64,000 bases of DNA. Source: Flavobacteriaceae bacterium. Its GTDB lineage: Bacteria > Bacteroidota > Bacteroidia > Flavobacteriales > Flavobacteriaceae. The position numbers and the translations under genes are program-made. Under the pieces are notes generated by a model. The model was not told where the DNA came from. It worked only from the letters and a program-made list of their open reading frames with translations, and searched no databases. How positions within the stretch are numbered: position 1 is the first letter of the stretch; every line of letters begins with the position of its first letter. Of this stretch, positions 1 to 64,000 are shown in pieces. The stretch covers positions 1 to 64,000 of the forward strand of contig JAOZLL010000002.1 in NCBI GenBank assembly GCA_029934835.1, in the 5' to 3' direction.

Positions 1-287
1 AATTAGGAATTAGTTTTGATGCTAGATTATTTGAAAAAGTAACTAAAGGATTAGGCCCTTCTATCTACAAAGCTGATGCTGAATCTGTATCTTGCACACA
101 AGAAAGTGAATTAGCAACTGTTAAGAAAAACTTCTTAATGAAAAAATTAGGCTGTGCAGATGGTCCAAAATTGGATGCAGCTATTGTAACAGTTTGTGAG
201 AAATTAGGAAAATCTAATCGTAATAAATACAGAGCTCAATTCTACTACTTATTAGTAAAAGAAATGGGTAAAGAATCTGTTTACTAA
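1..287 (+). CDS. DUF2853 family protein, 3' part
   Basis: The open frame enters from the left edge and runs for 94 codons to a TAA at 285-287, so the N-terminus lies outside the window. The visible part holds 'KGLGPSIY', 'LATVKKNFLMKKLG' and the ending 'NKYRAQFYYLLVKEMGKESVY', which I recognise as the DUF2853 family, small soluble proteins of about 110 residues common in marine Bacteroidota. The function is not known. It is followed at once by an intrinsic terminator and is convergent with yaaA. The family call rests on remembered conserved words and not on a search. Confidence 0.8.
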   Translation, partial: LGISFDARLFEKVTKGLGPSIYKADAESVSCTQESELATVKKNFLMKKLGCADGPKLDAAIVTVCEKLGKSNRNKYRAQFYYLLVKEMGKESVY

Positions 288-315
288 GAATTCAACCAAA
301 TTTTATTATAATAGG

Positions 316-346
316 AACCGCTTGCCTTTGGCTTGCGGTTTTTTTT
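316..346 (+). terminator. Intrinsic terminator after the DUF2853 gene
   Basis: AACCGC (316-321) pairs with GCGGTT (335-340). An inner GCC/GGC pair closes a three-base loop, with a TT/TT mismatch between the two stems, and a T run follows. The hairpin touches the stop of the convergent yaaA gene. Confidence 0.85.
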
Positions 347-1094
347 ATCGTGTAAAAACCCATTCAGTTGTAGTAGACAACTTTTCATCAAAACCATAAG
401 CATTCACGGCAAAGGTTTTAAGTTTTTCGACATTTTCTATTTGATTATCTATTGCAAAACGTGTCATCATTCCTCTGGCTTTTTTTGCATAAAAACTAAT
501 AACCTTGTATTGTCCATTTTTAAAATCTTTAAAAATTGGTGTAATTATTTTAGCCTTAAGATTTTTTGGTTTTATGATTTTGAAATATTCATTACTCGCT
601 AAGTTTACAACTACCTCATCAGTCTTTAGTTCATTGTTAATTTCATTGGTCACTTTTTCTCCCCAAAACTCATAGAGGTTTTTGTATTTGCTAACCTTCA
701 ATTTACTTCCCATTTCTAAGCGATAAGGTTTAATCATATCTAATGGTCTAAGTACACCATATTGGCCTGATAACATCCGTAACGTATTTTGCAAATAATC
801 AATTTTATTTTCAGAAATTGTATAAGCATCTAATCCCACATAAGCAGCTCCTTTAAATGCGTAAACTGCTTGTCTCAAATTGGTCACCTCTTTCCATTCT
901 TGATTTCTTTGCCAATTTAATTCAGCTAACTTATCAGAAATATGCATTAAATCAGCTAAGTTTTTTGGAGATTTTGAACCTAATACCACATTGAGCTTAT
1001 CTGCTTCTTTTGTGAATATGGTTTCACTTGTTCTTAGTGTTGGTACAAGTGATTCATAATCTAATGTCTTAGCTGGTGAAAGTAGAATTCTCAT
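345..1094 (-). CDS. yaaA: Peroxide stress protein YaaA (DUF328)
   Basis: The 249-residue protein matches the usual length of the YaaA family and begins with the family signature 'MRILLSPAKTLDYES'. Other family words are 'AVYAFKGAAYVGLDA', 'LRMLSGQYGVLRPLD' and 'FWGEKVT'. In E. coli YaaA lowers free intracellular iron during hydrogen peroxide stress, and the protein is cytosolic and binds DNA. The start is the ATG at 1092-1094, the only one that keeps the signature. The stop of the acetyltransferase-like gene lies 3 bases upstream, so the two are almost certainly co-transcribed. I see no missing region. The role here is inferred from the family. Confidence 0.9.
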   Translation of the reverse strand: MRILLSPAKTLDYESLVPTLRTSETIFTKEADKLNVVLGSKSPKNLADLMHISDKLAELNWQRNQEWKEVTNLRQAVYAFKGAAYVGLDAYTISENKIDYLQNTLRMLSGQYGVLRPLDMIKPYRLEMGSKLKVSKYKNLYEFWGEKVTNEINNELKTDEVVVNLASNEYFKIIKPKNLKAKIITPIFKDFKNGQYKVISFYAKKARGMMTRFAIDNQIENVEKLKTFAVNAYGFDEKLSTTTEWVFTR

Positions 1095-1097
1095 ATG

Positions 1098-1727
1098 TTA
1101 TAATTCATTTATTCTATTTTGAAAAATATCCAAAAATTGTGCTACATGGTAGCCATCCATTAAACCATGGTGTACATCTATTGTAAATGGCATTAATTTC
1201 TTAGCATTTTGATCAAAATATTTTCCAAATACAAACTTAGGAATTCCTTTGCCTTTTTCATCACCATTTCTGGCATGTTTAATATTCGTGTAAGAAAACC
1301 AAGGTAACATACTTCCGTGTATAACTGCCAATTCGTTTTCTTTAGCCTCAAAATTGACACTGTTAGTTGTTTGGTTCTCTATCAATTCTTTACCAACTTT
1401 ATTATAACCTTCAACCGAATCATTAGAAGGAAAGTAACAAAAGAAAAAAGTATTGTCAGTATTTAAAACTGTAGAACCCATTATCATATTTTCGCTATCA
1501 TAGACTACTCCATCCTTTAATCGCAAACGAAATTCAGTAATACTATTTGCTGCTTCCGTTGCATAATAGTATAAGGAAAGTGTAAATGCTAGATTATTCT
1601 CCTTACAAAAAGAGTACAATTTAGTAACATCTATATTTAGACTAATACTAAAAAACGGATCTTCATAATCTTTAAAAAAATCGAATTGTCCTTTTCGATT
1701 CCAGGTAGTTGTGTTGAATTTAATCAT
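1098..1727 (-). CDS. Chloramphenicol acetyltransferase-like protein (CatA fold)
   Basis: The 209-residue protein has the type-A chloramphenicol acetyltransferase layout: N-terminal 'NTTTWNRKGQFDFFKDYEDPFFSI', a central 'WFSYTNIKHARNG' and C-terminal 'DVHHGLMDGYHVAQF'. The last holds the catalytic His of the HHxxxDG motif. Known members are trimeric acetyl-CoA-dependent transferases, and many chromosomal homologues have no proven resistance role. I chose the ATG at 1725-1727, because the eight codons upstream are not family-like. It is the first gene of a two-gene unit with yaaA. Its -33/-7 elements lie inside the terminator region of the fad operon. The substrate is unknown. Confidence 0.75.
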   Translation of the reverse strand: MIKFNTTTWNRKGQFDFFKDYEDPFFSISLNIDVTKLYSFCKENNLAFTLSLYYYATEAANSITEFRLRLKDGVVYDSENMIMGSTVLNTDNTFFFCYFPSNDSVEGYNKVGKELIENQTTNSVNFEAKENELAVIHGSMLPWFSYTNIKHARNGDEKGKGIPKFVFGKYFDQNAKKLMPFTIDVHHGLMDGYHVAQFLDIFQNRINEL

Positions 1728-1748
1728 AAGTACTCTACATTTGAAGTA

Positions 1749-1777
1749 CAAATATATTCAAAAGAAAACTTTGTCAA
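1749..1777 (-). promoter_or_regulatory. Bacteroidota-type promoter for the CAT-like/yaaA unit
   Basis: On the minus strand TTG (1777-1775), 18 bases, then TATATTTG (1756-1749) matches the consensus TTG/TAnnTTTG. The start codon lies 22 bases past the -7 element. The -33 box sits inside the preceding terminator stem. Confidence 0.55.
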
Positions 1778-1799
1778 AGCACAAAGCCTTGACAAAGTT
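1758..1799 (-). terminator. Intrinsic terminator of the fad operon
   Basis: AACTTTGTCAA (1767-1777) and TTGACAAAGTT (1789-1799) form a perfect 11-pair stem with an 11-base loop. In the minus direction it is followed by TTTTCTTTT. It lies 63 bases past the stop of the acyl-CoA dehydrogenase gene. Confidence 0.75.
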
Positions 1800-1862
1800 G
1801 AAATCTAATTTTTATAACCAATTTATATTAAAAATTATTCGTGTATTCGTGGCTATCAATTA

Positions 1863-3656
1863 CTAAAAACAATACTCATTTGCCTCAATAACTTGAGCCG
1901 CAATTTCCTTACGTAAAGCAATTATATTAGGATAATTAACATATTTAGTAAAGCGTTTTAATCCCATTAACATCATACGTTGTTCATCACCATCTGCAAA
2001 ATAAAGTATTGCTTCTTTTGCATTTTTAGAAATACTTTCAACAGCATTAAACAAATTGAGTTTTGCAATTGCTATTTGACCTGATGTTTTGTCCGCACCA
2101 TTCTTTATAGCTAGTTTTTCCGCTTTTAATATCGCAGACTCTGCCATATAAATCTCAATCATCAATTCAGATGCAGCTAGAATAAGTTGTTGATGGTTTT
2201 GCAAGTCCATTGCATATTTTTGAACAGCACTACCAGCCACCATTAAAAATGCTTTTTTAAGCTTCGCAATCATTTCTTTTTCTTCTGAAAACAATTCTGA
2301 ATAATCAGGTGTTTCAAAAGAAGGTATTGCCATCAAACTCTTACCTACTGCTGTTGCTGGACCAATTAAGTCAATTTTTCCTTTCATTGCTTTTTTAAGC
2401 AACATAGAAACCGTTAACAAGCGATTAATTTCATTTGTTCCTTCATAGATACGCGTAATACGCGCATCACGCCAAGCTGCTTCCATTGGTGTGTCTTCAG
2501 AGAATCCCATGCCTCCAAAAATTTGAACTCCTTCGTCTGTAACTTCTTGTACTGATTCCGAAACATAAACTTTTAAAATTGCTGCTTCAATGGCAAACTC
2601 TTCAAAAGCTTTCAGTTTAGCTTTAACTAAAGACATTCCACCTGCTTCTAGTTCATTGATCTTATTCTCAATATCTTTTGCAGCTCTATAAGATCCAGCA
2701 TCACTGACAAAAGCCTTAGTACTCATATCAGCTAATTTTTTTTGAATAGCACCAAATTGAGCAATTGGTGTTTTAAACTGAATACGTTCGTTAGCATATT
2801 TTACTGATTCGGTAATATCTCGACGTTGTGCATCAGTACATCCTGCAGCTAATTTAATACGTCCTACATTTAAAGAGTTTAAAGCAATTTTAAAACCTTT
2901 TCCTCTTTCTGACAACATATTTTCTACTGGTATCTTGGTATCAGTAAAAAACATCTGACGTGTAGATGAGGCTCTAATCCCTAATTTATGTTCTTCTTCT
3001 CCAAAAGTCACTCCATTAGAATTTTCTTTATCATATTCTAATACAAAAGCGGTAATATTTTTATCATCTTCTATACGAGCAAAAATTATAAAGATCTCTG
3101 CAAAGCCTGCATTAGAAATCCACATTTTTTGACCGTTAATTAGATAATACTTTCCATCATCAGATAATACGGCTGTTGTTTTCCCTGAGTTGGCATCACT
3201 ACCAGCTTCAGGCTCAGTTAAACAATAAGCTCCAAATTTTTTCCCTGCGGTTAAGTCAGGTAAATATTTCATTTTTTGTTCTTCTGTACCATATAGATAT
3301 ATTGGCATGGTTCCAATACCCGTATGTGCTCCATAAGCAGTCGATAAAGAACCTGATATACCTGAAATATAATCAGTAACTAACATGGTAGCCACAAATC
3401 CCATCCCAATACCACCAAATCGTTCTGGAATTGAAACTCCTAAGAAGCCCATTTCACCCAATTTAGTCATTGTTTCTCGTGTAAAAGAATAGTCCTTTTT
3501 TTCAAATCTCTCTCGGAAAGGTGCTACTTCTCTATCTGCAAATTCTTTGACTGCATCACGCATCATCTGTTGTTCTTCAGAGAACTCTTCTGAGATAAAT
3601 ATTTCGTCACTTTTTACTTCTCTGATTAGGAATTCGCCTCCTTTGATATTTGCCAT
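1863..3656 (-). CDS. Acyl-CoA dehydrogenase, long form with C-terminal extension
   Basis: The 597-residue FAD enzyme catalyses the first step of beta-oxidation (acyl-CoA to trans-2-enoyl-CoA). The N-terminal helical domain starts near residue 25. The flavin/substrate signature is 'AYCLTEPEAGSDANSG' near residue 145, and the C-terminal domain contains 'QIFGGMGFSEDTPMEAAWRD' and 'RITRIYEGTNEINRLL' near residue 415. About 170 residues follow the usual 380-residue core, as in mitochondrial VLCAD/ACAD9, which suggests long-chain substrates. It is the last gene of the marR-fadB-fadA operon, and a terminator follows. The FadA and FadB partners are encoded just upstream. Chain-length preference is inference. 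Confidence 0.93.
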   Translation of the reverse strand: MANIKGGEFLIREVKSDEIFISEEFSEEQQMMRDAVKEFADREVAPFRERFEKKDYSFTRETMTKLGEMGFLGVSIPERFGGIGMGFVATMLVTDYISGISGSLSTAYGAHTGIGTMPIYLYGTEEQKMKYLPDLTAGKKFGAYCLTEPEAGSDANSGKTTAVLSDDGKYYLINGQKMWISNAGFAEIFIIFARIEDDKNITAFVLEYDKENSNGVTFGEEEHKLGIRASSTRQMFFTDTKIPVENMLSERGKGFKIALNSLNVGRIKLAAGCTDAQRRDITESVKYANERIQFKTPIAQFGAIQKKLADMSTKAFVSDAGSYRAAKDIENKINELEAGGMSLVKAKLKAFEEFAIEAAILKVYVSESVQEVTDEGVQIFGGMGFSEDTPMEAAWRDARITRIYEGTNEINRLLTVSMLLKKAMKGKIDLIGPATAVGKSLMAIPSFETPDYSELFSEEKEMIAKLKKAFLMVAGSAVQKYAMDLQNHQQLILAASELMIEIYMAESAILKAEKLAIKNGADKTSGQIAIAKLNLFNAVESISKNAKEAILYFADGDEQRMMLMGLKRFTKYVNYPNIIALRKEIAAQVIEANEYCF

Positions 3657-3670
3657 TGTAGATGTTTTAT

Positions 3671-3705
3671 AGACTCAAGAATCAAGAGTCAAGAATCAAG
3701 ACTGA
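3671..3705 (+). repeat. Heptamer array (AGAnTCA x5)
   Basis: Five consecutive 7-base words: AGACTCA, AGAATCA, AGAGTCA, AGAATCA, AGACTGA. The array lies between the acyl-CoA dehydrogenase start and the four-helix-bundle gene stop. A related array in opposite orientation lies on the other side of that gene (4108-4135). Confidence 0.85.
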
Positions 3706-3737
3706 TTCTTACTCCTAAACAACTTTTGTCGTTAATG

Positions 3738-4090
3738 TTAAAATCTCGTTTGCATGCCTGTAATCATGCGTTGAATCTGTTGTATTCTATTTTCTAATTC
3801 TTTAAATTTTTCTTCATTAATATATTTTTCATTAAAAGCAACAATTAGTTGGGTTTCCCATTCAAAAGCGGAACCCAAACTAATTCCTAAATACTTGTTG
3901 AAATGTTTATCAGTATTTGTACTAGTACCTTCTGCAATATTTGAAGGAATTGAAACAGAGCATCTATTCATTTGATTCGTTAATCCAAATTTTTCAAAAT
4001 CAGGAAAAGATCTAGTTAATTCATATGTTTCTGAAACTAGCTTTATACTTTCTTCCAAATATTCAATTTCTTGAAATTATGTCTTTTCAT
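3738..4090 (-). pseudogene. Four-helix-bundle protein (S23/IVP family), frameshifted near the start
   Basis: From residue 2 of the long frame the protein reads 'EESIKLVSETYELTRSFP', then 'VSIPSNIAEGTSTNT' and 'YLGISLGSAFEWETQL', typical of the TIGR02436 four-helix-bundle family (about 115-120 residues). That frame has no ATG and could only start at the TTG at 4058. The expected family start is present one frame over: ATG at 4090 gives MKRHNFKKLNIW and then runs into a stop. Reading GGG in place of GG at 4055-4056 would join it exactly to EESIKLV. So one G appears to be missing: a true frameshift, an assembly error, or a shortened TTG-started protein. The gene sits inside the fad operon between fadA and the dehydrogenase and is flanked by heptamer arrays. 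The cellular role of the family is unknown; relatives are encoded in 23S rRNA intervening sequences, and the DGR protein Avd shares the fold. Confidence 0.8.
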
Positions 4091-4107
4091 AATTTTTTTA
4101 GCTTTTA

Positions 4108-4135
4108 GTCGGGTCAACTCTTGTCTCTTGATTCT
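4108..4135 (-). repeat. Heptamer array, inverted relative to 3671-3705
   Basis: Read on the minus strand, AGAATCA, AGAGACA, AGAGTTG, ACCCGAC follow directly on the TAA of fadA. AGAATCA is the same word as in the array at 3671-3705, but on the opposite strand. Confidence 0.7.
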
Positions 4136-5319
4136 TATTTCAACAACTCAAAAATTCCTGCAGCACCTTGTCCAGCACCTACACACATGGTCACCATTCC
4201 ATATTTTTGTTTGCGTCTTCGCATTTCATTAAAAAGTTGTACTGATAGTTTAGTTCCTGTACAACCTAATGGATGTCCTAATGCAATGGCTCCACCATTT
4301 ACGTTAACAATATCTGGGTTTAAATCTAACTCACGATGTACAGCAATAGATTGAGATGCAAAAGCTTCGTTAAGCTCTATCAATTCAATATCATTTAATT
4401 TCATGCCAGCACGTTCTAGTGCTTTAGGCACTGCTGCTACAGGTCCAATTCCCATAATACGTGGTTCCACTCCTACTGCTGCAAAAGACACTAGTCTTGC
4501 AATTGGATCAACATTGAGTTCTTTTACCATTTCTTCGCTCATAACTAGAACAAATGCTGCTCCATCACTCATTTGTGATGAATTTCCTGCGGTAACACTT
4601 CCTCCTGCCGCAAATACTGGGCGTAATTTTGCCAATGCCTCAATCGAAGTTCCTCTACGAGGTCCTTCATCGGTATCAACTACATAAGATTTGGTTTTCT
4701 TTTTTCCATTCGCATCTACATAAGTTTGCTCTACTGTGATTGGTACAATATCATTTTTAAACGTCCCATTATCTATAGCTTTTAAAGCTTTTTCATGCGA
4801 TTTGAATGCAAATTCATCTTGATCCTCACGAGAAACTTTAAACTGTTGTGCTACTGCTTCAGCTGTTAGACCCATTCCCCAATAATAATCTTCATGCCCT
4901 TCCTTACTTGTTTTATAATCTGGTACGGCACGATAACCACCCATAGGAATATAACTCATGCTCTCTACTCCACCAGCGATTATACAATCTGCCATTCCTG
5001 ATTGAATTTTGGCAATGGCAATACTTATCGTTTCCAAACCTGATGCACAATATCTATTAACGGTCATACCGGCAACATCATCAATTTTTAATCCCATAAG
5101 AGATACCAATCTACCAATATTTAAACCTTGTTCGGCTTCAGGCATAGCATTTCCAACTATTACATCGTCAATACGCTTTTTATCTAATTCTGGTACTTTT
5201 TCTAATAAATACTCAATGGTTTCAGCAGCCATTTCATCGGGTCTTTTAAAACGAAAAACTCCTCGTGGCGCTTTACCTACTGCTGTTCTGTATCCTTGTA
5301 CTATATATGCTGTTTTCAT
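4135..5319 (-). CDS. fadA: Acetyl-CoA C-acyltransferase (3-ketoacyl-CoA thiolase)
   Basis: The 394-residue thiolase catalyses the last beta-oxidation step, CoA-dependent cleavage of 3-ketoacyl-CoA to acetyl-CoA and a shortened acyl-CoA. All catalytic positions are visible: nucleophile Cys91 in 'VNRYCASGLETI', His349 in 'ALGHPLGCTG' and Cys379 in 'MCVGAGQGAAG'. Length is standard. It starts 13 bases after the FadB-like stop, consistent with tight co-expression of a two-subunit trifunctional complex. The stop codon is followed immediately by a heptamer array and then the broken four-helix-bundle gene. Confidence 0.95.
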   Translation of the reverse strand: MKTAYIVQGYRTAVGKAPRGVFRFKRPDEMAAETIEYLLEKVPELDKKRIDDVIVGNAMPEAEQGLNIGRLVSLMGLKIDDVAGMTVNRYCASGLETISIAIAKIQSGMADCIIAGGVESMSYIPMGGYRAVPDYKTSKEGHEDYYWGMGLTAEAVAQQFKVSREDQDEFAFKSHEKALKAIDNGTFKNDIVPITVEQTYVDANGKKKTKSYVVDTDEGPRRGTSIEALAKLRPVFAAGGSVTAGNSSQMSDGAAFVLVMSEEMVKELNVDPIARLVSFAAVGVEPRIMGIGPVAAVPKALERAGMKLNDIELIELNEAFASQSIAVHRELDLNPDIVNVNGGAIALGHPLGCTGTKLSVQLFNEMRRRKQKYGMVTMCVGAGQGAAGIFELLK

Positions 5320-5332
5320 GTTTTTATAATTT

Positions 5333-7732
5333 TTAATTACGAAGCGGTTTCCCAGTTTTCAATGTATGTTCAATACGTTCAAGGGTCTTTCTTTCTGTAA
5401 GCAAACTCATAATTGCTTCACGTTCTAGCTCTAACAAATATTGTTCTGATACAAATTGAGGTTCTGACAAATCACCACCTGCCATAATATATCCAAGTTT
5501 ATTTGCTATTAATTGATCGTGTTCAGAAGCAAAATATCCTGCTTTTAAACTATCTGTTCCGACTAAGAACATGCCTAAAGCTTGTTTTCCTAATACCTTA
5601 ACTTTCATTGGTGCAGGTTGTGTATAACCATCTTCTAACATCTGAATAGCATAGCGTTTTGCTACAGCAATTTGACGTGCCTCATTAACCACAACAATAT
5701 CTTTTCCTTTTTGGTAAAAACCTAAATCAAAAGCTTCATGTCCTGAAGTTGCTACTTTAGCCATAGCTAAATTGATAAAAGCATCTCGTAAACGATTGAG
5801 TTTTACGTCATCTTTTGCCCAAAGTGCTGATACACGACGTGTCATCTCTTTTGTACCAGCTCCAGCCGGAATAATTCCTACTCCGAATTCAACTAAACCT
5901 GTATAAGTTTCTGCTGCTGCAACCACTTTATCAACATGCATACTCATTTCTAAAGCTCCACCGAAAGTCATACCACGTGGTGTAATCAAGGTTGGAACAG
6001 ATGAATAACGCAAACGCATTACCGTATTTTGGAAGTGTTTTACTGCCATTGCCAATTCATCATATTCTTGTTCCACTGCCATCATAAATACCATAGCGAG
6101 GTTTGCTCCTACGGAGAAATTAGCTGCTTGGTTTCCTAATATCACTGCTTCGTATTCTGTTTCAGCTAAATCTATTCCTTTATTAATGGCTTCTAAAACA
6201 CCACCACCTAAAGTATTCATCTTAGATTGGAATTCTACATTCAGCACTCCATCACCTAAATGTTGGATACTTGCATCTGCATTACTCCATATAGTTTTCG
6301 CTTCCCGAATGTTATCTAAAATAATAAAAGCATCTTGACCTGGTATTTTTACAAATTCCTTTTTAGGAATATCATAATAATACTTGGCGCCATCTTTTAC
6401 GGTATAAAAAGAGGTGATTCCTTTTTCGAGCATTTCAGCTACCCATTTGTTAGGTATGAAGCCTTCAGCTTTCATCATTTCGATTCCTTTTTCAACACCT
6501 ATGGCATTCCATATTTGAAATGGCCCATGCTCCCATCCAAAACCGGCTTTCATGGCATCATCTAAACGATATAATTCATCTGAAATCTCTGGAATTCTAT
6601 TAGATACATATTGAAATAATGGTGCAAAAGTCTTGCGGTAAAATTCTCCTGCCTTATCTTTTCCTTTTACTAAAACTTTAAAACGATCAATAACATTATC
6701 AATAGTTTTAGTCAGTTCTAAAGTTGGGAATTTTACTCGCTCTTGATTTTTGTATTCTAATGTATCTAAATCTATAGACTGAATTGATTTTTTACCATCA
6801 ACTACCACTTTTTTATAAAAACCTTGTTTTGTTTTACTGCCTAGCCATTTGTTCTCCATCATTTTGGTTACAAAATCAGGAATGGCAAAGCTATCGTGCA
6901 TTTCGTCATTAGGAGCATTATTCGCTACGCCATTTGCTGTATGCACTAAGGTATCTAAACCAACTAAATCAACTGTTCTAAAGGTGGCAGATTTTGGGCG
7001 ACCGATAACCGGTCCCGTCAATTTATCAACTTGTTCTACAGTTAATCCCATGTCTTTTACGACATGAAAAAGGCTCATAATACCAAAGATACCAACACGA
7101 TTACCAATAAACGCAGGAGTATCTTTAGCTAAAACTGCTGTTTTTCCTAAGAATTTTTCACCATAGCTCATTAGGAAATCTGTTACGTCTTGCTTACAAT
7201 CTGGTCCTGGAACCACTTCAAATAACTTTAAATAACGTGGTGGATTAAAGAAATGTGTTACAGCAAAATGTTGTCTAAAATCTTCACTACGTCCTTTATT
7301 CATATAATGAATTGGGATACCTGAAGTGTTAGAAGTAATCAACGATTCAGGTTTACGATATTTTTCAATTTGTTCGAAAACAATCTGCTTGATATCCAAA
7401 CGCTCTACCACAACCTCAATAACCCAATCACAATCTGAAATTAGATGTAAATCATCATCAATATTACCAGTTGAAATTCTATCAGCAAAATCTTTATGAT
7501 ATATTGGTGATGGTTTTGATTTTAATGAAGCTTGCAAACTGTCATTTACTAAACGGTTACGTACTACTTTATCTTCAAGTGTCAATCCTTGAGATTTTTC
7601 TTTGTCGTTAAGCTCTCGTGGCACAATGTCAAATAAACGGACTTGTACACCGATGTTAGCGAAATGACAAGCTATTCCTGATCCCATTATTCCAGAACCT
7701 ATGATAGCTACTTTTTTAATCGCTCTCTTCAT
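5333..7732 (-). CDS. 3-hydroxyacyl-CoA dehydrogenase/enoyl-CoA hydratase (FadB-like)
   Basis: The 799-residue bifunctional enzyme performs steps two and three of beta-oxidation. The NAD-binding domain comes first, with GSGIMG at residues 12-17, followed by the 3HCDH C-terminal domains (for example 'HFFNPPRYLKLFEVV' and 'DTPAFIGNRVG'). The crotonase-like hydratase domain lies in the last third: 'GMTFGGALEMSMHVDKV' and 'LVEFGVGIIPAGAGT'. This order is the reverse of E. coli FadB, where the hydratase is N-terminal, and is usual for this FadN/YusL-like group. It lies 55 bases downstream of marR and 13 bases upstream of fadA, in one operon. No catalytic loss was noticed. Confidence 0.93.
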   Translation of the reverse strand: MKRAIKKVAIIGSGIMGSGIACHFANIGVQVRLFDIVPRELNDKEKSQGLTLEDKVVRNRLVNDSLQASLKSKPSPIYHKDFADRISTGNIDDDLHLISDCDWVIEVVVERLDIKQIVFEQIEKYRKPESLITSNTSGIPIHYMNKGRSEDFRQHFAVTHFFNPPRYLKLFEVVPGPDCKQDVTDFLMSYGEKFLGKTAVLAKDTPAFIGNRVGIFGIMSLFHVVKDMGLTVEQVDKLTGPVIGRPKSATFRTVDLVGLDTLVHTANGVANNAPNDEMHDSFAIPDFVTKMMENKWLGSKTKQGFYKKVVVDGKKSIQSIDLDTLEYKNQERVKFPTLELTKTIDNVIDRFKVLVKGKDKAGEFYRKTFAPLFQYVSNRIPEISDELYRLDDAMKAGFGWEHGPFQIWNAIGVEKGIEMMKAEGFIPNKWVAEMLEKGITSFYTVKDGAKYYYDIPKKEFVKIPGQDAFIILDNIREAKTIWSNADASIQHLGDGVLNVEFQSKMNTLGGGVLEAINKGIDLAETEYEAVILGNQAANFSVGANLAMVFMMAVEQEYDELAMAVKHFQNTVMRLRYSSVPTLITPRGMTFGGALEMSMHVDKVVAAAETYTGLVEFGVGIIPAGAGTKEMTRRVSALWAKDDVKLNRLRDAFINLAMAKVATSGHEAFDLGFYQKGKDIVVVNEARQIAVAKRYAIQMLEDGYTQPAPMKVKVLGKQALGMFLVGTDSLKAGYFASEHDQLIANKLGYIMAGGDLSEPQFVSEQYLLELEREAIMSLLTERKTLERIEHTLKTGKPLRN

Positions 7733-7787
7733 ATTTATAGTATTATATTATTAGTATTTATATTTAGATGTCTTACTTATAATTTTT

Positions 7788-8237
7788 TTACACTTTCTTG
7801 GTATCAAAGAAGGCATTTTCATTAATAAGTTTATTGATTACTTGTATTACTTCAAAGAAATTACGTAGTTGTTCTTCTGTTACATTTGCTTTGACCAAAT
7901 CATTAAATCGTAAAACAACCTCTTTGGCAAAAGCCCTTTTTTCCTTTCCAAAATCTGTAAGTTTTATTATAACTCCTCGACCATCTAGAGGATTTTTTTT
8001 ACGGTAAATCACTCCTTTATCTTCCATATTTTTTAATATTCTAGATAAACTTGTAGCTTCCATTCCCATATAAGGTCCTAAAGCTGTAGAAGGTGTCCCG
8101 TTTTCATAATCAATACTTAACAAGACAAAAGCTGTAGCCATAGTACTCTCATGTTTTGCAGCTTGTTCGTTGTACATTTTTGAAACAGCTTGCCAAGTTG
8201 CTCTTAAGTGATGATCTATGGATTCTTCTTTATGCAT
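7788..8237 (-). CDS. MarR family transcriptional regulator of the fad operon
   Basis: The 149-residue winged-helix protein has the MarR arrangement: dimerisation helices at both ends and a recognition region 'MGMEATSLSRILKNMEDKGVIYRKKNPLDGRGV' covering helix and wing. The ATG at 8235-8237 gives the normal family length; an upstream frame extension runs through the operators and is not credible. As first gene of the unit, followed by fadB, fadA and an acyl-CoA dehydrogenase, it most likely represses the operon and senses an acyl-CoA or fatty acid. Two near-identical palindromes lie immediately upstream of its promoter, so autorepression is expected. The ligand is inferred. Confidence 0.88.
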   Translation of the reverse strand: MHKEESIDHHLRATWQAVSKMYNEQAAKHESTMATAFVLLSIDYENGTPSTALGPYMGMEATSLSRILKNMEDKGVIYRKKNPLDGRGVIIKLTDFGKEKRAFAKEVVLRFNDLVKANVTEEQLRNFFEVIQVINKLINENAFFDTKKV

Positions 8238-8241
8238 TTTC

Positions 8242-8249
8242 CAAAGATA
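8242..8249 (-). promoter_or_regulatory. -7 element of the marR/fad promoter
   Basis: TATCTTTG on the minus strand fits TAnnTTTG and lies 4 bases before the ATG, so the transcript would be leaderless or nearly so. No clear -33 TTG is visible. The expected -33 area is occupied by the first operator palindrome. Confidence 0.45.
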
Positions 8250-8256
8250 TAAAAAA

Positions 8257-8276
8257 ATACTATGCACGCATAGTAT
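8257..8276. promoter_or_regulatory. Palindromic operator 1 (probable MarR site)
   Basis: ATACTATGC-AC-GCATAGTAT has perfect 9-base arms around a 2-base centre. It sits just upstream of the marR -7 element, where a bound dimer would block polymerase. Confidence 0.75.
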
Positions 8277-8286
8277 TTTTGAAAAA

Positions 8287-8304
8287 ATTATGCATGCATA
8301 GTAT
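8287..8304. promoter_or_regulatory. Palindromic operator 2 (probable MarR site)
   Basis: The core TATGCATGCATA is a perfect 12-base palindrome. TATGCAtGCATAGTATTTTT (8289-8308) repeats 8261-8280 in the same direction with one difference (C to T). The two copies are 28 bases apart. The site lies between marR and the divergent ABC genes and could act on both. Confidence 0.7.
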
Positions 8305-8355
8305 TTTTTTAACACTAATTTTGAATTTATAAGCAATAAAATGTAACGATTTCTA

Positions 8356-8382
8356 TTGATACTAGACAAATTCATATATTTG
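8356..8382 (+). promoter_or_regulatory. Promoter of the ABC exporter genes
   Basis: TATATTTG (8375-8382) is a good TAnnTTTG element, 20 bases before the ATG. A TTG lies at 8356-8358 with 16 bases between, slightly shorter than the usual spacing. Confidence 0.45.
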
Positions 8383-8402
8383 ACCACACTTTAAAAAAAA
8401 TC

Positions 8403-9335
8403 ATGAATCAACTATTACAAACAGAAAATATTGTTAAAAAATTTGGTGATTTTACTGCATTAAATGAAGTTTCAATCAGTGTTCCAAAAGCTAGTATTTT
8501 TGGGCTCTTAGGACCTAATGGTGCAGGAAAAACAACCTTAATTAGAGTTATCAACCAAATAACTTTACCCGACTCTGGACAAGTCTTATTAGATGGAAAG
8601 CCTCTACAATTAGATGATGTACAACACATTGGCTACTTACCTGAGGAACGAGGTTTATACAAAAGCATGAAAGTTGGTGAACAAGCTCTGTATTTAGCTC
8701 AACTTAAAGGCTTATCTCGAAGTGAAGCTCGTAAAAGATTAAAATATTGGTTTGATAAATTCGAAATTGGTGACTGGTGGGGCAAAAAAGTTCAGGAGCT
8801 TTCCAAAGGTATGGCACAGAAAATACAGTTTATTGTTACGGTATTACATGAACCAAAACTTCTAATTTTTGATGAACCTTTTAGTGGTTTCGATCCTATA
8901 AACGCTAATCTTATAAAAGATGAAATTCTTGAATTAAGGGATAAAGGTGCTACCATTATTTTCTCTACCCACCGAATGGAATCTGTTGAGGAACTATGTG
9001 AACACATTGCATTAATTGACAAAGCAAATAAAATTCTTGATGGAAATTTACAAGATATCAAACGTCAATTTAAGACCAATACTTTTGAAGTGGGATTACA
9101 TACAATCGATTCTGAATCCCTTAAAAAAGAATTGACTTCTAAATTTGAAGTCAATACAGCGAACTTTAAATCACTAGAAGATGATTTAAAATTAAATATC
9201 AAAATAAATGCAAGTGATTCTGCAAAAGATCTAATCAACTATCTGTCAGGTAAAGCAGAAATAAACCACTTTGTTGAAGTAATACCGAGTGCCAGTGAGA
9301 TTTTTATCAGAGCTGTAGAAAACAATAAAAAATAA
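8403..9335 (+). CDS. ABC transporter ATP-binding protein (NatA-like)
   Basis: The 310-residue ATPase of an ABC-2 exporter carries Walker A 'GPNGAGKTTLIR' near residue 37, the signature 'ELSKGMAQKIQF', Walker B 'LLIFDEPFSGFDP' and the switch His in 'FSTHRMESVEE'. The last 80 residues resemble the DUF4162 extension found on NatA-type ATPases. It begins 10 bases before its permease gene. Known NatAB systems export Na+ or other small compounds, but the substrate cannot be read from sequence. It diverges from marR across a region with two operators, so shared control is possible. Confidence 0.92.
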   Translation: MNQLLQTENIVKKFGDFTALNEVSISVPKASIFGLLGPNGAGKTTLIRVINQITLPDSGQVLLDGKPLQLDDVQHIGYLPEERGLYKSMKVGEQALYLAQLKGLSRSEARKRLKYWFDKFEIGDWWGKKVQELSKGMAQKIQFIVTVLHEPKLLIFDEPFSGFDPINANLIKDEILELRDKGATIIFSTHRMESVEELCEHIALIDKANKILDGNLQDIKRQFKTNTFEVGLHTIDSESLKKELTSKFEVNTANFKSLEDDLKLNIKINASDSAKDLINYLSGKAEINHFVEVIPSASEIFIRAVENNKK

Positions 9336-9345
9336 CATTAAGAAA

Positions 9346-10653
9346 ATGGATAAATTAAAACTAATAATAGTTCGAGAATTTTTAGCCAAAGTACGTAACA
9401 AAACTTTTATTGTTATGACCATTCTGGGACCACTTTTAATGTTGGGAATGATTGCTCTTATGACTTTTATTACCAAATCGAGTATTGATAAAGCGAGAAC
9501 AGTTTCTTATGTAAATAAATCTGAACTTTTTTCATTAAAAGATTTTCAAGATACAGAAAGCTTAAAGTTTATTGACCTTTCTCATTTAGATATTGAAACC
9601 GCTAAAGAAACAGTTAAAGACACCGACCAATATGGTCTTTTATATATCCCAAACAACAATATCATTGATGAAGTTGGTACCAAGATACAATTCTTTTCAA
9701 ACGAATCGCCTAGTGTAATTTTTACCGAAAAAATTGAAAATAGATTGGACAAACGATTGGGCTTACTAAAGATGGAAGAACTCCATGTTGATATAGAAAA
9801 GGTAAATGCCTCTAGAATAAAATCAGAAATGCAACTTCAAAATTTTGAAGGTGAAGAAACATCCAAATTTATTAACGAAATAAAACTTGCCATCGGAACC
9901 ATAGCTGGTTATTTTATTATGCTATTTATTCTGATTTATGGTGCTATGGTAATGCGGAGTGTTATTGAAGAAAAAACCAGTCGTATTATAGAAGTTATTG
10001 TATCATCTGTAAAACCTTTTCAGTTGATGCTAGGCAAGGTTTTAGGAACTGCAGCAGCAGGAATATTACAATTTATTATTTGGGGTGTTGTACTTAGTAT
10101 TCTATATATATTTTTATTACCAGCCCTTGGTATTAACACAAGTCCACAAGTTAGTCAAGAACAACTTGAAATGGCAAAAGAAGTTGCTGCAAATACTAAA
10201 ATTGAGTTATTAATTCAAGAGTTATGGCAATTACCAATTGCTACTATTATGATTTCATTCTTATTATTTTTTATTGGTGGATTCTTATTATATAGTTCAC
10301 TTTATGCAGCCATAGGTGCCGCAGTTGATAATGAAACAGATACTCAACAATTTATGATGCCTGTTATTATGCCGCTAATGTTAGGAATCTATGTAGGTTT
10401 TGCAGTAGTCATTAACGATCCACATGGCACATTGGCAACTACATTTTCAATGATACCATTTACATCTCCTATTGTAATGATGATGCGAATTCCTCTTGGT
10501 GCACCACTATGGCAAATAGTAGTATCTTTGGTATTGTTATTGCTAACTTTTTTAGGAATGATTTGGTTTGCTGCAAAAATTTATCGCGTAGGAATATTGA
10601 TGTATGGCAAGAAACCAAGCTATAAGGAATTGTATAAGTGGTTGAAATATTAG
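9346..10653 (+). CDS. ABC-2 type transporter permease (NatB-like)
   Basis: The 435-residue membrane protein has the ABC-2 permease plan. One N-terminal membrane helix ('TFIVMTILGPLLMLGMIALMT') is followed by a roughly 140-residue extracytoplasmic loop and then five further hydrophobic segments from about residue 185. 'VMRSVIEEKTSRIIEVIVSS' is the coupling-helix region typical of this family. It pairs with the ATPase 10 bases upstream. The substrate is unknown. Its TAG stop lies inside the heptamer array that follows. Confidence 0.9.
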   Translation: MDKLKLIIVREFLAKVRNKTFIVMTILGPLLMLGMIALMTFITKSSIDKARTVSYVNKSELFSLKDFQDTESLKFIDLSHLDIETAKETVKDTDQYGLLYIPNNNIIDEVGTKIQFFSNESPSVIFTEKIENRLDKRLGLLKMEELHVDIEKVNASRIKSEMQLQNFEGEETSKFINEIKLAIGTIAGYFIMLFILIYGAMVMRSVIEEKTSRIIEVIVSSVKPFQLMLGKVLGTAAAGILQFIIWGVVLSILYIFLLPALGINTSPQVSQEQLEMAKEVAANTKIELLIQELWQLPIATIMISFLLFFIGGFLLYSSLYAAIGAAVDNETDTQQFMMPVIMPLMLGIYVGFAVVINDPHGTLATTFSMIPFTSPIVMMMRIPLGAPLWQIVVSLVLLLLTFLGMIWFAAKIYRVGILMYGKKPSYKELYKWLKY

Positions 10654-10687
10654 ATATTAGACTCATAGACAAAAGACTATAGACTGA
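10652..10687 (+). repeat. Heptamer array (AGACTnn-like words)
   Basis: AGATATT, AGACTCA, (T), AGACAAA, AGACTAT, AGACTGA. The array starts within the TAG stop of the permease gene and has one extra T between the second and third words. It shares the words AGACTCA and AGACTGA with the array at 3671. Confidence 0.75.
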
Positions 10688-10729
10688 TGTATGATTTATT
10701 TAACCTGAGATAAAAGACTTAAAAAAAAT

Positions 10730-11893
10730 ATGAGTAGAATATTAATTATAGAAGATGAAACGGCTATCCGTCGCGTACTTAAAAAAATAATTTCTGAAGA
10801 AAGCTCTAGTTATGAGGTTTTTGAAGCTGAAGATGGAATGAAAGGCATTGAACTCATCAAAGAAAATGATTATGATCTTGTCTTATGTGATATTAAAATG
10901 CCAAAAATGGATGGTGTTGAAGTATTACAATATGGTAAAAAAATAAAACCCGAATTACCCTTCTTAATGATCTCTGGACATGGTGATCTAGAAACTGCCG
11001 TAAGCACGATGCGTCTTGGAGCCTTTGACTACATATCTAAACCACCTGATTTAAACCGACTTTTAAATGCAGTAAGGAATGCATTAGATCAAAAAGAATT
11101 AGTCGTTGAAAACAAACGTTTAAAAAAGAAAGTTAGTAAGAATTATGAAATGATTGGTGAGAGTGATTCCATTAATCATATCAAAGAAATAATCGAAAAA
11201 GTTGCTCCAACTGAAGCTCGAGTTTTAATTACTGGTTCTAACGGAACTGGAAAAGAACTAGTTGCGCATTGGCTTCATGAAAAAAGTGAGCGAAGCAATG
11301 GACCTATGATTGAAGTAAATTGTGCTGCCATTCCTTCTGAATTGATTGAAAGCGAATTATTTGGTCATCAAAAAGGCTCGTTTACAGGTGCTAGTAAAGA
11401 TAGAGCAGGAAAATTTGAAGCTGCAAATGGAGGTACCATATTTCTAGATGAAGTTGGTGATATGAGTCTTTCTGCTCAAGCAAAAGTATTACGAGCATTA
11501 CAAGAACACAAGGTGTCACGAGTTGGTAGTGATAAAGATATAAAAGTAGATGTAAGAGTTATTGCTGCCACCAATAAAAACCTTAAAAAAGAAATTGAAG
11601 AAGGTAATTTTAGAGAGGATTTATATCATAGGCTGGCTGTCATACTTATTAATGTTCCTTCTTTAAATGAACGTAGAAATGATATTCCATTATTGATTCA
11701 ATATTTCACTAAAAGTATTGCCAAAGAACAAGGAACAAGTGTCAAATCATTTAGTAAAAAAGCAATTAAACTATTACAAGAATACGATTGGACAGGAAAT
11801 ATTCGTGAGTTACGTAATGTAGTGGAACGCTTAATTATTCTCGGAGAAGAAGAGGTTTCTGAAAAAGATGTAAAATTGTTTGCTAGTAAATAG
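10730..11893 (+). CDS. Sigma-54 activator with receiver domain, lacking a DNA-binding domain
   Basis: The 387-residue protein has an N-terminal response-regulator receiver domain (acidic pair at 9-10, phosphoacceptor Asp54 in 'LVLCDIKMP', conserved Lys in 'YISKPP'). A sigma-54 AAA+ ATPase follows: Walker A GSNGTGKE at 169-176, sigma-54 contact loop GSFTGA at 216-221, Walker B 'IFLDE' near 237-241. The protein ends about ten residues after the usual AAA+ boundary 'RELRNVVERLIILG', so the Fis-type helix-turn-helix of NtrC proteins is absent. The frame closes normally, so this does not look like a truncation. I see no cognate kinase gene nearby. It may activate sigma-54 promoters from solution or via a partner. 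It is followed by the PPK2 gene 20 bases on. Confidence 0.92.
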   Translation: MSRILIIEDETAIRRVLKKIISEESSSYEVFEAEDGMKGIELIKENDYDLVLCDIKMPKMDGVEVLQYGKKIKPELPFLMISGHGDLETAVSTMRLGAFDYISKPPDLNRLLNAVRNALDQKELVVENKRLKKKVSKNYEMIGESDSINHIKEIIEKVAPTEARVLITGSNGTGKELVAHWLHEKSERSNGPMIEVNCAAIPSELIESELFGHQKGSFTGASKDRAGKFEAANGGTIFLDEVGDMSLSAQAKVLRALQEHKVSRVGSDKDIKVDVRVIAATNKNLKKEIEEGNFREDLYHRLAVILINVPSLNERRNDIPLLIQYFTKSIAKEQGTSVKSFSKKAIKLLQEYDWTGNIRELRNVVERLIILGEEEVSEKDVKLFASK

Positions 11894-11913
11894 TAAAACT
11901 TAATATTTCAAAA

Positions 11914-12768
11914 ATGAATTGGGATAACTATCAAGTCAAAAATATAGTTTCATTAAAAGACTATAAAAGTCTTGAAACCATTGAAAATGCTAAAAAAGAA
12001 TTAAAAAAAGTCCGTAAACAGCTAGCTAAACTTCAAGATGCTATGTATGCAGAACATAAGCACAGTGTTTTAATCTGCCTACAAGGGATGGATACTAGTG
12101 GTAAGGATAGTTTAATTCGTGAGGTTTTTAAAAATATCAATGCCAATGGAATAAATATTCACAGTTTTAAAGTACCAACAAGTAAAGAACTGGCTCACGA
12201 TTACTTATGGAGACATTACATTGTATTACCCGAACGTGGTAAAATTGGAGTATTTAATCGTACACATTATGAAAATGTATTAGTGACACGAGTACATCCT
12301 GGATATATATTAGGTGAAAATATTCCTAATATTAAAAGCATTACTGATATTGATGATAATTTTTATCATCAAAGGATGCAACAAATCAATGATTTTGAAA
12401 AACACTTGGTTGAGAATGGGACAATAATTCTCAAATTCTACTTACATCTTTCAAAAGAGGAGCAAAAAAACAGATTATTACGACGTTTAGACATTCCCGA
12501 GAAAAACTGGAAATTCTCTGCTGGTGATTTAAAAGAACGTAAACTTTGGTCAAAATATATGTCAGCTTATGAAGATATGCTTTCACACACTTCGAAACCT
12601 AATGCTCCTTGGTATATAATTCCTGCTGACAATAAAGAAACAGCTCGTTTACGAGTTGGTCAAATTCTTATAAATTTATTATCAAAATATGAATTTAAAT
12701 ACCCGATATTAACAGATGTTGATAAAAAAGAACTAAATATTTTTCGTCAAGAGCTAGAAAATGAGTAA
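11914..12768 (+). CDS. Polyphosphate kinase 2 family protein (PPK2)
   Basis: The 284-residue P-loop kinase transfers phosphate between polyphosphate and nucleotides. Walker A is GMDTSGKDS at 58-66. The family's lid/Walker B area is 'GKIGVFNRTHYENVLVTRVHP' (FNRTHYE at 114-120), followed by 'LRRLDIPEKNWKFSAGDLKER'. Length and motif order match single-domain PPK2. Whether it prefers NDP or NMP cannot be told here. It lies 20 bases after the sigma-54 activator, suggesting co-transcription and a stress or energy role. Confidence 0.9.
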   Translation: MNWDNYQVKNIVSLKDYKSLETIENAKKELKKVRKQLAKLQDAMYAEHKHSVLICLQGMDTSGKDSLIREVFKNINANGINIHSFKVPTSKELAHDYLWRHYIVLPERGKIGVFNRTHYENVLVTRVHPGYILGENIPNIKSITDIDDNFYHQRMQQINDFEKHLVENGTIILKFYLHLSKEEQKNRLLRRLDIPEKNWKFSAGDLKERKLWSKYMSAYEDMLSHTSKPNAPWYIIPADNKETARLRVGQILINLLSKYEFKYPILTDVDKKELNIFRQELENE

Positions 12769-12793
12769 CTTGCGGTTAGAAACTCATCCAAAA

Positions 12794-12875
12794 TAACATC
12801 CCTCTATTATAATTTTTTGTTGCCCCCAAGTATGTTTATACATATTGGACTAATTAAAAATTATAAAAGATGTTA
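12794..12875. repeat. Imperfect inverted repeat between ppk2 and the LRR gene
   Basis: TAACATC-(6)-TTATAATTTTT at 12794-12817 faces AAAAATTATAA-(2)-GATGTTA at 12856-12875, with a 38-base loop. It could fold into a long hairpin in the leader of the LRR mRNA or be the remnant of a small mobile repeat. The rest of the 212-base gap has no other clear signal. Confidence 0.55.
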
Positions 12876-12980
12876 CTCTTTAATCAAATTTTCGGCAATT
12901 CCAAGACAAGGAATTTTGGAAGCAATAATTTGCTTCATAAAAAATGTCATTATTTAAGTTTAACAATTAAAACAAAAGCT

Positions 12981-15050
12981 ATGAAAACTTTAATTGCTAT
13001 GTTACTACTTGTTGGTACCTCTATTTTTGCACAATCTGTTGCTATTCCAGATATTAGATTTGAAAGAGCTTTAATAGATTTAGGTATTGACTCTGACAAA
13101 TCTGTAAATGGTATTGCTAATCTGGAAGATCTTATTTCAGTTACAGAGTTAAACCTATTCAATAAAGGAATATATGATTTAACTGGTATTGAGCATTTTA
13201 GCTCTTTACGTATATTAAATTGTTCTCAGAACAAATTAACAAGAGTAAATATTAGCACGTTAATCAATCTCAATAAATTTATTTGTAATAACAATCAAAT
13301 TAGCTATTTAGATCTTGATAAAAACAAATACTTAGAAATCTTAGGATGTAGTGTTAATAACTTAACATCCTTAGACTTATCCAACAACAAACTTATCAAA
13401 AAAGTATACTGTAGTAGTAATCAACTAAAAGATATTAATATCAATAATGCTTCTCTAATCTGTTTAAATTGTGACAACAACAATCTAACCGAATTAAATA
13501 TCAGTAAAGCGATAAACCTTGAGAAGTTATCATGTAGTAGTAATCTACTAAAAAAATTAAATCTTAATAATAACAAAGCTTTAACCAAAATAAATTGTAA
13601 CAATAACAAACTATTTGCTCTTTGCCTAAAAAATGATCGTAATGATGTATTAGAAGTTGTAAATGCCACATTTAATCCTGGTTTAAAATGTATTGAAGTT
13701 GATAAATTAGAAAATGGAATATCAAGCTCATGGTTCAAAAGTCTAGAAACTAGTTTTTCTACAAATTGCTGTACAGCGATTCCAGATGAAAATTTTGAAA
13801 AATTACTAATAAAATTGGGATATGATTTTGGAACTCCTGACAAAAAGGTATTAACAGTATCAATTGACAATATACGATTTCTTGATGTATCAAATAGAAA
13901 CATTAAAAGTCTAGAAGGAATTGAAGCTTTTAATGCTTTGGAAATTCTATACTGTTTTTCGAATGATCTTTCCAATTTAGACTTGAGTAAAAATACCTAT
14001 TTAACAGAAATTAGATGCCAAAATAATAACTTAAAAATATTAAACATTAAAGGTTTATCTAAACTTAAACAGCTAAGCTGCAGTAAAAATCAATTATCAT
14101 ATCTAGACTTATCGTCTGCTTCACTTTTAGAAGAATTGTATACATCCAAAAATAAACTAGCACAAATAAATATCTCTAACTCAACACATTTACAGGTATT
14201 GTTATGTGACAACAATAGACTTAACAATCTATTAATTCCACAAACAAATCAAATAACTAATATTGATTGTAGTAGTAATTTTATTAAAAATATCCAAATA
14301 GACACTTTCAGTAATTTAACGAAATTCAATTGCTCAAACAATGATTTGGTTGAACTCGATATAACTAAAAACACAAAGCTATCATTTTTAAATTGTAGCA
14401 ACAATAAAATAAAACATCTAATTTTAGAAAATCCTATATTAAATGTTTTGAATTGTAATAGAAATCAACTTAGCGTATTAGATGTAAGTAGATCAATGCT
14501 ATTGACAAGCATAGAATGCGAACACAACCAACTGAAAATATTAGATTTAGATGATTTAAGTAATTTAAAAAAACTAGTAATTAATAATAACCTTTTAACT
14601 GAAATGGATTTTTCTACAAATATTTCGTTGACTCATATTAATTGTAGTACTAATCGTATTGAGAATCTTGATTTCACAAACAATTCAGTTTTAAAAAATT
14701 TATACTGTTCAAGTAATACTTTAAAAAGTATTAAACTTGAAAACTTAACATATTTAGAGCAATTGTATTGTCCTGACAACAAATTGAAAACTCTTGATTT
14801 AAGTACAAATACAAATTTAATAACTGTAAAATGTTATAATAATTACTTGACCTCTCTTTTTATAAATAATGGAAATAATGAATCTCTAATTAACTTTGAT
14901 GCAGAAAAAAATAATTATTTAACCTGTATACAGGTTGATGATCCATTTGCTGCTTTGTCAAAGAAAGGAATATATCAAAACTGGAAAAAAAATACACTTG
15001 CCCAATATAGTGGTGGTTGTGATACCGAATTAAGTGTAAAATTTAAATAA
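12981..15050 (+). CDS. Secreted leucine-rich-repeat protein, two-module
   Basis: The start is the ATG at 12981, which gives a clean signal peptide 'MKTLIAMLLLVGTSIFAQ'; an upstream in-frame extension has no such start. The 689-residue protein consists of about 21-residue leucine-rich repeats of the flavobacterial form 'LxxLxCSxNxLxxLDLSxN'. It falls into two modules. Each opens with 'AIPDxxFExxLIxLG' (near mature residues 3 and 255) and closes with 'LxCIxVD' followed by a 'W' segment and a Cys near the end. No type IX C-terminal sorting domain is visible, although this family often has one. Binding to other proteins or surface glycans is a guess from the fold. Confidence 0.85.
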   Translation: MKTLIAMLLLVGTSIFAQSVAIPDIRFERALIDLGIDSDKSVNGIANLEDLISVTELNLFNKGIYDLTGIEHFSSLRILNCSQNKLTRVNISTLINLNKFICNNNQISYLDLDKNKYLEILGCSVNNLTSLDLSNNKLIKKVYCSSNQLKDININNASLICLNCDNNNLTELNISKAINLEKLSCSSNLLKKLNLNNNKALTKINCNNNKLFALCLKNDRNDVLEVVNATFNPGLKCIEVDKLENGISSSWFKSLETSFSTNCCTAIPDENFEKLLIKLGYDFGTPDKKVLTVSIDNIRFLDVSNRNIKSLEGIEAFNALEILYCFSNDLSNLDLSKNTYLTEIRCQNNNLKILNIKGLSKLKQLSCSKNQLSYLDLSSASLLEELYTSKNKLAQINISNSTHLQVLLCDNNRLNNLLIPQTNQITNIDCSSNFIKNIQIDTFSNLTKFNCSNNDLVELDITKNTKLSFLNCSNNKIKHLILENPILNVLNCNRNQLSVLDVSRSMLLTSIECEHNQLKILDLDDLSNLKKLVINNNLLTEMDFSTNISLTHINCSTNRIENLDFTNNSVLKNLYCSSNTLKSIKLENLTYLEQLYCPDNKLKTLDLSTNTNLITVKCYNNYLTSLFINNGNNESLINFDAEKNNYLTCIQVDDPFAALSKKGIYQNWKKNTLAQYSGGCDTELSVKFK

Positions 15051-15051
15051 T

Positions 15052-15084
15052 AAAAAAAGGGAGTAAAAATTACTCCCTTTTTTT
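15052..15084. terminator. Bidirectional terminator between LRR and acyl-CoA dehydrogenase genes
   Basis: AAAAAAAGGGAGTA (15052-15065) pairs with TACTCCCTTTTTTT (15071-15084) across a 5-base loop. A and T runs on both sides make it work in both directions. Confidence 0.9.
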
Positions 15085-15102
15085 CTACATAAATTTTCTA
15101 AT

Positions 15103-16245
15103 CTAATCTCTTAGAATAGCTCTTGAAATCACTATCTGTTGAATTTCTGAAGTTCCTTCATAAATCTGTGTGATTTTTGCATCACGCATCATACGTTCTA
15201 CATGATATTCTTTAACATAGCCATAACCACCATGAATTTGAACAGCTTCAGTGGTTACACGCATTGCCATTTCTGCAGCATAGTATTTTGCCATGGCTCC
15301 CGATAAATCATAGTTGTTATGCTGATCTTTATCCCAAGCAGCTTTCATACATAAATGACGTGCTGCATCTATTTCTGTTTTCATATCCGCCAATTTAAAT
15401 GCAATGGCTTGATGTCTACTAATTTCTTTTCCAAAAGCTTTACGTTCTTTTGAATATTGAAGTGCACGCTCATAAGCACCAGAGGCAATCCCTAAAGCTT
15501 GAGAAGCGATACCAATTCGACCACCACTTAAAGTTTTCATGGCAAAAGTGAAACCAAAACCATCATCGCCAATACGATTTTCTTTTGGCACTTTTACATC
15601 GGTAAAAAGTAATGAATGTGTATCAGAACCACGAATTCCCATTTTATGTTCTTTTGCACCAACTACAAAACCTTCCATTCCTTTCTCCATAATAAATGCG
15701 TTGATTCCATGATGTGCTTTTTCTGGATGTGTATGTGCAATTACTAAATAGATATCAGCAGTTCTACCGTTGGTAATCCAATTTTTTGTACCATTTATTA
15801 GGTAATGGTCTCCTTTATCTTCGGCAATTGTACGTTGTTTTGTAGCATCACTACCAGCTTCTGGTTCACTTAATGCAAAAGCACCGATTACTTCACCTGT
15901 TGCCAGCTTAGTTAAATACTTTTGTTTTTGCTCTTCTGTCCCATAAGTTTCCAATCCCCAACAAACCAAAGAATTATTTACAGACATGACTACGGAAGCA
16001 GACGCATCTACTTTTGATATTTCTTCCATCGCCAACACATAGGATATAGCATCCATTCCGCCACCGCCGTATTTTGGATCAACCATCATTCCAAGAAAAC
16101 CTAGTTCTCCCATTTTTTTAATTTGTTCAGTAGGAAATTCTTCTTTTTCGTCTCGTTCAATAACACCTGGTAATAATTCTGTATTTGCGAAATCACGAGC
16201 TGCATCACGAATCATTATGTGTTCTTCTGTTAAGCTAAAATCCAT
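15103..16245 (-). CDS. Acyl-CoA dehydrogenase, short/medium-chain type
   Basis: The 380-residue FAD-dependent dehydrogenase oxidises acyl-CoA to enoyl-CoA. Family motifs are 'FALSEPEAGSDATKQRT' near residue 125, 'QIHGGYGYVKEYHVERMMRD' and 'IYEGTSEIQQIV', in which Glu363 is the expected catalytic base, as in butyryl-CoA dehydrogenases. Length is that of the core family. It is adjacent to a second 380-residue paralogue 78 bases upstream on the same strand, and the gap between them carries an 8-base-period repeat. Electron acceptor genes (etfAB) are not in the window. Substrate length is not certain. Confidence 0.93.
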   Translation of the reverse strand: MDFSLTEEHIMIRDAARDFANTELLPGVIERDEKEEFPTEQIKKMGELGFLGMMVDPKYGGGGMDAISYVLAMEEISKVDASASVVMSVNNSLVCWGLETYGTEEQKQKYLTKLATGEVIGAFALSEPEAGSDATKQRTIAEDKGDHYLINGTKNWITNGRTADIYLVIAHTHPEKAHHGINAFIMEKGMEGFVVGAKEHKMGIRGSDTHSLLFTDVKVPKENRIGDDGFGFTFAMKTLSGGRIGIASQALGIASGAYERALQYSKERKAFGKEISRHQAIAFKLADMKTEIDAARHLCMKAAWDKDQHNNYDLSGAMAKYYAAEMAMRVTTEAVQIHGGYGYVKEYHVERMMRDAKITQIYEGTSEIQQIVISRAILRD

Positions 16246-16251
16246 ATGTAT

Positions 16252-16291
16252 AAGTTTATAATGTTAAAAGTTTGTAACGTTTTAAAGTTCT
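16252..16291. repeat. Octamer array (AAnGTTnT-like)
   Basis: AAGTTTAT, AATGTTAA, AAGTTTGT, AACGTTTT, AAAGTTCT follow without gaps. The period is 8 where the other arrays have 7. It lies between two acyl-CoA dehydrogenase genes, 6 bases from a start codon, so it would be part of an mRNA leader. Confidence 0.55.
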
Positions 16292-16323
16292 TATAGTAAA
16301 ATATTTTATAATATATATTTCTC

Positions 16324-17466
16324 TTACTCTTTTAAAATTTCTCTAGCAATTACCAATTTTTGTATCTCAGTTGTTCCTTCTCCAATGGTATTAAGTTTGG
16401 CATCTCTATAAAATTTCTCTACAGGAAAATCTTTAGTATAGCCATAACCTCCATGAATTTGAATTGCTTCAGTAGCCGCTTTAACACCTACTTCAGATGC
16501 GTACATCTTTGCCATAGCACCAATTTTTGTCATCCGTTTTCCTTGATTCTTTAAAGAGGCTGCTTTATGTAGTAATAATTCCGATGCCTCAATTTCAGTT
16601 GCCATATCAGCTAATTTAAAGGAAATTGCTTGAAATCTAGCTATTGGTTTTCCAAATTGTTCACGTTCTTTAGAATACTTCAATGAAGCTTCTAAACAAC
16701 CCTTTGCAATTCCTAAAGCTAAAGAACCTATTGAAATACGACCACCATCTAATACTTTTAACGCTTGAACAAAACCGTCTCCAATTTCACCCATTATCTG
16801 ATCTTTATGTACACGGCAATTATCAAAAACTAACTCTGCCGTCTCAGAGGCACGCATTCCTAATTTATTTTCTTTTTTACCTGAAGTAAATCCTACTGTT
16901 CCTTTTTCAACAATAAAGGCTGTCGCATTTCTTCGTTCTCCTTTTTCACCTGTTCTTGCCAAAACTACAGCTACTTGTCCTGAAATTCCATGAGTAATGA
17001 AATTCTTGGCTCCATTAAGTACATAATAATCTCCATCTTTCTTTGCTTTGGTGGACATACTACCAGCATCTGAACCTGTGTTGTGTTCGGTTAAACCCCA
17101 TGCTCCAATCCATTCACCAGAAGCCAATTTTGGCAAATACTTTTGTTTTTGTACTTCACTTCCAAATTCTAGGATATGACCTGTACACAATGAATTATGA
17201 GCAGCTACTGATAAACCAATTGAAGAATCTATTTTAGAAATTTCTTCGATAATCCGAATATAATCATGATAATTTAAACCCGAACCACCGTATTCTTCTG
17301 GCACTAAAACACCCATTAATCCAAGTTCACCAAGTTTTTTAAATAATTCTATGGGAAAAAACTGTGTTTCATCCCATTCCATCATATGTGGTCTTATTTC
17401 TCGTTCAGCAAATTCTTTTATAGCTGCTGCTATCATTTGCTGTGTTTCTGTTATTTCGTAATTCAT
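16324..17466 (-). CDS. Acyl-CoA dehydrogenase (glutaryl/isovaleryl-like group)
   Basis: The second 380-residue acyl-CoA dehydrogenase has 'AWGLTEHNTGSDAGSMST', 'QIHGGYGYTKDFPVEKFYRD' and 'TIGEGTTEIQKLVIARE'. Glu363 sits in a GEGTTE context, not the usual YEGTxE, so the substrate pocket differs from its neighbour. It is FAD-dependent and oxidises an acyl-CoA, possibly from branched-chain amino-acid breakdown; the exact substrate cannot be assigned. It is upstream of the 15103-16245 gene in the same orientation and probably in the same unit. Confidence 0.9.
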   Translation of the reverse strand: MNYEITETQQMIAAAIKEFAEREIRPHMMEWDETQFFPIELFKKLGELGLMGVLVPEEYGGSGLNYHDYIRIIEEISKIDSSIGLSVAAHNSLCTGHILEFGSEVQKQKYLPKLASGEWIGAWGLTEHNTGSDAGSMSTKAKKDGDYYVLNGAKNFITHGISGQVAVVLARTGEKGERRNATAFIVEKGTVGFTSGKKENKLGMRASETAELVFDNCRVHKDQIMGEIGDGFVQALKVLDGGRISIGSLALGIAKGCLEASLKYSKEREQFGKPIARFQAISFKLADMATEIEASELLLHKAASLKNQGKRMTKIGAMAKMYASEVGVKAATEAIQIHGGYGYTKDFPVEKFYRDAKLNTIGEGTTEIQKLVIAREILKE

Positions 17467-17532
17467 TATTGCTACAAATTAGTATCTAAATAAGGATATA
17501 AAACTGTGAATAAATGAACAAAGAATATTCTT

Positions 17533-18450
17533 TTATTCGGCTGTCAAATATAAGCTAATTCTATCAAATTTATCGACTGGAAAGCTGTCAATTTTTTTAA
17601 GCTCATCCATAGACTGAATTTCAGCCATCTCATCTCTGAGTTCAAAGATTTTCTTGGTAAGTTTATAATTCATATAGGGTGCATGTAAAACTTCTTTAAA
17701 CTGAGCTGTATTGATATTTATTCTCTTAATCTTTGGTTTTGATATAACCGTAAATCGTTGTAATACTTTATCAGCAACTTCTTTATCTAAATACCAAACT
17801 TCATAGATTTGTTCATCAATCATATAGCCTTTTAGTTTACTGCGGTATTTTAGAATACGTGCAGCTAATTTTTCTCCTATTCCTCTTACTTGTCTTAAAT
17901 CATCCGCAGTTGCCGTATTCAAATCTTGTTTCTCTCCTGTAAAGTCATCTACTTTTTGAGGATACTTTTTGTATTTAGAACTTGTTGTTAAGGCAAAACC
18001 ATCTTTAGAATAAGTATTTTTCTTTTTTTTATTGGTAACCCAATCAGGAAATTTAAAATAGGGACTAATTGCCGCAAACAAACTATCATTGACACCTGTT
18101 ACCTTTTGGAATTCTTTTGCTGTATTAATGTATTGACCTGTTTTACGATATGCCAAAAGTCGATCAATCTCACTTACGCTCATTCCTAATTTATAGCCTT
18201 TATAATCAGTTATAAAACTAGGATTAAATGGATATATTTTAGGCTTCCTTCTCTCTATTTCGATAAGCTTCAATGAATCTATCTCTTTTTGAAAAGCCAA
18301 AATCTCAGGTGACTCCAAATTAAATACTGATTTACTAGAAAAGTCAGCAAAATGAAAAATTAACTGTAAGACAATAATAATACCTACTAAGACCACAACA
18401 CCTATACGTTGAGATTTAGTATATCTTGGGATACGGGAAAATAAGCGCAT
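17533..18450 (-). CDS. Helix-hairpin-helix protein with N-terminal membrane anchor (ComEA-like)
   Basis: The 305-residue protein has one membrane segment near residues 18-35 ('IGVVVLVGIIIVLQLIFHF'). A charged linker follows, then two clear HhH repeats, 'DLNTATADDLRQVRGIGEKL' near 175 and 'NINTAQFKEVLHAPYMNYKL' near 245, plus a weaker third copy around 'AKEFQKVTGVNDSLFAA'. The fold binds DNA backbone, and single-pass ComEA proteins capture DNA during competence. No other competence genes are nearby, so uptake of DNA is only a possibility. No sign of damage. Confidence 0.78.
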   Translation of the reverse strand: MRLFSRIPRYTKSQRIGVVVLVGIIIVLQLIFHFADFSSKSVFNLESPEILAFQKEIDSLKLIEIERRKPKIYPFNPSFITDYKGYKLGMSVSEIDRLLAYRKTGQYINTAKEFQKVTGVNDSLFAAISPYFKFPDWVTNKKKKNTYSKDGFALTTSSKYKKYPQKVDDFTGEKQDLNTATADDLRQVRGIGEKLAARILKYRSKLKGYMIDEQIYEVWYLDKEVADKVLQRFTVISKPKIKRININTAQFKEVLHAPYMNYKLTKKIFELRDEMAEIQSMDELKKIDSFPVDKFDRISLYLTAE

Positions 18451-18758
18451 TTTTTTAATTCTTTAAACAATAGCAATGTTTTGTTCTGTAAAGGTAGGAA
18501 AAATAATTAATAAGATCGCAAAAACACAAAAGACCACTCATGCCAACACTTCCAAAAATATATGAAGTATTTTTTCTTTAAGAAACGTTGTGTAATAATC
18601 TTAACTCTTTGTGTTTTTGCTCTTCTACAGAGTACAACAAAGAAATAATAAATGTAAATAACTAATACTTAGCTGCTTAAAGATTAAGATGCTTCTCTAA
18701 AAGACCAATTTAATAGAAACTATCTACTCAACTAGAAAAAAATCAAAATTTCAGAAAA
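18451..18758. other. 308-base intergenic region with a distant inverted repeat
   Basis: No credible ORF. GCAAAAACACAAA (18518-18530) and its exact complement TTTGTGTTTTTGC (18608-18620) are 77 bases apart. This 13-pair stem could define a small structured RNA or be a leftover repeat. The rest is AT-rich without recognised motifs. Confidence 0.45.
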
Positions 18759-20378
18759 TCACCTCTTATCCTTCTTAAAACCAATAGCTAATAGATATCG
18801 ATCAATTTCTTTACGGACCTGCGGAGCAAGCAATATTAAACCAATAATATTAGGAAATACCATGGCAAAGATCATAGCATCTGAAAAACCAATTACTGAA
18901 TCTAAACTTGCTGATGAACCTATCACCACAAAAACTAAAAATAATAATTTATAAATAATATCTGTTATTTTACTTCTTCCAAATAAATATGTCCAACCTT
19001 GTAATCCATAATAAGACCAAGATAACATGGTTGAAAAAGCAAATAATATTACTGCAATAGTTAATACGATTGAAAAATTAGGAATTGCTGTATCAAAAGC
19101 CAACGAGGTTAAATCAACACCTGAAATTGATTCTCCAGTTGAATTTAATAAGACCTCTTTACTTTCATTGCCACCATAGCTAAATAGACCTGCTTTTAAA
19201 TTCATGATAATAATTACTAAAGCAGTCATTGTACAAATAATAACCGTATCGACAAAAGGTCCTATAGAAGCTACAATACCTTCACTAGCTGGAAAACGAG
19301 TTTTAACCGCTGCATGTGCTATTGAAGCGGAACCAACACCTGCTTCATTAGAAAATGCTGCCCGTTGAAAACCAACAATCATAACACCTATAATTCCACC
19401 TAAAGCAGAATCTGCATTAAAAGCACCATTCCATATCTGAACAAAAGCTGTTGGAATAGAGGAGATGTTTAAAAATATAATAATCAATGCTGCGCCTACG
19501 TAGATAATCGCCATAAAAGGAACAACTCTTTCAGTTACTTTACCTATACGCTTGATACCTCCTATAATTACCGTGCCGACTAACAATGCCATAACAACAC
19601 CAAACCAAAAACCAGCAGAACCTGATTGTAAATTAAATAAAAGTTTAAACTGCGCTGCTGCTTGATTAGCCTGAAACATGTTTCCGCCACCAAAAGATCC
19701 TCCAATAACCATAATGGCAAAAAAGACCGCTAAGAATTTACCAAAATAACCTTTAACACCTTTTGAAAGATAATACATTGGACCTCCATATATTTTTCCA
19801 TCTTCACCTACCTCACGATATTTCACACCTAATGTTGCTTCTACTAATTTAGATGACATTCCTAAAAAACCAGCAAGTATCATCCAAAGTGTAGCTCCAG
19901 GACCACCGATTGCAATCGCAACGGCAACACCTGCAATATTCCCTAAACCAACTGTTGCTGATAAAGCTGCCGTTAATGCCTGAAAATGCGTTACTTCTCC
20001 TATAACATCTTCCTTCTGAATTGTTTCAAATATATCGCCTCCAGGTGTTGGGTCACCTGCCATAACATCTGCTCCATGATGATCTACATCATCATATTTA
20101 CCTTTAGCTGCATTTATTGCAACTCCTAACAATCTAAAATTGGCGAATTTGTTATATAACGTGAAATACAGCGCTCCTAATAAAAGAATTATTATCACGA
20201 TAGGCACGTCCATTCCAACGATAGTTACTGGATAAAAAACAACCTCTGTAACCACTTTTGATATTGGGGCAAAACCTGATTCAATGCGTTCGTCTAAACT
20301 CACTTCTTCTGTGGTTTCTTGTGCAAATAATAAAAAGTTTTGAAAGAATATAACAACTAGGAATACTATTTTTTTCAT
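18759..20378 (-). CDS. Alanine/glycine:cation symporter (AGCS family)
   Basis: The 539-residue inner-membrane protein has about eleven hydrophobic segments. The AGCS signatures are 'GPGATLWMILAGFLGMSSKL', 'GGPMYYLSKG' and 'AAFSNEAGVGSASIAHAA'. These carriers import alanine or glycine with Na+ or H+. I chose the ATG at 20376-20378 because it gives 'MKKIVFLVVIFFQNFLLFAQ', a signal-peptide-like start; the 27 codons upstream are rich in Cys and Tyr and not family-like. The gap of 148 bases to the K+ channel gene holds TAGCTTGC (20409-20416) and its complement (20482-20489), of unknown meaning. Confidence 0.92.
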   Translation of the reverse strand: MKKIVFLVVIFFQNFLLFAQETTEEVSLDERIESGFAPISKVVTEVVFYPVTIVGMDVPIVIIILLLGALYFTLYNKFANFRLLGVAINAAKGKYDDVDHHGADVMAGDPTPGGDIFETIQKEDVIGEVTHFQALTAALSATVGLGNIAGVAVAIAIGGPGATLWMILAGFLGMSSKLVEATLGVKYREVGEDGKIYGGPMYYLSKGVKGYFGKFLAVFFAIMVIGGSFGGGNMFQANQAAAQFKLLFNLQSGSAGFWFGVVMALLVGTVIIGGIKRIGKVTERVVPFMAIIYVGAALIIIFLNISSIPTAFVQIWNGAFNADSALGGIIGVMIVGFQRAAFSNEAGVGSASIAHAAVKTRFPASEGIVASIGPFVDTVIICTMTALVIIIMNLKAGLFSYGGNESKEVLLNSTGESISGVDLTSLAFDTAIPNFSIVLTIAVILFAFSTMLSWSYYGLQGWTYLFGRSKITDIIYKLLFLVFVVIGSSASLDSVIGFSDAMIFAMVFPNIIGLILLAPQVRKEIDRYLLAIGFKKDKR

Positions 20379-20526
20379 GGAAATCATGCTTTGATATTTA
20401 TAAAAAACTAGCTTGCAATATCTATAAAAATTACAGAATCGACAAATAATTGAACACAATTGTTCGTTAGTCTCTAATAAAGCAAGCTAAATGTTGAAAA
20501 AAATAAAAAATAAGTCTTGTTACTAG

Positions 20527-21528
20527 CTAAAACTCTTCATGGAGTTTTTTAATTTGTTCTACATTACCCAAAACAATTAAAAAAGTATTTGGTTTTAAAA
20601 TAGTATGTACATCTGGATTAATAATATATTCATGGCTAGCATCTTTATAACCTATAACTGAACAGCCTGTTTTCTTACGTAAATCCAAATCTAATAAGGT
20701 TTTATTAATAAACTCATCGGGTAATTCATTTACTGCAATCTCCTCTAGATTAGTTGTCTCTTTTCCTTCGATTGAAATACGTTCAACAAATTCAACCAAA
20801 TCAGGTGTAACAATTAGTGATGCCATGTGATTTCCTCCAATTTTATCTGGCATAATAATATTATTGGCACCTCCTATTTTTAGTTTACTATAGGAAGTAT
20901 CATTAGAAGCTCTACTAATTATGGTTAATCCTTTATTTAACTGACGTGCTGATAACACCACAAATAAATTGTCAGCATCAGACGGTAAAGTAGTTATTAA
21001 ATGGCTTGCTTGCGAAATATTTGCTTTTTCTAAAGTTACATCATCAGTCGCATTTCCTTTAACATAAGTATAGCCATAGCTATCTAATTCTTCAATGATT
21101 TTCTCATCTGACTCTATAACGATACAATGCTTATCATAAGATTTTAATCTCTCAACTGCTTGTCTACCATTTCTACCAAAACCACAAACTATAGTGTGGT
21201 TTTTTAAATGTTGAATTTTTTGCTTCATTTTTCTTTCTTTAAGTTGTTCAAAAAAACTTCCATTTGCTATATATTCTGAAATCACAGAAACCACATACCC
21301 ATAAATACTAATACTGGTTACAATTAAAAAAACTGTAAAAAGTTTTTCCATATCACTAGTAGGATGCACTTCACTAAAACCAACTGTGGTAACGGTAATA
21401 ACCGTCATGTAGAGCGCCTCAATCCAAGTATAAGCATCAGAGAGTAATTTATACCCAAAAACCCCAATAGCAACCACTAGTAGAATCAATCCTAAAGCAC
21501 GGTATAACTTATTATTAAAATTTATCAT
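20527..21528 (-). CDS. Potassium channel with TrkA-N (RCK) domain
   Basis: The 333-residue protein is a two-helix K+ channel subunit: membrane segment near residues 10-27, pore helix and filter 'VITVTTVGFSEVHP' near 42-55, second membrane segment near 63-85. A RCK domain follows with Rossmann motif 'IVCGFGRNGRQA' and a TrkA-C-like end. The filter reads TVGF where many have TVGY; F is common in this group. It lies 15 bases downstream of the PspC-like gene in the same direction. Gating ligand is not known. Confidence 0.92.
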   Translation of the reverse strand: MINFNNKLYRALGLILLVVAIGVFGYKLLSDAYTWIEALYMTVITVTTVGFSEVHPTSDMEKLFTVFLIVTSISIYGYVVSVISEYIANGSFFEQLKERKMKQKIQHLKNHTIVCGFGRNGRQAVERLKSYDKHCIVIESDEKIIEELDSYGYTYVKGNATDDVTLEKANISQASHLITTLPSDADNLFVVLSARQLNKGLTIISRASNDTSYSKLKIGGANNIIMPDKIGGNHMASLIVTPDLVEFVERISIEGKETTNLEEIAVNELPDEFINKTLLDLDLRKKTGCSVIGYKDASHEYIINPDVHTILKPNTFLIVLGNVEQIKKLHEEF

Positions 21529-21543
21529 TTATTAATTTTAATA

Positions 21544-21771
21544 TTAAAGATCAAAAACTGAACTTCGCTTAGTATAAATCATATCTTTTAAACGTAATAA
21601 AAATGCTAAAGTAAGATATAAGCCAAACGACAAACCTACTGTTACAAAACTAATATACACAAAGAACAAACGCACATTAGATGCTCGCATACCCAATCGA
21701 TCTGCTAACCGAGAAAGCACATTAAATCCATGCTTTTCAAAAAAATATTTTAGCTGATAATCTAATCGCAT
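21544..21771 (-). CDS. Small PspC-domain membrane protein
   Basis: The 75-residue protein starts at the ATG at 21769-21771. It contains a PspC-type sequence 'VLSRLADRLGMRASNVRLFF' followed by one or two hydrophobic stretches ('VYISFVTVGLSFGLYLTLAFLL'). PspC proteins respond to envelope stress by binding partner proteins at the inner membrane. Here it is only the short PspC core, adjacent to the K+ channel and probably co-transcribed. Function by family only. Confidence 0.7.
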   Translation of the reverse strand: MRLDYQLKYFFEKHGFNVLSRLADRLGMRASNVRLFFVYISFVTVGLSFGLYLTLAFLLRLKDMIYTKRSSVFDL

Positions 21772-21834
21772 TCTAATTTGAATATTTGTTGCAAAGTACA
21801 AAAACAACTGTCAATAATCAAATACTTTGTTAAA

Positions 21835-21855
21835 ACTTCAGACTTCAAACTCTTC
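21835..21855 (+). repeat. Short heptamer array (ACTTCAn)
   Basis: ACTTCAG, ACTTCAA, ACTCTTC. The third word is poorly matched. The array is between the divergent PspC-like and uvrA genes. Confidence 0.5.
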
Positions 21856-21904
21856 ATATCAATTGATCTACTATTTTTACTATAATAACAATATAAAAAT
21901 ATAG

Positions 21905-21912
21905 TACATTTG
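21905..21912 (+). promoter_or_regulatory. -7 element of the uvrA promoter
   Basis: TACATTTG matches TAnnTTTG and ends 14 bases before the ATG. A clear -33 TTG at normal spacing is not visible. I see no SOS-type palindrome here. Confidence 0.45.
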
Positions 21913-21926
21913 TTGCTTGTCTAAAA

Positions 21927-24767
21927 ATGAAAACTAAACAAACCTACATAGAAGTTTACGGTGCACGCGTTCATAATTTAAAAAACATTGATGTACAAAT
22001 TCCACATGAAAAACTAGTGGTTATCACGGGGTTAAGTGGTAGTGGAAAATCTTCATTAGCTTTTGATACTATATATGCCGAAGGTCAACGTCGTTATATC
22101 GAAACATTTTCTGCTTATGCAAGACAGTTTTTAGGTGGTCTAGAACGTCCAGATGTTGATAAAATTGATGGACTTTCTCCTGTAATTTCTATCGAACAAA
22201 AAACAACTAATAAAAGTCCACGTTCCACGGTTGGAACTATTACCGAAATATATGATTTTTTAAGGCTGCTTTACGCTCGTGTCGCCGATGCCTATTCATA
22301 TAATACAGGTGAAAAAATGGTTCAATATACCGATGAACAAATCCAAGAATTGATTTTTGAAACCTATCAAAATAAAAAAATCTATTTAATGGCTCCTGTG
22401 ATTAAATCACGAAAAGGACATTATAAAGAACTCTTTGAAAGTATTGCCAAACAAGGTTTTATACGTGTTTTTATTGATGGTGAATTAGTCGAAATCACCA
22501 AAGGAATGCGATTAGATCGCTATAAAACACACGACATTGCCATAGTAATTGATCGCTTAGAAATCAACAAATCCTCTAAAAAGCGTCTACAGGAAAGTAT
22601 CCTAACGGCACTCTATCACGGTGATAAAGTTATTCAAGTATTAGAATTAGCTAAACCTAAAACACCACGTTACTTTAGTAGTAATTTGATGTGTCCCACT
22701 ACAGGAATTGCCTACCCAAATCCTGAGCCCAATACTTTTTCTTTTAATTCTCCCAAAGGAGCTTGTCCAAAATGCAATGGCTTAAGCTATGTACAAGAAG
22801 TTAGCTTAAAAAAAATAATTCCTGATGCTAAAATCTCTATCAAAAAAGGAGGTTTGGCACCATTAGGTGAACATAAAAGTTCTTGGATTTTTAAACAATT
22901 AGAACTTATTGCAGATCGCTATGAATTTAAACTTACGGATCCCATAGATCGTATTCCAAAAAAAGCCATGGATATTATTTTACATGGAGGTAATGAAAAA
23001 TTTGAGGTAGTTTCAAAAACGATGGGAATTACACGTAATTATGCTATCGAATTTGAAGGTATCATCTCATTTATAGAAAACCAGTTTAAAAATAGTGATT
23101 CTTCCTCTATAAAACGTTGGGCAAAAACATTTATGGATGAAAATTCTTGTAGTGTTTGCAAGGGTAAGCGCTTAAAAAAAGAAGCTTTGCATTTTAAAAT
23201 TGATGGTCATAATATTTCTGATTTAGCTCAAATGGATACCCGAGAGTTAGCAGATTGGTTGAAAAATATTGAAAAAAAACTAACAAAAAAACAACAAATA
23301 ATTGCCCAAGAAATTATCAAAGAGCTAAGAACTCGAATTCAATTTCTATTAGATGTTGGTTTAAATTATTTAAGTATTGACCGTAGCTCAAAATCACTTT
23401 CTGGTGGTGAGGCACAACGTATTCGATTGGCTACTCAGATTGGCTCACAACTAGTTGGCGTTTTATATATTTTAGATGAACCTAGTATTGGTTTACACCA
23501 ACGTGATAACCAAAAATTGATTGATTCGTTACTAAAACTACGTGATGTAGGAAACTCTGTAATTGTTGTAGAACACGACAAAGACATGATTCAACACGCA
23601 GATTATGTATTAGATCTTGGTTCTGGAGCTGGAATTCATGGAGGAGAAATCGTCAGTGAAGGAAATTATAAAGAACTATTAACCCACAACACACTTACAT
23701 CAGATTATCTAACGGGTAGAAAAGAAATTTCCATTCCTAAAAAACGTCGAAAAGGAAATGGAAATAAAATGGTCTTAAAAGGTGCAACGGGTAATAATTT
23801 AAAAAATGTTAGTATTGAAATTCCATTAGGAAAATTAGTCTGTGTCACTGGTGTTTCAGGCAGTGGAAAATCAACACTTATTAATGAAACACTATATCCG
23901 ATATTAAACCAACATATATATAATGGTGTTAAAAAACCATTAGCTTATGAAAGCATAAAAGGGCTGGAACATATTGATAAAATAATTGATATTGACCAAT
24001 CACCTATTGGACGGACGCCACGATCTAATCCAGCAACTTACACAGGAGTTTTTACCGAAATTAGAGCAATTTTTGCTCAAACAGCTGAATCTAAGATTAG
24101 AGGTTACAAACCGGGACGATTTTCATTTAATGTAAAAGCGGGACGTTGTGAAACCTGTCAAGGTGCTGGAGTTCGTGTAATAGAAATGAATTTTTTACCT
24201 GATGTTCAGGTAGAGTGTGAAACATGTCAAGGCAAACGATTTAATCGAGAAACCTTAGAGATTCGTTTTAAAGGAAAATCAATATCTGATATTCTTAACA
24301 TGACCATTGAAGATGCTGTCCCATTTTTTGAAAACATTCCAAAAATATATCGAAAATTAAAGACCTTGCATGATGTTGGTTTAGATTATATCACTCTAGG
24401 ACAACCTTCAACCACTTTAAGTGGTGGCGAAGCACAACGTATTAAATTAGCTAGTGAATTGTCAAAAAAAGCTACTGGAAATACATTTTACATCTTAGAT
24501 GAACCTACAACAGGTTTGCATTTTGAGGATATAAAAGTTTTGATGGAAGTCATTCAAAAATTAGTAGACAAAGGAAATACAGTACTGATAATTGAGCATA
24601 ATATGGAAGTGATCAAACTAGCTGATTATATTATTGATATCGGTATGGAAGGCGGAAAAAATGGAGGTGAAATTATCTGTGTAGGAACTCCTGAACAAGT
24701 GAGTAAACATAAAGAGAGCTATACGGCTCAGTTTTTGAGAGAAGAATTGGCAAGCAATAGGCAATAG
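21927..24767 (+). CDS. uvrA: Excinuclease ABC subunit UvrA
   Basis: The 946-residue damage-recognition ATPase of nucleotide excision repair has two ABC modules with Walker A '[19 protein letters not shown]' near 34 and '[17 protein letters not shown]' near 645. Each has an ABC signature, '[13 protein letters not shown]' and '[13 protein letters not shown]'. The zinc modules 'CSVCKGKR' and 'CETCQGAG...CETCQGKR' are intact. The first zinc pair of the UvrB-binding region reads 'CPTTG' where E. coli has CPxC, while its partner 'CPKC' remains, so this site may not hold zinc. The last codons (Asn-Arg-Gln-stop) are formed by the GCAATAG repeat that follows. Confidence 0.97.
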
Positions 24768-24809
24768 GCAATAGGCAATAGGCAATAGGCAATAGGCAAT
24801 AGGCAATAG
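24754..24809 (+). repeat. Perfect tandem heptamer (GCAATAG) x8 covering the uvrA stop codon
   Basis: Eight identical GCAATAG units are followed by a partial GCAA. The first unit encodes the last residues of UvrA, and the TAG of the second unit is its stop. Because 7 is not a multiple of 3, any reading frame entering the array meets TAG within 21 bases. Confidence 0.97.
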
Positions 24810-24834
24810 GCAAATTGAAAAGAATAAAACTAAT

Positions 24835-25620
24835 GTGAAATTAAGGATGAAAGATTTAAAAGAAATATCAGAATTAGCGTATAAGATTCTAAATACAAAT
24901 ACTCCATATCTGAGTGGTAAGATATTTATTCAAAAATCATTTATCAATAATGGTACTTTGACGAAAGAGGATATTGAGTTTCAGTTAAGTATTATTGATA
25001 CATTTTACTCCACTCAAATGAATAAAAGATATTATGGAATTGAAGAAATTACTGAATCAATATTGAACATTTCAGATCAGAAAGTTGAGTTAGAGAAAGG
25101 ATTTATAAACTACTTAGATAACCCTGAACAAGAAAAATCAATTGGGAAGCTATTTACCGATAAATTTGGATATAATAAAAAAGGAAAAAAGAAAGGAGTA
25201 GCAACATCACTTATGTCAAAATATGCTTATTTCCTTACAAATTATCAATTTCCAATTTATGACACTATTGTTAGAGAAGTTTATCCCTTATTAAATAATA
25301 ATATAAAACTTCCAGAAGATAATTTTAATGAATATGTAAGAAAAATTAAAGAGTTATTAGAAAAATCTCAAATTCAAAACTTTGACAAACTGGATAATTT
25401 ACTTTGGCTCATAGGAAAAATAAGACGAGGAAACTATTCACTTTTATTAAGTAAGGAAAAGTACTTAGTTTTAACAGAAAAAATAGGTTTTGGAAATGAG
25501 AAAAGTATTGATGTAGATGAAAAAATAAAAACATATGTCAAAAATAACTTAGATCAACTAACTGATGACATCTTTGAAAAAGATCTGATAAGAATAATCA
25601 AATTTAGTCAAGATTTATAA
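24835..25620 (+). CDS. Protein of unknown function, 261 residues
   Basis: I do not recognise this protein with confidence. It is soluble and mainly helical, rich in Lys, Glu and Ile, with no signal peptide or membrane segment. The stretch 'SLMSKYAYFLTNYQFPIYDTI' near residue 127 resembles the 'K-F-xx-Fxx-P-xx-FPIYD' element I associate with HhH-glycosylase-like folds, which is only a hint. The start could be the GTG at 24835 or the ATG at 24847. It lies directly behind the heptamer array at the uvrA end, with another short array at its own 3' side. It is flanked by conserved genes, which fits a recent insertion. Confidence 0.65.
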   Translation: MKLRMKDLKEISELAYKILNTNTPYLSGKIFIQKSFINNGTLTKEDIEFQLSIIDTFYSTQMNKRYYGIEEITESILNISDQKVELEKGFINYLDNPEQEKSIGKLFTDKFGYNKKGKKKGVATSLMSKYAYFLTNYQFPIYDTIVREVYPLLNNNIKLPEDNFNEYVRKIKELLEKSQIQNFDKLDNLLWLIGKIRRGNYSLLLSKEKYLVLTEKIGFGNEKSIDVDEKIKTYVKNNLDQLTDDIFEKDLIRIIKFSQDL

Positions 25621-25683
25621 AAAACATATAAAATAAAAATTATATTCAGCTCAATCAATACAAGTAAAGTATAAACAATATAA

Positions 25684-25704
25684 ACTTCGGACTTCCGAAT
25701 TCCA
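25684..25704 (+). repeat. Heptamer array (ACTTCnG)
   Basis: ACTTCGG, ACTTCCG, AATTCCA in series, 18 bases before the LOG-family start codon. Each word differs from the next at one or two positions. Confidence 0.55.
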
Positions 25705-25722
25705 ACAAAAAAAATAGAAACC

Positions 25723-26433
25723 ATGACAAACGAAGACAGAAGAATACGTGAAAAATTAAAACAAAAAACTTGGAATGAAATAAAAACCAACGACTCATGG
25801 GCAATTTTTAAAATTATGTCAGAGTTTGTTGAAGGATATGAACGTTTGAGCAAAATAGGACCATGTGTAAGTATTTTTGGTTCTGCACGTACAAAACCAG
25901 ATCATGCTAACTATAAACTTTCAGAAGAAATTGCCTATAAATTAACTCAAAATGGTTTCGGTGTTGTAACTGGTGGTGGACCTGGAATCATGGAAGCAGG
26001 TAACAAAGGAGCTTTTCGTGGAAAAGGTGTTTCAGTAGGGCTAAATATTGAACTTCCTTTTGAACAACATGACAATCCTTACATTGATCCAGGGAAAAGT
26101 TTAGATTTTGATTATTTCTTTGTGAGAAAAGTAATGTTTATGAAATATTCACAAGGATTTGTAGTCATGCCTGGAGGTTTTGGAACTATGGATGAACTTT
26201 TTGAAGCCATCACTTTAATTCAAACCAAAAAAATTGGTCGTTTTCCAATCGTGTTGGTGAATCGTAAGTTTTGGAGTGGCTTATTAGATTGGATTAAACA
26301 AACCATATTAGAAGAAAATGGCAACATAAAAGAAGAAGATTTAAATCTATTTAGATTGGTTGATACTGCCGATGAAGCTGTCGAGCATTTTGTTAAGTTT
26401 TATGCTAAATATAATTTGGCTCCAAACTTCTAA
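25723..26433 (+). CDS. LOG family protein (TIGR00730 Rossmann fold)
   Basis: The 236-residue cytosolic protein has the two LOG signatures: 'GGGPGIMEAGNKGA' near residue 84 and 'MPGGFGTMDELFEA' near residue 148. Many family members are cytokinin riboside 5'-monophosphate phosphoribohydrolases that release a base from a nucleoside monophosphate. The N-terminal 40 residues ('NDEDRRIREKL'-like, charged) belong to the longer bacterial subgroup. The start is the ATG at 25723. It is followed after 17 bases by the M1-like gene. The natural substrate in this organism is unknown. Confidence 0.88.
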   Translation: MTNEDRRIREKLKQKTWNEIKTNDSWAIFKIMSEFVEGYERLSKIGPCVSIFGSARTKPDHANYKLSEEIAYKLTQNGFGVVTGGGPGIMEAGNKGAFRGKGVSVGLNIELPFEQHDNPYIDPGKSLDFDYFFVRKVMFMKYSQGFVVMPGGFGTMDELFEAITLIQTKKIGRFPIVLVNRKFWSGLLDWIKQTILEENGNIKEEDLNLFRLVDTADEAVEHFVKFYAKYNLAPNF

Positions 26434-26450
26434 ACAACTAGATAAAATAA

Positions 26451-29261
26451 ATGCAAAAGGTGCAATACATAGTTTTGGTTTTGGCAAGTTATCTATTTGC
26501 CATGCCTACCTATGCCCAAAATAATCAAATAAAAATGCAGGTTCTATTAGATATCGAATCTAATAGTGTAAAAATACAGCAGCAAATCACTTATTTTAAC
26601 AAATCAAATGATACCTTAAAATCCATTTTTTTACATGATTGGGCTAATGCTTTTTCGAGTAAAAACTCTGTTCTTGGGAAACGTTTTGTAGAAAATTATA
26701 GTAAAAAATTCTTTTTCACTAAAGATAAAAATCGTGGTTTTACCAAAATAAATAATATTACAGTAAACTATCAAACCACAGAGTGGAAACGTAGTAATGA
26801 AACTGCTGATTATATTGAAATTCCATTTAAAAAACCACTTCAACCAAAAGACTCTGTTTCTATTAATTTAAACTACTTAGTTAAAATTCCACATGCTAAA
26901 TTTACTGATTATGGATTTGATAAAGGCACTTATAACCTACGCTACTGGTACATAACACCCGTTGTTTATACTAATAAATGGGAGTTATTACATCATTTAG
27001 ATATGGATGATCTTTATCAAGATCCTACGGATTATACTGTAAAAATCACAGTTCCAAATACATACCAAATAGCAAGTAATTTACTTGTAAAAAAAGAAAG
27101 TGAAACACAATACAAATTACAAGGTAAAGACTTGATGGATTTTGAATTGCACCTATCTCCTTCAAATGATTTTGAACGATTTCAAACGGAGAAGGTTCTT
27201 GTTTCCACTAACTTAAATACAATACAGATAGGATCAAATGTCAAGTTAGATATTCTCAATAGACAACTACTATTTCTAAAAGAAAATCTTGGAGCATATC
27301 CTCATAAAAAAATCTTTGTAAATAATACCATCTACACTAAAAACCCTTTATATGGTTTTAATCAATTACCAAAGATTCTTCGCCCGTTTTCAGATACTTT
27401 TGAATGGGATATGAGGATGTTTAAAACGCTTACAAATTATTATATCAATAATAGTTTACTAATACATACTAGAGAAAACACCTGGTTACAAGATGGTATT
27501 CAATCTTATATGATGTCACTTTATGTTAAAGAGTTTTATCCTGAAATAAAACTTATGGGTGGTATTTCTAAAATTTGGGGTATTCGCTCCTATTATCTTT
27601 CTGAGTTAGAATTCAATAACCGCTATTCTTTAACCTATAGATATGCAGCACGTAGAGGTAATGACCAACCTCTAAATATGCGTACAGATTCACTAACCAA
27701 CTTTAACCGTAAAATCCTTAATAAATACAAAAGTGGCATGGGACTACTTTATTTGGATGATTTTCTTGGTGACAATATTGTACAAGATGGAATTAAACAA
27801 TACTTCGCAAACAATACATTAAAAAATGACTCAATAGATATTTTTAAAAAATTCATTTCAGCTGAAACAAACAAAGATTTAACCTGGTTTTTTAATGATT
27901 ATATTAAAACTGATAAAAAGGTAGATTATACTATAACAAAAACAAGTAAAAAAGGTGATTCTATTCAAATAACAATAAAAAATAATAAGAGCTTTTCACC
28001 TCCTATCTCTCTCTATAGTTTAAACAATAATACTGTCCAATCTAAAAAATGGCTTATTGGTATCGATTCAACCAAAACTATCATTATTCCAAAAGGAACA
28101 TCTAAAAATTGGATGTTAAACTATGAAAAGAAAATACCTGAGATAAACTTACAAAACAATTGGGGAAACACAAGCTGGTCACCCATAAAACGTCCACTAA
28201 AAATTAAATGGTTAAGCGATGCTGAGGATCCATATCACAATCAATTATTTATAGAACCAAACATTATTTATAATTATTACGATGGGTTCATTCTATCTAC
28301 TGCCTTTACAAACAAAAGTTTAGTAAAAAAAGAATTTGAATATCGAATTATTCCTGCTTATGGATTTAAAAGTCAATCTCTTACAGGTTCTTTCAAAGGA
28401 GTATATTGGAAATATCCCGAAAATAAAAAAATTAGTAGTTATCGTTTTGGCATAACGGGTTCTTATTTTCATTACCAACCTAATTTAGCCTATAAAAAAA
28501 TAACTCCTTATGCACAATTATTCTTTAAACGAAAAAACTTTCGTTCAGTAAAAGGAAGTTCGATCAGTACTAATTTTACAATGGTTGATAGAGAAATAAA
28601 TCCTCTTGACAACACACAACTTGAAGCTAATAAGTATAATATTTTTAACTTGAGCTATGTGTATAGTAATCCTGAGATAATTAACAATTTTTTGTTTTAT
28701 TCAAATATAGAAATCGGTACAAATTTCAGTAAACTATCTACAGATATACGTTTCAGAAAACTAACTAATAGTAATAGGTTATTTGGTGCACGACTTTTTG
28801 TTGGTGTATTTTTACATAATAATACCAACTCAGATTATTTTAGCTATGGAATAAACCGGCCCAATGATTATCTTTTTAGATACAATTATTATGGACGTTC
28901 GGAAACTAATGGGATTTTCAGTCAACAATTTATCATGAATGATGGTGGATTTAAATCACAAATGCCCGTTAGTTTTGCAAACCAATGGATTACGTCATTT
29001 AACACCAGTATTGGACTTTGGCGTTGGTTTGAAATCTATAATGATGTAGGACTAGCTAAAAACAGTAACCAACCAGCATATTTTGTACATGATAAAGGAG
29101 TTCGACTCAATTTTGTAAATAATATTTTAGAAGTTTATTTTCCAATGCATTCAAATAATGGCTGGGAAATATCACAACCACACTATGAAAAGCAGATACG
29201 ATTTGTATTTACCTCTGATTTTAAGAGAATTATTCGTTTCTTAAAAAGAGGGTTTATGTAA
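26451..29261 (+). CDS. M1-peptidase-like protein without active site, with barrel-like C-terminus
   Basis: The 936-residue exported protein has signal peptide 'MQKVQYIVLVLASYLFAMPTYAQ'. Residues 25-250 resemble the N-terminal beta domain of M1 aminopeptidases. Residues 280-470 follow the M1 catalytic fold, ending in 'NTWLQDGIQSYMMSLYVKEF', the counterpart of the family's 'WLxEGFxxY'. The zinc motif HExxH is absent (the aligned stretch is 'LTNYYINNSLL'), and no GxMEN motif is visible ('YGFNQLPKI'). From about residue 600 the sequence alternates polar and aromatic residues in short strands and ends 'IRFVFTSDFKRIIRFLKRGFM', which looks like an outer-membrane beta-barrel. A non-catalytic surface or outer-membrane role is inferred. 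Confidence 0.75.
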   Translation: MQKVQYIVLVLASYLFAMPTYAQNNQIKMQVLLDIESNSVKIQQQITYFNKSNDTLKSIFLHDWANAFSSKNSVLGKRFVENYSKKFFFTKDKNRGFTKINNITVNYQTTEWKRSNETADYIEIPFKKPLQPKDSVSINLNYLVKIPHAKFTDYGFDKGTYNLRYWYITPVVYTNKWELLHHLDMDDLYQDPTDYTVKITVPNTYQIASNLLVKKESETQYKLQGKDLMDFELHLSPSNDFERFQTEKVLVSTNLNTIQIGSNVKLDILNRQLLFLKENLGAYPHKKIFVNNTIYTKNPLYGFNQLPKILRPFSDTFEWDMRMFKTLTNYYINNSLLIHTRENTWLQDGIQSYMMSLYVKEFYPEIKLMGGISKIWGIRSYYLSELEFNNRYSLTYRYAARRGNDQPLNMRTDSLTNFNRKILNKYKSGMGLLYLDDFLGDNIVQDGIKQYFANNTLKNDSIDIFKKFISAETNKDLTWFFNDYIKTDKKVDYTITKTSKKGDSIQITIKNNKSFSPPISLYSLNNNTVQSKKWLIGIDSTKTIIIPKGTSKNWMLNYEKKIPEINLQNNWGNTSWSPIKRPLKIKWLSDAEDPYHNQLFIEPNIIYNYYDGFILSTAFTNKSLVKKEFEYRIIPAYGFKSQSLTGSFKGVYWKYPENKKISSYRFGITGSYFHYQPNLAYKKITPYAQLFFKRKNFRSVKGSSISTNFTMVDREINPLDNTQLEANKYNIFNLSYVYSNPEIINNFLFYSNIEIGTNFSKLSTDIRFRKLTNSNRLFGARLFVGVFLHNNTNSDYFSYGINRPNDYLFRYNYYGRSETNGIFSQQFIMNDGGFKSQMPVSFANQWITSFNTSIGLWRWFEIYNDVGLAKNSNQPAYFVHDKGVRLNFVNNILEVYFPMHSNNGWEISQPHYEKQIRFVFTSDFKRIIRFLKRGFM

Positions 29262-29272
29262 AAAAAACATTT

Positions 29273-30343
29273 TTATAACTTGTACACAATCGCATTAATA
29301 TTCATTCCAGCACCAACTGAAGCAAACATTACAATGTCATCCTTTTCTACTTTTTGATCAGAAATCTCACCTTTTAGTACACGATCATAAAGTGTTGGAA
29401 CGGTTGCAACTGAAGAATTCCCTAATAAATGTATGCTCATTGGCATTACTTTTTCAGGAGTAGGAACTTTATATTGTCTAAAAAAACGTTTTATTATTGC
29501 TTCATCCATTTTTTCATTGGCTTGATGGATAAAAACTTTCTTTAAATTATGAATATCAACAGCTGTTTTATCTAATGCAGCCTTCATAGCCACAGGAACA
29601 GTATTAAGTGCATATTCATAAATTTTGCGCCCTAACATTTTCATATAATGTACATCTGGATCTAAAGATTTGTTAAATGACTTTGCAAAATAAAGATAAA
29701 ATGCTTCGTCATAAGTATCTGTTCTTGTTGCCGTACTCAATATCCCTCTTTTTATATCCTCATCTTTTGCCTCAACAATACAAGCTCCTGCACCATCAGA
29801 ATATATCATGGAATCCCTATCATGTTCATCAATTACTCTTGAAAGTGTTTCAGAACCAATAACTAACACTTTTTTTGCCATACCCGATCTTACATATGCA
29901 TGTGCTTGCACCAACCCTTCAACCCAACCTGGACAGCCAAATAATATATCATAGGCAACACAATTAGGATTTTTAATTCCTAATTTATGTTTTACACGTG
30001 AAGCTAAAGTAGGTATAAGATCACTCTGTATTCTATTATTACTAACATCTCCAAAATTATGTGCCAAAATAATATAGTCTAATTCTTCCTTATCTATACC
30101 AGCATCTTTTATGGCTTTTTCGGCTGCAAAAAAACCTAAATCAGATGAAAATAAATCATCTGTTGCCAGACGTCTTTCTTTAATTCCTGTGATGGCTTCA
30201 AATTTCTCTATGATAAGCTCATTATCATAAGTAAATGGAGTTCCATCTTCATTTAAAAACTCAGTATTTAAAAAATCTGAATTTTTTTTCACAATACTAG
30301 GAATGTAACTTCCTGTTCCTGTAATTACGGTATTGATAGGCAT
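29273..30343 (-). CDS. 3-oxoacyl-ACP synthase III family protein (FabH-like)
   Basis: The 356-residue thiolase-fold condensing enzyme has the FabH catalytic triad: Cys137 in 'DILFGCPGWVEG', His273 in 'VFIHQANEKM' and Asn309 in 'HLLGNSSVAT'. FabH enzymes join an acyl-CoA starter with malonyl-ACP. The protein is longer than E. coli FabH (317), as in the flavobacterial 'FabH-like' group that sits beside the porV/cdd genes. A second role in making flexirubin- or polyene-type lipids is possible. It is the last gene of the porU-porV-cdd direction, 70 bases after cdd. Confidence 0.88.
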   Translation of the reverse strand: MPINTVITGTGSYIPSIVKKNSDFLNTEFLNEDGTPFTYDNELIIEKFEAITGIKERRLATDDLFSSDLGFFAAEKAIKDAGIDKEELDYIILAHNFGDVSNNRIQSDLIPTLASRVKHKLGIKNPNCVAYDILFGCPGWVEGLVQAHAYVRSGMAKKVLVIGSETLSRVIDEHDRDSMIYSDGAGACIVEAKDEDIKRGILSTATRTDTYDEAFYLYFAKSFNKSLDPDVHYMKMLGRKIYEYALNTVPVAMKAALDKTAVDIHNLKKVFIHQANEKMDEAIIKRFFRQYKVPTPEKVMPMSIHLLGNSSVATVPTLYDRVLKGEISDQKVEKDDIVMFASVGAGMNINAIVYKL

Positions 30344-30413
30344 AGTTATATAAATTTAACGTACGAAAGTACATTAATATATGAAGTGAGCAAATATTTA
30401 TTTAAAAAATTAA

Positions 30414-30896
30414 CTATAAAAAAGATTCGTCAAAAGCAAAAGGCAAAAGATCTTTTAATGAATGTGCCAGTACCACTTTGCCTGTTTCACCCATAAAATA
30501 GACTTCAATGGGTTCGTTCTGTTTGTGTTCGTACTCTAAAAGCGTTTGGCGACAGGCACCACATGGCGCAACGGGTTTATTTACTTGTTTGAGTGTCGAT
30601 TTAACCGTGATGACAATTTTCTTTACAGCCACATTTGGATATTGAGATGAAGCACTCCAGATAGCCACACGTTCTGCACACATGCCAGATGGGTAAGCTG
30701 CATTTTCTTGATTATTTCCAGTAACAATTTTACCATTTTCTAATAAAATAGCAGCACCCACTTGAAAATGCGAATAGGGCGCATAAGCTCTTGTTATGGC
30801 ATCTTGTGCCTGTAACATTAATTCTTGTATACTAACTGGCAAATCTGCCTGAGAATCAAATATGCTAAAAGGTGTTTGTATGTTTAGATTTTTCAC
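30414..30896 (-). CDS. cdd: Cytidine deaminase
   Basis: The 160-residue homotetrameric-type cytidine deaminase converts cytidine and deoxycytidine to uridine forms in pyrimidine salvage. Zinc ligands are Cys73 with catalytic Glu75 ('MCAERVAIW') and Cys112/Cys115 ('PCGACRQTLLE'). 'YAPYSHFQVGAAIL' is the substrate-binding segment. It starts 11 bases after the porV stop, an arrangement frequent in Flavobacteriaceae, and is probably in the same operon without a functional link. No anomaly. Confidence 0.95.
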   Translation of the reverse strand: MKNLNIQTPFSIFDSQADLPVSIQELMLQAQDAITRAYAPYSHFQVGAAILLENGKIVTGNNQENAAYPSGMCAERVAIWSASSQYPNVAVKKIVITVKSTLKQVNKPVAPCGACRQTLLEYEHKQNEPIEVYFMGETGKVVLAHSLKDLLPFAFDESFL

Positions 30897-30907
30897 TAAA
30901 AAATGAT

Positions 30908-32038
30908 TTAATAATCATAAGAATCTCCAATATTAAAACCAAGAGAAAAACGCAATGTGTTTTCTAATGGATTATTAATATCCGAAGCATTAAACAAATA
31001 AGATATATCAATATTAGTAGCTTTAAACTTAAATCCGGCTCCTGCTGTGAAAAATTTTCGAGCTCCTTTGGTGTCACTTTCGTGAAAATAGCCCAATCGT
31101 AAAGCAAATGCCTCATTATATAAGTACTCTGCTCCTACTGCCCATGTAAACTCTTTCATTTCTTCACTAAATCCTCCTGGAGCATCACCAAAAGAGGAAA
31201 AAATACCTTCAGCAAAACCTATATCATTTTCAGAATAATCTTCTTGTGGTGTTGGTACTAATAATTTAGTAGATTCTAATGTTATTCCCACTTTATTATA
31301 ATCATCAAAAATAAAATCAAATCCAGCACCTAATTTCATATTAGTTGGAATAAAACTTTCATCACCACCATCTACATAACTTACTTTTGGACCAATATTA
31401 GACAAGTTAATACCTCCTCTAAAAACTCCATTAAAATCTCCATAATTTGCCTCGATTGATTCATAGTATGCTGAGATATCAATACCAAATGTATTTACGG
31501 CTTGAAGTTCTGAATCCTGAATTTTAAGAGCAAAATCAGAACGAATATAACGTAGAGTAACTCCCATACTGATTGCTTCGCTTAGTTTTAAAGCATAAGT
31601 TCCATCAATTGAAAACTCATTTGGTTTTTCAACACCCATTTCTTCTCCAAGATCATTGGTTAAATTGATTTCTCCTAACGTAAAATATTTAATACTAGTT
31701 GCCCACGCACTTCGTTCGTTTAATTTACCTGTTGCTGAGATTCCTCCTAAATAAACATCATTTACCAATTCACGCATCCAAGGTGTAAAATTAATCCCAA
31801 CAGAAAATTGAGAATCACTGAATGCAATCTTTGATGGATTGTGATGTTGTGAATTAAAATCTGGACTTGTTGCAACACCAACATCTCCCATTCCTCCTGC
31901 TCTTGCATCTGGAGTTATTAATAGGAAAGGAGCCGCTGTTGTTATTGCATTAATATCATCAACATTAAACTCTTGAGCTATCATCTTCTGTGATAAAACT
32001 AATAATGCAACAAAAACTACTATTATTTTATTTCGCAT
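30908..32038 (-). CDS. porV: Type IX secretion outer-membrane protein PorV
   Basis: The 376-residue protein has signal peptide 'MRNKIIVVFVALLVLSQKMIAQ' and then the PorV opening 'TAAPFLLITPDARAGGMGDVGVAT' followed by a FadL-like beta-barrel. It ends with 'NTLRFSLGFNIGDSYDY'. PorV (also LptO) acts with PorU at the cell surface: it shuttles type IX cargo from the translocon SprA to the sortase PorU. Gene order porU-porV-cdd fits flavobacteria. The gap to porU is 89 bases. High confidence by N-terminal motif and context. Confidence 0.93.
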   Translation of the reverse strand: MRNKIIVVFVALLVLSQKMIAQEFNVDDINAITTAAPFLLITPDARAGGMGDVGVATSPDFNSQHHNPSKIAFSDSQFSVGINFTPWMRELVNDVYLGGISATGKLNERSAWATSIKYFTLGEINLTNDLGEEMGVEKPNEFSIDGTYALKLSEAISMGVTLRYIRSDFALKIQDSELQAVNTFGIDISAYYESIEANYGDFNGVFRGGINLSNIGPKVSYVDGGDESFIPTNMKLGAGFDFIFDDYNKVGITLESTKLLVPTPQEDYSENDIGFAEGIFSSFGDAPGGFSEEMKEFTWAVGAEYLYNEAFALRLGYFHESDTKGARKFFTAGAGFKFKATNIDISYLFNASDINNPLENTLRFSLGFNIGDSYDY

Positions 32039-32127
32039 AAATCTTTATTTTATTCTGTATTATTATATACAGATTATTTAGGTTTTGATATTTATTTATT
32101 GCGTCAAGGCATCAAATATCTGTAAAA

Positions 32128-35100
32128 TTATTGAAGTATGACTAATTTTTCATATTTTTCTGCCTTTAAGTCAGATAATGTGGCTGTTACTGTTAATTTA
32201 TAAATATAGACTCCTTTACCAATTTTTTGTCCAAAATCATCTAATCCATCCCAAAGAATATCTCTTGAAAGGCTTCCTGTATTTTGCACCTGTTGGTTTA
32301 TTGTTTTTACTAATTTACCTGAAACAGTAAATATTTGTATTTGAACTTCTAAAGGTTCATTAGGCTTATTATGATTAAACCAAAATTCGGTATAATTCAC
32401 AAATGGATTTGGATAATTGAGTACATGCTCTAAAACCAACTCACTATCATCTAATACTACAAAATTTAACGTTGCTTCTGCTGGATTATTGTAGGTATCA
32501 TAAGCTTTTAATTGAATGGTATGCTGACCTACTTCTAGGTTTCTAAGTCTATACTCAAGACTTCCCTTTGTAAAATCATTTAATTCAGTTGTATAATAAT
32601 CATTCAGAATAATAGAGTTTTGTTGGTCATCATCTAACACAGCCACAATATCATGATCAACAGAAGTTAACGAGGTATTAATTCCATTTTCATCTTCAAA
32701 AAATGCTAAGAATAAGGGAGATTGATTAGTCGTTCCTCCATCAATAAAAGATTCATCATTCATATACAATCGTAGATTAGGGCCTTGATTATCTTCTGGC
32801 GCCTCTTCATTAATTCCTCCTACCACTACATCTAAATTATAACCACCTTTATCAATTTCATCATTATCAGCATAGAAACTTAATTTACCAAAGCCATAAG
32901 CAATACGAATATCAAGTGGCGCTACAAAATCAAAACTAAATTGTCCATTAACCACTGATGCGCGACCTCTAAAAATTTTACTTTCTTGAACATCAAAAGT
33001 CATGATAGCTGCGTTACCATCATTATTTAGTGTTTCTTTATCCTGAGGTTTATCAAAAACCGTTAAGGATACTTCTCCATTAAAACCTGTATCAGTTTCT
33101 CCTGTATTATTGGTAACAATTCCATCAAAATATACATGTGATAAAGCACTAATAGTATCTAGAGATTGTGTTATTGATACCCCATTCATATGTGTTAATC
33201 TAACATCAGGTTTTGGTACGGCAAGTTTCATAGCTGGATCTCCAAAAGAGAAAACAAAAAAACGTTGCGAATCACCTACAACTCCTTGTGAATTCTTAAC
33301 TAATCGTAGATTTTCTGCAATACTACGTGGGATATTATCAAATTCTAATAAGGCAGGTACAATTTTTTTATTGATCGTATTACCATAACTTGTATAAATT
33401 TTTCTTGCTGTAGCAATATGATAAGCTGCTCCTCCATGCGTATTCCTAATGGTTAATTCGCCTGCTGTGTTTGGCCTTAATGGATTATCAAATCGAGCAA
33501 ACTCACATGATATTACAATAAATAATGGGAGTTTATTACTATTATTCCAAGCTTCAATTTCGTGTGTCTCTAAAAGTCGTTCTAAAGCTAGGCCATCTTC
33601 TCCTCCATGCCCAAAATAATCAGCCAACAAAACACCTCTCTCAATAGCATTGTTTAATGCCGTATTCACATCAGGATACCGAGATCCTCCAGAAGTTATA
33701 ACTTGTGGAAAAGCATCTGCATATATTTTCTTAATATTAAATAATGGCTTGTTTTGTTTTATATTATCCGATATAAACTCCATATTGCTTTGCAAGATAT
33801 ATTCATATCCATTAGAATCATCAATATCATCTGCCATCATCACTATTTGATTTCGCCAATCTCCCAATGAAACTTCTGCATAATAGTTTAAAATTTTTGC
33901 AGTTACCTCACTTGCTTCTGTACTAGTAGAAATAGGAATCCTAGCAATAGCAACATCTTGAGTCTGGAATCCAATCCCATCTAAATCTCCTTCAGAAGGA
34001 TTACTAACAATTGCATAATAATCATCCGTTACAAATGATTTTGTCATATCATAGCTCTTATAAGATTCAAATGCTGGTACTACACCACTATCATACCGAA
34101 TCCCTTTAAAATCAAAACTGGCATCACCATATAGTAATACATATTGTAGCTGTGGTTGCGAATTATCATATAAAAACTTAACAAAATCACGAATGGCAGT
34201 TATATCCGAACCTCCAGATCCAAATTCATTATATATTTGATATAAGGGAACAACCTTGACATTCAAATTAGAATTTTCTCGATGGTATTGAGCCAAAACT
34301 TCTGCTTCACTTACTAAAAAATCTTTTGTAATTATAACGTAGTCTACATTTTGTAAAGCATGTAAATTTTGATTTTGAACTCTTGGATTTGTAATTTGGT
34401 TTGGAGTAAAAAAATTCTGTTCGTTTAACACTATATATTCGTGTAATTCACCGCCATTTGCCGTAAAAATAAAATTTGAATCACTAGATTGATTTTGAAT
34501 ATTTCTAGGGTTTATCAAATCAGTAACATCCCATATTTGAAAAATATTTGGTGTATTTTGTACTTTATAAGAAACAGGATTAGTAGTAGATAGCACATCA
34601 AAATTCCTAAAAGAAAACTGATTTCCATCAGCTAAAAGAGTTTTTTTACCAATTATCTCAATATAATCTAAAAAACATTGAGCTGCTGGATCAGCATTAT
34701 TGTTGTATGATAATGTTAAACCTATACTATCTGAGTTTAAAAAAACCTCATTGGTTGCAATAGCAGTATCTGCTAGTTTATTATCGTTTACAGAAGTAAA
34801 AGATAAAGTTGTTAAACTTTGCCCATTTAGGATTTGATTTAAACTAGTTATTTGTAATGAAACAGCAGCAGCTCTGGTAGTAATCTTAACAGGAAAAGTA
34901 ACATCAAGGTTTGTAAATTGCAGTTGAATACTTCTTTCGTTTTCTATATCAAAGGCTTCTCCTAACCACTGTTGTCCTGCCTGATATAAATTTGTTTGCT
35001 CAATTTCATGTACTATAAAATCATCAAAATTTGTTATTTCAAGTTGTGGTGTTTCTGTTATGAGAGGCATACTAGAAATCCTTTTCCCTAATTGATTTCC

Positions 35101-35943
35101 AACATGAACAAAATAATAAGCTTTATTTGTATAAATATTCTTTTGATGTTTAACTGAAGCTAGTGTATTGTTATGCACCCAATTATCAGGACCTTTTGCA
35201 TAGAATAGCAAATAATCATTTGAATCAAAACTCTCATCGTCTTCTCCAGCCACATAAATTGCTGTTTCTTGTAAATCGTCCAATCTGAAATCACCTATTT
35301 TATAGGGTAATAATTGACCTCCATTACCATATATACTAATATTCTTGGGATTAATATTATTTGTACTTATTCCTAAATTATTTAAAAATGTGCGGTCTAA
35401 CTTATAAACTCCAGTTGTATCAACGCTAAATTTAAACCATTCTCCTGAGGCTAATACTGAATTTGGAGTATATGTTCTTGATTGGTTTCTAGAAGAATCA
35501 TTTAGAAGTTGATACTGTATTTCAAATGATATTATTTTTTTTATTTGATGTCCTTGTTTTACCAATGGATCTATTTCAAAAAACACATGAGATTTATTAC
35601 GAGTAGAAATTACTTGCATATTTGAATTCACTACTTCTAAAACATTCTCAATTTTAATATCATATAATGCTTCTATAGGAATTGATTCATATACAATATT
35701 TTTGACTTCAAAAGTTGTAACCTTCGAATTGTTAGGAACTTGCCATTTCTCCATAAAAGCAGGAATCATCCTATCAAAATTTGCACCATTTTTTGCCACT
35801 AAAGGCATTTCCCATGTTTTATTAGCATCAACATGAACTATTTGTTTCGATTGCCAATCTAACTCGATTTTTTTAATCAATAATTCTTGGGCATTACCCG
35901 AAAAAATGTAAAAAATTGCAGCTAAAAGTAAAAGTTGTCTCAT
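32128..35943 (-). CDS. porU: Type IX secretion sortase PorU (C25-type)
   Basis: The 1271-residue surface protein has a signal peptide at 1-18, a long N-terminal beta region and a gingipain-type (C25) caspase-like domain from about 530 to 860. Catalytic His779 is in 'DYFGHGGEDG' and Cys813 in 'VISCEFARFDNP'. The C-terminal region ends in a flgD/FnIII-like and sorting-type module ('LNYPNPFVNYTEFWF' and 'KGVYIYKLTV'). PorU cleaves the C-terminal signals of type IX cargo and attaches the proteins to the surface. It lies immediately upstream of porV and is divergent from gldJ, the arrangement seen in Flavobacterium. No damage seen. Confidence 0.95.
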   Translation of the reverse strand: MRQLLLLAAIFYIFSGNAQELLIKKIELDWQSKQIVHVDANKTWEMPLVAKNGANFDRMIPAFMEKWQVPNNSKVTTFEVKNIVYESIPIEALYDIKIENVLEVVNSNMQVISTRNKSHVFFEIDPLVKQGHQIKKIISFEIQYQLLNDSSRNQSRTYTPNSVLASGEWFKFSVDTTGVYKLDRTFLNNLGISTNNINPKNISIYGNGGQLLPYKIGDFRLDDLQETAIYVAGEDDESFDSNDYLLFYAKGPDNWVHNNTLASVKHQKNIYTNKAYYFVHVGNQLGKRISSMPLITETPQLEITNFDDFIVHEIEQTNLYQAGQQWLGEAFDIENERSIQLQFTNLDVTFPVKITTRAAAVSLQITSLNQILNGQSLTTLSFTSVNDNKLADTAIATNEVFLNSDSIGLTLSYNNNADPAAQCFLDYIEIIGKKTLLADGNQFSFRNFDVLSTTNPVSYKVQNTPNIFQIWDVTDLINPRNIQNQSSDSNFIFTANGGELHEYIVLNEQNFFTPNQITNPRVQNQNLHALQNVDYVIITKDFLVSEAEVLAQYHRENSNLNVKVVPLYQIYNEFGSGGSDITAIRDFVKFLYDNSQPQLQYVLLYGDASFDFKGIRYDSGVVPAFESYKSYDMTKSFVTDDYYAIVSNPSEGDLDGIGFQTQDVAIARIPISTSTEASEVTAKILNYYAEVSLGDWRNQIVMMADDIDDSNGYEYILQSNMEFISDNIKQNKPLFNIKKIYADAFPQVITSGGSRYPDVNTALNNAIERGVLLADYFGHGGEDGLALERLLETHEIEAWNNSNKLPLFIVISCEFARFDNPLRPNTAGELTIRNTHGGAAYHIATARKIYTSYGNTINKKIVPALLEFDNIPRSIAENLRLVKNSQGVVGDSQRFFVFSFGDPAMKLAVPKPDVRLTHMNGVSITQSLDTISALSHVYFDGIVTNNTGETDTGFNGEVSLTVFDKPQDKETLNNDGNAAIMTFDVQESKIFRGRASVVNGQFSFDFVAPLDIRIAYGFGKLSFYADNDEIDKGGYNLDVVVGGINEEAPEDNQGPNLRLYMNDESFIDGGTTNQSPLFLAFFEDENGINTSLTSVDHDIVAVLDDDQQNSIILNDYYTTELNDFTKGSLEYRLRNLEVGQHTIQLKAYDTYNNPAEATLNFVVLDDSELVLEHVLNYPNPFVNYTEFWFNHNKPNEPLEVQIQIFTVSGKLVKTINQQVQNTGSLSRDILWDGLDDFGQKIGKGVYIYKLTVTATLSDLKAEKYEKLVILQ

Positions 35944-36089
35944 AATAATCTAGACAATAACGTTTGATTATCTTGAATAGTATAAAAAGAAATTAAAAAA
36001 AGTATTATAAGAACAAGTATAATAAAACACTTTTACAAGCGTTAAACATTAACAAATAAATGACACGATTATTAAAATTTATAAAATTC

Positions 36090-36118
36090 TTGTATAAAAT
36101 AAGAAATATTGTAAATTG
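36090..36118 (+). promoter_or_regulatory. Probable gldJ promoter
   Basis: TTG (36090-36092), 19 bases, then TAAATTG (36112-36118), one base short of TAnnTTTG. It lies 27 bases before the ATG in the 201-base gap shared with porU. Confidence 0.4.
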
Positions 36119-36144
36119 CGTGGCTCAATATATTTATTCATAGT

Positions 36145-37827
36145 ATGATGAAATTATTCTTAAAATTGACTGTTATTGCAGTAACCTTGGCAGGTTTAAT
36201 TAGTTGTGGTGGTAAATCCAACAACGCTTCACTTACAGGTTGGGGCGCAAAAGACAAAGCTGCCGGTGGATTCTCTACCCCTAAACAATACAAAGGTCAA
36301 AAAACTCCCCCAGGAATGGTGTTAGTAGAAGGCGGTACTTTCACTATGGGTCATGTCCAAGATGACGTTATGTTTGATTGGAACACGACTCCACAAAAAC
36401 AACAAGTTCGTTCTTTTTATATGGATGAAACAGAAGTAACTAACCAAGAGTATATTTTCTACTTAGAATGGTTAGAGAAAGTTTTCCCTCCTCATAATGA
36501 GAATTACAAGTACATTTATCAATCTGCATTACCTGATACTTTAGTATGGAGAAATCGTTTAGGTTTTAATGAATCATTAACCGAAACCTATTTAAGACAT
36601 CCATCTTATTCAGATTATCCTGTTGTTGGAATTAGTTGGGTACAAGCCACAGATTATTGCAAATGGCGTACAGATAGATTGAATGAAAAAATCTTAATGG
36701 ATAAAGGGATTATTAAAAATCTCTTTTCATTGGATTCACTTCGTGTTGAAGGTAAAGATCATTTTGTCACTGATACCTATTTGTTAAATCCTAATTATAT
36801 GTTTGATGGTGATTCTACTATCTACAACAAAGGATTACCTACAAAACAAGTACGTAAAAGAGGAGATCCAAGACCTCAGCGAGGTGCATTTTCTGGAAGA
36901 CACGTAAAAACTTCAGATGGTATTTTAATGCCGAAATTTCGTCTACCAACAGAAACGGAATGGGAATTTGCTGCAAAAGCACTTTCAGAAAATAGAGAAT
37001 ATAACGATTTAAGAGGACGTAAAAAATTCCCATGGAATGGACGTTATACTCGAAATAAATCTAACAAGTATAGAGGTGATCAATTAGCAAACTTTAAATT
37101 AGGAAAAGGAGATTATAGCGGCATTGCAGGTTGGAGTAATGATGGTGCAGATATTACTATTTCAGTAAGATCGTACCCACCAAACGCAAATGGTTTATTT
37201 GATATGGCAGGTAATGTTGCGGAATGGGTAGCTGATGTTTATAGACCTATTATTGATACTGAAGCAAATGACTTTAACTACTATCGTGGTAACACATTTA
37301 GTAAACCAAAAATTGATAGAGAAGGTAAAGTTGTCATAGCAGACTATACTACTATAGATTATGATACTTTAGATAATGGTAAGATTATTCCTGCAGATCA
37401 ACCAGGTAATATTATATACATCCCTATCACTAAAAGAGATGCATTTATGCGTAATAATTACGAAAAATCATATAATGTAGATTATAGAGATGGTGATTTG
37501 GCTTCAACACAAGAATATGAAGAAGATGAGGATGAACTAGAAACACAACCTCGTATGTATAACCATCCTATTATCCCTAAAGAATTAGGTGAAGGTGGAA
37601 TGAGAAGGCAAATTTATGATAACAAAACCCGTAGAACTCTTGTAAGTGATAAAACTAGAGTTTACAAAGGTGGTTCTTGGATGGACCGTGAATATTGGCT
37701 AGATCCAGCTCAAAGACGTTATCTCCCTCAGTATTCTGCAACCAGTTTTATTGGCTTTAGATGTGCTATGGACCGTTTAGGAGCTATGAAAGAAGATAAC
37801 AGAAAGCCTTATCCAAGTAAAAAATAG
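36145..37827 (+). CDS. gldJ: Gliding motility lipoprotein GldJ
   Basis: The 560-residue lipoprotein has a signal peptide with lipobox Cys21 ('LAGLISCGG'). It has a formylglycine-generating-enzyme-like (SUMF1) fold, with 'GMVLVEGGTFTMGHVQDD', 'DETEVTNQEYI', 'FRLPTETEWEFAAKA', 'NGLFDMAGNVAEWVADVY' and 'VYKGGSWMDREYW...GFRCAMD'. GldJ is needed for the gliding motor and stabilises GldK in the type IX core; it is not an enzyme. Two Met codons are adjacent at the start, and either could serve. It is divergent from porU, and a strong terminator follows. Confidence 0.95.
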   Translation: MMKLFLKLTVIAVTLAGLISCGGKSNNASLTGWGAKDKAAGGFSTPKQYKGQKTPPGMVLVEGGTFTMGHVQDDVMFDWNTTPQKQQVRSFYMDETEVTNQEYIFYLEWLEKVFPPHNENYKYIYQSALPDTLVWRNRLGFNESLTETYLRHPSYSDYPVVGISWVQATDYCKWRTDRLNEKILMDKGIIKNLFSLDSLRVEGKDHFVTDTYLLNPNYMFDGDSTIYNKGLPTKQVRKRGDPRPQRGAFSGRHVKTSDGILMPKFRLPTETEWEFAAKALSENREYNDLRGRKKFPWNGRYTRNKSNKYRGDQLANFKLGKGDYSGIAGWSNDGADITISVRSYPPNANGLFDMAGNVAEWVADVYRPIIDTEANDFNYYRGNTFSKPKIDREGKVVIADYTTIDYDTLDNGKIIPADQPGNIIYIPITKRDAFMRNNYEKSYNVDYRDGDLASTQEYEEDEDELETQPRMYNHPIIPKELGEGGMRRQIYDNKTRRTLVSDKTRVYKGGSWMDREYWLDPAQRRYLPQYSATSFIGFRCAMDRLGAMKEDNRKPYPSKK

Positions 37828-37850
37828 TTTATTTATTTAACAAATAATAC

Positions 37851-37883
37851 AACCTCATTTTCATTAGAAAATGAGGTTTTTTT
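37851..37883 (+). terminator. Intrinsic terminator of gldJ
   Basis: AACCTCATTTTC (37851-37862) pairs with GAAAATGAGGTT (37867-37878) across a 4-base loop, followed by seven T. Confidence 0.93.
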
Positions 37884-37984
37884 GTATCTTTAATTTATGA
37901 AATGAGCTTGTCAAATTTTGACACACAAGAAAATGAATAATAGCGAACACCATGTATTACCTCTAAAAAATAGAATATAAACAC

Positions 37985-39244
37985 ATGAAAATAGCACATC
38001 TTTATCAAAAATTTATAGAACAGCCTTTTATTGCTACTGACACACGAAAAATAACTCCCAACTCAATATTTTTTGCTTTAAAAGGTGAAAATTTTGATGC
38101 CAATCAATTTGCGGAAGAAGCATTAAATAAAGGAGCTAACTATGTGATTGTTGATAATAAAGACTATTATAAAAACTCTTCTCAATATATTTTTGTTGAT
38201 AATGTTTTAACATGTTTACAAGACTTGGCACGCTATCACAGAGAAAAACTTGGAATTCCGATTTTAGCTCTAACAGGAAGCAATGGCAAGACAACTACTA
38301 AAGAATTAATTAATGTAGCTCTTTCTAAAAAGTTCAAAACTAGTGCAACTAAGGGCAATCTAAACAATCATATTGGAGTTCCCTTGACGCTACTATCTAT
38401 GACTTCAGACACAGAAATTGGTATTGTTGAAATGGGAGCTAATCATTTTGGTGAAATTGCTATGCTTTGTGAAATTGCACAACCGAATTATGGCTATATT
38501 ACTAATTTTGGAAAAGCTCATTTAGAAGGTTTTGGAAATATAAATGGTGTCATAAAAGCTAAATCTGAGCTCTATGATTTTCTTAAAAAAACTGATGGTA
38601 TTGCTTTTATAAACAGCTTTGATTCGATTCAAATGGAAAAGACGATCAATCAAAAAAGAGTTGTTTTAGGAGAAAATAGTCACGAAATCACAAGTGATTC
38701 TTTTGTAAAAGTAAAATTTAAAGACACAACTATCCAAAGTCATTTAATTGGTTCGTATAACTTCTACAATATTACTGCTGCCATTGGAATTGCACAATAT
38801 TTTAAAGTGCCTATGACTGATATTAAATTAGGTATTGAGGAATTTATTCCTAATAATAAGCGTTCTCAACTTCTAATCAAAGGAACTACTACAATAATTT
38901 TGGATGCTTATAATGCAAATCCTACAAGTATGCAGGCCGCTTTAGATAACTTTAAAAAAAATAGTGGCACTAGAAAAATAGCCATCCTCGGTGATATGTT
39001 TGAATTAGGTGAAAATACCAAAAATGAGCATCAGTATATTGCTGATCTTGCTGAAAATTCAGACTTAGATACACTAATTCTAATTGGAGAGAACTTTTTT
39101 AAAGTACGAAGTAAAAAAGCAATAAAATTTAAAGAGTATTCTTTGTTTGCAAATACATTTAATAAGAATAACTACAAGAATGCTATCTTGTTAATAAAAG
39201 GTTCTCGTGGCATGGCTTTAGAAAGGATTGTTGAGCTTTTCTAA
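37985..39244 (+). CDS. murF: UDP-MurNAc-tripeptide--D-Ala-D-Ala ligase
   Basis: The 419-residue Mur ligase adds the D-Ala-D-Ala dipeptide to the peptidoglycan precursor in the cytoplasm. Visible motifs are an N-terminal 'ATDTRKITPNSIFFALKGENFD' substrate domain, P-loop 'ALTGSNGKTTTKELI' near 99, 'EMGANHFGEI' and the C-terminal 'ILDAYNANPTSMQAAL...ILGDMFELG'. The stop overlaps by four bases the stop of the convergent TPR gene. In the 100 bases before the start, TGTCAAATTTTGACA (near 37910-37925) is an unassigned inverted repeat. Confidence 0.95.
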   Translation: MKIAHLYQKFIEQPFIATDTRKITPNSIFFALKGENFDANQFAEEALNKGANYVIVDNKDYYKNSSQYIFVDNVLTCLQDLARYHREKLGIPILALTGSNGKTTTKELINVALSKKFKTSATKGNLNNHIGVPLTLLSMTSDTEIGIVEMGANHFGEIAMLCEIAQPNYGYITNFGKAHLEGFGNINGVIKAKSELYDFLKKTDGIAFINSFDSIQMEKTINQKRVVLGENSHEITSDSFVKVKFKDTTIQSHLIGSYNFYNITAAIGIAQYFKVPMTDIKLGIEEFIPNNKRSQLLIKGTTTIILDAYNANPTSMQAALDNFKKNSGTRKIAILGDMFELGENTKNEHQYIADLAENSDLDTLILIGENFFKVRSKKAIKFKEYSLFANTFNKNNYKNAILLIKGSRGMALERIVELF

Positions 39245-39756
39245 ATACGTTTCATTTGATCTTTTAGCTGCTTAATTTGATCGGCTAACATATTATGTTT
39301 ATCTAATTTCTTAGCTTCAGCAATCAAGTTTGTCGCTTCACGCTTACGCCTCTTGGTCATAGCAATACCAGCTAATTGTAATTTTGCCATTGCCAAGTCG
39401 TGCTTCATAGATAAACCTAATTTAATTGCTGCTTTAAAATATTTTTCAGATTGTGTGAGGTTAGTTTGAGAAGTCATTATTCCTTTCATCAAATTATAAT
39501 AACCTTCTTGCTTTTGTATTAAAGCTGCACTTGGATTTTTTATCTTATCTAATAATCTATTTGCTCCTGCGAAATCTTGTTTTCTTAGTTTTAAAAAAAC
39601 TAGTAACAGTATTTCATTCTTAAAATATAAGAATACAAAAATTCCAGCTAACAATAGTATCGAAATACCATTCATTATATGCCCTAGAGAGAATTCATAT
39701 ACAGACCAAACTGTTATTAATACGGCTAATGCTAATTTTATATACTTATGAAACAT
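39241..39756 (-). CDS. Small membrane protein with TPR-like region
   Basis: The 171-residue protein has two hydrophobic segments in the first 55 residues ('LALAVLITVWSVYEF' and 'ISILLLAGIFVFLYFKNEILLLVFL'). A roughly 110-residue helical region follows that resembles two or three degenerate tetratricopeptide repeats ('SEKYFKAAIKLGL' and 'AMAKLQLAGIAMTKRRKREA'). It is probably anchored in the inner membrane with the repeats in the cytosol, acting as a protein-protein adaptor. Partner and function are unknown. It is convergent with murF, with overlapping stop codons. Confidence 0.7.
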   Translation of the reverse strand: MFHKYIKLALAVLITVWSVYEFSLGHIMNGISILLLAGIFVFLYFKNEILLLVFLKLRKQDFAGANRLLDKIKNPSAALIQKQEGYYNLMKGIMTSQTNLTQSEKYFKAAIKLGLSMKHDLAMAKLQLAGIAMTKRRKREATNLIAEAKKLDKHNMLADQIKQLKDQMKRI

Positions 39757-39855
39757 AATTTGAATACGATTTATTAATTACAATTTATTCGATTTTAAAT
39801 CACTGCACAAATTTAAAATACAGATTTTAATACTTTATAAAACCAAAAGGCAAAA

Positions 39856-41118
39856 CTAATTCTTTTTAAGGAGTTCAGCTAATTGCTCAGTAAGATTTTT
39901 ACGATGATAATTTTCAATATTCTTTGAATTAATGGCTAAGTCCCCTTTTAAATAAATATCAAAATAACTATGTAGCACTTCCTTTAGCGAAGCTTTATCC
40001 TCAAAACCAACTACTTTTCCAGAATTTGTTTTAGAAATTATGGCTGCCAAATCTCCATCAGTTGGTGCTAGAGCAAGTATGGGTCTTTTGGCTTGTAAAT
40101 ATTCAAAGACTTTACCCGTAATAATACCTTTCGCGCTAGGAACTTGGTTAATAAAAAGCAATAATACTTGACTTTGCTTTTGGTATTTAAGAACCAAATC
40201 GTGCGGAATATATTTTGTATAGCTAATGTATTTTTCTAGATCATATCTACGGACAGTCTCTTTTACTTCATCAGCAACCGTTCCGATTAGATTTATTTTT
40301 AGTTTATTTTCAAATTCAGTATTCTCATCAATTATACTACGGATGCTTTCCCAAAACACAATCGAATTTCTATCTGCATTTAGCATTCCGATATGTGTTA
40401 AGGTAAAAAGTAAATCTAATTGAGGTGAACTTTTGATTCCATCATCATCAAAACCATTAGTAATTACATGACAGTTTGGTGTTAAAAGTGCATATTTTTC
40501 TTGCATTGATTTCCCAACGACAGTAACAATATCAGCTGTTGATACTACTTCTTGTTCTAATTTTTGATGCTTTTTAAAACTCTTTTTTGTTAATGGCAGT
40601 TGATGAAAATAATCAATATCTGTCCAAGGATCACGAAAATCCGCTAACCATTTGGTAGCTGTTTTTTGTTTGAGTTTCTGACCTATTAAATGGACACTAT
40701 GTGGTGGTCCTGTGGTTATAATCCAATCAACTGGATTCCTTTTTAAATACTTCACAAGTATTCTTACCGATGGATTTATCCAAAATTTACGTGCATCAGG
40801 AATAAAATAGTTTGCTCGAATATATTGTAATACTTTCTGAACTCTTGTTGGATGTTGTTGTAAAAAACCTGCTCCAGTTTTTATATTTTTCTTCCCTAAC
40901 AAATTATTGGGTTCCCATATTGTTTTTTTAATAATCTCAATATCTTTTGGAATTTGAGATTCTAAGCTAGAATCAAGAATGGGATAATTAGGATTCTTAA
41001 CCGTAAAAACAACTGGCTCAATATCATAATCTTGTAGATACTTAACAAATTTCAACCAACGTTGTACGCCACTTCCACCAGCTGGTGGCCAATAATATGT
41101 TATAATTAGTACTTTCAA
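39856..41118 (-). CDS. Glycosyltransferase family 4-like protein (TTG start)
   Basis: The 420-residue GT-B glycosyltransferase starts with 'MKVLIITYYWPPAGGSGVQRW', the donor/acceptor loop typical of this group. It has an acceptor-side domain to about residue 200 and a C-terminal donor domain with 'KGIITGKVFEYLQAKRPILALAP'. The start codon is TTG at 41116-41118: the conserved N-terminus begins exactly there and no ATG is near. Three bases separate it from the preceding glycosyltransferase gene, so the two are translated from one mRNA. The sugar and acceptor are unknown; envelope polysaccharide is likely. Confidence 0.85.
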   Translation of the reverse strand: MKVLIITYYWPPAGGSGVQRWLKFVKYLQDYDIEPVVFTVKNPNYPILDSSLESQIPKDIEIIKKTIWEPNNLLGKKNIKTGAGFLQQHPTRVQKVLQYIRANYFIPDARKFWINPSVRILVKYLKRNPVDWIITTGPPHSVHLIGQKLKQKTATKWLADFRDPWTDIDYFHQLPLTKKSFKKHQKLEQEVVSTADIVTVVGKSMQEKYALLTPNCHVITNGFDDDGIKSSPQLDLLFTLTHIGMLNADRNSIVFWESIRSIIDENTEFENKLKINLIGTVADEVKETVRRYDLEKYISYTKYIPHDLVLKYQKQSQVLLLFINQVPSAKGIITGKVFEYLQAKRPILALAPTDGDLAAIISKTNSGKVVGFEDKASLKEVLHSYFDIYLKGDLAINSKNIENYHRKNLTEQLAELLKKN

Positions 41119-41121
41119 TTA

Positions 41122-42312
41122 TTATTTATTATCTATTTCACTATACATTTTTATGAGTTCCTTAGAGGTAAGCTCCCAATGAAATTCCTTTTCAATAAAT
41201 TGTTTTGCATTAGAAGCAAAGGTACTTCGCAAATTCTTATTAGCGTACATAAACACTACTTTATCAGCAAAATTAGATGGATTTTTCTCTTTATGCACTA
41301 AGCCTACATCATTGCTCTCAACTAGTTTTTTTTGAGCTATTGCATTACTTACTAGTAAAGGTAATCCTAATCCCATGTATTGAAATAGTTTGTTAGCATA
41401 GGCAACATCGTGTTGTTTACTTCTTATAAGTGGTGAAATTCCTATATGTGCTGCTTGAATATAGGATGAAAAAAGATGTTCACTTTGCCATCCTTCAAAA
41501 CTTATATTATCTTCAACTTTTAAATCCTTTGCTAGTTGATGTAAAATAGGGTCTGTTGTGCTTTTGCCAACAATTACTAATTTAATACTCTTAACTGTTT
41601 TCTTAATTTTTGGAATAGCATTAATTGCTGTTTCTAGTCCTCTACGCAATCCAGTATCGCCAATATAAAGTAATACAAAATCATTTTTAAATTTGTTAGT
41701 AATTGTATTATCAATTTTAATGTTCGTATAAAATGATTTTCTAACTGAGTTTGGAACTAAAACCACTTTATTTTTTTGATTTTTTAATCTTTGTTGTATG
41801 CTTTCTACAAACTCTTGAGAAACTGTAACAACTTTATCTGCTTTTTCTATAAATTCTTGTTCTTTTTTAAGCCACTTTTGGGGTGAAATTATGTATTTCC
41901 CTGGAAACTTTTTAAGATGTGGATATTCTTTCATCACCTCAGGAAAGTTATCATGTAAATCTAGAATAATTGACAATTTGAACATTTGATTTACCAAAAA
42001 AACTGCACCTGCAATACGCATATCGTGTATATGTATAGCTTCAATTTGATTCACCTCTATAAAATTCTTAATCTTTGGTTTTAAAATACTTGAGTAAAAA
42101 GGTAGTTCGTAAGCTAATGCTGATAACTTATAGGTAATCTTATTTGATGGGTATCGCTTTACTTGAATTCCTTTATAATTTTCATCTAATTCAGCAGTAT
42201 ATGTTATACAGAACAAGTAAACCTCATGACCCGATTCTAGCAATGTTAAAGCCTCATTTTCTACCCTAGGATCAGGAGGAAAAGTCTTGTCTAAAATCAT
42301 TCCTATACGCAT
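41122..42312 (-). CDS. Glycosyltransferase family 4 protein
   Basis: The 396-residue GT-B enzyme opens with 'MRIGMILDKTFPPDPRVENEA'. It has a middle 'IHIHDMRIAGAVFLVNQMF...DLHDNFPEV' and the C-terminal nucleotide-sugar part 'LLYIGDTGLRRGLETAINAI', 'GISPLIRSKQHDVAYANKLF' and 'QYMGLGLPLLVSN'. It acts in the cytoplasm or at the inner face of the membrane on surface glycan synthesis. It is preceded by the YfhO-type gene (gap 26 bases) and followed by a second glycosyltransferase. The product glycan cannot be named. Confidence 0.87.
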   Translation of the reverse strand: MRIGMILDKTFPPDPRVENEALTLLESGHEVYLFCITYTAELDENYKGIQVKRYPSNKITYKLSALAYELPFYSSILKPKIKNFIEVNQIEAIHIHDMRIAGAVFLVNQMFKLSIILDLHDNFPEVMKEYPHLKKFPGKYIISPQKWLKKEQEFIEKADKVVTVSQEFVESIQQRLKNQKNKVVLVPNSVRKSFYTNIKIDNTITNKFKNDFVLLYIGDTGLRRGLETAINAIPKIKKTVKSIKLVIVGKSTTDPILHQLAKDLKVEDNISFEGWQSEHLFSSYIQAAHIGISPLIRSKQHDVAYANKLFQYMGLGLPLLVSNAIAQKKLVESNDVGLVHKEKNPSNFADKVVFMYANKNLRSTFASNAKQFIEKEFHWELTSKELIKMYSEIDNK

Positions 42313-42338
42313 AATTGAAACTGTTTAAATAACTAAGA

Positions 42339-44750
42339 TTATTTAATTTGTTTTTTGAATATCCATCCAATTAAAGATAAAAGGATAAAAATCATATATC
42401 CCACTAAACTAATCCAAGCTCCTTTTTGAACTATATCAGGTTCAAATTTAAAGATAATAGTATGTTTTCCTTCTAGAAGAACTAAGGCACGTAATACATA
42501 ATTTGCACGAAGTATTTCTATTTCGTTAGTATCTACATAAGCTTTCCAACCTTTTGAATAATACATTTCAGAAAATAAGGCTAATTGCTGTATTTTAGAA
42601 TTACTTTGATACGTAACCTCATTAGGACTATATTTTATTAATTTTATGGTTGCGGTAGAATCAATCGCCCAAGTATTTTTGGATACTAAATCTTTATATG
42701 AATTTCTGAGTATAGCGATATTTTGAGTAAGGCTGTCTAAAGCAATAATCTCATCATTTGCTGAATTCACCCATTTAACATCAGTTACAAACCAAGCATT
42801 TCCATAGGACTCAGCATTAACTTGCACTTGAGTTTCTCCCTTGTCATTCGCTAAAATTAAATATTTAGTATTAAGCATATTCAATACCTCATTATTATTC
42901 TGGGCAATCTGATAATCAAATAATTCTTGATAACGTCTTGGTTTAGCAGCATGATAGCCGCCAATAGATTTATGAAAATAGGATGTACTTCCGTCATTCA
43001 TCGGGTTTACAGTGAAATTTGCTACTCGATAATGACTTTTATCTTGTAGAATGGCTTTATCTATATCAGATGCGATGAAAGGTTTTTCTACCTTTCTTGC
43101 TGTTACAAAATCAACTGCATTCACATATCTTTTTGCAACACTTACTACATCAAAAACTAATAAGAAACCTAGAATTCCTATAGCTGGTAAGAGTTTAATT
43201 TTTTCTTTTATAAACAACCATAAACTTGCTCCAGCTAATAAAACTAATACTAGACTTCGCAAACTATCATTAAACAGTAAACTTTTTCTATCTTGTATTA
43301 AAGCATCTGAAAAACCTGGAATCATTTGTTCATAATAGCCATCACTGCCTCCTTCAAATGCAAACCATGAACCGCCTACTAACATAAAAAATAAAGCTAA
43401 ACCTGCAGTAATTACAACGGCAAACTTTAATGCTTTTTCTTTAGTCTCTTTTGAAATTGATTCATCAAATAGTAATTTTTGTAGGGCTAATAATCCCAAT
43501 ATTGGAATGGCTAATTCTATCAATACTTGAATTGACGAAACTGCTCTAAATTTTGTATATAAAGGCACATAATTGATAAAGAAATCCGTTAAAAAAGACA
43601 AATTTTTACCCCAACTTAACAAAAGTGCTAAAACAATACTAAACAGCAACCATCTTTTGGTATTGGTTTCCACTAAAAAGAAACTTAAGACAAATAGAAA
43701 CATAAAAACGGCTCCTATATAGGCTGGAGCGGCTACAATCGGTTGGTTTCCCCAATAGCTTGGGGCATGTTTTACAAAATCTTTGGCTTGCCTTGCTCCT
43801 ATTTTTTCCTTTAAAAAATTGTATGTATACGAATCTGTTCCTAAATTTTCGGCATTTCCACCTCCCATAAATCTTGGAATAAATAGATTCATCGTTTCTA
43901 GAATTCCATAACTGTATTCGGTGATATAATCGGGTGATAAACCTTTTGTAGCTTCTTTAGGTTTACCTTCTGGTGAAATCGTTAATTCACTGACACCTCT
44001 GGTACTTTCTTTTGCATATTCCCGTGTTGGTAGTAGATGATTCGCATTTATTACTATAGATAAAACTCCAGCAAGTAGTAAAATACCCACAGATTTTGAA
44101 AAATTCAAGTAATCTTTCTCTTTAATTGCTTTACTGAAATAAACAATTCCTAATAGGAACAACATAAAAAACAGGTAATAAGTCATTTGAACATGACCAG
44201 CAGCTATTTCTAATGCTGCCACTAAAGTCGTTAAAACAAAACCTGAAAAATACTTTTTTTGAAACACCAATAATACACCGCCAATTAGCAAAGGCATATA
44301 ACCTATTGCATGTGCTTTGGCATTATGTCCAACACCTAATATTATTATTAAATAAGTAGAAAAACCAAAAGCTAGTGCACCAAAAATTGCCAAACGCCAA
44401 TCCACCTTTAAAATCATTAACAACACAAAAAAGCCAACAAAATATAACATCAAATAATCAGCTGGATGTGGTAAAAAACGAATAAGTTTATCTAATTTTT
44501 TGATATAATTATTTGGATAATATGCACTTACTTGATAAGCAGGCATTCCTCCGAAAGCAGCATCTGTCCAATAGGGTTCCGCATCATGTTCTGCTCTAAA
44601 ATCTTTTATTTCTTTAGACATCCCTATATATTGTGCAATATCACTTTGATAAAGTTTCTCTCCTTCTAAAACCGGTGAAAAATAGGCTAAGGCTACTATG
44701 ATAAATGTAGCTAGTGCTATAAGGTAAGGTGCGAATTGTTTTAGGTTCAT
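42339..44750 (-). CDS. YfhO family membrane protein
   Basis: The 803-residue protein has about a dozen hydrophobic segments between residues 10 and 530, a short periplasmic tail of mixed beta character and a last membrane segment near the C-terminus ('GYMIFILLSLIGWIF'). 'LYQSDIAQYIGMSKEIKDFR' and 'PYWTDAAFGGMPAYQ' near the start are usual for Bacteroidota YfhO proteins. The related Gram-positive YfhO adds sugars to lipoteichoic acid, and the fold resembles GT-C enzymes. It is adjacent to two GT4 genes on the same strand, consistent with use of a lipid-linked sugar. Specific activity is unproven. Confidence 0.85.
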   Translation of the reverse strand: MNLKQFAPYLIALATFIIVALAYFSPVLEGEKLYQSDIAQYIGMSKEIKDFRAEHDAEPYWTDAAFGGMPAYQVSAYYPNNYIKKLDKLIRFLPHPADYLMLYFVGFFVLLMILKVDWRLAIFGALAFGFSTYLIIILGVGHNAKAHAIGYMPLLIGGVLLVFQKKYFSGFVLTTLVAALEIAAGHVQMTYYLFFMLFLLGIVYFSKAIKEKDYLNFSKSVGILLLAGVLSIVINANHLLPTREYAKESTRGVSELTISPEGKPKEATKGLSPDYITEYSYGILETMNLFIPRFMGGGNAENLGTDSYTYNFLKEKIGARQAKDFVKHAPSYWGNQPIVAAPAYIGAVFMFLFVLSFFLVETNTKRWLLFSIVLALLLSWGKNLSFLTDFFINYVPLYTKFRAVSSIQVLIELAIPILGLLALQKLLFDESISKETKEKALKFAVVITAGLALFFMLVGGSWFAFEGGSDGYYEQMIPGFSDALIQDRKSLLFNDSLRSLVLVLLAGASLWLFIKEKIKLLPAIGILGFLLVFDVVSVAKRYVNAVDFVTARKVEKPFIASDIDKAILQDKSHYRVANFTVNPMNDGSTSYFHKSIGGYHAAKPRRYQELFDYQIAQNNNEVLNMLNTKYLILANDKGETQVQVNAESYGNAWFVTDVKWVNSANDEIIALDSLTQNIAILRNSYKDLVSKNTWAIDSTATIKLIKYSPNEVTYQSNSKIQQLALFSEMYYSKGWKAYVDTNEIEILRANYVLRALVLLEGKHTIIFKFEPDIVQKGAWISLVGYMIFILLSLIGWIFKKQIK

Positions 44751-44790
44751 ATTTATTGTTATTGGTTTTTTTCTTTATATTGCCAACTCG

Positions 44791-46068
44791 TTACTTCCTA
44801 CTCCGCATTTCTCTATATTTCTCTACAACAGCATTATGCGAAATCGTTTTATTCTCAAAATATTTAATCAAAAATACTTTTTCTTTTTCGGATGCATCTA
44901 ACTGTTTAATGATATTATTTAAATGCAATTTCATGTGTCCTTTTTGAATTCCTGTTGTAGTCAATGCACGCAAAGCTGCAAAATTTTGTGCCAAACCAGC
45001 AGTTGCAGTAATTTGCATGAGTTCTTCTGCAGATGGATTATCTAATAATTCTAAAGATAATTTTGCCAAAGGATGTAATTTTGTCAAACCACCAACAGTT
45101 CCCAAAGCTAATGGAATATCCATCCAAAATTTAAAAATACCATCTTTAATTTCTGCATGACTCAGACTTTTATACTGTCCATCTCGCGAAGCAAAAGCGT
45201 GTACACCAGCTTCAACTGCTCTAAAATCATTACCCGTTGCTAGAACTACGGCATCAATCCCGTTCATGATTCCCTTATTATGTGTAACCGCCCGATATGG
45301 CTCTACATCAGCAATATTTATAGCTTGTATAAACTTTTTTGCATAGCGTTTGGCATCCTTTTCATATAAATCAGTAACGGGACAACTTACTTCGGCTCGC
45401 ACCAAGCATTCGGGTACATAATTGGATAAAATACTCATGACAATTTCTATATCCGAACGTTTAAATTCATCTGCTATTGCTTCTAAACAGGAGTTGATAA
45501 AATTCGCACCCATGCTATCTTGGGTATTAAATGTTACGTGTATCTGATAGTAATTAGCAAGTTCTTTAGTTTTATTTCGTAATTCAAAATCAATTATGCC
45601 ACCACTACGTTGGCGCATATTTTTGGTTATTGATTCGGTAGCTCTCAGTAATTGGGGTTTAATTTTATCAAAATAAAACTGTAAGCCATCAGCATCACCT
45701 TTATACATAAAATGGATTTGCCCCACTTTGGTAGTGCTAATAATACTGGTTTTAAAACCACCACGTGAACTCCAAAATTTGGCAACCAGCGAAGCAGCAG
45801 CAACAACCGAACTCTCCTCAACTACCATAGGTACTGCATAATCCTTTCCGTTTATCACAAAATTGGGTGCTACACCGTAGGGCATATAAAAATTAGAAAG
45901 TGTATTTTCAATAAAATCATCATGCAGTTCTTGTAACACACGATCCTCATTAAAATACTGCTGTAAGGTTTCTTTTGCCCGAATAGGATTTATAAAAAAA
46001 TTATCGGTTAACCAATCAATTTTTTCTTGTTTGGTCATTTTTGAAAAACCGGTGATAATTTTAGACAT
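44791..46068 (-). CDS. Hydroxymethylglutaryl-CoA reductase, class II
   Basis: The 425-residue class II HMG-CoA reductase has the catalytic Glu in 'VVEESSVVAAASL' near residue 84, 'DSMGANFINSCLEAIA', the Lys in 'VTHNKGIMNGIDAV' and the C-terminal catalytic His in 'GIQKGHMKLHLNN'. It interconverts HMG-CoA and mevalonate. In Flavobacteriia this enzyme feeds the mevalonate route to isoprenoids. The ATG at 46066-46068 keeps 'MSKIITGFSKMTKQEKIDWL', the normal family start; the 40 codons upstream are dropped. No other mevalonate genes are within the window. Confidence 0.93.
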   Translation of the reverse strand: MSKIITGFSKMTKQEKIDWLTDNFFINPIRAKETLQQYFNEDRVLQELHDDFIENTLSNFYMPYGVAPNFVINGKDYAVPMVVEESSVVAAASLVAKFWSSRGGFKTSIISTTKVGQIHFMYKGDADGLQFYFDKIKPQLLRATESITKNMRQRSGGIIDFELRNKTKELANYYQIHVTFNTQDSMGANFINSCLEAIADEFKRSDIEIVMSILSNYVPECLVRAEVSCPVTDLYEKDAKRYAKKFIQAINIADVEPYRAVTHNKGIMNGIDAVVLATGNDFRAVEAGVHAFASRDGQYKSLSHAEIKDGIFKFWMDIPLALGTVGGLTKLHPLAKLSLELLDNPSAEELMQITATAGLAQNFAALRALTTTGIQKGHMKLHLNNIIKQLDASEKEKVFLIKYFENKTISHNAVVEKYREMRSRK

Positions 46069-46182
46069 GGGTTGTTGTTTTAAAGAGCAAATGTAAAAAA
46101 TAAAGCTTTGGATTTGTATAAAAACCTTTCTTGATGCAATTTTTCTATATTTTATTCTTACTAGCCATTCAAATTGATCATC

Positions 46183-46252
46183 TGTCATAGCGAGAAATGA
46201 GACACGAATGACGTGATTATCTCATAAGGTTCAAGCTTACTTCATTCCTCAC
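46183..46252. repeat. Degenerate dispersed palindromic repeat
   Basis: TGTCATAGCGAGAAATGAGA at the left and TACTTCATTCCTCAC at the right resemble the two ends of the widespread 'GTCATTGCGAGGAAxGAAGxGACG' interspersed repeat. GAGAAATGA (46192-46200) faces TCATTCCTC (46242-46250) with one mismatch. It lies in the 271-base gap between HMG-CoA reductase and the MORN gene. Probably an old, decayed copy. Confidence 0.5.
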
Positions 46253-46283
46253 AAAAAACCTTAAAAAATACTCATATTAAGTA

Positions 46284-46314
46284 TTGTGTAACAAAAGTTA
46301 CTTTTGTATGTTTG
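46284..46314 (+). promoter_or_regulatory. Promoter of the MORN-repeat gene
   Basis: TTG (46284-46286), 20 bases, then TATGTTTG (46307-46314), a full match to the Bacteroidota consensus, 25 bases before the ATG. A second possible -7 element, TACTTTTG, overlaps upstream. Confidence 0.7.
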
Positions 46315-46339
46315 TGGCTTAATCTTTAAAAATATAATT

Positions 46340-47260
46340 ATGAAAAAAACAATAACACTATTTTTCTTTATTTTAATCAATTATCAATTCCACGGACAAG
46401 AAGAAAAAACCTATCACAAAAACGGACAAGTACATGAAGTGGGAAATCTTTTAAACGGAGAGAAAATAGGCAAATGGAAAATTTATTATAAAAATGGGCA
46501 ATTAGGGCGAACAGGAAGTTATACTAACGGAAAAGAAACAGGCGAATGGAAACAATATTTTCAAAGCGGAAAATTATTTATTGTTGCCATGATGTCAAAT
46601 GGAAAATTAAATGGCAAAGCTACTATTTACCATAGAAATGGACGATTAAATAGTGTTGGAAATTTCACAAACAGCAATAAAAATGGAAAATGGAAAACCT
46701 ACTTTGAAGAAAAAAGAACACTAAAACACGACATAAAACTAAAATGGAAATTAGAAGCAGAAGGGAAGCTTAAAGATTACTTAAACAAACCCGTTTTAAA
46801 AGAAGAAGGGAATTATATAGATGGTTTAAAAGAAGGAGATTTTAAAACTTATTATTTTTACAACGAACGCATAAAAAGTCATGGAAAATATAGTGAAGGT
46901 AATAAAGTAGAACTTTGGAAATTTTATAGCGACTATGATTATTTGAAGGAAGAAGGCAATTATAAAGATGGAAAAAAAACAGGAGAATGGAAAACCTATA
47001 GCGACAAAGGAACAGTAATCAAAAAAGGCTTGTATAAAAAAGGTGTCAAAAAAGGCATTTGGAAAAATTACTACAGTTATGATGAAACGCAACTATCTAG
47101 TATAGGAAATTATAAAGATGGTGAAAAATCAGGAGAATGGAAGACTTACCACAGGAATGGAAAACTATCAAGTATTGGTAGCTATGCTGAAGATGAACGA
47201 AAAGGAAAATGGAAATCTTATAAAAAAAATGGAGATTTAGACGAAACACACACATTCTAA
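46340..47260 (+). CDS. Secreted MORN-repeat (YwqK-like) protein
   Basis: The start is the ATG at 46340, giving signal peptide 'MKKTITLFFFILINYQFHGQ'. The remainder of the 306 residues consists of about eleven repeats of the form 'GNYxDGKKxGEWKxYYxNGxL', with clear copies at 'GNLLNGEKIGKWKIYYKNGQL' and 'GNYKDGEKSGEWKTYHRNG'. This is the MORN variant found in YwqK-type proteins and many Bacteroidota secreted proteins. Such repeats form an extended beta sheet. It is not necessarily an antitoxin despite the name often given, and no toxin gene is adjacent. It is followed by a small exported protein gene 51 bases on. Confidence 0.85.
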   Translation: MKKTITLFFFILINYQFHGQEEKTYHKNGQVHEVGNLLNGEKIGKWKIYYKNGQLGRTGSYTNGKETGEWKQYFQSGKLFIVAMMSNGKLNGKATIYHRNGRLNSVGNFTNSNKNGKWKTYFEEKRTLKHDIKLKWKLEAEGKLKDYLNKPVLKEEGNYIDGLKEGDFKTYYFYNERIKSHGKYSEGNKVELWKFYSDYDYLKEEGNYKDGKKTGEWKTYSDKGTVIKKGLYKKGVKKGIWKNYYSYDETQLSSIGNYKDGEKSGEWKTYHRNGKLSSIGSYAEDERKGKWKSYKKNGDLDETHTF

Positions 47261-47311
47261 TAAAAATAAGTTATTCAATTTCACTAATAAACAATACAAA
47301 AGTATAAGATT

Positions 47312-47665
47312 ATGAAAAAAATATTTCTAACAACAATTAGTCTAGTAGCAATCATAGCATTACTGAGTTTTACACAAAAAACAATAGAAGACCCTTCTGG
47401 TAGAGCCTATGCCATAACTTGGCAAAACGATGCCGGCTATTGGTTTGCAGTTGGACCCGTACAGGCGCTACAATCTGGAGAAAAAACCGAAGAAAAAGCT
47501 ATAGATATGGTCAGAGGCTATCAATCAAAGAAAAAAGGGCATATACAATACAAAGACCAGTGTGGTAAATTTAGAATTTATGATCTCGGTGTTGATTACA
47601 ATTCGTATGATACAGATGCCGTAAAATATGCTCGTAAAAAAGGCTTTAGCTGTAATTGGCCGTAA
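47312..47665 (+). CDS. Small exported protein of unknown function
   Basis: The 117-residue protein has an N-terminal hydrophobic signal ('MKKIFLTTISLVAIIALLSF'). A mature part of about 95 residues contains 'GYWFAVGPVQALQSGEKTEE' and two Cys (in 'KDQCGKFRI' and the final 'FSCNWP') that could form a disulfide. I do not recognise a family. It is 51 bases downstream of the MORN gene on the same strand and may share its transcript. It is followed by a 193-base gap with a heptamer array. No function is assigned. Confidence 0.65.
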   Translation: MKKIFLTTISLVAIIALLSFTQKTIEDPSGRAYAITWQNDAGYWFAVGPVQALQSGEKTEEKAIDMVRGYQSKKKGHIQYKDQCGKFRIYDLGVDYNSYDTDAVKYARKKGFSCNWP

Positions 47666-47687
47666 ATAGTTACAGGTTTAGATATAT

Positions 47688-47715
47688 AACAATTATCGAT
47701 TTACAATTTTAGATT
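47688..47715 (+). repeat. Heptamer array (nnnnATT)
   Basis: AACAATT, ATCGATT, TACAATT, TTAGATT. Only the ATT end is constant. The array lies 22 bases after the stop of the small exported protein gene, in the gap before tgt. Confidence 0.55.
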
Positions 47716-47844
47716 GTAGCAATTAAACAAAAAATAATTAAAAACAAAAACCATAAAAAAGTAATATCTTATTGCAATATGCCTTAGAAGTATAATTCAA
47801 ATCTCTTTTATACTTTCTTTAGCATCCAAAACCAAGGCTTTGTT

Positions 47845-47852
47845 TATCTTTG
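47845..47852 (+). promoter_or_regulatory. -7 element of the tgt promoter, leaderless transcript likely
   Basis: TATCTTTG is a full TAnnTTTG match whose last base is only 6 bases from the ATG at 47859. Transcription would begin at or next to the start codon. Confidence 0.5.
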
Positions 47853-47858
47853 CTGCCA

Positions 47859-48989
47859 ATGAAATTTGAACTAAAAGCAAACGACCTAAACAGCAAAGCG
47901 AGAGCAGGTGCTTTACATACCGATCATGGTATTATTGAAACACCTATTTTTATGCCTGTTGGTACAGTTGGAACCGTAAAAGGCATACACCAAAGCGAAC
48001 TTAAAGAGCAGATTAATCCTGATATTATTTTAGGTAATACCTATCATTTATATTTAAGACCTGGAACTACTATTTTAGAAAAGGCTGGTGGTTTACATAA
48101 ATTTATGAATTGGGATCGTCCTATTTTGACCGATTCTGGTGGTTATCAAGTCTATTCACTTGCCGAAAGACGAAAAATAACCGAAGAAGGTGTGCGTTTT
48201 CAAAGTCATATAGATGGTTCGTATCATAACTTTTCGGCAGAAAGTGTAATGGATATCCAACGGAAAATTGGTGCTGACATTATCATGGCTTTTGATGAAT
48301 GTCCACCTTATCCTTCTACTTACCAATATGCGCAACGCTCTATGCACATGACACATCGTTGGTTAGATAGAGCCATAAAACATTTAAAAGTGAGTCCACC
48401 GTTGTATGGTTATGAACAAGCTTTGTTTCCTATCGTTCAAGGTAGTACCTATAAAGATTTACGTCAGCAGTCGGCAGAATATATAGCCAATTCTGATGCT
48501 TTTGGAAATGCTATTGGTGGCTTATCGGTTGGTGAACCTGCCGATGAAATGTATGCTATGACAGAGATTGTCTGTGATATCTTACCCAAAGAAAAACCCC
48601 GTTATTTAATGGGCGTTGGAACACCGATAAACATATTAGAAAATATCGCATTAGGAGTAGACATGTTCGATTGTGTGATGCCTACACGAAATGCACGAAA
48701 CGGAATGCTTTTTACAGCACATGGCACAATAAATATCAAAAATAAAAAATGGGAAGATGACTTCTCTCCTATTGATGAAATGGGAATGACCAATGTAGAT
48801 TTACAATATTCTAAAGCCTATTTACGACATTTATTTGCTGCAAAAGAATTGTTAGGAAAACAAATTGCTTCTATTCATAACCTTGGTTTTTACCTATGGC
48901 TAGTTCGTGAAGCAAGAAAACATATCTTAGCGGGAGATTTTAGAATTTGGAAAGACAAAATGGTAAAACAGATGAACAAACGATTATAA
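47859..48989 (+). CDS. tgt: tRNA-guanine(34) transglycosylase, zinc cysteines absent
   Basis: The 376-residue enzyme exchanges guanine-34 for preQ1 in GUN-anticodon tRNAs. Typical motifs are 'ARAGALHTDHGIIETPIFMP', 'ILTDSGGYQVYSLAERRKI' with the general-acid Asp, and 'FDCVMPTRNARNGML' with the nucleophilic Asp. In the usual zinc site CxCxxC, the sequence here is 'IDEMGMTNVDLQYSKAYLRH' (Met308 to about 320) with no Cys, though the fourth ligand His340 ('SIHNLGFY') remains. The rest is normal, and I believe flavobacterial homologues share this loss. ATG 47859 was chosen because the three codons before it are not conserved. A heptamer array with hairpin follows. Confidence 0.93.
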   Translation: MKFELKANDLNSKARAGALHTDHGIIETPIFMPVGTVGTVKGIHQSELKEQINPDIILGNTYHLYLRPGTTILEKAGGLHKFMNWDRPILTDSGGYQVYSLAERRKITEEGVRFQSHIDGSYHNFSAESVMDIQRKIGADIIMAFDECPPYPSTYQYAQRSMHMTHRWLDRAIKHLKVSPPLYGYEQALFPIVQGSTYKDLRQQSAEYIANSDAFGNAIGGLSVGEPADEMYAMTEIVCDILPKEKPRYLMGVGTPINILENIALGVDMFDCVMPTRNARNGMLFTAHGTINIKNKKWEDDFSPIDEMGMTNVDLQYSKAYLRHLFAAKELLGKQIASIHNLGFYLWLVREARKHILAGDFRIWKDKMVKQMNKRL

Positions 48990-49000
48990 ATCGAAAAAAG

Positions 49001-49055
49001 CAAATCTCAATATCCAAATTCAAAAAAAGGTTGAGACGTTTATATTTGAGATTTG
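49001..49055. repeat. Heptamer array forming an inverted pair (AATnTCn)
   Basis: AAATCTC, AATATCC, AAATTCA (49002-49022) on the plus strand; AACTCCA, AATCTCA, AATATAA (49060-49040) on the minus strand. CAAATCTCAATAT (49001-49013) pairs with ATATTTGAGATTTG (49042-49055) with one bulged base, so the tgt-permease junction can form a long hairpin. Confidence 0.7.
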
Positions 49056-49067
49056 GAGTTTAAAAAG

Positions 49068-50153
49068 ATGCGGATACTAGATAAATATATATTAAAACAA
49101 TTTTTAAAAACACTAGTTTTAATTGTTGCCATTATTTTACCAATAGGCATTGCAATAGATATTTCTGAAAAAATTGATAAGTTCCTTCATCATAACGAAC
49201 TTACTTTATGGATAATTTTAGAGGATTATTACCAACATTTTATCATCACTTATGGTAATGTATTCTTACCCTTGGCGCTCTTTATTGCTGTAATATTATT
49301 TACATCAAAATTAGCAAGTAATACAGAAATTATTGCTATGCATTCTGCACAAATATCATTTAATCGCCTACTATATCCATATTTTTTAGGTGCTTTAATT
49401 GTCGGTGTTTTTTCTTTGTTAATGAATCACTTTGTAGTACCCAACAGTAATGATCAGTTTTCTAAATTTGAAAGAACGTATATCTATGTTAAAAAAGATA
49501 TAAACTATATTAGAGATATAAGCTTACAATTGGGTGAAAGTGATTATCTATTTATCAAATCTTTTACCATGCAACAAAATCGGGGTTCTGATTTTATGTT
49601 TGAACATTATGATGGGATACAATTAAAATATCGATTAAAAGCATCGAGTATAAAATGGAAAAAAGAAGACAGTACTTATGTTTTAAGTAATTATTCAAAA
49701 CGCAATTTATTTTATGGAAAAGATGTGATTGAAACCGGAAAAAAGATGGATACTGTTTTTGATTTTTATCCAAAAGATCTCTATTATGTTGATTATTTGG
49801 CAAAAGAAATGAAAAGCCCCGATTTAAACTATTATATTAAACTGTCTGAAAAAAGAGGTGTAAAAAACTTGAATGCATATAAAGTAGAATTACAAAAGCG
49901 AAGTAGTTTACCTATTTCTTCTTTTATTTTGACTATGATTGCTGTGGCTTTAGCCGCTAGAAAGAAACGTGGTGGTATTGGTATTAACCTTGCAGCAGGT
50001 ATCGGATTAGCCTTTTTATATATCTTTTTTATGAAGATTACTGAAGTTTTAGGTGCTGTAGCGGGAGCACATACTCTCTTTTTAGTTTGGTTACCAAATA
50101 TAATTTTCGGAATTTTGGCAGCATATCTCTACTGGAATGCTTCAAAAAAATAA
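49068..50153 (+). CDS. LptF/LptG family LPS export permease
   Basis: The 361-residue inner-membrane protein begins 'MRILDKYILKQFLKTLVLIV', the LptF/G N-terminus. It has three membrane segments in the first 130 residues, a roughly 150-residue periplasmic beta-jellyroll part and three at the end ('LPISSFILTMIAVALAA'). LptF and LptG with LptB extract LPS from the inner membrane. Only one such gene is seen here; its partner would be elsewhere. The ATG at 49068 is preferred to an upstream TTG (49053). Its end overlaps the next gene's start by 17 bases. Confidence 0.9.
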   Translation: MRILDKYILKQFLKTLVLIVAIILPIGIAIDISEKIDKFLHHNELTLWIILEDYYQHFIITYGNVFLPLALFIAVILFTSKLASNTEIIAMHSAQISFNRLLYPYFLGALIVGVFSLLMNHFVVPNSNDQFSKFERTYIYVKKDINYIRDISLQLGESDYLFIKSFTMQQNRGSDFMFEHYDGIQLKYRLKASSIKWKKEDSTYVLSNYSKRNLFYGKDVIETGKKMDTVFDFYPKDLYYVDYLAKEMKSPDLNYYIKLSEKRGVKNLNAYKVELQKRSSLPISSFILTMIAVALAARKKRGGIGINLAAGIGLAFLYIFFMKITEVLGAVAGAHTLFLVWLPNIIFGILAAYLYWNASKK

Positions 50154-51015
50154 CATTCAGAGTTATCTTAAACTCCATTTTATCATTTTTATATGGGGAT
50201 TTACTGCCGTTTTAGGGGCATTAATCTCTCTTGAAGCTATTCCCTTAGTTTGGTATCGACTAGCTTTAGCTTTGCCTTTTTTATTCCTTTGGATTTTATA
50301 CAGAAAACTCCCCTTAAAAGTGAGTCCAAAAAGTATGATTAAGTTTGCTCTAGGCGGATTTATCATCGCATTACATTGGGTTGGTTTTTTTATGGCAATA
50401 AAAGTATCTAATGTTTCTGTAGCCCTTGTAACACTTAGTACTGGTGCATTTTTTACATCACTATTGGAGCCCTTATTTTTTAGGAGAAAAATTCGTCCTC
50501 TAGAAGTTTTTTTTGGGATCTTAATTATAGGTGGATTATACCTAATTTTCAAAGTGGATAATCTCTACTTATATGGAATGTTATGGGCATTACTAGCTGC
50601 TTTTTTGTCAGCCCTTTTTTCGGTTATCAACGGACTTTTTGTAGCTAAGCACAGTGGTTTTGTCTTATCCTTTTATCAATTATCTTTTGGACTACTTGCC
50701 ATTAGTGTCTACCTTTTTTTTAATGGTGATTTTACTAGTGCCTTTTTTCAATTAAATAATTCAGATTGGTTTTATCTCCTTATTTTAGCTACTATTTGTA
50801 CTGCTTATGCTTTTGCTGCTTCCATAGATTTAATGAAATACCTAAGTCCCTATACCATCATGCTGAGTATTAACCTAGAACCTGTTTATGGAATCATAAT
50901 GGCATTATTTATCTTTGGTGAAAAAGAAAAAATGGAGGCTAATTTTTATTTGGGCGCTTTGCTTATTTTAGGTATTGTTATCTTAAATAGTATTCTTAAA
51001 ACACGAAAAAATTAA
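50137..51015 (+). CDS. EamA/DMT family transporter
   Basis: The 292-residue protein has ten hydrophobic segments in two five-helix halves, the drug/metabolite transporter plan. 'IFIWGFTAVLGALISLEAIP' and 'RLALALPFLFLWILYRKLP' are the first EamA repeat, and 'LMKYLSPYTIMLSINLEPVY' is in the second. Export of an amino acid or metabolite is likely; the substrate is unknown. The start ATG at 50137 lies inside the end of the LptF/G gene, indicating translational coupling. It is followed by a 4-unit heptamer array before accA. A second, distinct EamA gene lies at 52616. Confidence 0.88.
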   Translation: MLQKNNIQSYLKLHFIIFIWGFTAVLGALISLEAIPLVWYRLALALPFLFLWILYRKLPLKVSPKSMIKFALGGFIIALHWVGFFMAIKVSNVSVALVTLSTGAFFTSLLEPLFFRRKIRPLEVFFGILIIGGLYLIFKVDNLYLYGMLWALLAAFLSALFSVINGLFVAKHSGFVLSFYQLSFGLLAISVYLFFNGDFTSAFFQLNNSDWFYLLILATICTAYAFAASIDLMKYLSPYTIMLSINLEPVYGIIMALFIFGEKEKMEANFYLGALLILGIVILNSILKTRKN

Positions 51016-51030
51016 GAGGTATCTCAATTA

Positions 51031-51058
51031 ACTCTGAATTCTGAATTCTGGATTCTAT
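51031..51058 (+). repeat. Heptamer array (ATTCTGA)
   Basis: ACTCTGA, ATTCTGA, ATTCTGG, ATTCTAT: four words in register, 16 bases past the EamA stop and 17 bases before the accA -7 element. Confidence 0.8.
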
Positions 51059-51074
51059 TTTATGAATTAATCCT

Positions 51075-51082
51075 TATCTTTG
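51075..51082 (+). promoter_or_regulatory. -7 element of the accA promoter
   Basis: TATCTTTG fits TAnnTTTG and leaves a leader of about 30 bases before the ATG at 51116. No clear TTG at -33, where the heptamer array ends. Confidence 0.45.
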
Positions 51083-51115
51083 CCCTCACCAAATTTAACC
51101 TAACCTATTTTTAAT

Positions 51116-52066
51116 ATGGAATATTTAGATTTTGAACTACCCATTAAAGAATTAGAAGAACAATTAGATAAATGTTTATCCATTGGTGAAGACAGCGGAA
51201 TAGACATATCTGATTCTTGTAAAAAAATAGAACTAAAACTAGAGGAAACTCGAAAAGAAATCTTTAAAAACTTGACGGCTTGGCAAAAAGTACAATTGGC
51301 AAGACATCCTTCTAGACCTTATACCTTAGACTATTTCAACAATCTCACACAAGGAACTTTTATGGAACTTCATGGAGATAGAAATGTTAAAGACGACAAA
51401 GCCATGGTAGGTGGATTGGGAAAAATTGGTGATCAAAGTTTTATGTTTATCGGACAACAAAAAGGCTATAATACCAAAACACGTAAGTTTCGTAATTTCG
51501 GAATGGCAAACCCTGAAGGCTATCGCAAAGCCCTACGTTTAATGAAAATGGCAGAAAAATTTGGTATTCCTGTAATAACTTTATTAGATACACCAGGTGC
51601 CTATCCTGGACTAGAAGCTGAAGAACGTGGGCAAGGTGAAGCCATCGCAAGAAATATATTTGAGATGACTCGATTAAAAGTGCCTATCATAACTATTGTT
51701 ATCGGTGAAGGTGCTTCTGGTGGTGCTTTAGGTATTGGTGTCGGTGATCGGGTTTTTATGATGGAATATACTTGGTATAGTGTGATTTCTCCAGAATCTT
51801 GCTCCTCAATTTTATGGCGTAGTTGGGAACATAAAGAAACTGCAGCTGATGCATTAAAACTTACTGCAACCGATTTAAAAAAACAAAAATTAATTGACGG
51901 AATCATCAAAGAACCTGCAGGTGGCGCACATACAAATAGGATCATGGCTTATGATGCAGTCAAAAAAACAATTCTCAAAGCCTACAAAGATTTAAAAGAT
52001 CTTAAACCCAAAGATTTAGTTAAAAAACGTATGGATAAATATACTTCCATGGGTGTTTATAGTTAG
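51116..52066 (+). CDS. accA: Acetyl-CoA carboxylase carboxyltransferase subunit alpha
   Basis: The 316-residue subunit, with AccD, moves carboxyl from carboxybiotin to acetyl-CoA, the committed step of fatty-acid synthesis. Visible: N-terminal helical part '[16 protein letters not shown]', '[13 protein letters not shown]', '[19 protein letters not shown]', '[20 protein letters not shown]' and '[17 protein letters not shown]'. Length is standard. The accD, accB and accC genes are not in the window. Two perfect ATGACTG words begin right after the stop. Confidence 0.97.
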
Positions 52067-52080
52067 ATGACTGATGACTG
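52067..52080 (+). repeat. Two tandem heptamers (ATGACTG)
   Basis: ATGACTG twice, immediately after the accA TAG, followed by the degenerate AATAACA. Too short alone, but in the same position relative to a stop codon as other arrays. Confidence 0.45.
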
Positions 52081-52123
52081 AATAACAAACGACCGCAATT
52101 CTTGTGGTAGCACCAAATGAACT

Positions 52124-52591
52124 ATGCAAAAATATAGTATCCTACTTTTGTTATCCTTACTTGTCTTTTCATGTAAGCTTAATGAAACACCTGAATTTAT
52201 TAAGGTTTCAAACATAAACCTTAAAGAGTATAGTTCTGATAAGATTACCCTAACTTCTGACTTGGTCTTTCATAACCCCAATGAAGTTGGTGGTATTTTA
52301 CAAGTTTCTGATATAAAGGTTTTTGTAAATGAAATCGATATGGGAAATATAAATTCTGCTGATTTCATGGTTCCTACTCAAGATGAATTTACAGTTCCTA
52401 TTGAATTTGAGTTCCCCTATTCTAAAATATTCGAGGATAAAGAAAATATATTACTTAATGTTTTAAACACATTAACAGATAAAAAAATAAACGTTAATTA
52501 TAAAGGATCCATAACCTATAAACTAAAGCTATTCTCTTATGATTATCCTTTAGATTATTCACAAGAGATTAGTCTCAAAAATAAAATTTGA
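52124..52591 (+). CDS. LEA type 2 (LEA14-like) lipoprotein
   Basis: The 155-residue protein has a lipoprotein signal 'MQKYSILLLLSLLVFSCKL', with the lipid-bearing Cys at about residue 17. The mature part resembles the WHy/LEA14 immunoglobulin-like fold: 'NINLKEYSSDKITLTSDLVF', 'HNPNEVGGILQVSDIKVFVN' and 'FTVPIEFEFPYSK'. Such lipoproteins sit on the periplasmic face of the outer membrane; the role is not known. It lies 57 bases after accA and 24 bases before the second EamA gene. Confidence 0.75.
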   Translation: MQKYSILLLLSLLVFSCKLNETPEFIKVSNINLKEYSSDKITLTSDLVFHNPNEVGGILQVSDIKVFVNEIDMGNINSADFMVPTQDEFTVPIEFEFPYSKIFEDKENILLNVLNTLTDKKINVNYKGSITYKLKLFSYDYPLDYSQEISLKNKI

Positions 52592-52615
52592 TTAAGAAAA
52601 TAATAATAAAATCTA

Positions 52616-53521
52616 TTGAAAAAACCTTTACAAAATAGATTAGTATTAGGTTCATTATTTGCACTTACAGCAACTGCTTTATGGTCGGGTAATTTTATTG
52701 TAGCAAGATGTTTATCTAACAGCATTCCTCCCATAAGTTTAGCCTTTTGGAGATGGACAGTTGCCGTTATTTTTCTCACTCCTTTTGCAATTCATGGCTT
52801 GATAAAGGATTGGGAACTTTTACAAAAACATTTTTCTTACTTATTAATTACCTCAATTTTTGGTGTTTCTATTTTTAACACACTCATATATTTGGCAGGT
52901 CAATCAACTACTGCGATAAATCTCTCGTTGATATCTATTACATTTCCCGTTTTCATTATAGTAATCTCTAGATTTTTGTATAAGGAAAAAATTACATTAA
53001 AAAATGCACTTGGGATCCTACTTGTACTCTTTGGTGTACTATTAATAATATCAAAAGGATCTTTATCTATTTTGCTACAACTCTCCTTTGCCAAAGGAGA
53101 TTTATGGATGCTTTTAGCTGCCATAATTTTTGCTATATATAGTATTCTTTTAAAACAAAAACCAAACACAATACCTATTCTTAGCTTTCAATATAGTTCA
53201 TTTATTCTAGGTCTGATACTACTTTTACCCTTTTATTTATTTGAATTTTACACCTCTGAAGCTGTCATATACGACTCAGATTCTATTATTTCAATTCTGT
53301 ATATTGGTATTTGTGCATCACTTCTTGCCTTTATCTTTTGGAATAAGTCTATTGCACTAATTGGTCCATCAAAATCTGGAATGATTTATTATACACTTCC
53401 ATTATTTAGTGGATTGTTAGCTTATATAATTTTAAAGGAGAGTCTTGGGATAATTCATATTCTTAGCGCAATTCTTATTATATCAGGTATTTTAATTAGT
53501 AATTCAAAACACAAAAAATAA
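52616..53521 (+). CDS. EamA/DMT family transporter (TTG start)
   Basis: The 301-residue ten-helix transporter has two EamA repeats: 'LFALTATALWSGNFIVARCL' then 'SLAFWRWTVAVIFLTPFA', and in the second half 'LLAAIIFAIYSILLKQKP' and 'LPLFSGLLAYIILKESLGII'. An in-frame stop lies just before the TTG at 52616, and there is no ATG within the first conserved helix, so TTG is the likely start. It probably exports a small metabolite. It is convergent with aroC, with 19 bases between, and no terminator is visible there. Confidence 0.87.
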   Translation: MKKPLQNRLVLGSLFALTATALWSGNFIVARCLSNSIPPISLAFWRWTVAVIFLTPFAIHGLIKDWELLQKHFSYLLITSIFGVSIFNTLIYLAGQSTTAINLSLISITFPVFIIVISRFLYKEKITLKNALGILLVLFGVLLIISKGSLSILLQLSFAKGDLWMLLAAIIFAIYSILLKQKPNTIPILSFQYSSFILGLILLLPFYLFEFYTSEAVIYDSDSIISILYIGICASLLAFIFWNKSIALIGPSKSGMIYYTLPLFSGLLAYIILKESLGIIHILSAILIISGILISNSKHKK

Positions 53522-53540
53522 GGTGACAAATAAGATGGAA

Positions 53541-54590
53541 TTACCGCATCAACCAAAAATCAGCTAAAACCAATGCAGTCATCGCTTCTACAATCGGTAC
53601 TGCACGTGGCACCACACATGCATCATGGCGACCTTTACCTTTTAAAGTAACGATATTACCATCTTTATCAATACTTTCTTGATCTTGCATTATGGTAGCT
53701 ACTGGTTTAAATCCTACTCTAAAATAAATATCCATTCCGTTGCTAATACCACCTTGAATTCCTCCAGAAAGATTAGATTTTGTAGTGCCATCTGCATTGA
53801 ATAAATCATTGTGTTCAGAACCTTTCATTGCAGCTGCACAAAAACCAGTTCCATACTCAAAACCTTTGACTGCATTAATAGAAAACATTGCTTTGGCTAA
53901 TTGGGCTTGTAATTTATTAAAAATAGGCTCTCCTAAACCGATCGGTACATTTTGAACCACGCATGTAATTTTTCCTCCAATTGTATCACCTTCTTTTTTT
54001 ACATCAGAAATAAGTTGAATCATCTTTTCAGCAGTAGTTGTATCTGGACATCTTACCGCATTACTCTCCGTTTTAGTGAAGTCAAGTGCTTGATAAGGTT
54101 TATCAATAGTAATATTACCTACCGTTGAGGTAAAAGCATTTATGGTTATGTCTTTAATAATCTGTTTGGCAATTGCTCCTGCTACAACCCAATTAGCTGT
54201 TTCTCTTGCTGAGCTTCGTCCGCCTCCACGATAATCTCGATGTCCATATTTCTTATCATAAGTAAAATCAGCATGTGAAGGTCGGTAAACATCTTTTAAA
54301 TGTTCATAATCCTTTGACTTTTGATTAGCATTCTTTATCATAAAACCAATGGAAGTTCCTGTAGTTTTACCTTCAAAAATTCCAGATAAAAACTGCACTT
54401 CATCGGGTTCTTGACGTTGCGTCACCAACTTTGATTGCCCAGGTTTACGTCGGTTTAATTCTTGTTGAACTGCTTTAAAATCCAAAACCAAACCGGCAGG
54501 GCAACCATCTAATATTCCTCCGATGGCTTCACCATGAGATTCTCCAAAAGTGGTTAGCGTCAATCTATTTCCAAAAGTATTATGTGCCAT
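53541..54590 (-). CDS. aroC: Chorismate synthase
   Basis: The 349-residue enzyme makes chorismate from EPSP, the last step of the shikimate route, and needs reduced FMN. The start '[20 protein letters not shown]' fits the family exactly, so the ATG at 54588-54590 was used and 29 upstream codons dropped. Other motifs: '[20 protein letters not shown]', '[19 protein letters not shown]' and '[18 protein letters not shown]'. Arg and Ser of 'RSSARET' bind phosphate/FMN. No damage seen. Confidence 0.96.
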
Positions 54591-55047
54591 AAGGACAAAA
54601 TGATATAATTTTTTCGTTGTAAATATACATAAAATCAATGAAAATAATTGATAGTTCCTATTTTTCAAATTAGACAAACATCTTCGAAATAATTATCATA
54701 TTGATAATTGAATAGCGAATATTGACTTAATATTATATTTACAAGTCATTTTATAGTACAAATATTGCGCTTTTCACAATGAAAAGACCTAAACTAGAAT
54801 AATGAAGCTAAAATTTAATGAAAAACGGATAAAAACAAGCCTAAAATGAGGGTATTTAGACTAAAATATTTCAATTATTTTAATCCTAATTAACTGACAA
54901 ATAAGGTTTTAAATATTATTTGCAAATAAATTACTTTTTCCTATTCTATTTTGTAACATTTGCTTTCATTTGTCGTCTCTAAAGATAGTAAAACACACAT
55001 TAAAAGTCTATTAACTAACTTATTATACAAATAAAAAATTTAAACAT
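54591..55047. other. Upstream part of a 1-kb gap without a normal gene
   Basis: AT-rich and without a credible ORF. AATTATCA-TAT-TGATAATT (54691-54709) is a perfect inverted repeat with 8-base arms and could be an operator. TTCATTTG near 54977 is a weak -7 candidate for the 35-codon ORF that follows. The rest shows no recognisable structure. Confidence 0.4.
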
Positions 55048-55155
55048 ATGAAAACACTAGAAATCAAACAAAAAGCGAGAAGAATAGCTCCATTAAAAAG
55101 TAAAACTAATGTATGGAATTCACAAAGACGCTATTCAATTATTAGAACACTATAA
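55048..55155 (+). CDS. 35-codon ORF encoding a basic peptide
   Basis: ATG at 55048 to TAA at 55155, 35 residues: MKTLEIKQKARRIAPLKS, then KTNVWNSQRRYSIIRTL. It contains 9 Lys/Arg and no signal sequence. It resembles nothing I know. It is followed by a small hairpin (55187-55205) and a strong terminator (55256-55289), making a self-contained unit of about 300 bases. It may be a real small protein, a leader peptide or the end of a broken gene. Confidence 0.35.
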   Translation: MKTLEIKQKARRIAPLKSKTNVWNSQRRYSIIRTL

Positions 55156-55186
55156 CACCTATAAAAATCACGACACCTGAGTCAAA

Positions 55187-55205
55187 GATTCACTCTAGGT
55201 GAATC
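55187..55205 (+). other. Small hairpin downstream of the 35-codon ORF
   Basis: GATTCAC (55187-55193), TCTAG loop, GTGAATC (55199-55205), a 7-pair stem. No T run follows, so it is not a terminator by itself. Confidence 0.45.
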
Positions 55206-55255
55206 CCTGACCAATTAAGATGAATACCTAAAGGAATTCTATCTGACAAAAGTTG

Positions 55256-55289
55256 AAAAACACATTCCATTTAGTTGGAATGTGTTTTT
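55256..55289 (+). terminator. Intrinsic terminator, 14-pair stem
   Basis: AAAAACACATTCCA (55256-55269), six-base loop, TGGAATGTGTTTTT (55276-55289). It closes the short transcript carrying the 35-codon ORF. Confidence 0.85.
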
Positions 55290-55349
55290 CTTTGTTTCAC
55301 AGTAAAACTAAAATGTGTACTTTTGATATCTGTCTAAAAACAAAAAACT

Positions 55350-55575
55350 ATGTTCGTCGATTTTAATAGCTTACCAAGAGACATCACGACTCTGGATTTA
55401 TATGTCAGATAAAGCGTTTTCTGTAGGACAAGAAGCCTATATCAATGAAAAAATGATTAAGTTCTGCACGTGTTGGAACCATCATAAAAATAATTTAGTA
55501 GCAACTAAAAGTACCTATTTGAATACTTGGGAAATAGCAGCCTCTAAGAGTTGGCATGCACAGTATATGAATTAA
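55350..55575 (+). pseudogene. Decayed small gene of the flavobacterial 'ABC transporter ATPase'-annotated family
   Basis: ATG at 55350 gives MFVDFNSLP, then the frame fails after 20 codons. Removing one A from CCAAGAG (about 55377) restores 'PETSRLWIYMSDKAFSVGQEAYINE...CTCWNHHKNNLVAT' and then '...TWEIAASKSWHAQYMN' with a TAA at 55573. The start (MFVDF.xLPxxSRxWIY) and end (WExxASxSWHxxF) match a conserved flavobacterial protein of about 155 residues often labelled 'ABC transporter ATPase', though it is not an ATPase. Some 80 residues of the middle are gone, so the gene is both deleted and frameshifted. In related genomes I recall this family next to the GH3 gene, as here. Confident as a remnant, less so in family naming. 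Confidence 0.7.
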
Positions 55576-55601
55576 AACTTTTAAAATAAATAACACAACC
55601 T

Positions 55602-58535
55602 ATGATATCCATATTGCAAATTGCTCGTTCAATTACACTAACAAGCACCCTGCTTTTTTCTTTTTTTAGTTATGCTCAACAAACCGATCCACTTCTAACA
55701 ACTGATTTTGAAGCACAAAAGATTTGGGTAGATAGCATCATGCAGCAAATGTCAGTTCGTCAAAAAATAGGACAACTGTTTATGGCCTCTGCCTATTCTA
55801 ATAAAGATGCAGAACACGAAGCATTCATAAAAGAACTCATAGAGGAATATGAAATTGGAGGCTTGGTATTTATGCAAGGTTCACCTTATAAACAGGGAAA
55901 ACTCACTAATTTTTATCAATCGAAATCTAGGGCTCCAATATTGATGGCGTTTGATGGAGAATGGGGACTTAATATGCGAATAGATAGTACGTATCGTTTT
56001 CCTTGGAATATGACATTAGGTGCTATCCGAAACAATAAATTATTAGAAGAATTAGGGCATCGCATTGGTGTTCAGCATAAAAGATTAGGAATACATGTAA
56101 ATTTTGCTCCTGTAATTGATATTAATACCAATCCTAATAATCCTATCATTGGAAATCGATCTTACGGCGAAAACAAATACAATGTTACACAAAAAGCCAT
56201 TGCTTTTATCAAAGGCATGCAAGCTGAACAGGTTTTAGCCTGTGGGAAACACTTTCCAGGACATGGTGATACCGATAAAGACTCACATAAGACCCTACCA
56301 AGTGTATTATTTGATTCCATTCGAATTGATTCTATTGAATTATATCCTTATAAAGAATTATTCAAAGAAAAAATGGGTAGTGTAATGACAGCACATCTAA
56401 GCATTCCTAGCCTAGAGAAAGACAGCCTTTTACCTAGTTCTCTGTCAAAAAAAATTATAACTGATCTCCTTTTGAATACACTGAACTATGAAGGTCTCAT
56501 TTTTACAGATGCTCTTAACATGAAAGGTGCTGCTAATTTTGCACAACCTGGTGAGATTGATCTAGCTGCCTTTCTAGCTGGAAATGATATTTTATTATTC
56601 CCACAAGATGTCCCAAAAGCTATGGAACTCATCCAAAAGGCTTTTGATGAAAAACAATTTACAGAAGAACGTTTAAATTACTCCGTTCGTAAAATTTTAA
56701 AAACAAAATATTGGGCTGGTCTACAAGATTATAAACCCCTAAATCTAAACAATCTAAATGCAGATTTAAATACTGTTTATGATGATGTTTTACATCGAAA
56801 ATTGGTAAATGAATCTATTACACTTATAAAAAAAGGAGGCATTTATCCCATTAAAGATGTTCAACAAAAGATAGCCTATATTAAACTAGGGGATCCTTCT
56901 GCAAGTAATGCTGCTTTCTTAGAAATAGCACAAAAATATACTCCTATAACGGTACTAGATAGTAAAGATCCTAAATTACTGAAAAAATTAAAAGAATTTG
57001 ACATCAGTATCATTGGGTATCATAAATCAAATGCACATGCTTGGAAAAGTTATAAATTTGAAGCCGATGAAGTTGACTTATTGAATAAAATTGCTACAAA
57101 GAACAACGTTCTATTAAGTATTTTTGCTAGCCCTTATAGCTTGTTACAAATTGACGACTTCAAAAATATTGATGCAGTCGTTTTGGGATATCAAAACTCT
57201 AAATTTGCACAAGAATTAACAGCTCAAAAAATATTTGGCGCATTGGAAACTACAGGGAAACTTCCCGTTAGTATTGGCGCTCATTTTCCAGAAGGATATG
57301 GTTTATTCTCACATAGTCTAAAGCGTCTTTCTTATGGAATTCCAGAAGAAATGGGAATGAACTCTTTACAATTACAACAAATTGATTCCATTGCCAACGA
57401 GGTAGTTTCTCAAGAAATGGCGCCTGGAATGCAAGTTCTAGTCGCTCGTCATGGCAAAGTGGTCTATCACAAAAGTTTTGGCTATTTCACATTTGATAAA
57501 AAACAAAAAGTACAAAATAAAGATGCCTATGACTTAGCCTCTATTACCAAAATATTAGGTGCATTACCTTTGGTTATGAAAGCCGAAGAAGAAGGAAAAT
57601 TTGATTTAAACGATCCGCTAGGAAAGATAATGCCTATACTAAAAAATACAGATAAAGATACCATCACTATTAAAGAAGCTTTATCTCATAACGGACGAAT
57701 TAAGGCATGGATTCCTTATTATGTAAATACATTAGATAGTGTCTCCAAAAAACCTTTAGCAACTTATTACAGCACTAAATTATCTAAGAAATTTAATATA
57801 AAAATAGTAGATAAATTATATTTACGTAGTGATTACCAAGATACTATTTACCAACGTATTGCCAAATCAGAACTCAGAGAAACCTTAGGTTATAAATATA
57901 GTGGCTTGATATTTTACCTCTACAAAGATTACTTTAAAAAAACCTATGATAAAGAAATGGATGAATTAGATCAAACATTCTTCTATGGACCATTAGGAGC
58001 AACTAGCTTAACCTATAATCCCTTACAAAAATACAGCAAAGAACATATTGTCCCGACAGAAAAAGACGATTACTTTCGCAATACACTATTGCAAGGAACC
58101 GTACACGATATGGGTGCAGCTATGATGAAAGGTGTTAGTGGTAATGCAGGGCTTTTTGGCAACTCAAATGATGTTGCTAAAATGATGCAAATGTATCTGC
58201 AAGGAGGATTCTACGGAGGAAAACGCTATTTTTATTCTAAAACAATTGATAAATTTAACAAACGTTATTACGAAAAAGATTCTATTCGTCGTGGTTTAGG
58301 TTTTGATAAACCTCAATTAGACCCAGAAGTAAAAGCTACCTGTGGTTGTGTATCAGAAAAAAGTTTTGGACATAGCGGTTTTACGGGAACCTATACTTGG
58401 GCAGATCCTGAAACAGGTTTGCTATATGTTTTCCTTTCTAATCGAGTTTATCCAAACATGGGAAATACTAAATTGGTTGAAGAAGATATTCGTACCAAAA
58501 CACAACAGATTATTGTAGATGCTATTATTGAATAA
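55602..58535 (+). CDS. GH3 beta-N-acetylglucosaminidase fused to a serine hydrolase domain
   Basis: The 977-residue exported protein has signal peptide 'MISILQIARSITLTSTLLFSFFSYAQ'. Residues 45-380 are a GH3 domain with the NagZ-type 'CGKHFPGHGDTDKDSH' at about 214-229 (the Asp-His general acid pair of bacterial N-acetylglucosaminidases). Residues 380-590 are a GH3 C-terminal alpha/beta domain. The remainder is a beta-lactamase/penicillin-binding-type serine hydrolase with Ser647-x-x-Lys650 ('LASITKILG'), a later 'SGNAGLFGNSNDVAKMM' and 'SFGHSGFTGTYTW'. Combined sugar and acyl or peptide hydrolysis of peptidoglycan is plausible. It is followed 11 bases on by convergent threonine aldolase. Confidence 0.9.
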   Translation: MISILQIARSITLTSTLLFSFFSYAQQTDPLLTTDFEAQKIWVDSIMQQMSVRQKIGQLFMASAYSNKDAEHEAFIKELIEEYEIGGLVFMQGSPYKQGKLTNFYQSKSRAPILMAFDGEWGLNMRIDSTYRFPWNMTLGAIRNNKLLEELGHRIGVQHKRLGIHVNFAPVIDINTNPNNPIIGNRSYGENKYNVTQKAIAFIKGMQAEQVLACGKHFPGHGDTDKDSHKTLPSVLFDSIRIDSIELYPYKELFKEKMGSVMTAHLSIPSLEKDSLLPSSLSKKIITDLLLNTLNYEGLIFTDALNMKGAANFAQPGEIDLAAFLAGNDILLFPQDVPKAMELIQKAFDEKQFTEERLNYSVRKILKTKYWAGLQDYKPLNLNNLNADLNTVYDDVLHRKLVNESITLIKKGGIYPIKDVQQKIAYIKLGDPSASNAAFLEIAQKYTPITVLDSKDPKLLKKLKEFDISIIGYHKSNAHAWKSYKFEADEVDLLNKIATKNNVLLSIFASPYSLLQIDDFKNIDAVVLGYQNSKFAQELTAQKIFGALETTGKLPVSIGAHFPEGYGLFSHSLKRLSYGIPEEMGMNSLQLQQIDSIANEVVSQEMAPGMQVLVARHGKVVYHKSFGYFTFDKKQKVQNKDAYDLASITKILGALPLVMKAEEEGKFDLNDPLGKIMPILKNTDKDTITIKEALSHNGRIKAWIPYYVNTLDSVSKKPLATYYSTKLSKKFNIKIVDKLYLRSDYQDTIYQRIAKSELRETLGYKYSGLIFYLYKDYFKKTYDKEMDELDQTFFYGPLGATSLTYNPLQKYSKEHIVPTEKDDYFRNTLLQGTVHDMGAAMMKGVSGNAGLFGNSNDVAKMMQMYLQGGFYGGKRYFYSKTIDKFNKRYYEKDSIRRGLGFDKPQLDPEVKATCGCVSEKSFGHSGFTGTYTWADPETGLLYVFLSNRVYPNMGNTKLVEEDIRTKTQQIIVDAIIE

Positions 58536-58546
58536 GGAGTATAAAA

Positions 58547-59563
58547 CTATATCAATTCTAAAACCCTTACTACATTTTCAATCATATCTATGGAAATATT
58601 CAAATGTGTCACCATGCGTAGCTTTCCTTCTCCCATAGAGCTAATAAGAATATCATCATCTTTTAATTTTTCTATAAAAGCTGTTTCAGAAATTGTACTA
58701 TTCAAATAGAAAATAATAATATTAGTTTCCACAGGCTCGACCTCTACAACAAAACGACATTTTTGCAAAGCAGTCGCTATCATTGTTGCATGCTTATGAT
58801 CTTCAACTAAACGTTTAATATTATTATCTAACGCATAAATTCCTGCTGCAGCCAAATAACCAGCTTGCCTCATAGCACCGCCAAAAAGTTTACGAATCCG
58901 CAGTGCTTTCTTTATATGTTCTTTTGTTCCCAACAGTACTGAACCTACTGGTGCTCCCAAACCTTTGGATAAGCAAATAGATATCGTGTCAAAGACTTCT
59001 CCATACTGTTTAGGACTTTCATCTTGAGCCACCAAAGCATTAAAAAGTCGTGCACCATCTAAATGAAAAGACAATTTATTTTTACTACAAACCTCTTTTA
59101 TTTTTAAAATCTCTTTAAAATCCCAACAAGCACCACCACCTTTATTTGTGGTGTTTTCAATAGCAACTAAAGATGATATGGGCAAGTGAATATTATCTTT
59201 ATCATTGATTACTTCGACAAGTTGATTGGCAGTAAACATGCCACGATTTCCATCTAACAAACGACACGAAACACCAGAATTAAAGGCAGCTCCACCACCT
59301 TCAAAATTATAGACATGCGCCCATTTATCACAAATCATTTGTTCTCCTTGCTGTGTGTGTAATTTGATAGCAGCTTGATTTGCCATTGTACCCGAAGGGA
59401 AATACAGCGCATCCTCCATTCCAAACAATTCAGCCAATTTTTCTTGTAGGCTATTTACACTAGGATCTTGTTGAAAGACATCATCTCCAACATCTGCTTT
59501 AAACATAGAATCCAACATTCCAGAAGTTGGTTTTGTAACCGTATCACTAATTAAATTGATCAT
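58547..59563 (-). CDS. Low-specificity L-threonine aldolase family (PLP)
   Basis: The 338-residue PLP enzyme splits L-threonine or L-allo-threonine to glycine and acetaldehyde. It starts 'MINLISDTVTKPTSGMLDSM'. The PLP site shows 'FPSGTMANQAAIKLHTQ' near 55, 'LDGARLFNALVA' (Asp for the pyridine nitrogen) near 170 and Lys in 'ISICLSKGLGAPVGSVLLG' near 200. Length and motifs fit the GntG/LtaE family. It is convergent with the GH3 gene. Exact stereopreference is unknown. Confidence 0.9.
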   Translation of the reverse strand: MINLISDTVTKPTSGMLDSMFKADVGDDVFQQDPSVNSLQEKLAELFGMEDALYFPSGTMANQAAIKLHTQQGEQMICDKWAHVYNFEGGGAAFNSGVSCRLLDGNRGMFTANQLVEVINDKDNIHLPISSLVAIENTTNKGGGACWDFKEILKIKEVCSKNKLSFHLDGARLFNALVAQDESPKQYGEVFDTISICLSKGLGAPVGSVLLGTKEHIKKALRIRKLFGGAMRQAGYLAAAGIYALDNNIKRLVEDHKHATMIATALQKCRFVVEVEPVETNIIIFYLNSTISETAFIEKLKDDDILISSMGEGKLRMVTHLNISIDMIENVVRVLELI

Positions 59564-59673
59564 ATTTTACAGCTTTCTAAAAAATAATTTTGATTTGTAA
59601 ATGTACTAAATACCTGATAAATCTACTTAAGTTTGTTCGCTGTTACAAACCGTATTAAAAAAATTAGTTAAAA

Positions 59674-59685
59674 TGATAATTATCA
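59674..59685. promoter_or_regulatory. 12-base palindrome TGATAATTATCA
   Basis: A perfect palindrome in the 200-base divergent gap between threonine aldolase and the YeiH operon. TGATAATT also forms the arms of the repeat at 54691-54709. It could be an operator of a Fur- or other family repressor. The remaining gap is AT-rich with no clear TAnnTTTG. Confidence 0.35.
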
Positions 59686-59763
59686 GATAAATTCTAATTT
59701 TCATAAAATATATTCGCATTGCTTTATAGATGCTTAAAATAATGTTTAAAAACCAACCTTATT

Positions 59764-59922
59764 ATGACCGAAGAAACCAAATCAAAGTCACAAGTAGAAG
59801 AACTTTTCACCAATCCTGAACCATGGGAATCTTGGGAGAGCAAACTTGTAGTATGGAGTATTACTATTGCCATTATTGGTCTAACAGTACTCGGAGCGCT
59901 TATTAACTGGCTTATTTTATAA
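59764..59922 (+). CDS. Single-pass membrane microprotein, 52 residues
   Basis: ATG at 59764 to TAA at 59922. MTEETKSKSQVEELFTNPEPW is followed by 'ESKLVVWSITIAIIGLTVLG' and 'ALINWLIL': an acidic soluble head, then one membrane helix. It lies 7 bases before the next small gene and 254 bases before the YeiH-type transporter on the same strand, so it may be an accessory subunit. I do not recognise the family. Hydrophobicity and operon position support it being real. Confidence 0.6.
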   Translation: MTEETKSKSQVEELFTNPEPWESWESKLVVWSITIAIIGLTVLGALINWLIL

Positions 59923-59929
59923 AGTCATT

Positions 59930-60172
59930 ATGCAACTAGACTTTACACTTTCATTTACAGAAACACAATGGATTTGCTTTGATGATTCCATTGAAATTTT
60001 AGCAGATTCGCTAGAAGAACTCGATACGAGTATTGAGAAACATCTTCGACAAAAATATCAAACAGGTACATTTAGAATAAAAATGTTTTTTGATTTTGAT
60101 CGATTTCCTAAGTGGTATAGACAATATATGCCACATTACTTCAATAGAGATTTTACATACAACTTAAATTAA
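59930..60172 (+). CDS. Small soluble protein in the transporter operon, 80 residues
   Basis: The 80-residue protein has no signal and alternating beta/helix character: 'MQLDFTLSFTETQWICFDDS', an acidic middle 'ILADSLEELDTSIEKHL', and 'RIKMFFDFDRFPKWYRQYMP' near the end. I do not recognise it. It is 4 bases before the transporter start and 7 after the 52-residue gene, so all three are probably translated together. It may be a regulator or subunit of the transporter. Confidence 0.65.
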   Translation: MQLDFTLSFTETQWICFDDSIEILADSLEELDTSIEKHLRQKYQTGTFRIKMFFDFDRFPKWYRQYMPHYFNRDFTYNLN

Positions 60173-60176
60173 TAAA

Positions 60177-61682
60177 ATGAGTACATTAAATAAAAAATGG
60201 TATAGTGGCATGTCAAGCACCGAAGATTGGTGGTCAGCATGGTTAGGTTTATTCTTCTTCGGATTAGGATTACTAAGTATCTGGGGTCTAGATGCCGTTG
60301 GATGGATTGCCAAACCAAAAGCTTGGGAATTTACCAATTTGATGCAAGATTTTTCTTGGTCGAAACTGATTAAAACTTCTTCTAAAGAATATGCCCATTT
60401 ACATCCTTTAGTATCATTGCTTGTTACCTATATAGTCTTTACAGTCTTAACAAGTATTGGAGCTCACTTCCAAAAATTAAATGTTAAAAAATATATTTAT
60501 GGATTTACCATTATATTCTTAATAACATGGTTTGCATGGATTGTGGGCTATGAAGTTCACTTTAGTGCTATTAATGCTGTCTTAAAGGGGAAAAATTTGT
60601 TTGAAGTTTATGATTTAACTTGGGGACTTCAATTAGGTGGTGGATTTGGGTTTATGTTGGCGCTAACTATCGGATTAATTATTGGAAACTTTTTTAAAGG
60701 ATTTGCCAATAAAATTCGTGAAGCAGCTAAACCCGAATGGTTTATTAAAACAGCTATAGTTTTACTTGGGATTAAACTCGGTATGATGACTATGAAAGCG
60801 GCTGGATTTACTTATGAACTGGCTCTTGCTGGAGCTGCTGCTGCTTTTGTAGCTTACTTATTATTTTGGCCAATTATATATTATGTAGGACGTAAATTTT
60901 TCAAGCTGAATCGTTCCTCTGCTGCCGTTTTATCCTCAGGAATATCTATTTGCGGTGTTTCTGCTTCTATTGCAACAGCTGGTGCCATCAAAGCAAAACC
61001 AATTATTCCGATAGCAGTAGCAACTTTGGTATTGGTTTTTGCCATGTTTGAATTAGTATTACTTCCTAGTTTTTATACTAATGTTGCGCCAAACCAACCA
61101 ATTGTAAATGGTGCTGCTATGGGTATGACTGTAAAAACTGATGGCGCTGATGCCGCAGCAGGTGCCATACTAGATGAATTAATGGTATCAAAACAGCTCA
61201 AAACAAATGATGTAAAATGGGAAGAAGGTTGGATTTTAAGTGCTGCAATTCTAACTAAAATATGGATTGATATTTTTATCGGAATTTGGTCTTTTGTACT
61301 AGCTGTTATCTGGATCAGAAATGTTGAAAACAAGAAAAAGAAAAAAGAGAAAATACCTTGGTCAGAAATATGGTTTAGATTCCCTAAGTTTATTTTAGCC
61401 TATATGCTTGTCTGGTTTATTTATTTAGGAATGATGTATTTCTTCCCAGATATATTAGACAATGCTCAAGTTGGCGGTAATATTGTTCAAGGTACCTTTA
61501 GAAAGTTTATGTTTATGCTGACCTTTTTAAGTATTGGTATTATAACTGATTTTAGTAAGCTTAAAGGTATGGGACGTCTAACATTACTATACGCAATAGG
61601 GCTATTTGCCATTATTGCTCCTATAGCTTACTTGGTAGCCTATATATTCCATCATGGAATGATGCCACCACTAGCGCAATAA
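60177..61682 (+). CDS. YeiH-type putative sulfate exporter
   Basis: The 501-residue inner-membrane protein belongs to the UPF0324/YeiH group (Cons_hypoth698), with about twelve hydrophobic segments. Conserved words are 'AKPEWFIKTAIVLLGIKLGM', 'SSGISICGVSASIATAGAIK' and 'KTDGADAAAGAILDE', and the end is 'FRKFMFMLTFLSIGIITDFS'. Homologues are proposed to export sulfate or similar anions formed during sulfonate use; the substrate here is not shown by sequence. The N-terminal 140 residues with extra helices are longer than E. coli YeiH (349). It is the third gene of the operon, and a perfect terminator follows. Confidence 0.85.
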   Translation: MSTLNKKWYSGMSSTEDWWSAWLGLFFFGLGLLSIWGLDAVGWIAKPKAWEFTNLMQDFSWSKLIKTSSKEYAHLHPLVSLLVTYIVFTVLTSIGAHFQKLNVKKYIYGFTIIFLITWFAWIVGYEVHFSAINAVLKGKNLFEVYDLTWGLQLGGGFGFMLALTIGLIIGNFFKGFANKIREAAKPEWFIKTAIVLLGIKLGMMTMKAAGFTYELALAGAAAAFVAYLLFWPIIYYVGRKFFKLNRSSAAVLSSGISICGVSASIATAGAIKAKPIIPIAVATLVLVFAMFELVLLPSFYTNVAPNQPIVNGAAMGMTVKTDGADAAAGAILDELMVSKQLKTNDVKWEEGWILSAAILTKIWIDIFIGIWSFVLAVIWIRNVENKKKKKEKIPWSEIWFRFPKFILAYMLVWFIYLGMMYFFPDILDNAQVGGNIVQGTFRKFMFMLTFLSIGIITDFSKLKGMGRLTLLYAIGLFAIIAPIAYLVAYIFHHGMMPPLAQ

Positions 61683-61708
61683 GTTAAACTTCTATGATAA
61701 TAATAAAC

Positions 61709-61747
61709 AACAGCTTATTCCAAATTAATTTGGAATAAGCTGTTTTT
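61709..61747 (+). terminator. Intrinsic terminator of the YeiH operon
   Basis: An uninterrupted 36-base palindrome (61709-61744, arms AACAGCTTATTCCAAATT) followed by a short T run. Confidence 0.85.
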
Positions 61748-61796
61748 GATTTATAATTTAATAGTATTTTCGTAACTCAATAATAAGTGTTAAACT

Positions 61797-62987
61797 ATGT
61801 CACATCAATTATCTGATCGTATAAATAATTTGCCCATCTCACAGACTTTATCTATGGCTGCTAAAGCTAGAGAACTAAAATCACAAGGAATAGATATTAT
61901 TAGTCTTAGTTTGGGTGAACCCGATTTTAATACTCCTGATTTTATTAAAGAAGCGGCAAAACAGGCAATTGATGCTAATTATAATTCCTATACTCCAGTT
62001 GATGGATATTTAGAATTACAAGAAGCTGTTTGTAGGAAATTTATACGTGATAATGGTATAAACTATACCCCAAATCAAATAGTTGTTTCAACTGGAGCAA
62101 AACAATCTTTAGCTAATGTAGCCATGGTGCTTTTAAACCCAGGTGATGAAGCAATTTTACCAGCTCCTTATTGGGTAAGTTATGAGGCTATTGTTAACCT
62201 CTGTGAAGCTATTCCTGTAGTTATTTCAACAAATATTGAACAAGACTTTAAGATAACTCCTGAACAATTGGAAACTGCTATTACACCTAAAACAAAGTTG
62301 GTGTTTTTTAATTCACCAAGTAATCCAAGTGGTGCCGTTTATAGCAAACAAGAATTGCGTGCATTAGCAGATGTATTAGTGAAACATCCTCATGTTTATG
62401 TAATATCTGATGAAATTTATGAACATATAATTTATGAAGGTTCTGCATTTAGTATGGCAGCCTTTGACGATATGTATGAAAACACAATAACCATTAATGG
62501 TTTATCGAAAGCTTTTGCCATGACTGGTTGGCGATTGGGTTACCTCGGTGCTCCTCAATGGATTGCCAAAGCTTGTACAAAAATGCAAGGTCAAATTACT
62601 TCTGGGACTAATTGTATTACACAAAGAGCAGCTATTACTGCACTTGATGCGCCTGTATCTAAGATTAAATACATGGTTGATGAATTTAAAGAAAGACGTA
62701 ATTTAGTACTAAATCTTTTACAAGATATTCCTGGTTTTATTACTAAGAACGTACCAGGTGCTTTCTATTTTTTTCCTGATGTTTCTTATTATTTTGGAAA
62801 AACTGTACAAGGACAAAAAATTGAAAATGCTACTGACTTATCCATGTATATATTGGAAAAAGCCAATGTAGCCACAGTTACTGGTGATGCTTTTGGTACA
62901 CCAAATTGTATTCGATTGTCCTATGCTACTTCTAGAGAATTATTGGTAGAGGCTATTGGTAGAATTAAGGAGGTTCTTGAAATTTAA
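61797..62987 (+). CDS. PLP-dependent aminotransferase, aspartate type
   Basis: The 396-residue fold-type I aminotransferase has N-terminal 'LSLGEPDFNTPDFIKEAAKQA', 'FFNSPSNPSGAVYSKQELRAL', 'VISDEIYEHI' and the PLP Lys238 in 'TINGLSKAFAMTGWRLGYLG'. The last Arg for substrate carboxylate is in 'NCIRLSYATS'. It probably transfers amino groups between aspartate and 2-oxoglutarate; some relatives act on prephenate or tyrosine. Its stop overlaps by four bases the stop of the convergent histidine kinase gene. Confidence 0.92.
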   Translation: MSHQLSDRINNLPISQTLSMAAKARELKSQGIDIISLSLGEPDFNTPDFIKEAAKQAIDANYNSYTPVDGYLELQEAVCRKFIRDNGINYTPNQIVVSTGAKQSLANVAMVLLNPGDEAILPAPYWVSYEAIVNLCEAIPVVISTNIEQDFKITPEQLETAITPKTKLVFFNSPSNPSGAVYSKQELRALADVLVKHPHVYVISDEIYEHIIYEGSAFSMAAFDDMYENTITINGLSKAFAMTGWRLGYLGAPQWIAKACTKMQGQITSGTNCITQRAAITALDAPVSKIKYMVDEFKERRNLVLNLLQDIPGFITKNVPGAFYFFPDVSYYFGKTVQGQKIENATDLSMYILEKANVATVTGDAFGTPNCIRLSYATSRELLVEAIGRIKEVLEI

Positions 62988-64000
62988 GTTATGGGTAGTG
63001 TCAAAACTACTTTTGTTCCTAAAGCATTCTTCTCATTATCATATAAATCAATAAAATCTAAAGAATAATTATACTCGTAGTTTTTATAAAAATTTGCCAG
63101 ACGTTCCTCTGTTAGCTTAATGCCAATAGATTTTCTTTTATGCACTTTTTTACTTTTTATAATGCTTGCTGCATTCCTTCCTATTCCATTATCGGCTATT
63201 GTAATTTTGAGATGTGTATTGGCTACTTTCTCATAAGAAACCTCTATTTTTTTAAGTCCTTTTTTTGGTGAAAGTCCATGCCATATTGTATTTTCTATAA
63301 AGGGTTGTAAGATAAGTGAAGGCATTTTTATGGTGTTGATACTCAATTCTTTATCAATATTCGTTATGGTTTCAATTTCATTTGAAAAACGAATATTCTC
63401 AATATCTACATACAATTTAATGGTATCTATTTCCTCAGCAAGTGTGGTGTTTTTATCTTGTGTCGCAGCCAATATTTTTCTTATTAGCTTAGAAAACTTA
63501 TTTAAATAATAAACTGCATTTTTCTGCTCATTGTTAATTATATATAACTTTATCGCATTAAGAGAGTTAAAAATAAAATGTGGATTCATTTGACTCCGCA
63601 TTGCTTCTTGCTCTAGACTGAGAATTTTTTTTTCATTTCTTAATTGTTGTGTTCTGTAGAGCGTGAAAAGAATGATTCCTAAGAGTGTTAAAACACTTAA
63701 TGCACCAATCCATATATTTCTGTTTGTTGTAAGTTTAAGTTTGGCTATTTCATTTTGTTTTGCTAGGTCTGTTATTTGACTATTTTTTCTTTCGCTATCA
63801 TATTTTATGATTAAATCATTTACATACTGTGAGTTCCGTTCATTAGATACTTTTTCATCATATTCTTCAGCTAATTTGTAATATTTTAGCGATTCTTTAT
63901 AATTATTTTGTTCTTGATATAACTCTGACAGATGATCATAACCCGTAGAAATCGCCGAAATAAAATTGTGTTTTTTTGCAATACTTATTCCTTGGAATAA
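62984..64000 (-). CDS. LytS/YehU-type sensor histidine kinase, 3' part
   Basis: The frame is open from the right window edge to a TAA at 62984, 338 codons; the ATG at 63601 is an internal Met. The visible part begins with TPR-like repeats ('YQEQNNYKESLKYYKLAEEY'), then a membrane helix ('IWIGALSVLTLLGIILFTLY') and a short coiled coil. The His_kinase region follows with 'QMNPHFIFNSLNAIKLYI' (phosphoacceptor His) and the ATPase 'LQPFIENTIWHGL' and 'IADNGIGRNAA'. These kinases usually pair with LytTR-type regulators, which may lie to the right of this window or elsewhere. The TPR/membrane plan is common in Bacteroidota. Confidence 0.9.
   Translation of the reverse strand, partial: LFQGISIAKKHNFISAISTGYDHLSELYQEQNNYKESLKYYKLAEEYDEKVSNERNSQYVNDLIIKYDSERKNSQITDLAKQNEIAKLKLTTNRNIWIGALSVLTLLGIILFTLYRTQQLRNEKKILSLEQEAMRSQMNPHFIFNSLNAIKLYIINNEQKNAVYYLNKFSKLIRKILAATQDKNTTLAEEIDTIKLYVDIENIRFSNEIETITNIDKELSINTIKMPSLILQPFIENTIWHGLSPKKGLKKIEVSYEKVANTHLKITIADNGIGRNAASIIKSKKVHKRKSIGIKLTEERLANFYKNYEYNYSLDFIDLYDNEKNALGTKVVLTLPIT

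What the first reader, a model, noticed from the sequence alone, without database searches (positions are those of the whole stretch)
26451..29261. M1-peptidase-like protein with lost zinc site and an added barrel
Fold markers of M1 aminopeptidases are present but HExxH is absent and no GxMEN is seen. The last third looks like an outer-membrane beta-barrel. A catalytically dead peptidase domain tied to a barrel suggests a receptor or assembly role.
Basis: partly seen in the sequence, partly recalled or inferred. Interest (0 to 1): 0.55.

Follow-up and report, generated by a model that had tools for sequence, protein, structure and literature searches.

The report
Dead peptidase fused to assembly-type barrel
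This gene makes an outer-membrane protein whose front part is a peptidase that has lost its zinc site and whose back part folds like the barrels that insert proteins into outer membranes, a pairing I found no report of; it is carried by nearly all sampled relatives of this bacterium and looks like a conserved envelope factor.

Summary
The ORF at 26451-29261 (936 aa) has the M1 aminopeptidase fold (predicted structure; best 50 structural matches all M1) but neither HExxH nor GxMEN, and ends in a barrel. Two things change the reading. First, the barrel is not generic: predicted alone it has 16 strands, and all 50 best matches by each of two aligners are Omp85-superfamily chains (TamA, BamA, Sam50, FhaC), although no POTRA domain and no Pfam Omp85 match are found. 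Second, the fusion is old: 66 of 70 homologues fetched from across the class have an intact HExxH with the same barrel, and a second M1 subfamily carries explicit Omp85 motifs (18 of 18). The zinc site was lost apparently once, within Flavobacteriales, and the dead form has been kept (35 of 37 genomes of the family). In the intact clade an LpxH-like gene follows directly in 17 of 20 loci, which hints at envelope biogenesis. Best explanation: a POTRA-less Omp85-like outer-membrane protein whose periplasmic pseudopeptidase binds clients instead of cutting them. Anatomy is well supported; function is inferred. The ten published Omp85 subfamilies I read contain no M1 fusion.

The parts
26451..29261 (+). 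CDS of 936 aa: signal peptide, zinc-less M1-fold domains, Omp85-like barrel
26451..26516 (+). Signal peptide, residues 1-22; residue 23 is Gln in 81 of 81 orthologues, as the Bacteroidetes Q-rule predicts for an exported protein
   Evidence: sequence; Q-rule from PMC10653852; cleavage site inferred
26520..27215 (+). N-terminal beta domain of the M1 fold (residues 24-255)
   Evidence: boundaries approximate
27216..27920 (+). Pseudo-catalytic helical domain (residues 256-490)
   Evidence: boundaries approximate
27354..27371 (+). GFNQLP (residues 302-307) at the GGMEYP/GxMEN position of the intact relatives
27423..27494 (+). Former zinc site: K325 (H1), T326 (catalytic E), N329 (H2), D348 (third ligand E); same spacing as in the intact relatives
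27921..28130 (+). Small beta domain (residues 491-560) between the helical domain and the barrel, within the stretch aligned with M1 structures; no POTRA-like helices
28239..29210 (+). 16-strand Omp85-like barrel (residues 597-920)
28821..28985 (+). Loop between strands 11 and 12 (residues 791-845), the position of Omp85 loop L6; the most conserved stretch of the protein (28 of 55 columns at 90% or more), with invariant D806 and R816
29028..29060 (+). Strand 13 with the YxDxG motif (D865), as in the Omp85 strand-13 motif (motif recalled)
25723..26433 (+). LOG-like gene (name recalled) directly upstream, conserved neighbour in 74 of 80 named loci by blastp to the window gene (75 of 80 by clustering)
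21927..24767 (+). uvrA-like gene (name recalled), same strand upstream in 66 of 80 named loci

Best explanation
It is an outer-membrane protein made of an Omp85-like 16-strand barrel whose periplasmic partner domain is not a POTRA array but an M1 peptidase fold that has lost its zinc site. Shown here by computation: the M1 fold, the loss of all catalytic elements, the Omp85-like fold of the barrel, the age of the fusion, and long retention of the dead form. Inferred: the signal peptide sends it through Sec; the barrel sits in the outer membrane with its N-terminal domain in the periplasm, as shown for the patatin domain of PlpD; the pseudopeptidase cleft binds a peptide or unfolded stretch of a client without cutting it and hands it to, or gates, the barrel; the conserved strand 11-12 loop folds into the barrel as a plug or gate, like loop L6. 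The client is probably another envelope component (outer-membrane protein, lipoprotein or lipid).
For: M1 fold. Zinc site lost in 81 of 81 named-set rows and 42 of 42 zinc-less rows of related genomes. Barrel alone: all 50 best rows by Foldseek and all 50 by VIA-align are Omp85-superfamily entries (e.g. Deinococcus BamA 8xnb_A Z 17.7, rmsd 4.8, 278 aligned; F. johnsoniae BamA 9n2d_A Z 16.4, rmsd 6.2, 293 aligned). Strand count 16, long conserved loop between strands 11 and 12 with invariant Arg (13 of 13 dead, 22 of 22 intact rows) and strand-13 Asp (13 of 13 dead, 19 of 22 intact). Homologous intact relatives: barrel profile match dead/intact 100%, E 1.7e-66; 66 of 70 class loci with HExxH. 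Second M1 subfamily with RGY-like and FxDxG motifs in 18 of 18, one with a Pfam Omp85 match of 37.1 bits, cut-off 24, and barrel-start similarity to the intact relatives at 96%. Envelope link: LpxH-like gene directly downstream in 17 of 20 loci of the intact clade, gaps mostly -4 to 32 nt. Retention: 35 of 37 genomes of the family. Periplasmic topology of an Omp85 N-terminal enzyme domain: PlpD, PMC11116518.
Against: No POTRA. No Pfam Omp85 match for the window barrel or for most relatives (1 of 7 pieces, 0 of 10); the loop has no RGF/Y. Foldseek TM-scores for the barrel are moderate (0.36-0.52 by query length) and VIA rmsd is 3.8-7.1 A. Profile comparison with BamA and TamL of relatives found nothing, though BamA against TamL also failed (0.9%), so that test was blind. 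Much of the strand 11-12 loop has pLDDT under 50. The LpxH link is in the intact clade only and the LpxH-like protein is below the curated cut-off (77 of 134 bits). No M1-fold subunit was reported in the purified F. johnsoniae BAM complex. No experimental datum on this family was found.
Confidence: 0.6

Rival explanations
1. PlpD-like: the Omp85-like barrel is only a membrane scaffold for the periplasmic domain, which acts in lipid or envelope homeostasis and moves no client through or into the membrane.
For: PlpD is an Omp85 protein with a periplasmic enzyme domain and a plpD mutant with altered membrane lipids (abstract and section title); the intact clade is next to an LpxH-like gene.
Against: The most conserved stretch is a barrel loop, not the M1 part, which suggests that the barrel itself works; the dead M1 domain would have no chemistry to do.
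Confidence: 0.25
2. Receptor or uptake channel: the pseudopeptidase binds peptides and the barrel imports them.
For: M1 clefts bind peptide N-termini (general knowledge, not from a call).
Against: The best barrel matches are Omp85, not porins or TonB-dependent transporters; conserved neighbours look like house-keeping genes, not uptake genes.
Confidence: 0.1
3. Still a peptidase, with another metal site or without metal.
For: K325/D348 replace two zinc ligands in 72 of 81 named-set rows, so the site is conserved in its new form within the family.
Against: Both His ligands and the catalytic Glu are gone in 81 of 81 or nearly so, with the GxMEN-type motif; early-branching zinc-less lineages have other residues there, so no replacement site is shared.
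Confidence: 0.04
4. Decaying gene without function.
For: Loss of the active site.
Against: Full-length frames in all 80 named loci (920-969 aa), 35 of 37 family genomes, many invariant columns.
Confidence: 0.01

Closest known systems
M1 aminopeptidases (ERAP1, IRAP, PSA, tricorn factor F3, two-domain M1 of Deinococcus)
   Same: Fold of residues 22 to about 560-629; order of domains; position of the former zinc helix
   Different: No HExxH, third-ligand Glu replaced in most rows, no GxMEN; C-terminal outer-membrane barrel
Patatin-Omp85 protein PlpD (PMC11116518)
   Same: N-terminal enzyme-type domain before a 16-strand Omp85-type barrel
   Different: PlpD has a patatin domain and one POTRA; here an M1 fold, dead, and no POTRA found
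BamA, TamA/TamL, Sam50, FhaC (Omp85/TpsB)
   Same: Barrel fold, strand number, long loop between strands 11 and 12, strand-13 Asp
   Different: No POTRA, no RGF/Y, no Pfam Omp85 match
'Metallo' Omp85 subfamily of Heinz and Lithgow 2014 (PMC4104836)
   Same: Omp85 barrel with a non-POTRA metal-enzyme type domain
   Different: Theirs is PF00149, called Calcineurin-like phosphoesterase in Pfam, not M1
F. johnsoniae BAM complex (BamA, D, G, H, M, P; PMC12611786)
   Same: Outer-membrane assembly in the Flavobacteriaceae
   Different: No M1-fold subunit is listed

Membership tests
M1 peptidase family | M1 fold | tested here: met
   all 50 best rows are M1 peptidases
M1 peptidase family | HExxH-(18)-E zinc site | tested here: not met
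M1 peptidase family | GxMEN-type exopeptidase motif | tested here: not met
M1 peptidase family | Pfam PF01433 above curated cut-off | tested here: not met
   25.9 bits against 27.7
Omp85 superfamily | 16-strand Omp85-type barrel (the defining feature according to PMC4104836) | tested here: met
   predicted model only; moderate TM-scores
Omp85 superfamily | RGF/Y motif in loop L6 | tested here: not met
   loop at the right place with an invariant Arg but no RGF/Y; such a motif is present in the sister M1 subfamily, 18 of 18
Omp85 superfamily | xDxG in strand 13 (recalled) | tested here: met
   YNDVG in the window
Omp85 superfamily | Pfam PF01103 match | tested here: not met
   window protein and its C-terminal piece: none
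Omp85 superfamily | at least one POTRA domain (as stated in PMC11116518) | tested here: not met
   no helix of 4 or more residues between residues 485 and 923 in the model; the published subfamilies include ones without POTRA
Omp85 superfamily | assembly or translocation activity | not testable with these tools
   needs experiment
F. johnsoniae-type BAM subunit | co-purifies with BamA | not testable with these tools
   no M1-fold protein among the listed subunits

The most novel reading that the evidence does not exclude
A third Omp85-type machine of the Bacteroidota beside BamA and TamL, in which an M1 peptidase shell replaces the POTRA domains. In the catalytically intact clade it would trim or inspect client N-termini (where the pyroglutamate of the Q-rule blocks aminopeptidases) in step with lipid A synthesis; in Flavobacteriales the peptidase died once and became a pure client-recognition module.
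Probability: 0.3. Interest if true: 0.85.

Novelty: new variant of a known kind. Interest (0 to 1): 0.62.

Why it matters
Omp85 proteins insert or move proteins across outer membranes, and their N-terminal domains help decide what they work on. A widespread subfamily with a peptidase fold in place of POTRA, intact in most of the class and dead in one order, would add an architecture to a superfamily described with ten, and offers a natural experiment: the same barrel with and without a live peptidase. It also gives a concrete candidate for further envelope-biogenesis factors in a phylum whose BAM complex was only recently solved.

Tried and rejected
Literature: (full-text searches of the open-licence PMC library, no preprints) found no M1-Omp85 fusion; I read listings only for most of these, one search returned nothing and one search listed 20 of 38 papers, so this is weak evidence of absence. 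Membership of the BAM complex was my first idea; the listed subunits include no M1-fold protein. Neighbourhood to T9SS genes (porV, porU, gldJ 1.6-7 kb downstream) looked telling but is shared by 1 of 80 named loci. T9SS co-occurrence is uninformative: SprA_N is in 114 of 119 class genomes. HHalign against BamA and TamL was blind (BamA against TamL 0.9%). Pfam Omp85 on barrel pieces: 1 of 7 and 0 of 10; the one hit is the last 233 aa of L049, and a longer piece of the same protein does not hit; whole proteins of the same kind do not hit either. PDB sequence searches with profiles gave only chance-level hits. A Lys-Asp salt bridge as a general replacement of zinc: holds in 72 of 81 named-set rows but in 21 of 42 related-genome rows, so not general. 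Distances in the model could not be measured, as no coordinates are given out.

Rows left out: the first tree used 74 rows, picked from the homologues and the 70 class rows (short M1s, duplicates, close rows and about half of the class rows left out); the careful tree used 42 of these 74, leaving out long or redundant rows. Columns from the GxMEN region to the third ligand were cut out of both trees.

Full report
WHAT IS THERE. The ORF at 26451-29261 encodes 936 aa. Residues 1-22 look like a signal peptide; residue 23 is Gln in 81 of 81 orthologues, which fits the Q-rule of the Bacteroidetes (PMC10653852, abstract and passages). Pfam Peptidase_M1 matches residues 342-484 with E 9e-6 but below the curated cut-off.

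FOLD. With 50 aligned sequences AlphaFold2 gives pLDDT 85.6 and pTM 0.83. For the whole model all 50 best rows are M1 peptidases in both Foldseek and VIA-align; ERAP1 6mgq_C has Z 22.4, rmsd 3.4 A over 466 residues of model 22..629. The barrel folded alone (residues 560-936) has pLDDT 79.7, pTM 0.77 and 16 strands. All 50 best rows are then Omp85-superfamily entries: TamA, BamA, Sam50 in SAM complexes, FhaC, CdiB, Toc75 (chain identities in the SAM and TOC entries are recalled). Examples: TamA 8us3 E 1.2e-6; 8xnb_A Z 17.7; F. johnsoniae BamA 9n2d_A Z 16.4. Against this: TM-scores are moderate (0.36-0.52 by query length), rmsd 3.8-7.1 A, and sequence-level Omp85 evidence for the window protein itself is absent.

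OMP85-LIKE DETAILS. Strands 11 and 12 are joined by a 55-residue loop, the place of Omp85 loop L6. It is the most conserved stretch of the protein: 28 of 55 columns at 90% or more, against 42 of 235 in the M1 helical domain. D806 and R816 are invariant in 13 of 13 zinc-less and 22 of 22 intact barrels compared; D865 on strand 13 is kept in 13 of 13 and 19 of 22 (13 of 50 and 22 of 66 rows were sampled for that alignment). There is no RGF/Y and no POTRA: no helix of four or more residues lies between 485 and 923.

A SISTER SUBFAMILY BRIDGES THE GAP. Another group of M1 proteins (about 1050-1140 aa, intact HExxH) has C-terminal barrels with an (L/V/I)RG(Y/F) and an FxDxG motif in 18 of 18 fetched, and by eye similar motifs in the three fetched earlier. 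The last 233 aa of one (L049) match Pfam Omp85 with 37.1 bits, cut-off 24, and the same stretch rings in a whole-genome search. Other members do not reach Pfam. The barrel start of that group matches the intact relatives of the present protein with 96% probability, E 4.7e-9 over 104 columns; against the zinc-less rows themselves it gave 18%. So M1-Omp85 fusion is supported by sequence in the sister group and by fold in this one.

THE ZINC SITE. Against intact relatives the spacing is unchanged, so ligands can be placed: H1 is K in 78 of 81, the catalytic Glu is T/A/I/V/S in most, H2 is variable (H itself in 14 of 81), the third ligand E is D in 72 of 81 and E in 5; GGMEYP has become xxNQLP-like. 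The K/D pair is not shared by early-branching zinc-less lineages.

HISTORY. In the class-wide search 116 of 119 genomes have some M1 match (short M1s included). Of 70 loci fetched from it, 66 carry HExxH; the four without are the window itself, two of its family and one of its order. Intact barrel-bearing forms also occur in other families of the order (L039, L041-L043). On trees with the site columns removed, intact and zinc-less rows are split by one branch: 1 change in a 74-row quick tree and in a 42-row careful tree, support 100/99, 100% of 200 bootstrap trees. The simplest reading is one loss within Flavobacteriales; the trees are unrooted, so the direction rests on the rarity of rebuilding a zinc site. 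Within the family 35 of 37 genomes have a full-length orthologue (G022 none, G029 only a short M1). No match at all was found in G044, G045, G051 and G057, small genomes of the order.

NEIGHBOURS. In 80 named loci the LOG-like gene lies upstream on the same strand in 74 and uvrA in 66; a 2-oxo acid dehydrogenase-like gene (name recalled) lies downstream in 67. In the window the downstream side differs (fabH-like, cdd, porV, porU, gldJ; names recalled), shared by 1 of 80. In the intact clade an LpxH-like gene follows on the same strand in 17 of 20 loci by blastp (16 by clustering), with gaps mostly of -4 to 32 nt; it is best described by the UDP-2,3-diacylglucosamine diphosphatase models but scores below their cut-offs. 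A TlpA-like thioredoxin protein lies upstream in 13 of 20. LpxH-like proteins occur in 58 of 60 relatives; where both genes lie on one contig of a zinc-less genome they are far apart, e.g. G020, G027, G031.

HOW IT MAY WORK. In Omp85 proteins the domain before the barrel is periplasmic; for PlpD this was shown although the patatin domain had been thought to be secreted (PMC11116518, abstract and passages). I infer the same here. A peptidase shell that binds chain ends without cutting is a plausible client-recognition module, and the strictly kept barrel loop suggests the barrel is more than an anchor. Likely clients are envelope components. This is inference; I found no assay of this family.

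WHAT IS KNOWN. Heinz and Lithgow list ten Omp85/TpsB subfamilies; the 'Metallo' one has PF00149 (PMC4104836, abstract, section 10 and passages); none named there is an M1 fusion. The F. johnsoniae BAM paper lists BamA, D, G, H, M, P (PMC12611786, abstract, section 5 part 1, section 6, passages). A second Bacteroidota BAM paper (PMC12578637) has no hit for peptidase terms in the held text, and the T9SS translocon paper (PMC10994853) none that bears on this protein (passages). Searches found no report of an M1-Omp85 fusion; the library holds no preprints and few subscription papers.

VERDICT. Observation confirmed; interpretation partly supported. An M1-derived pseudopeptidase, not an M1 peptidase; an Omp85-like barrel by fold, not by Pfam. 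New variant of a known kind.

Noticed in passing
L044 (G003) and L046 (G001): Two genomes of the window's own genus carry, besides the dead gene, an HEVGH-bearing M1+barrel-type gene (L046 is cut by the contig end); L044 groups with rows from outside the order in the trees, so it may be a transferred copy.
   Followed up: partly
L258-L275, e.g. L274:10219-10983: LpxH-like gene directly behind the intact M1-Omp85-like gene in 17 of 20 loci, some with overlapping ends.
   Followed up: partly
window 30908-37824: porV-, porU- and gldJ-like genes (names recalled) near the finding; the closeness is not conserved (1 of 80 loci).
   Followed up: yes
window 24835-25620: 261-aa ORF with a GTG start between the uvrA- and LOG-like genes; nature unknown.
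   Followed up: no
L048, L049, L053, L240-L257: M1 subfamily with intact HExxH and explicit Omp85 motifs, hardly recognised by Pfam Omp85; deserves a family model of its own.
   Followed up: partly
L084:8693-9979 and 13 other named loci, directly upstream of the zinc-less gene: A protein of about 429 aa with a signal-peptide-like start sits between the LOG-like gene and the zinc-less gene in 14 of 80 loci; it looks like an exported endonuclease/phosphatase-type protein (recalled).
   Followed up: no
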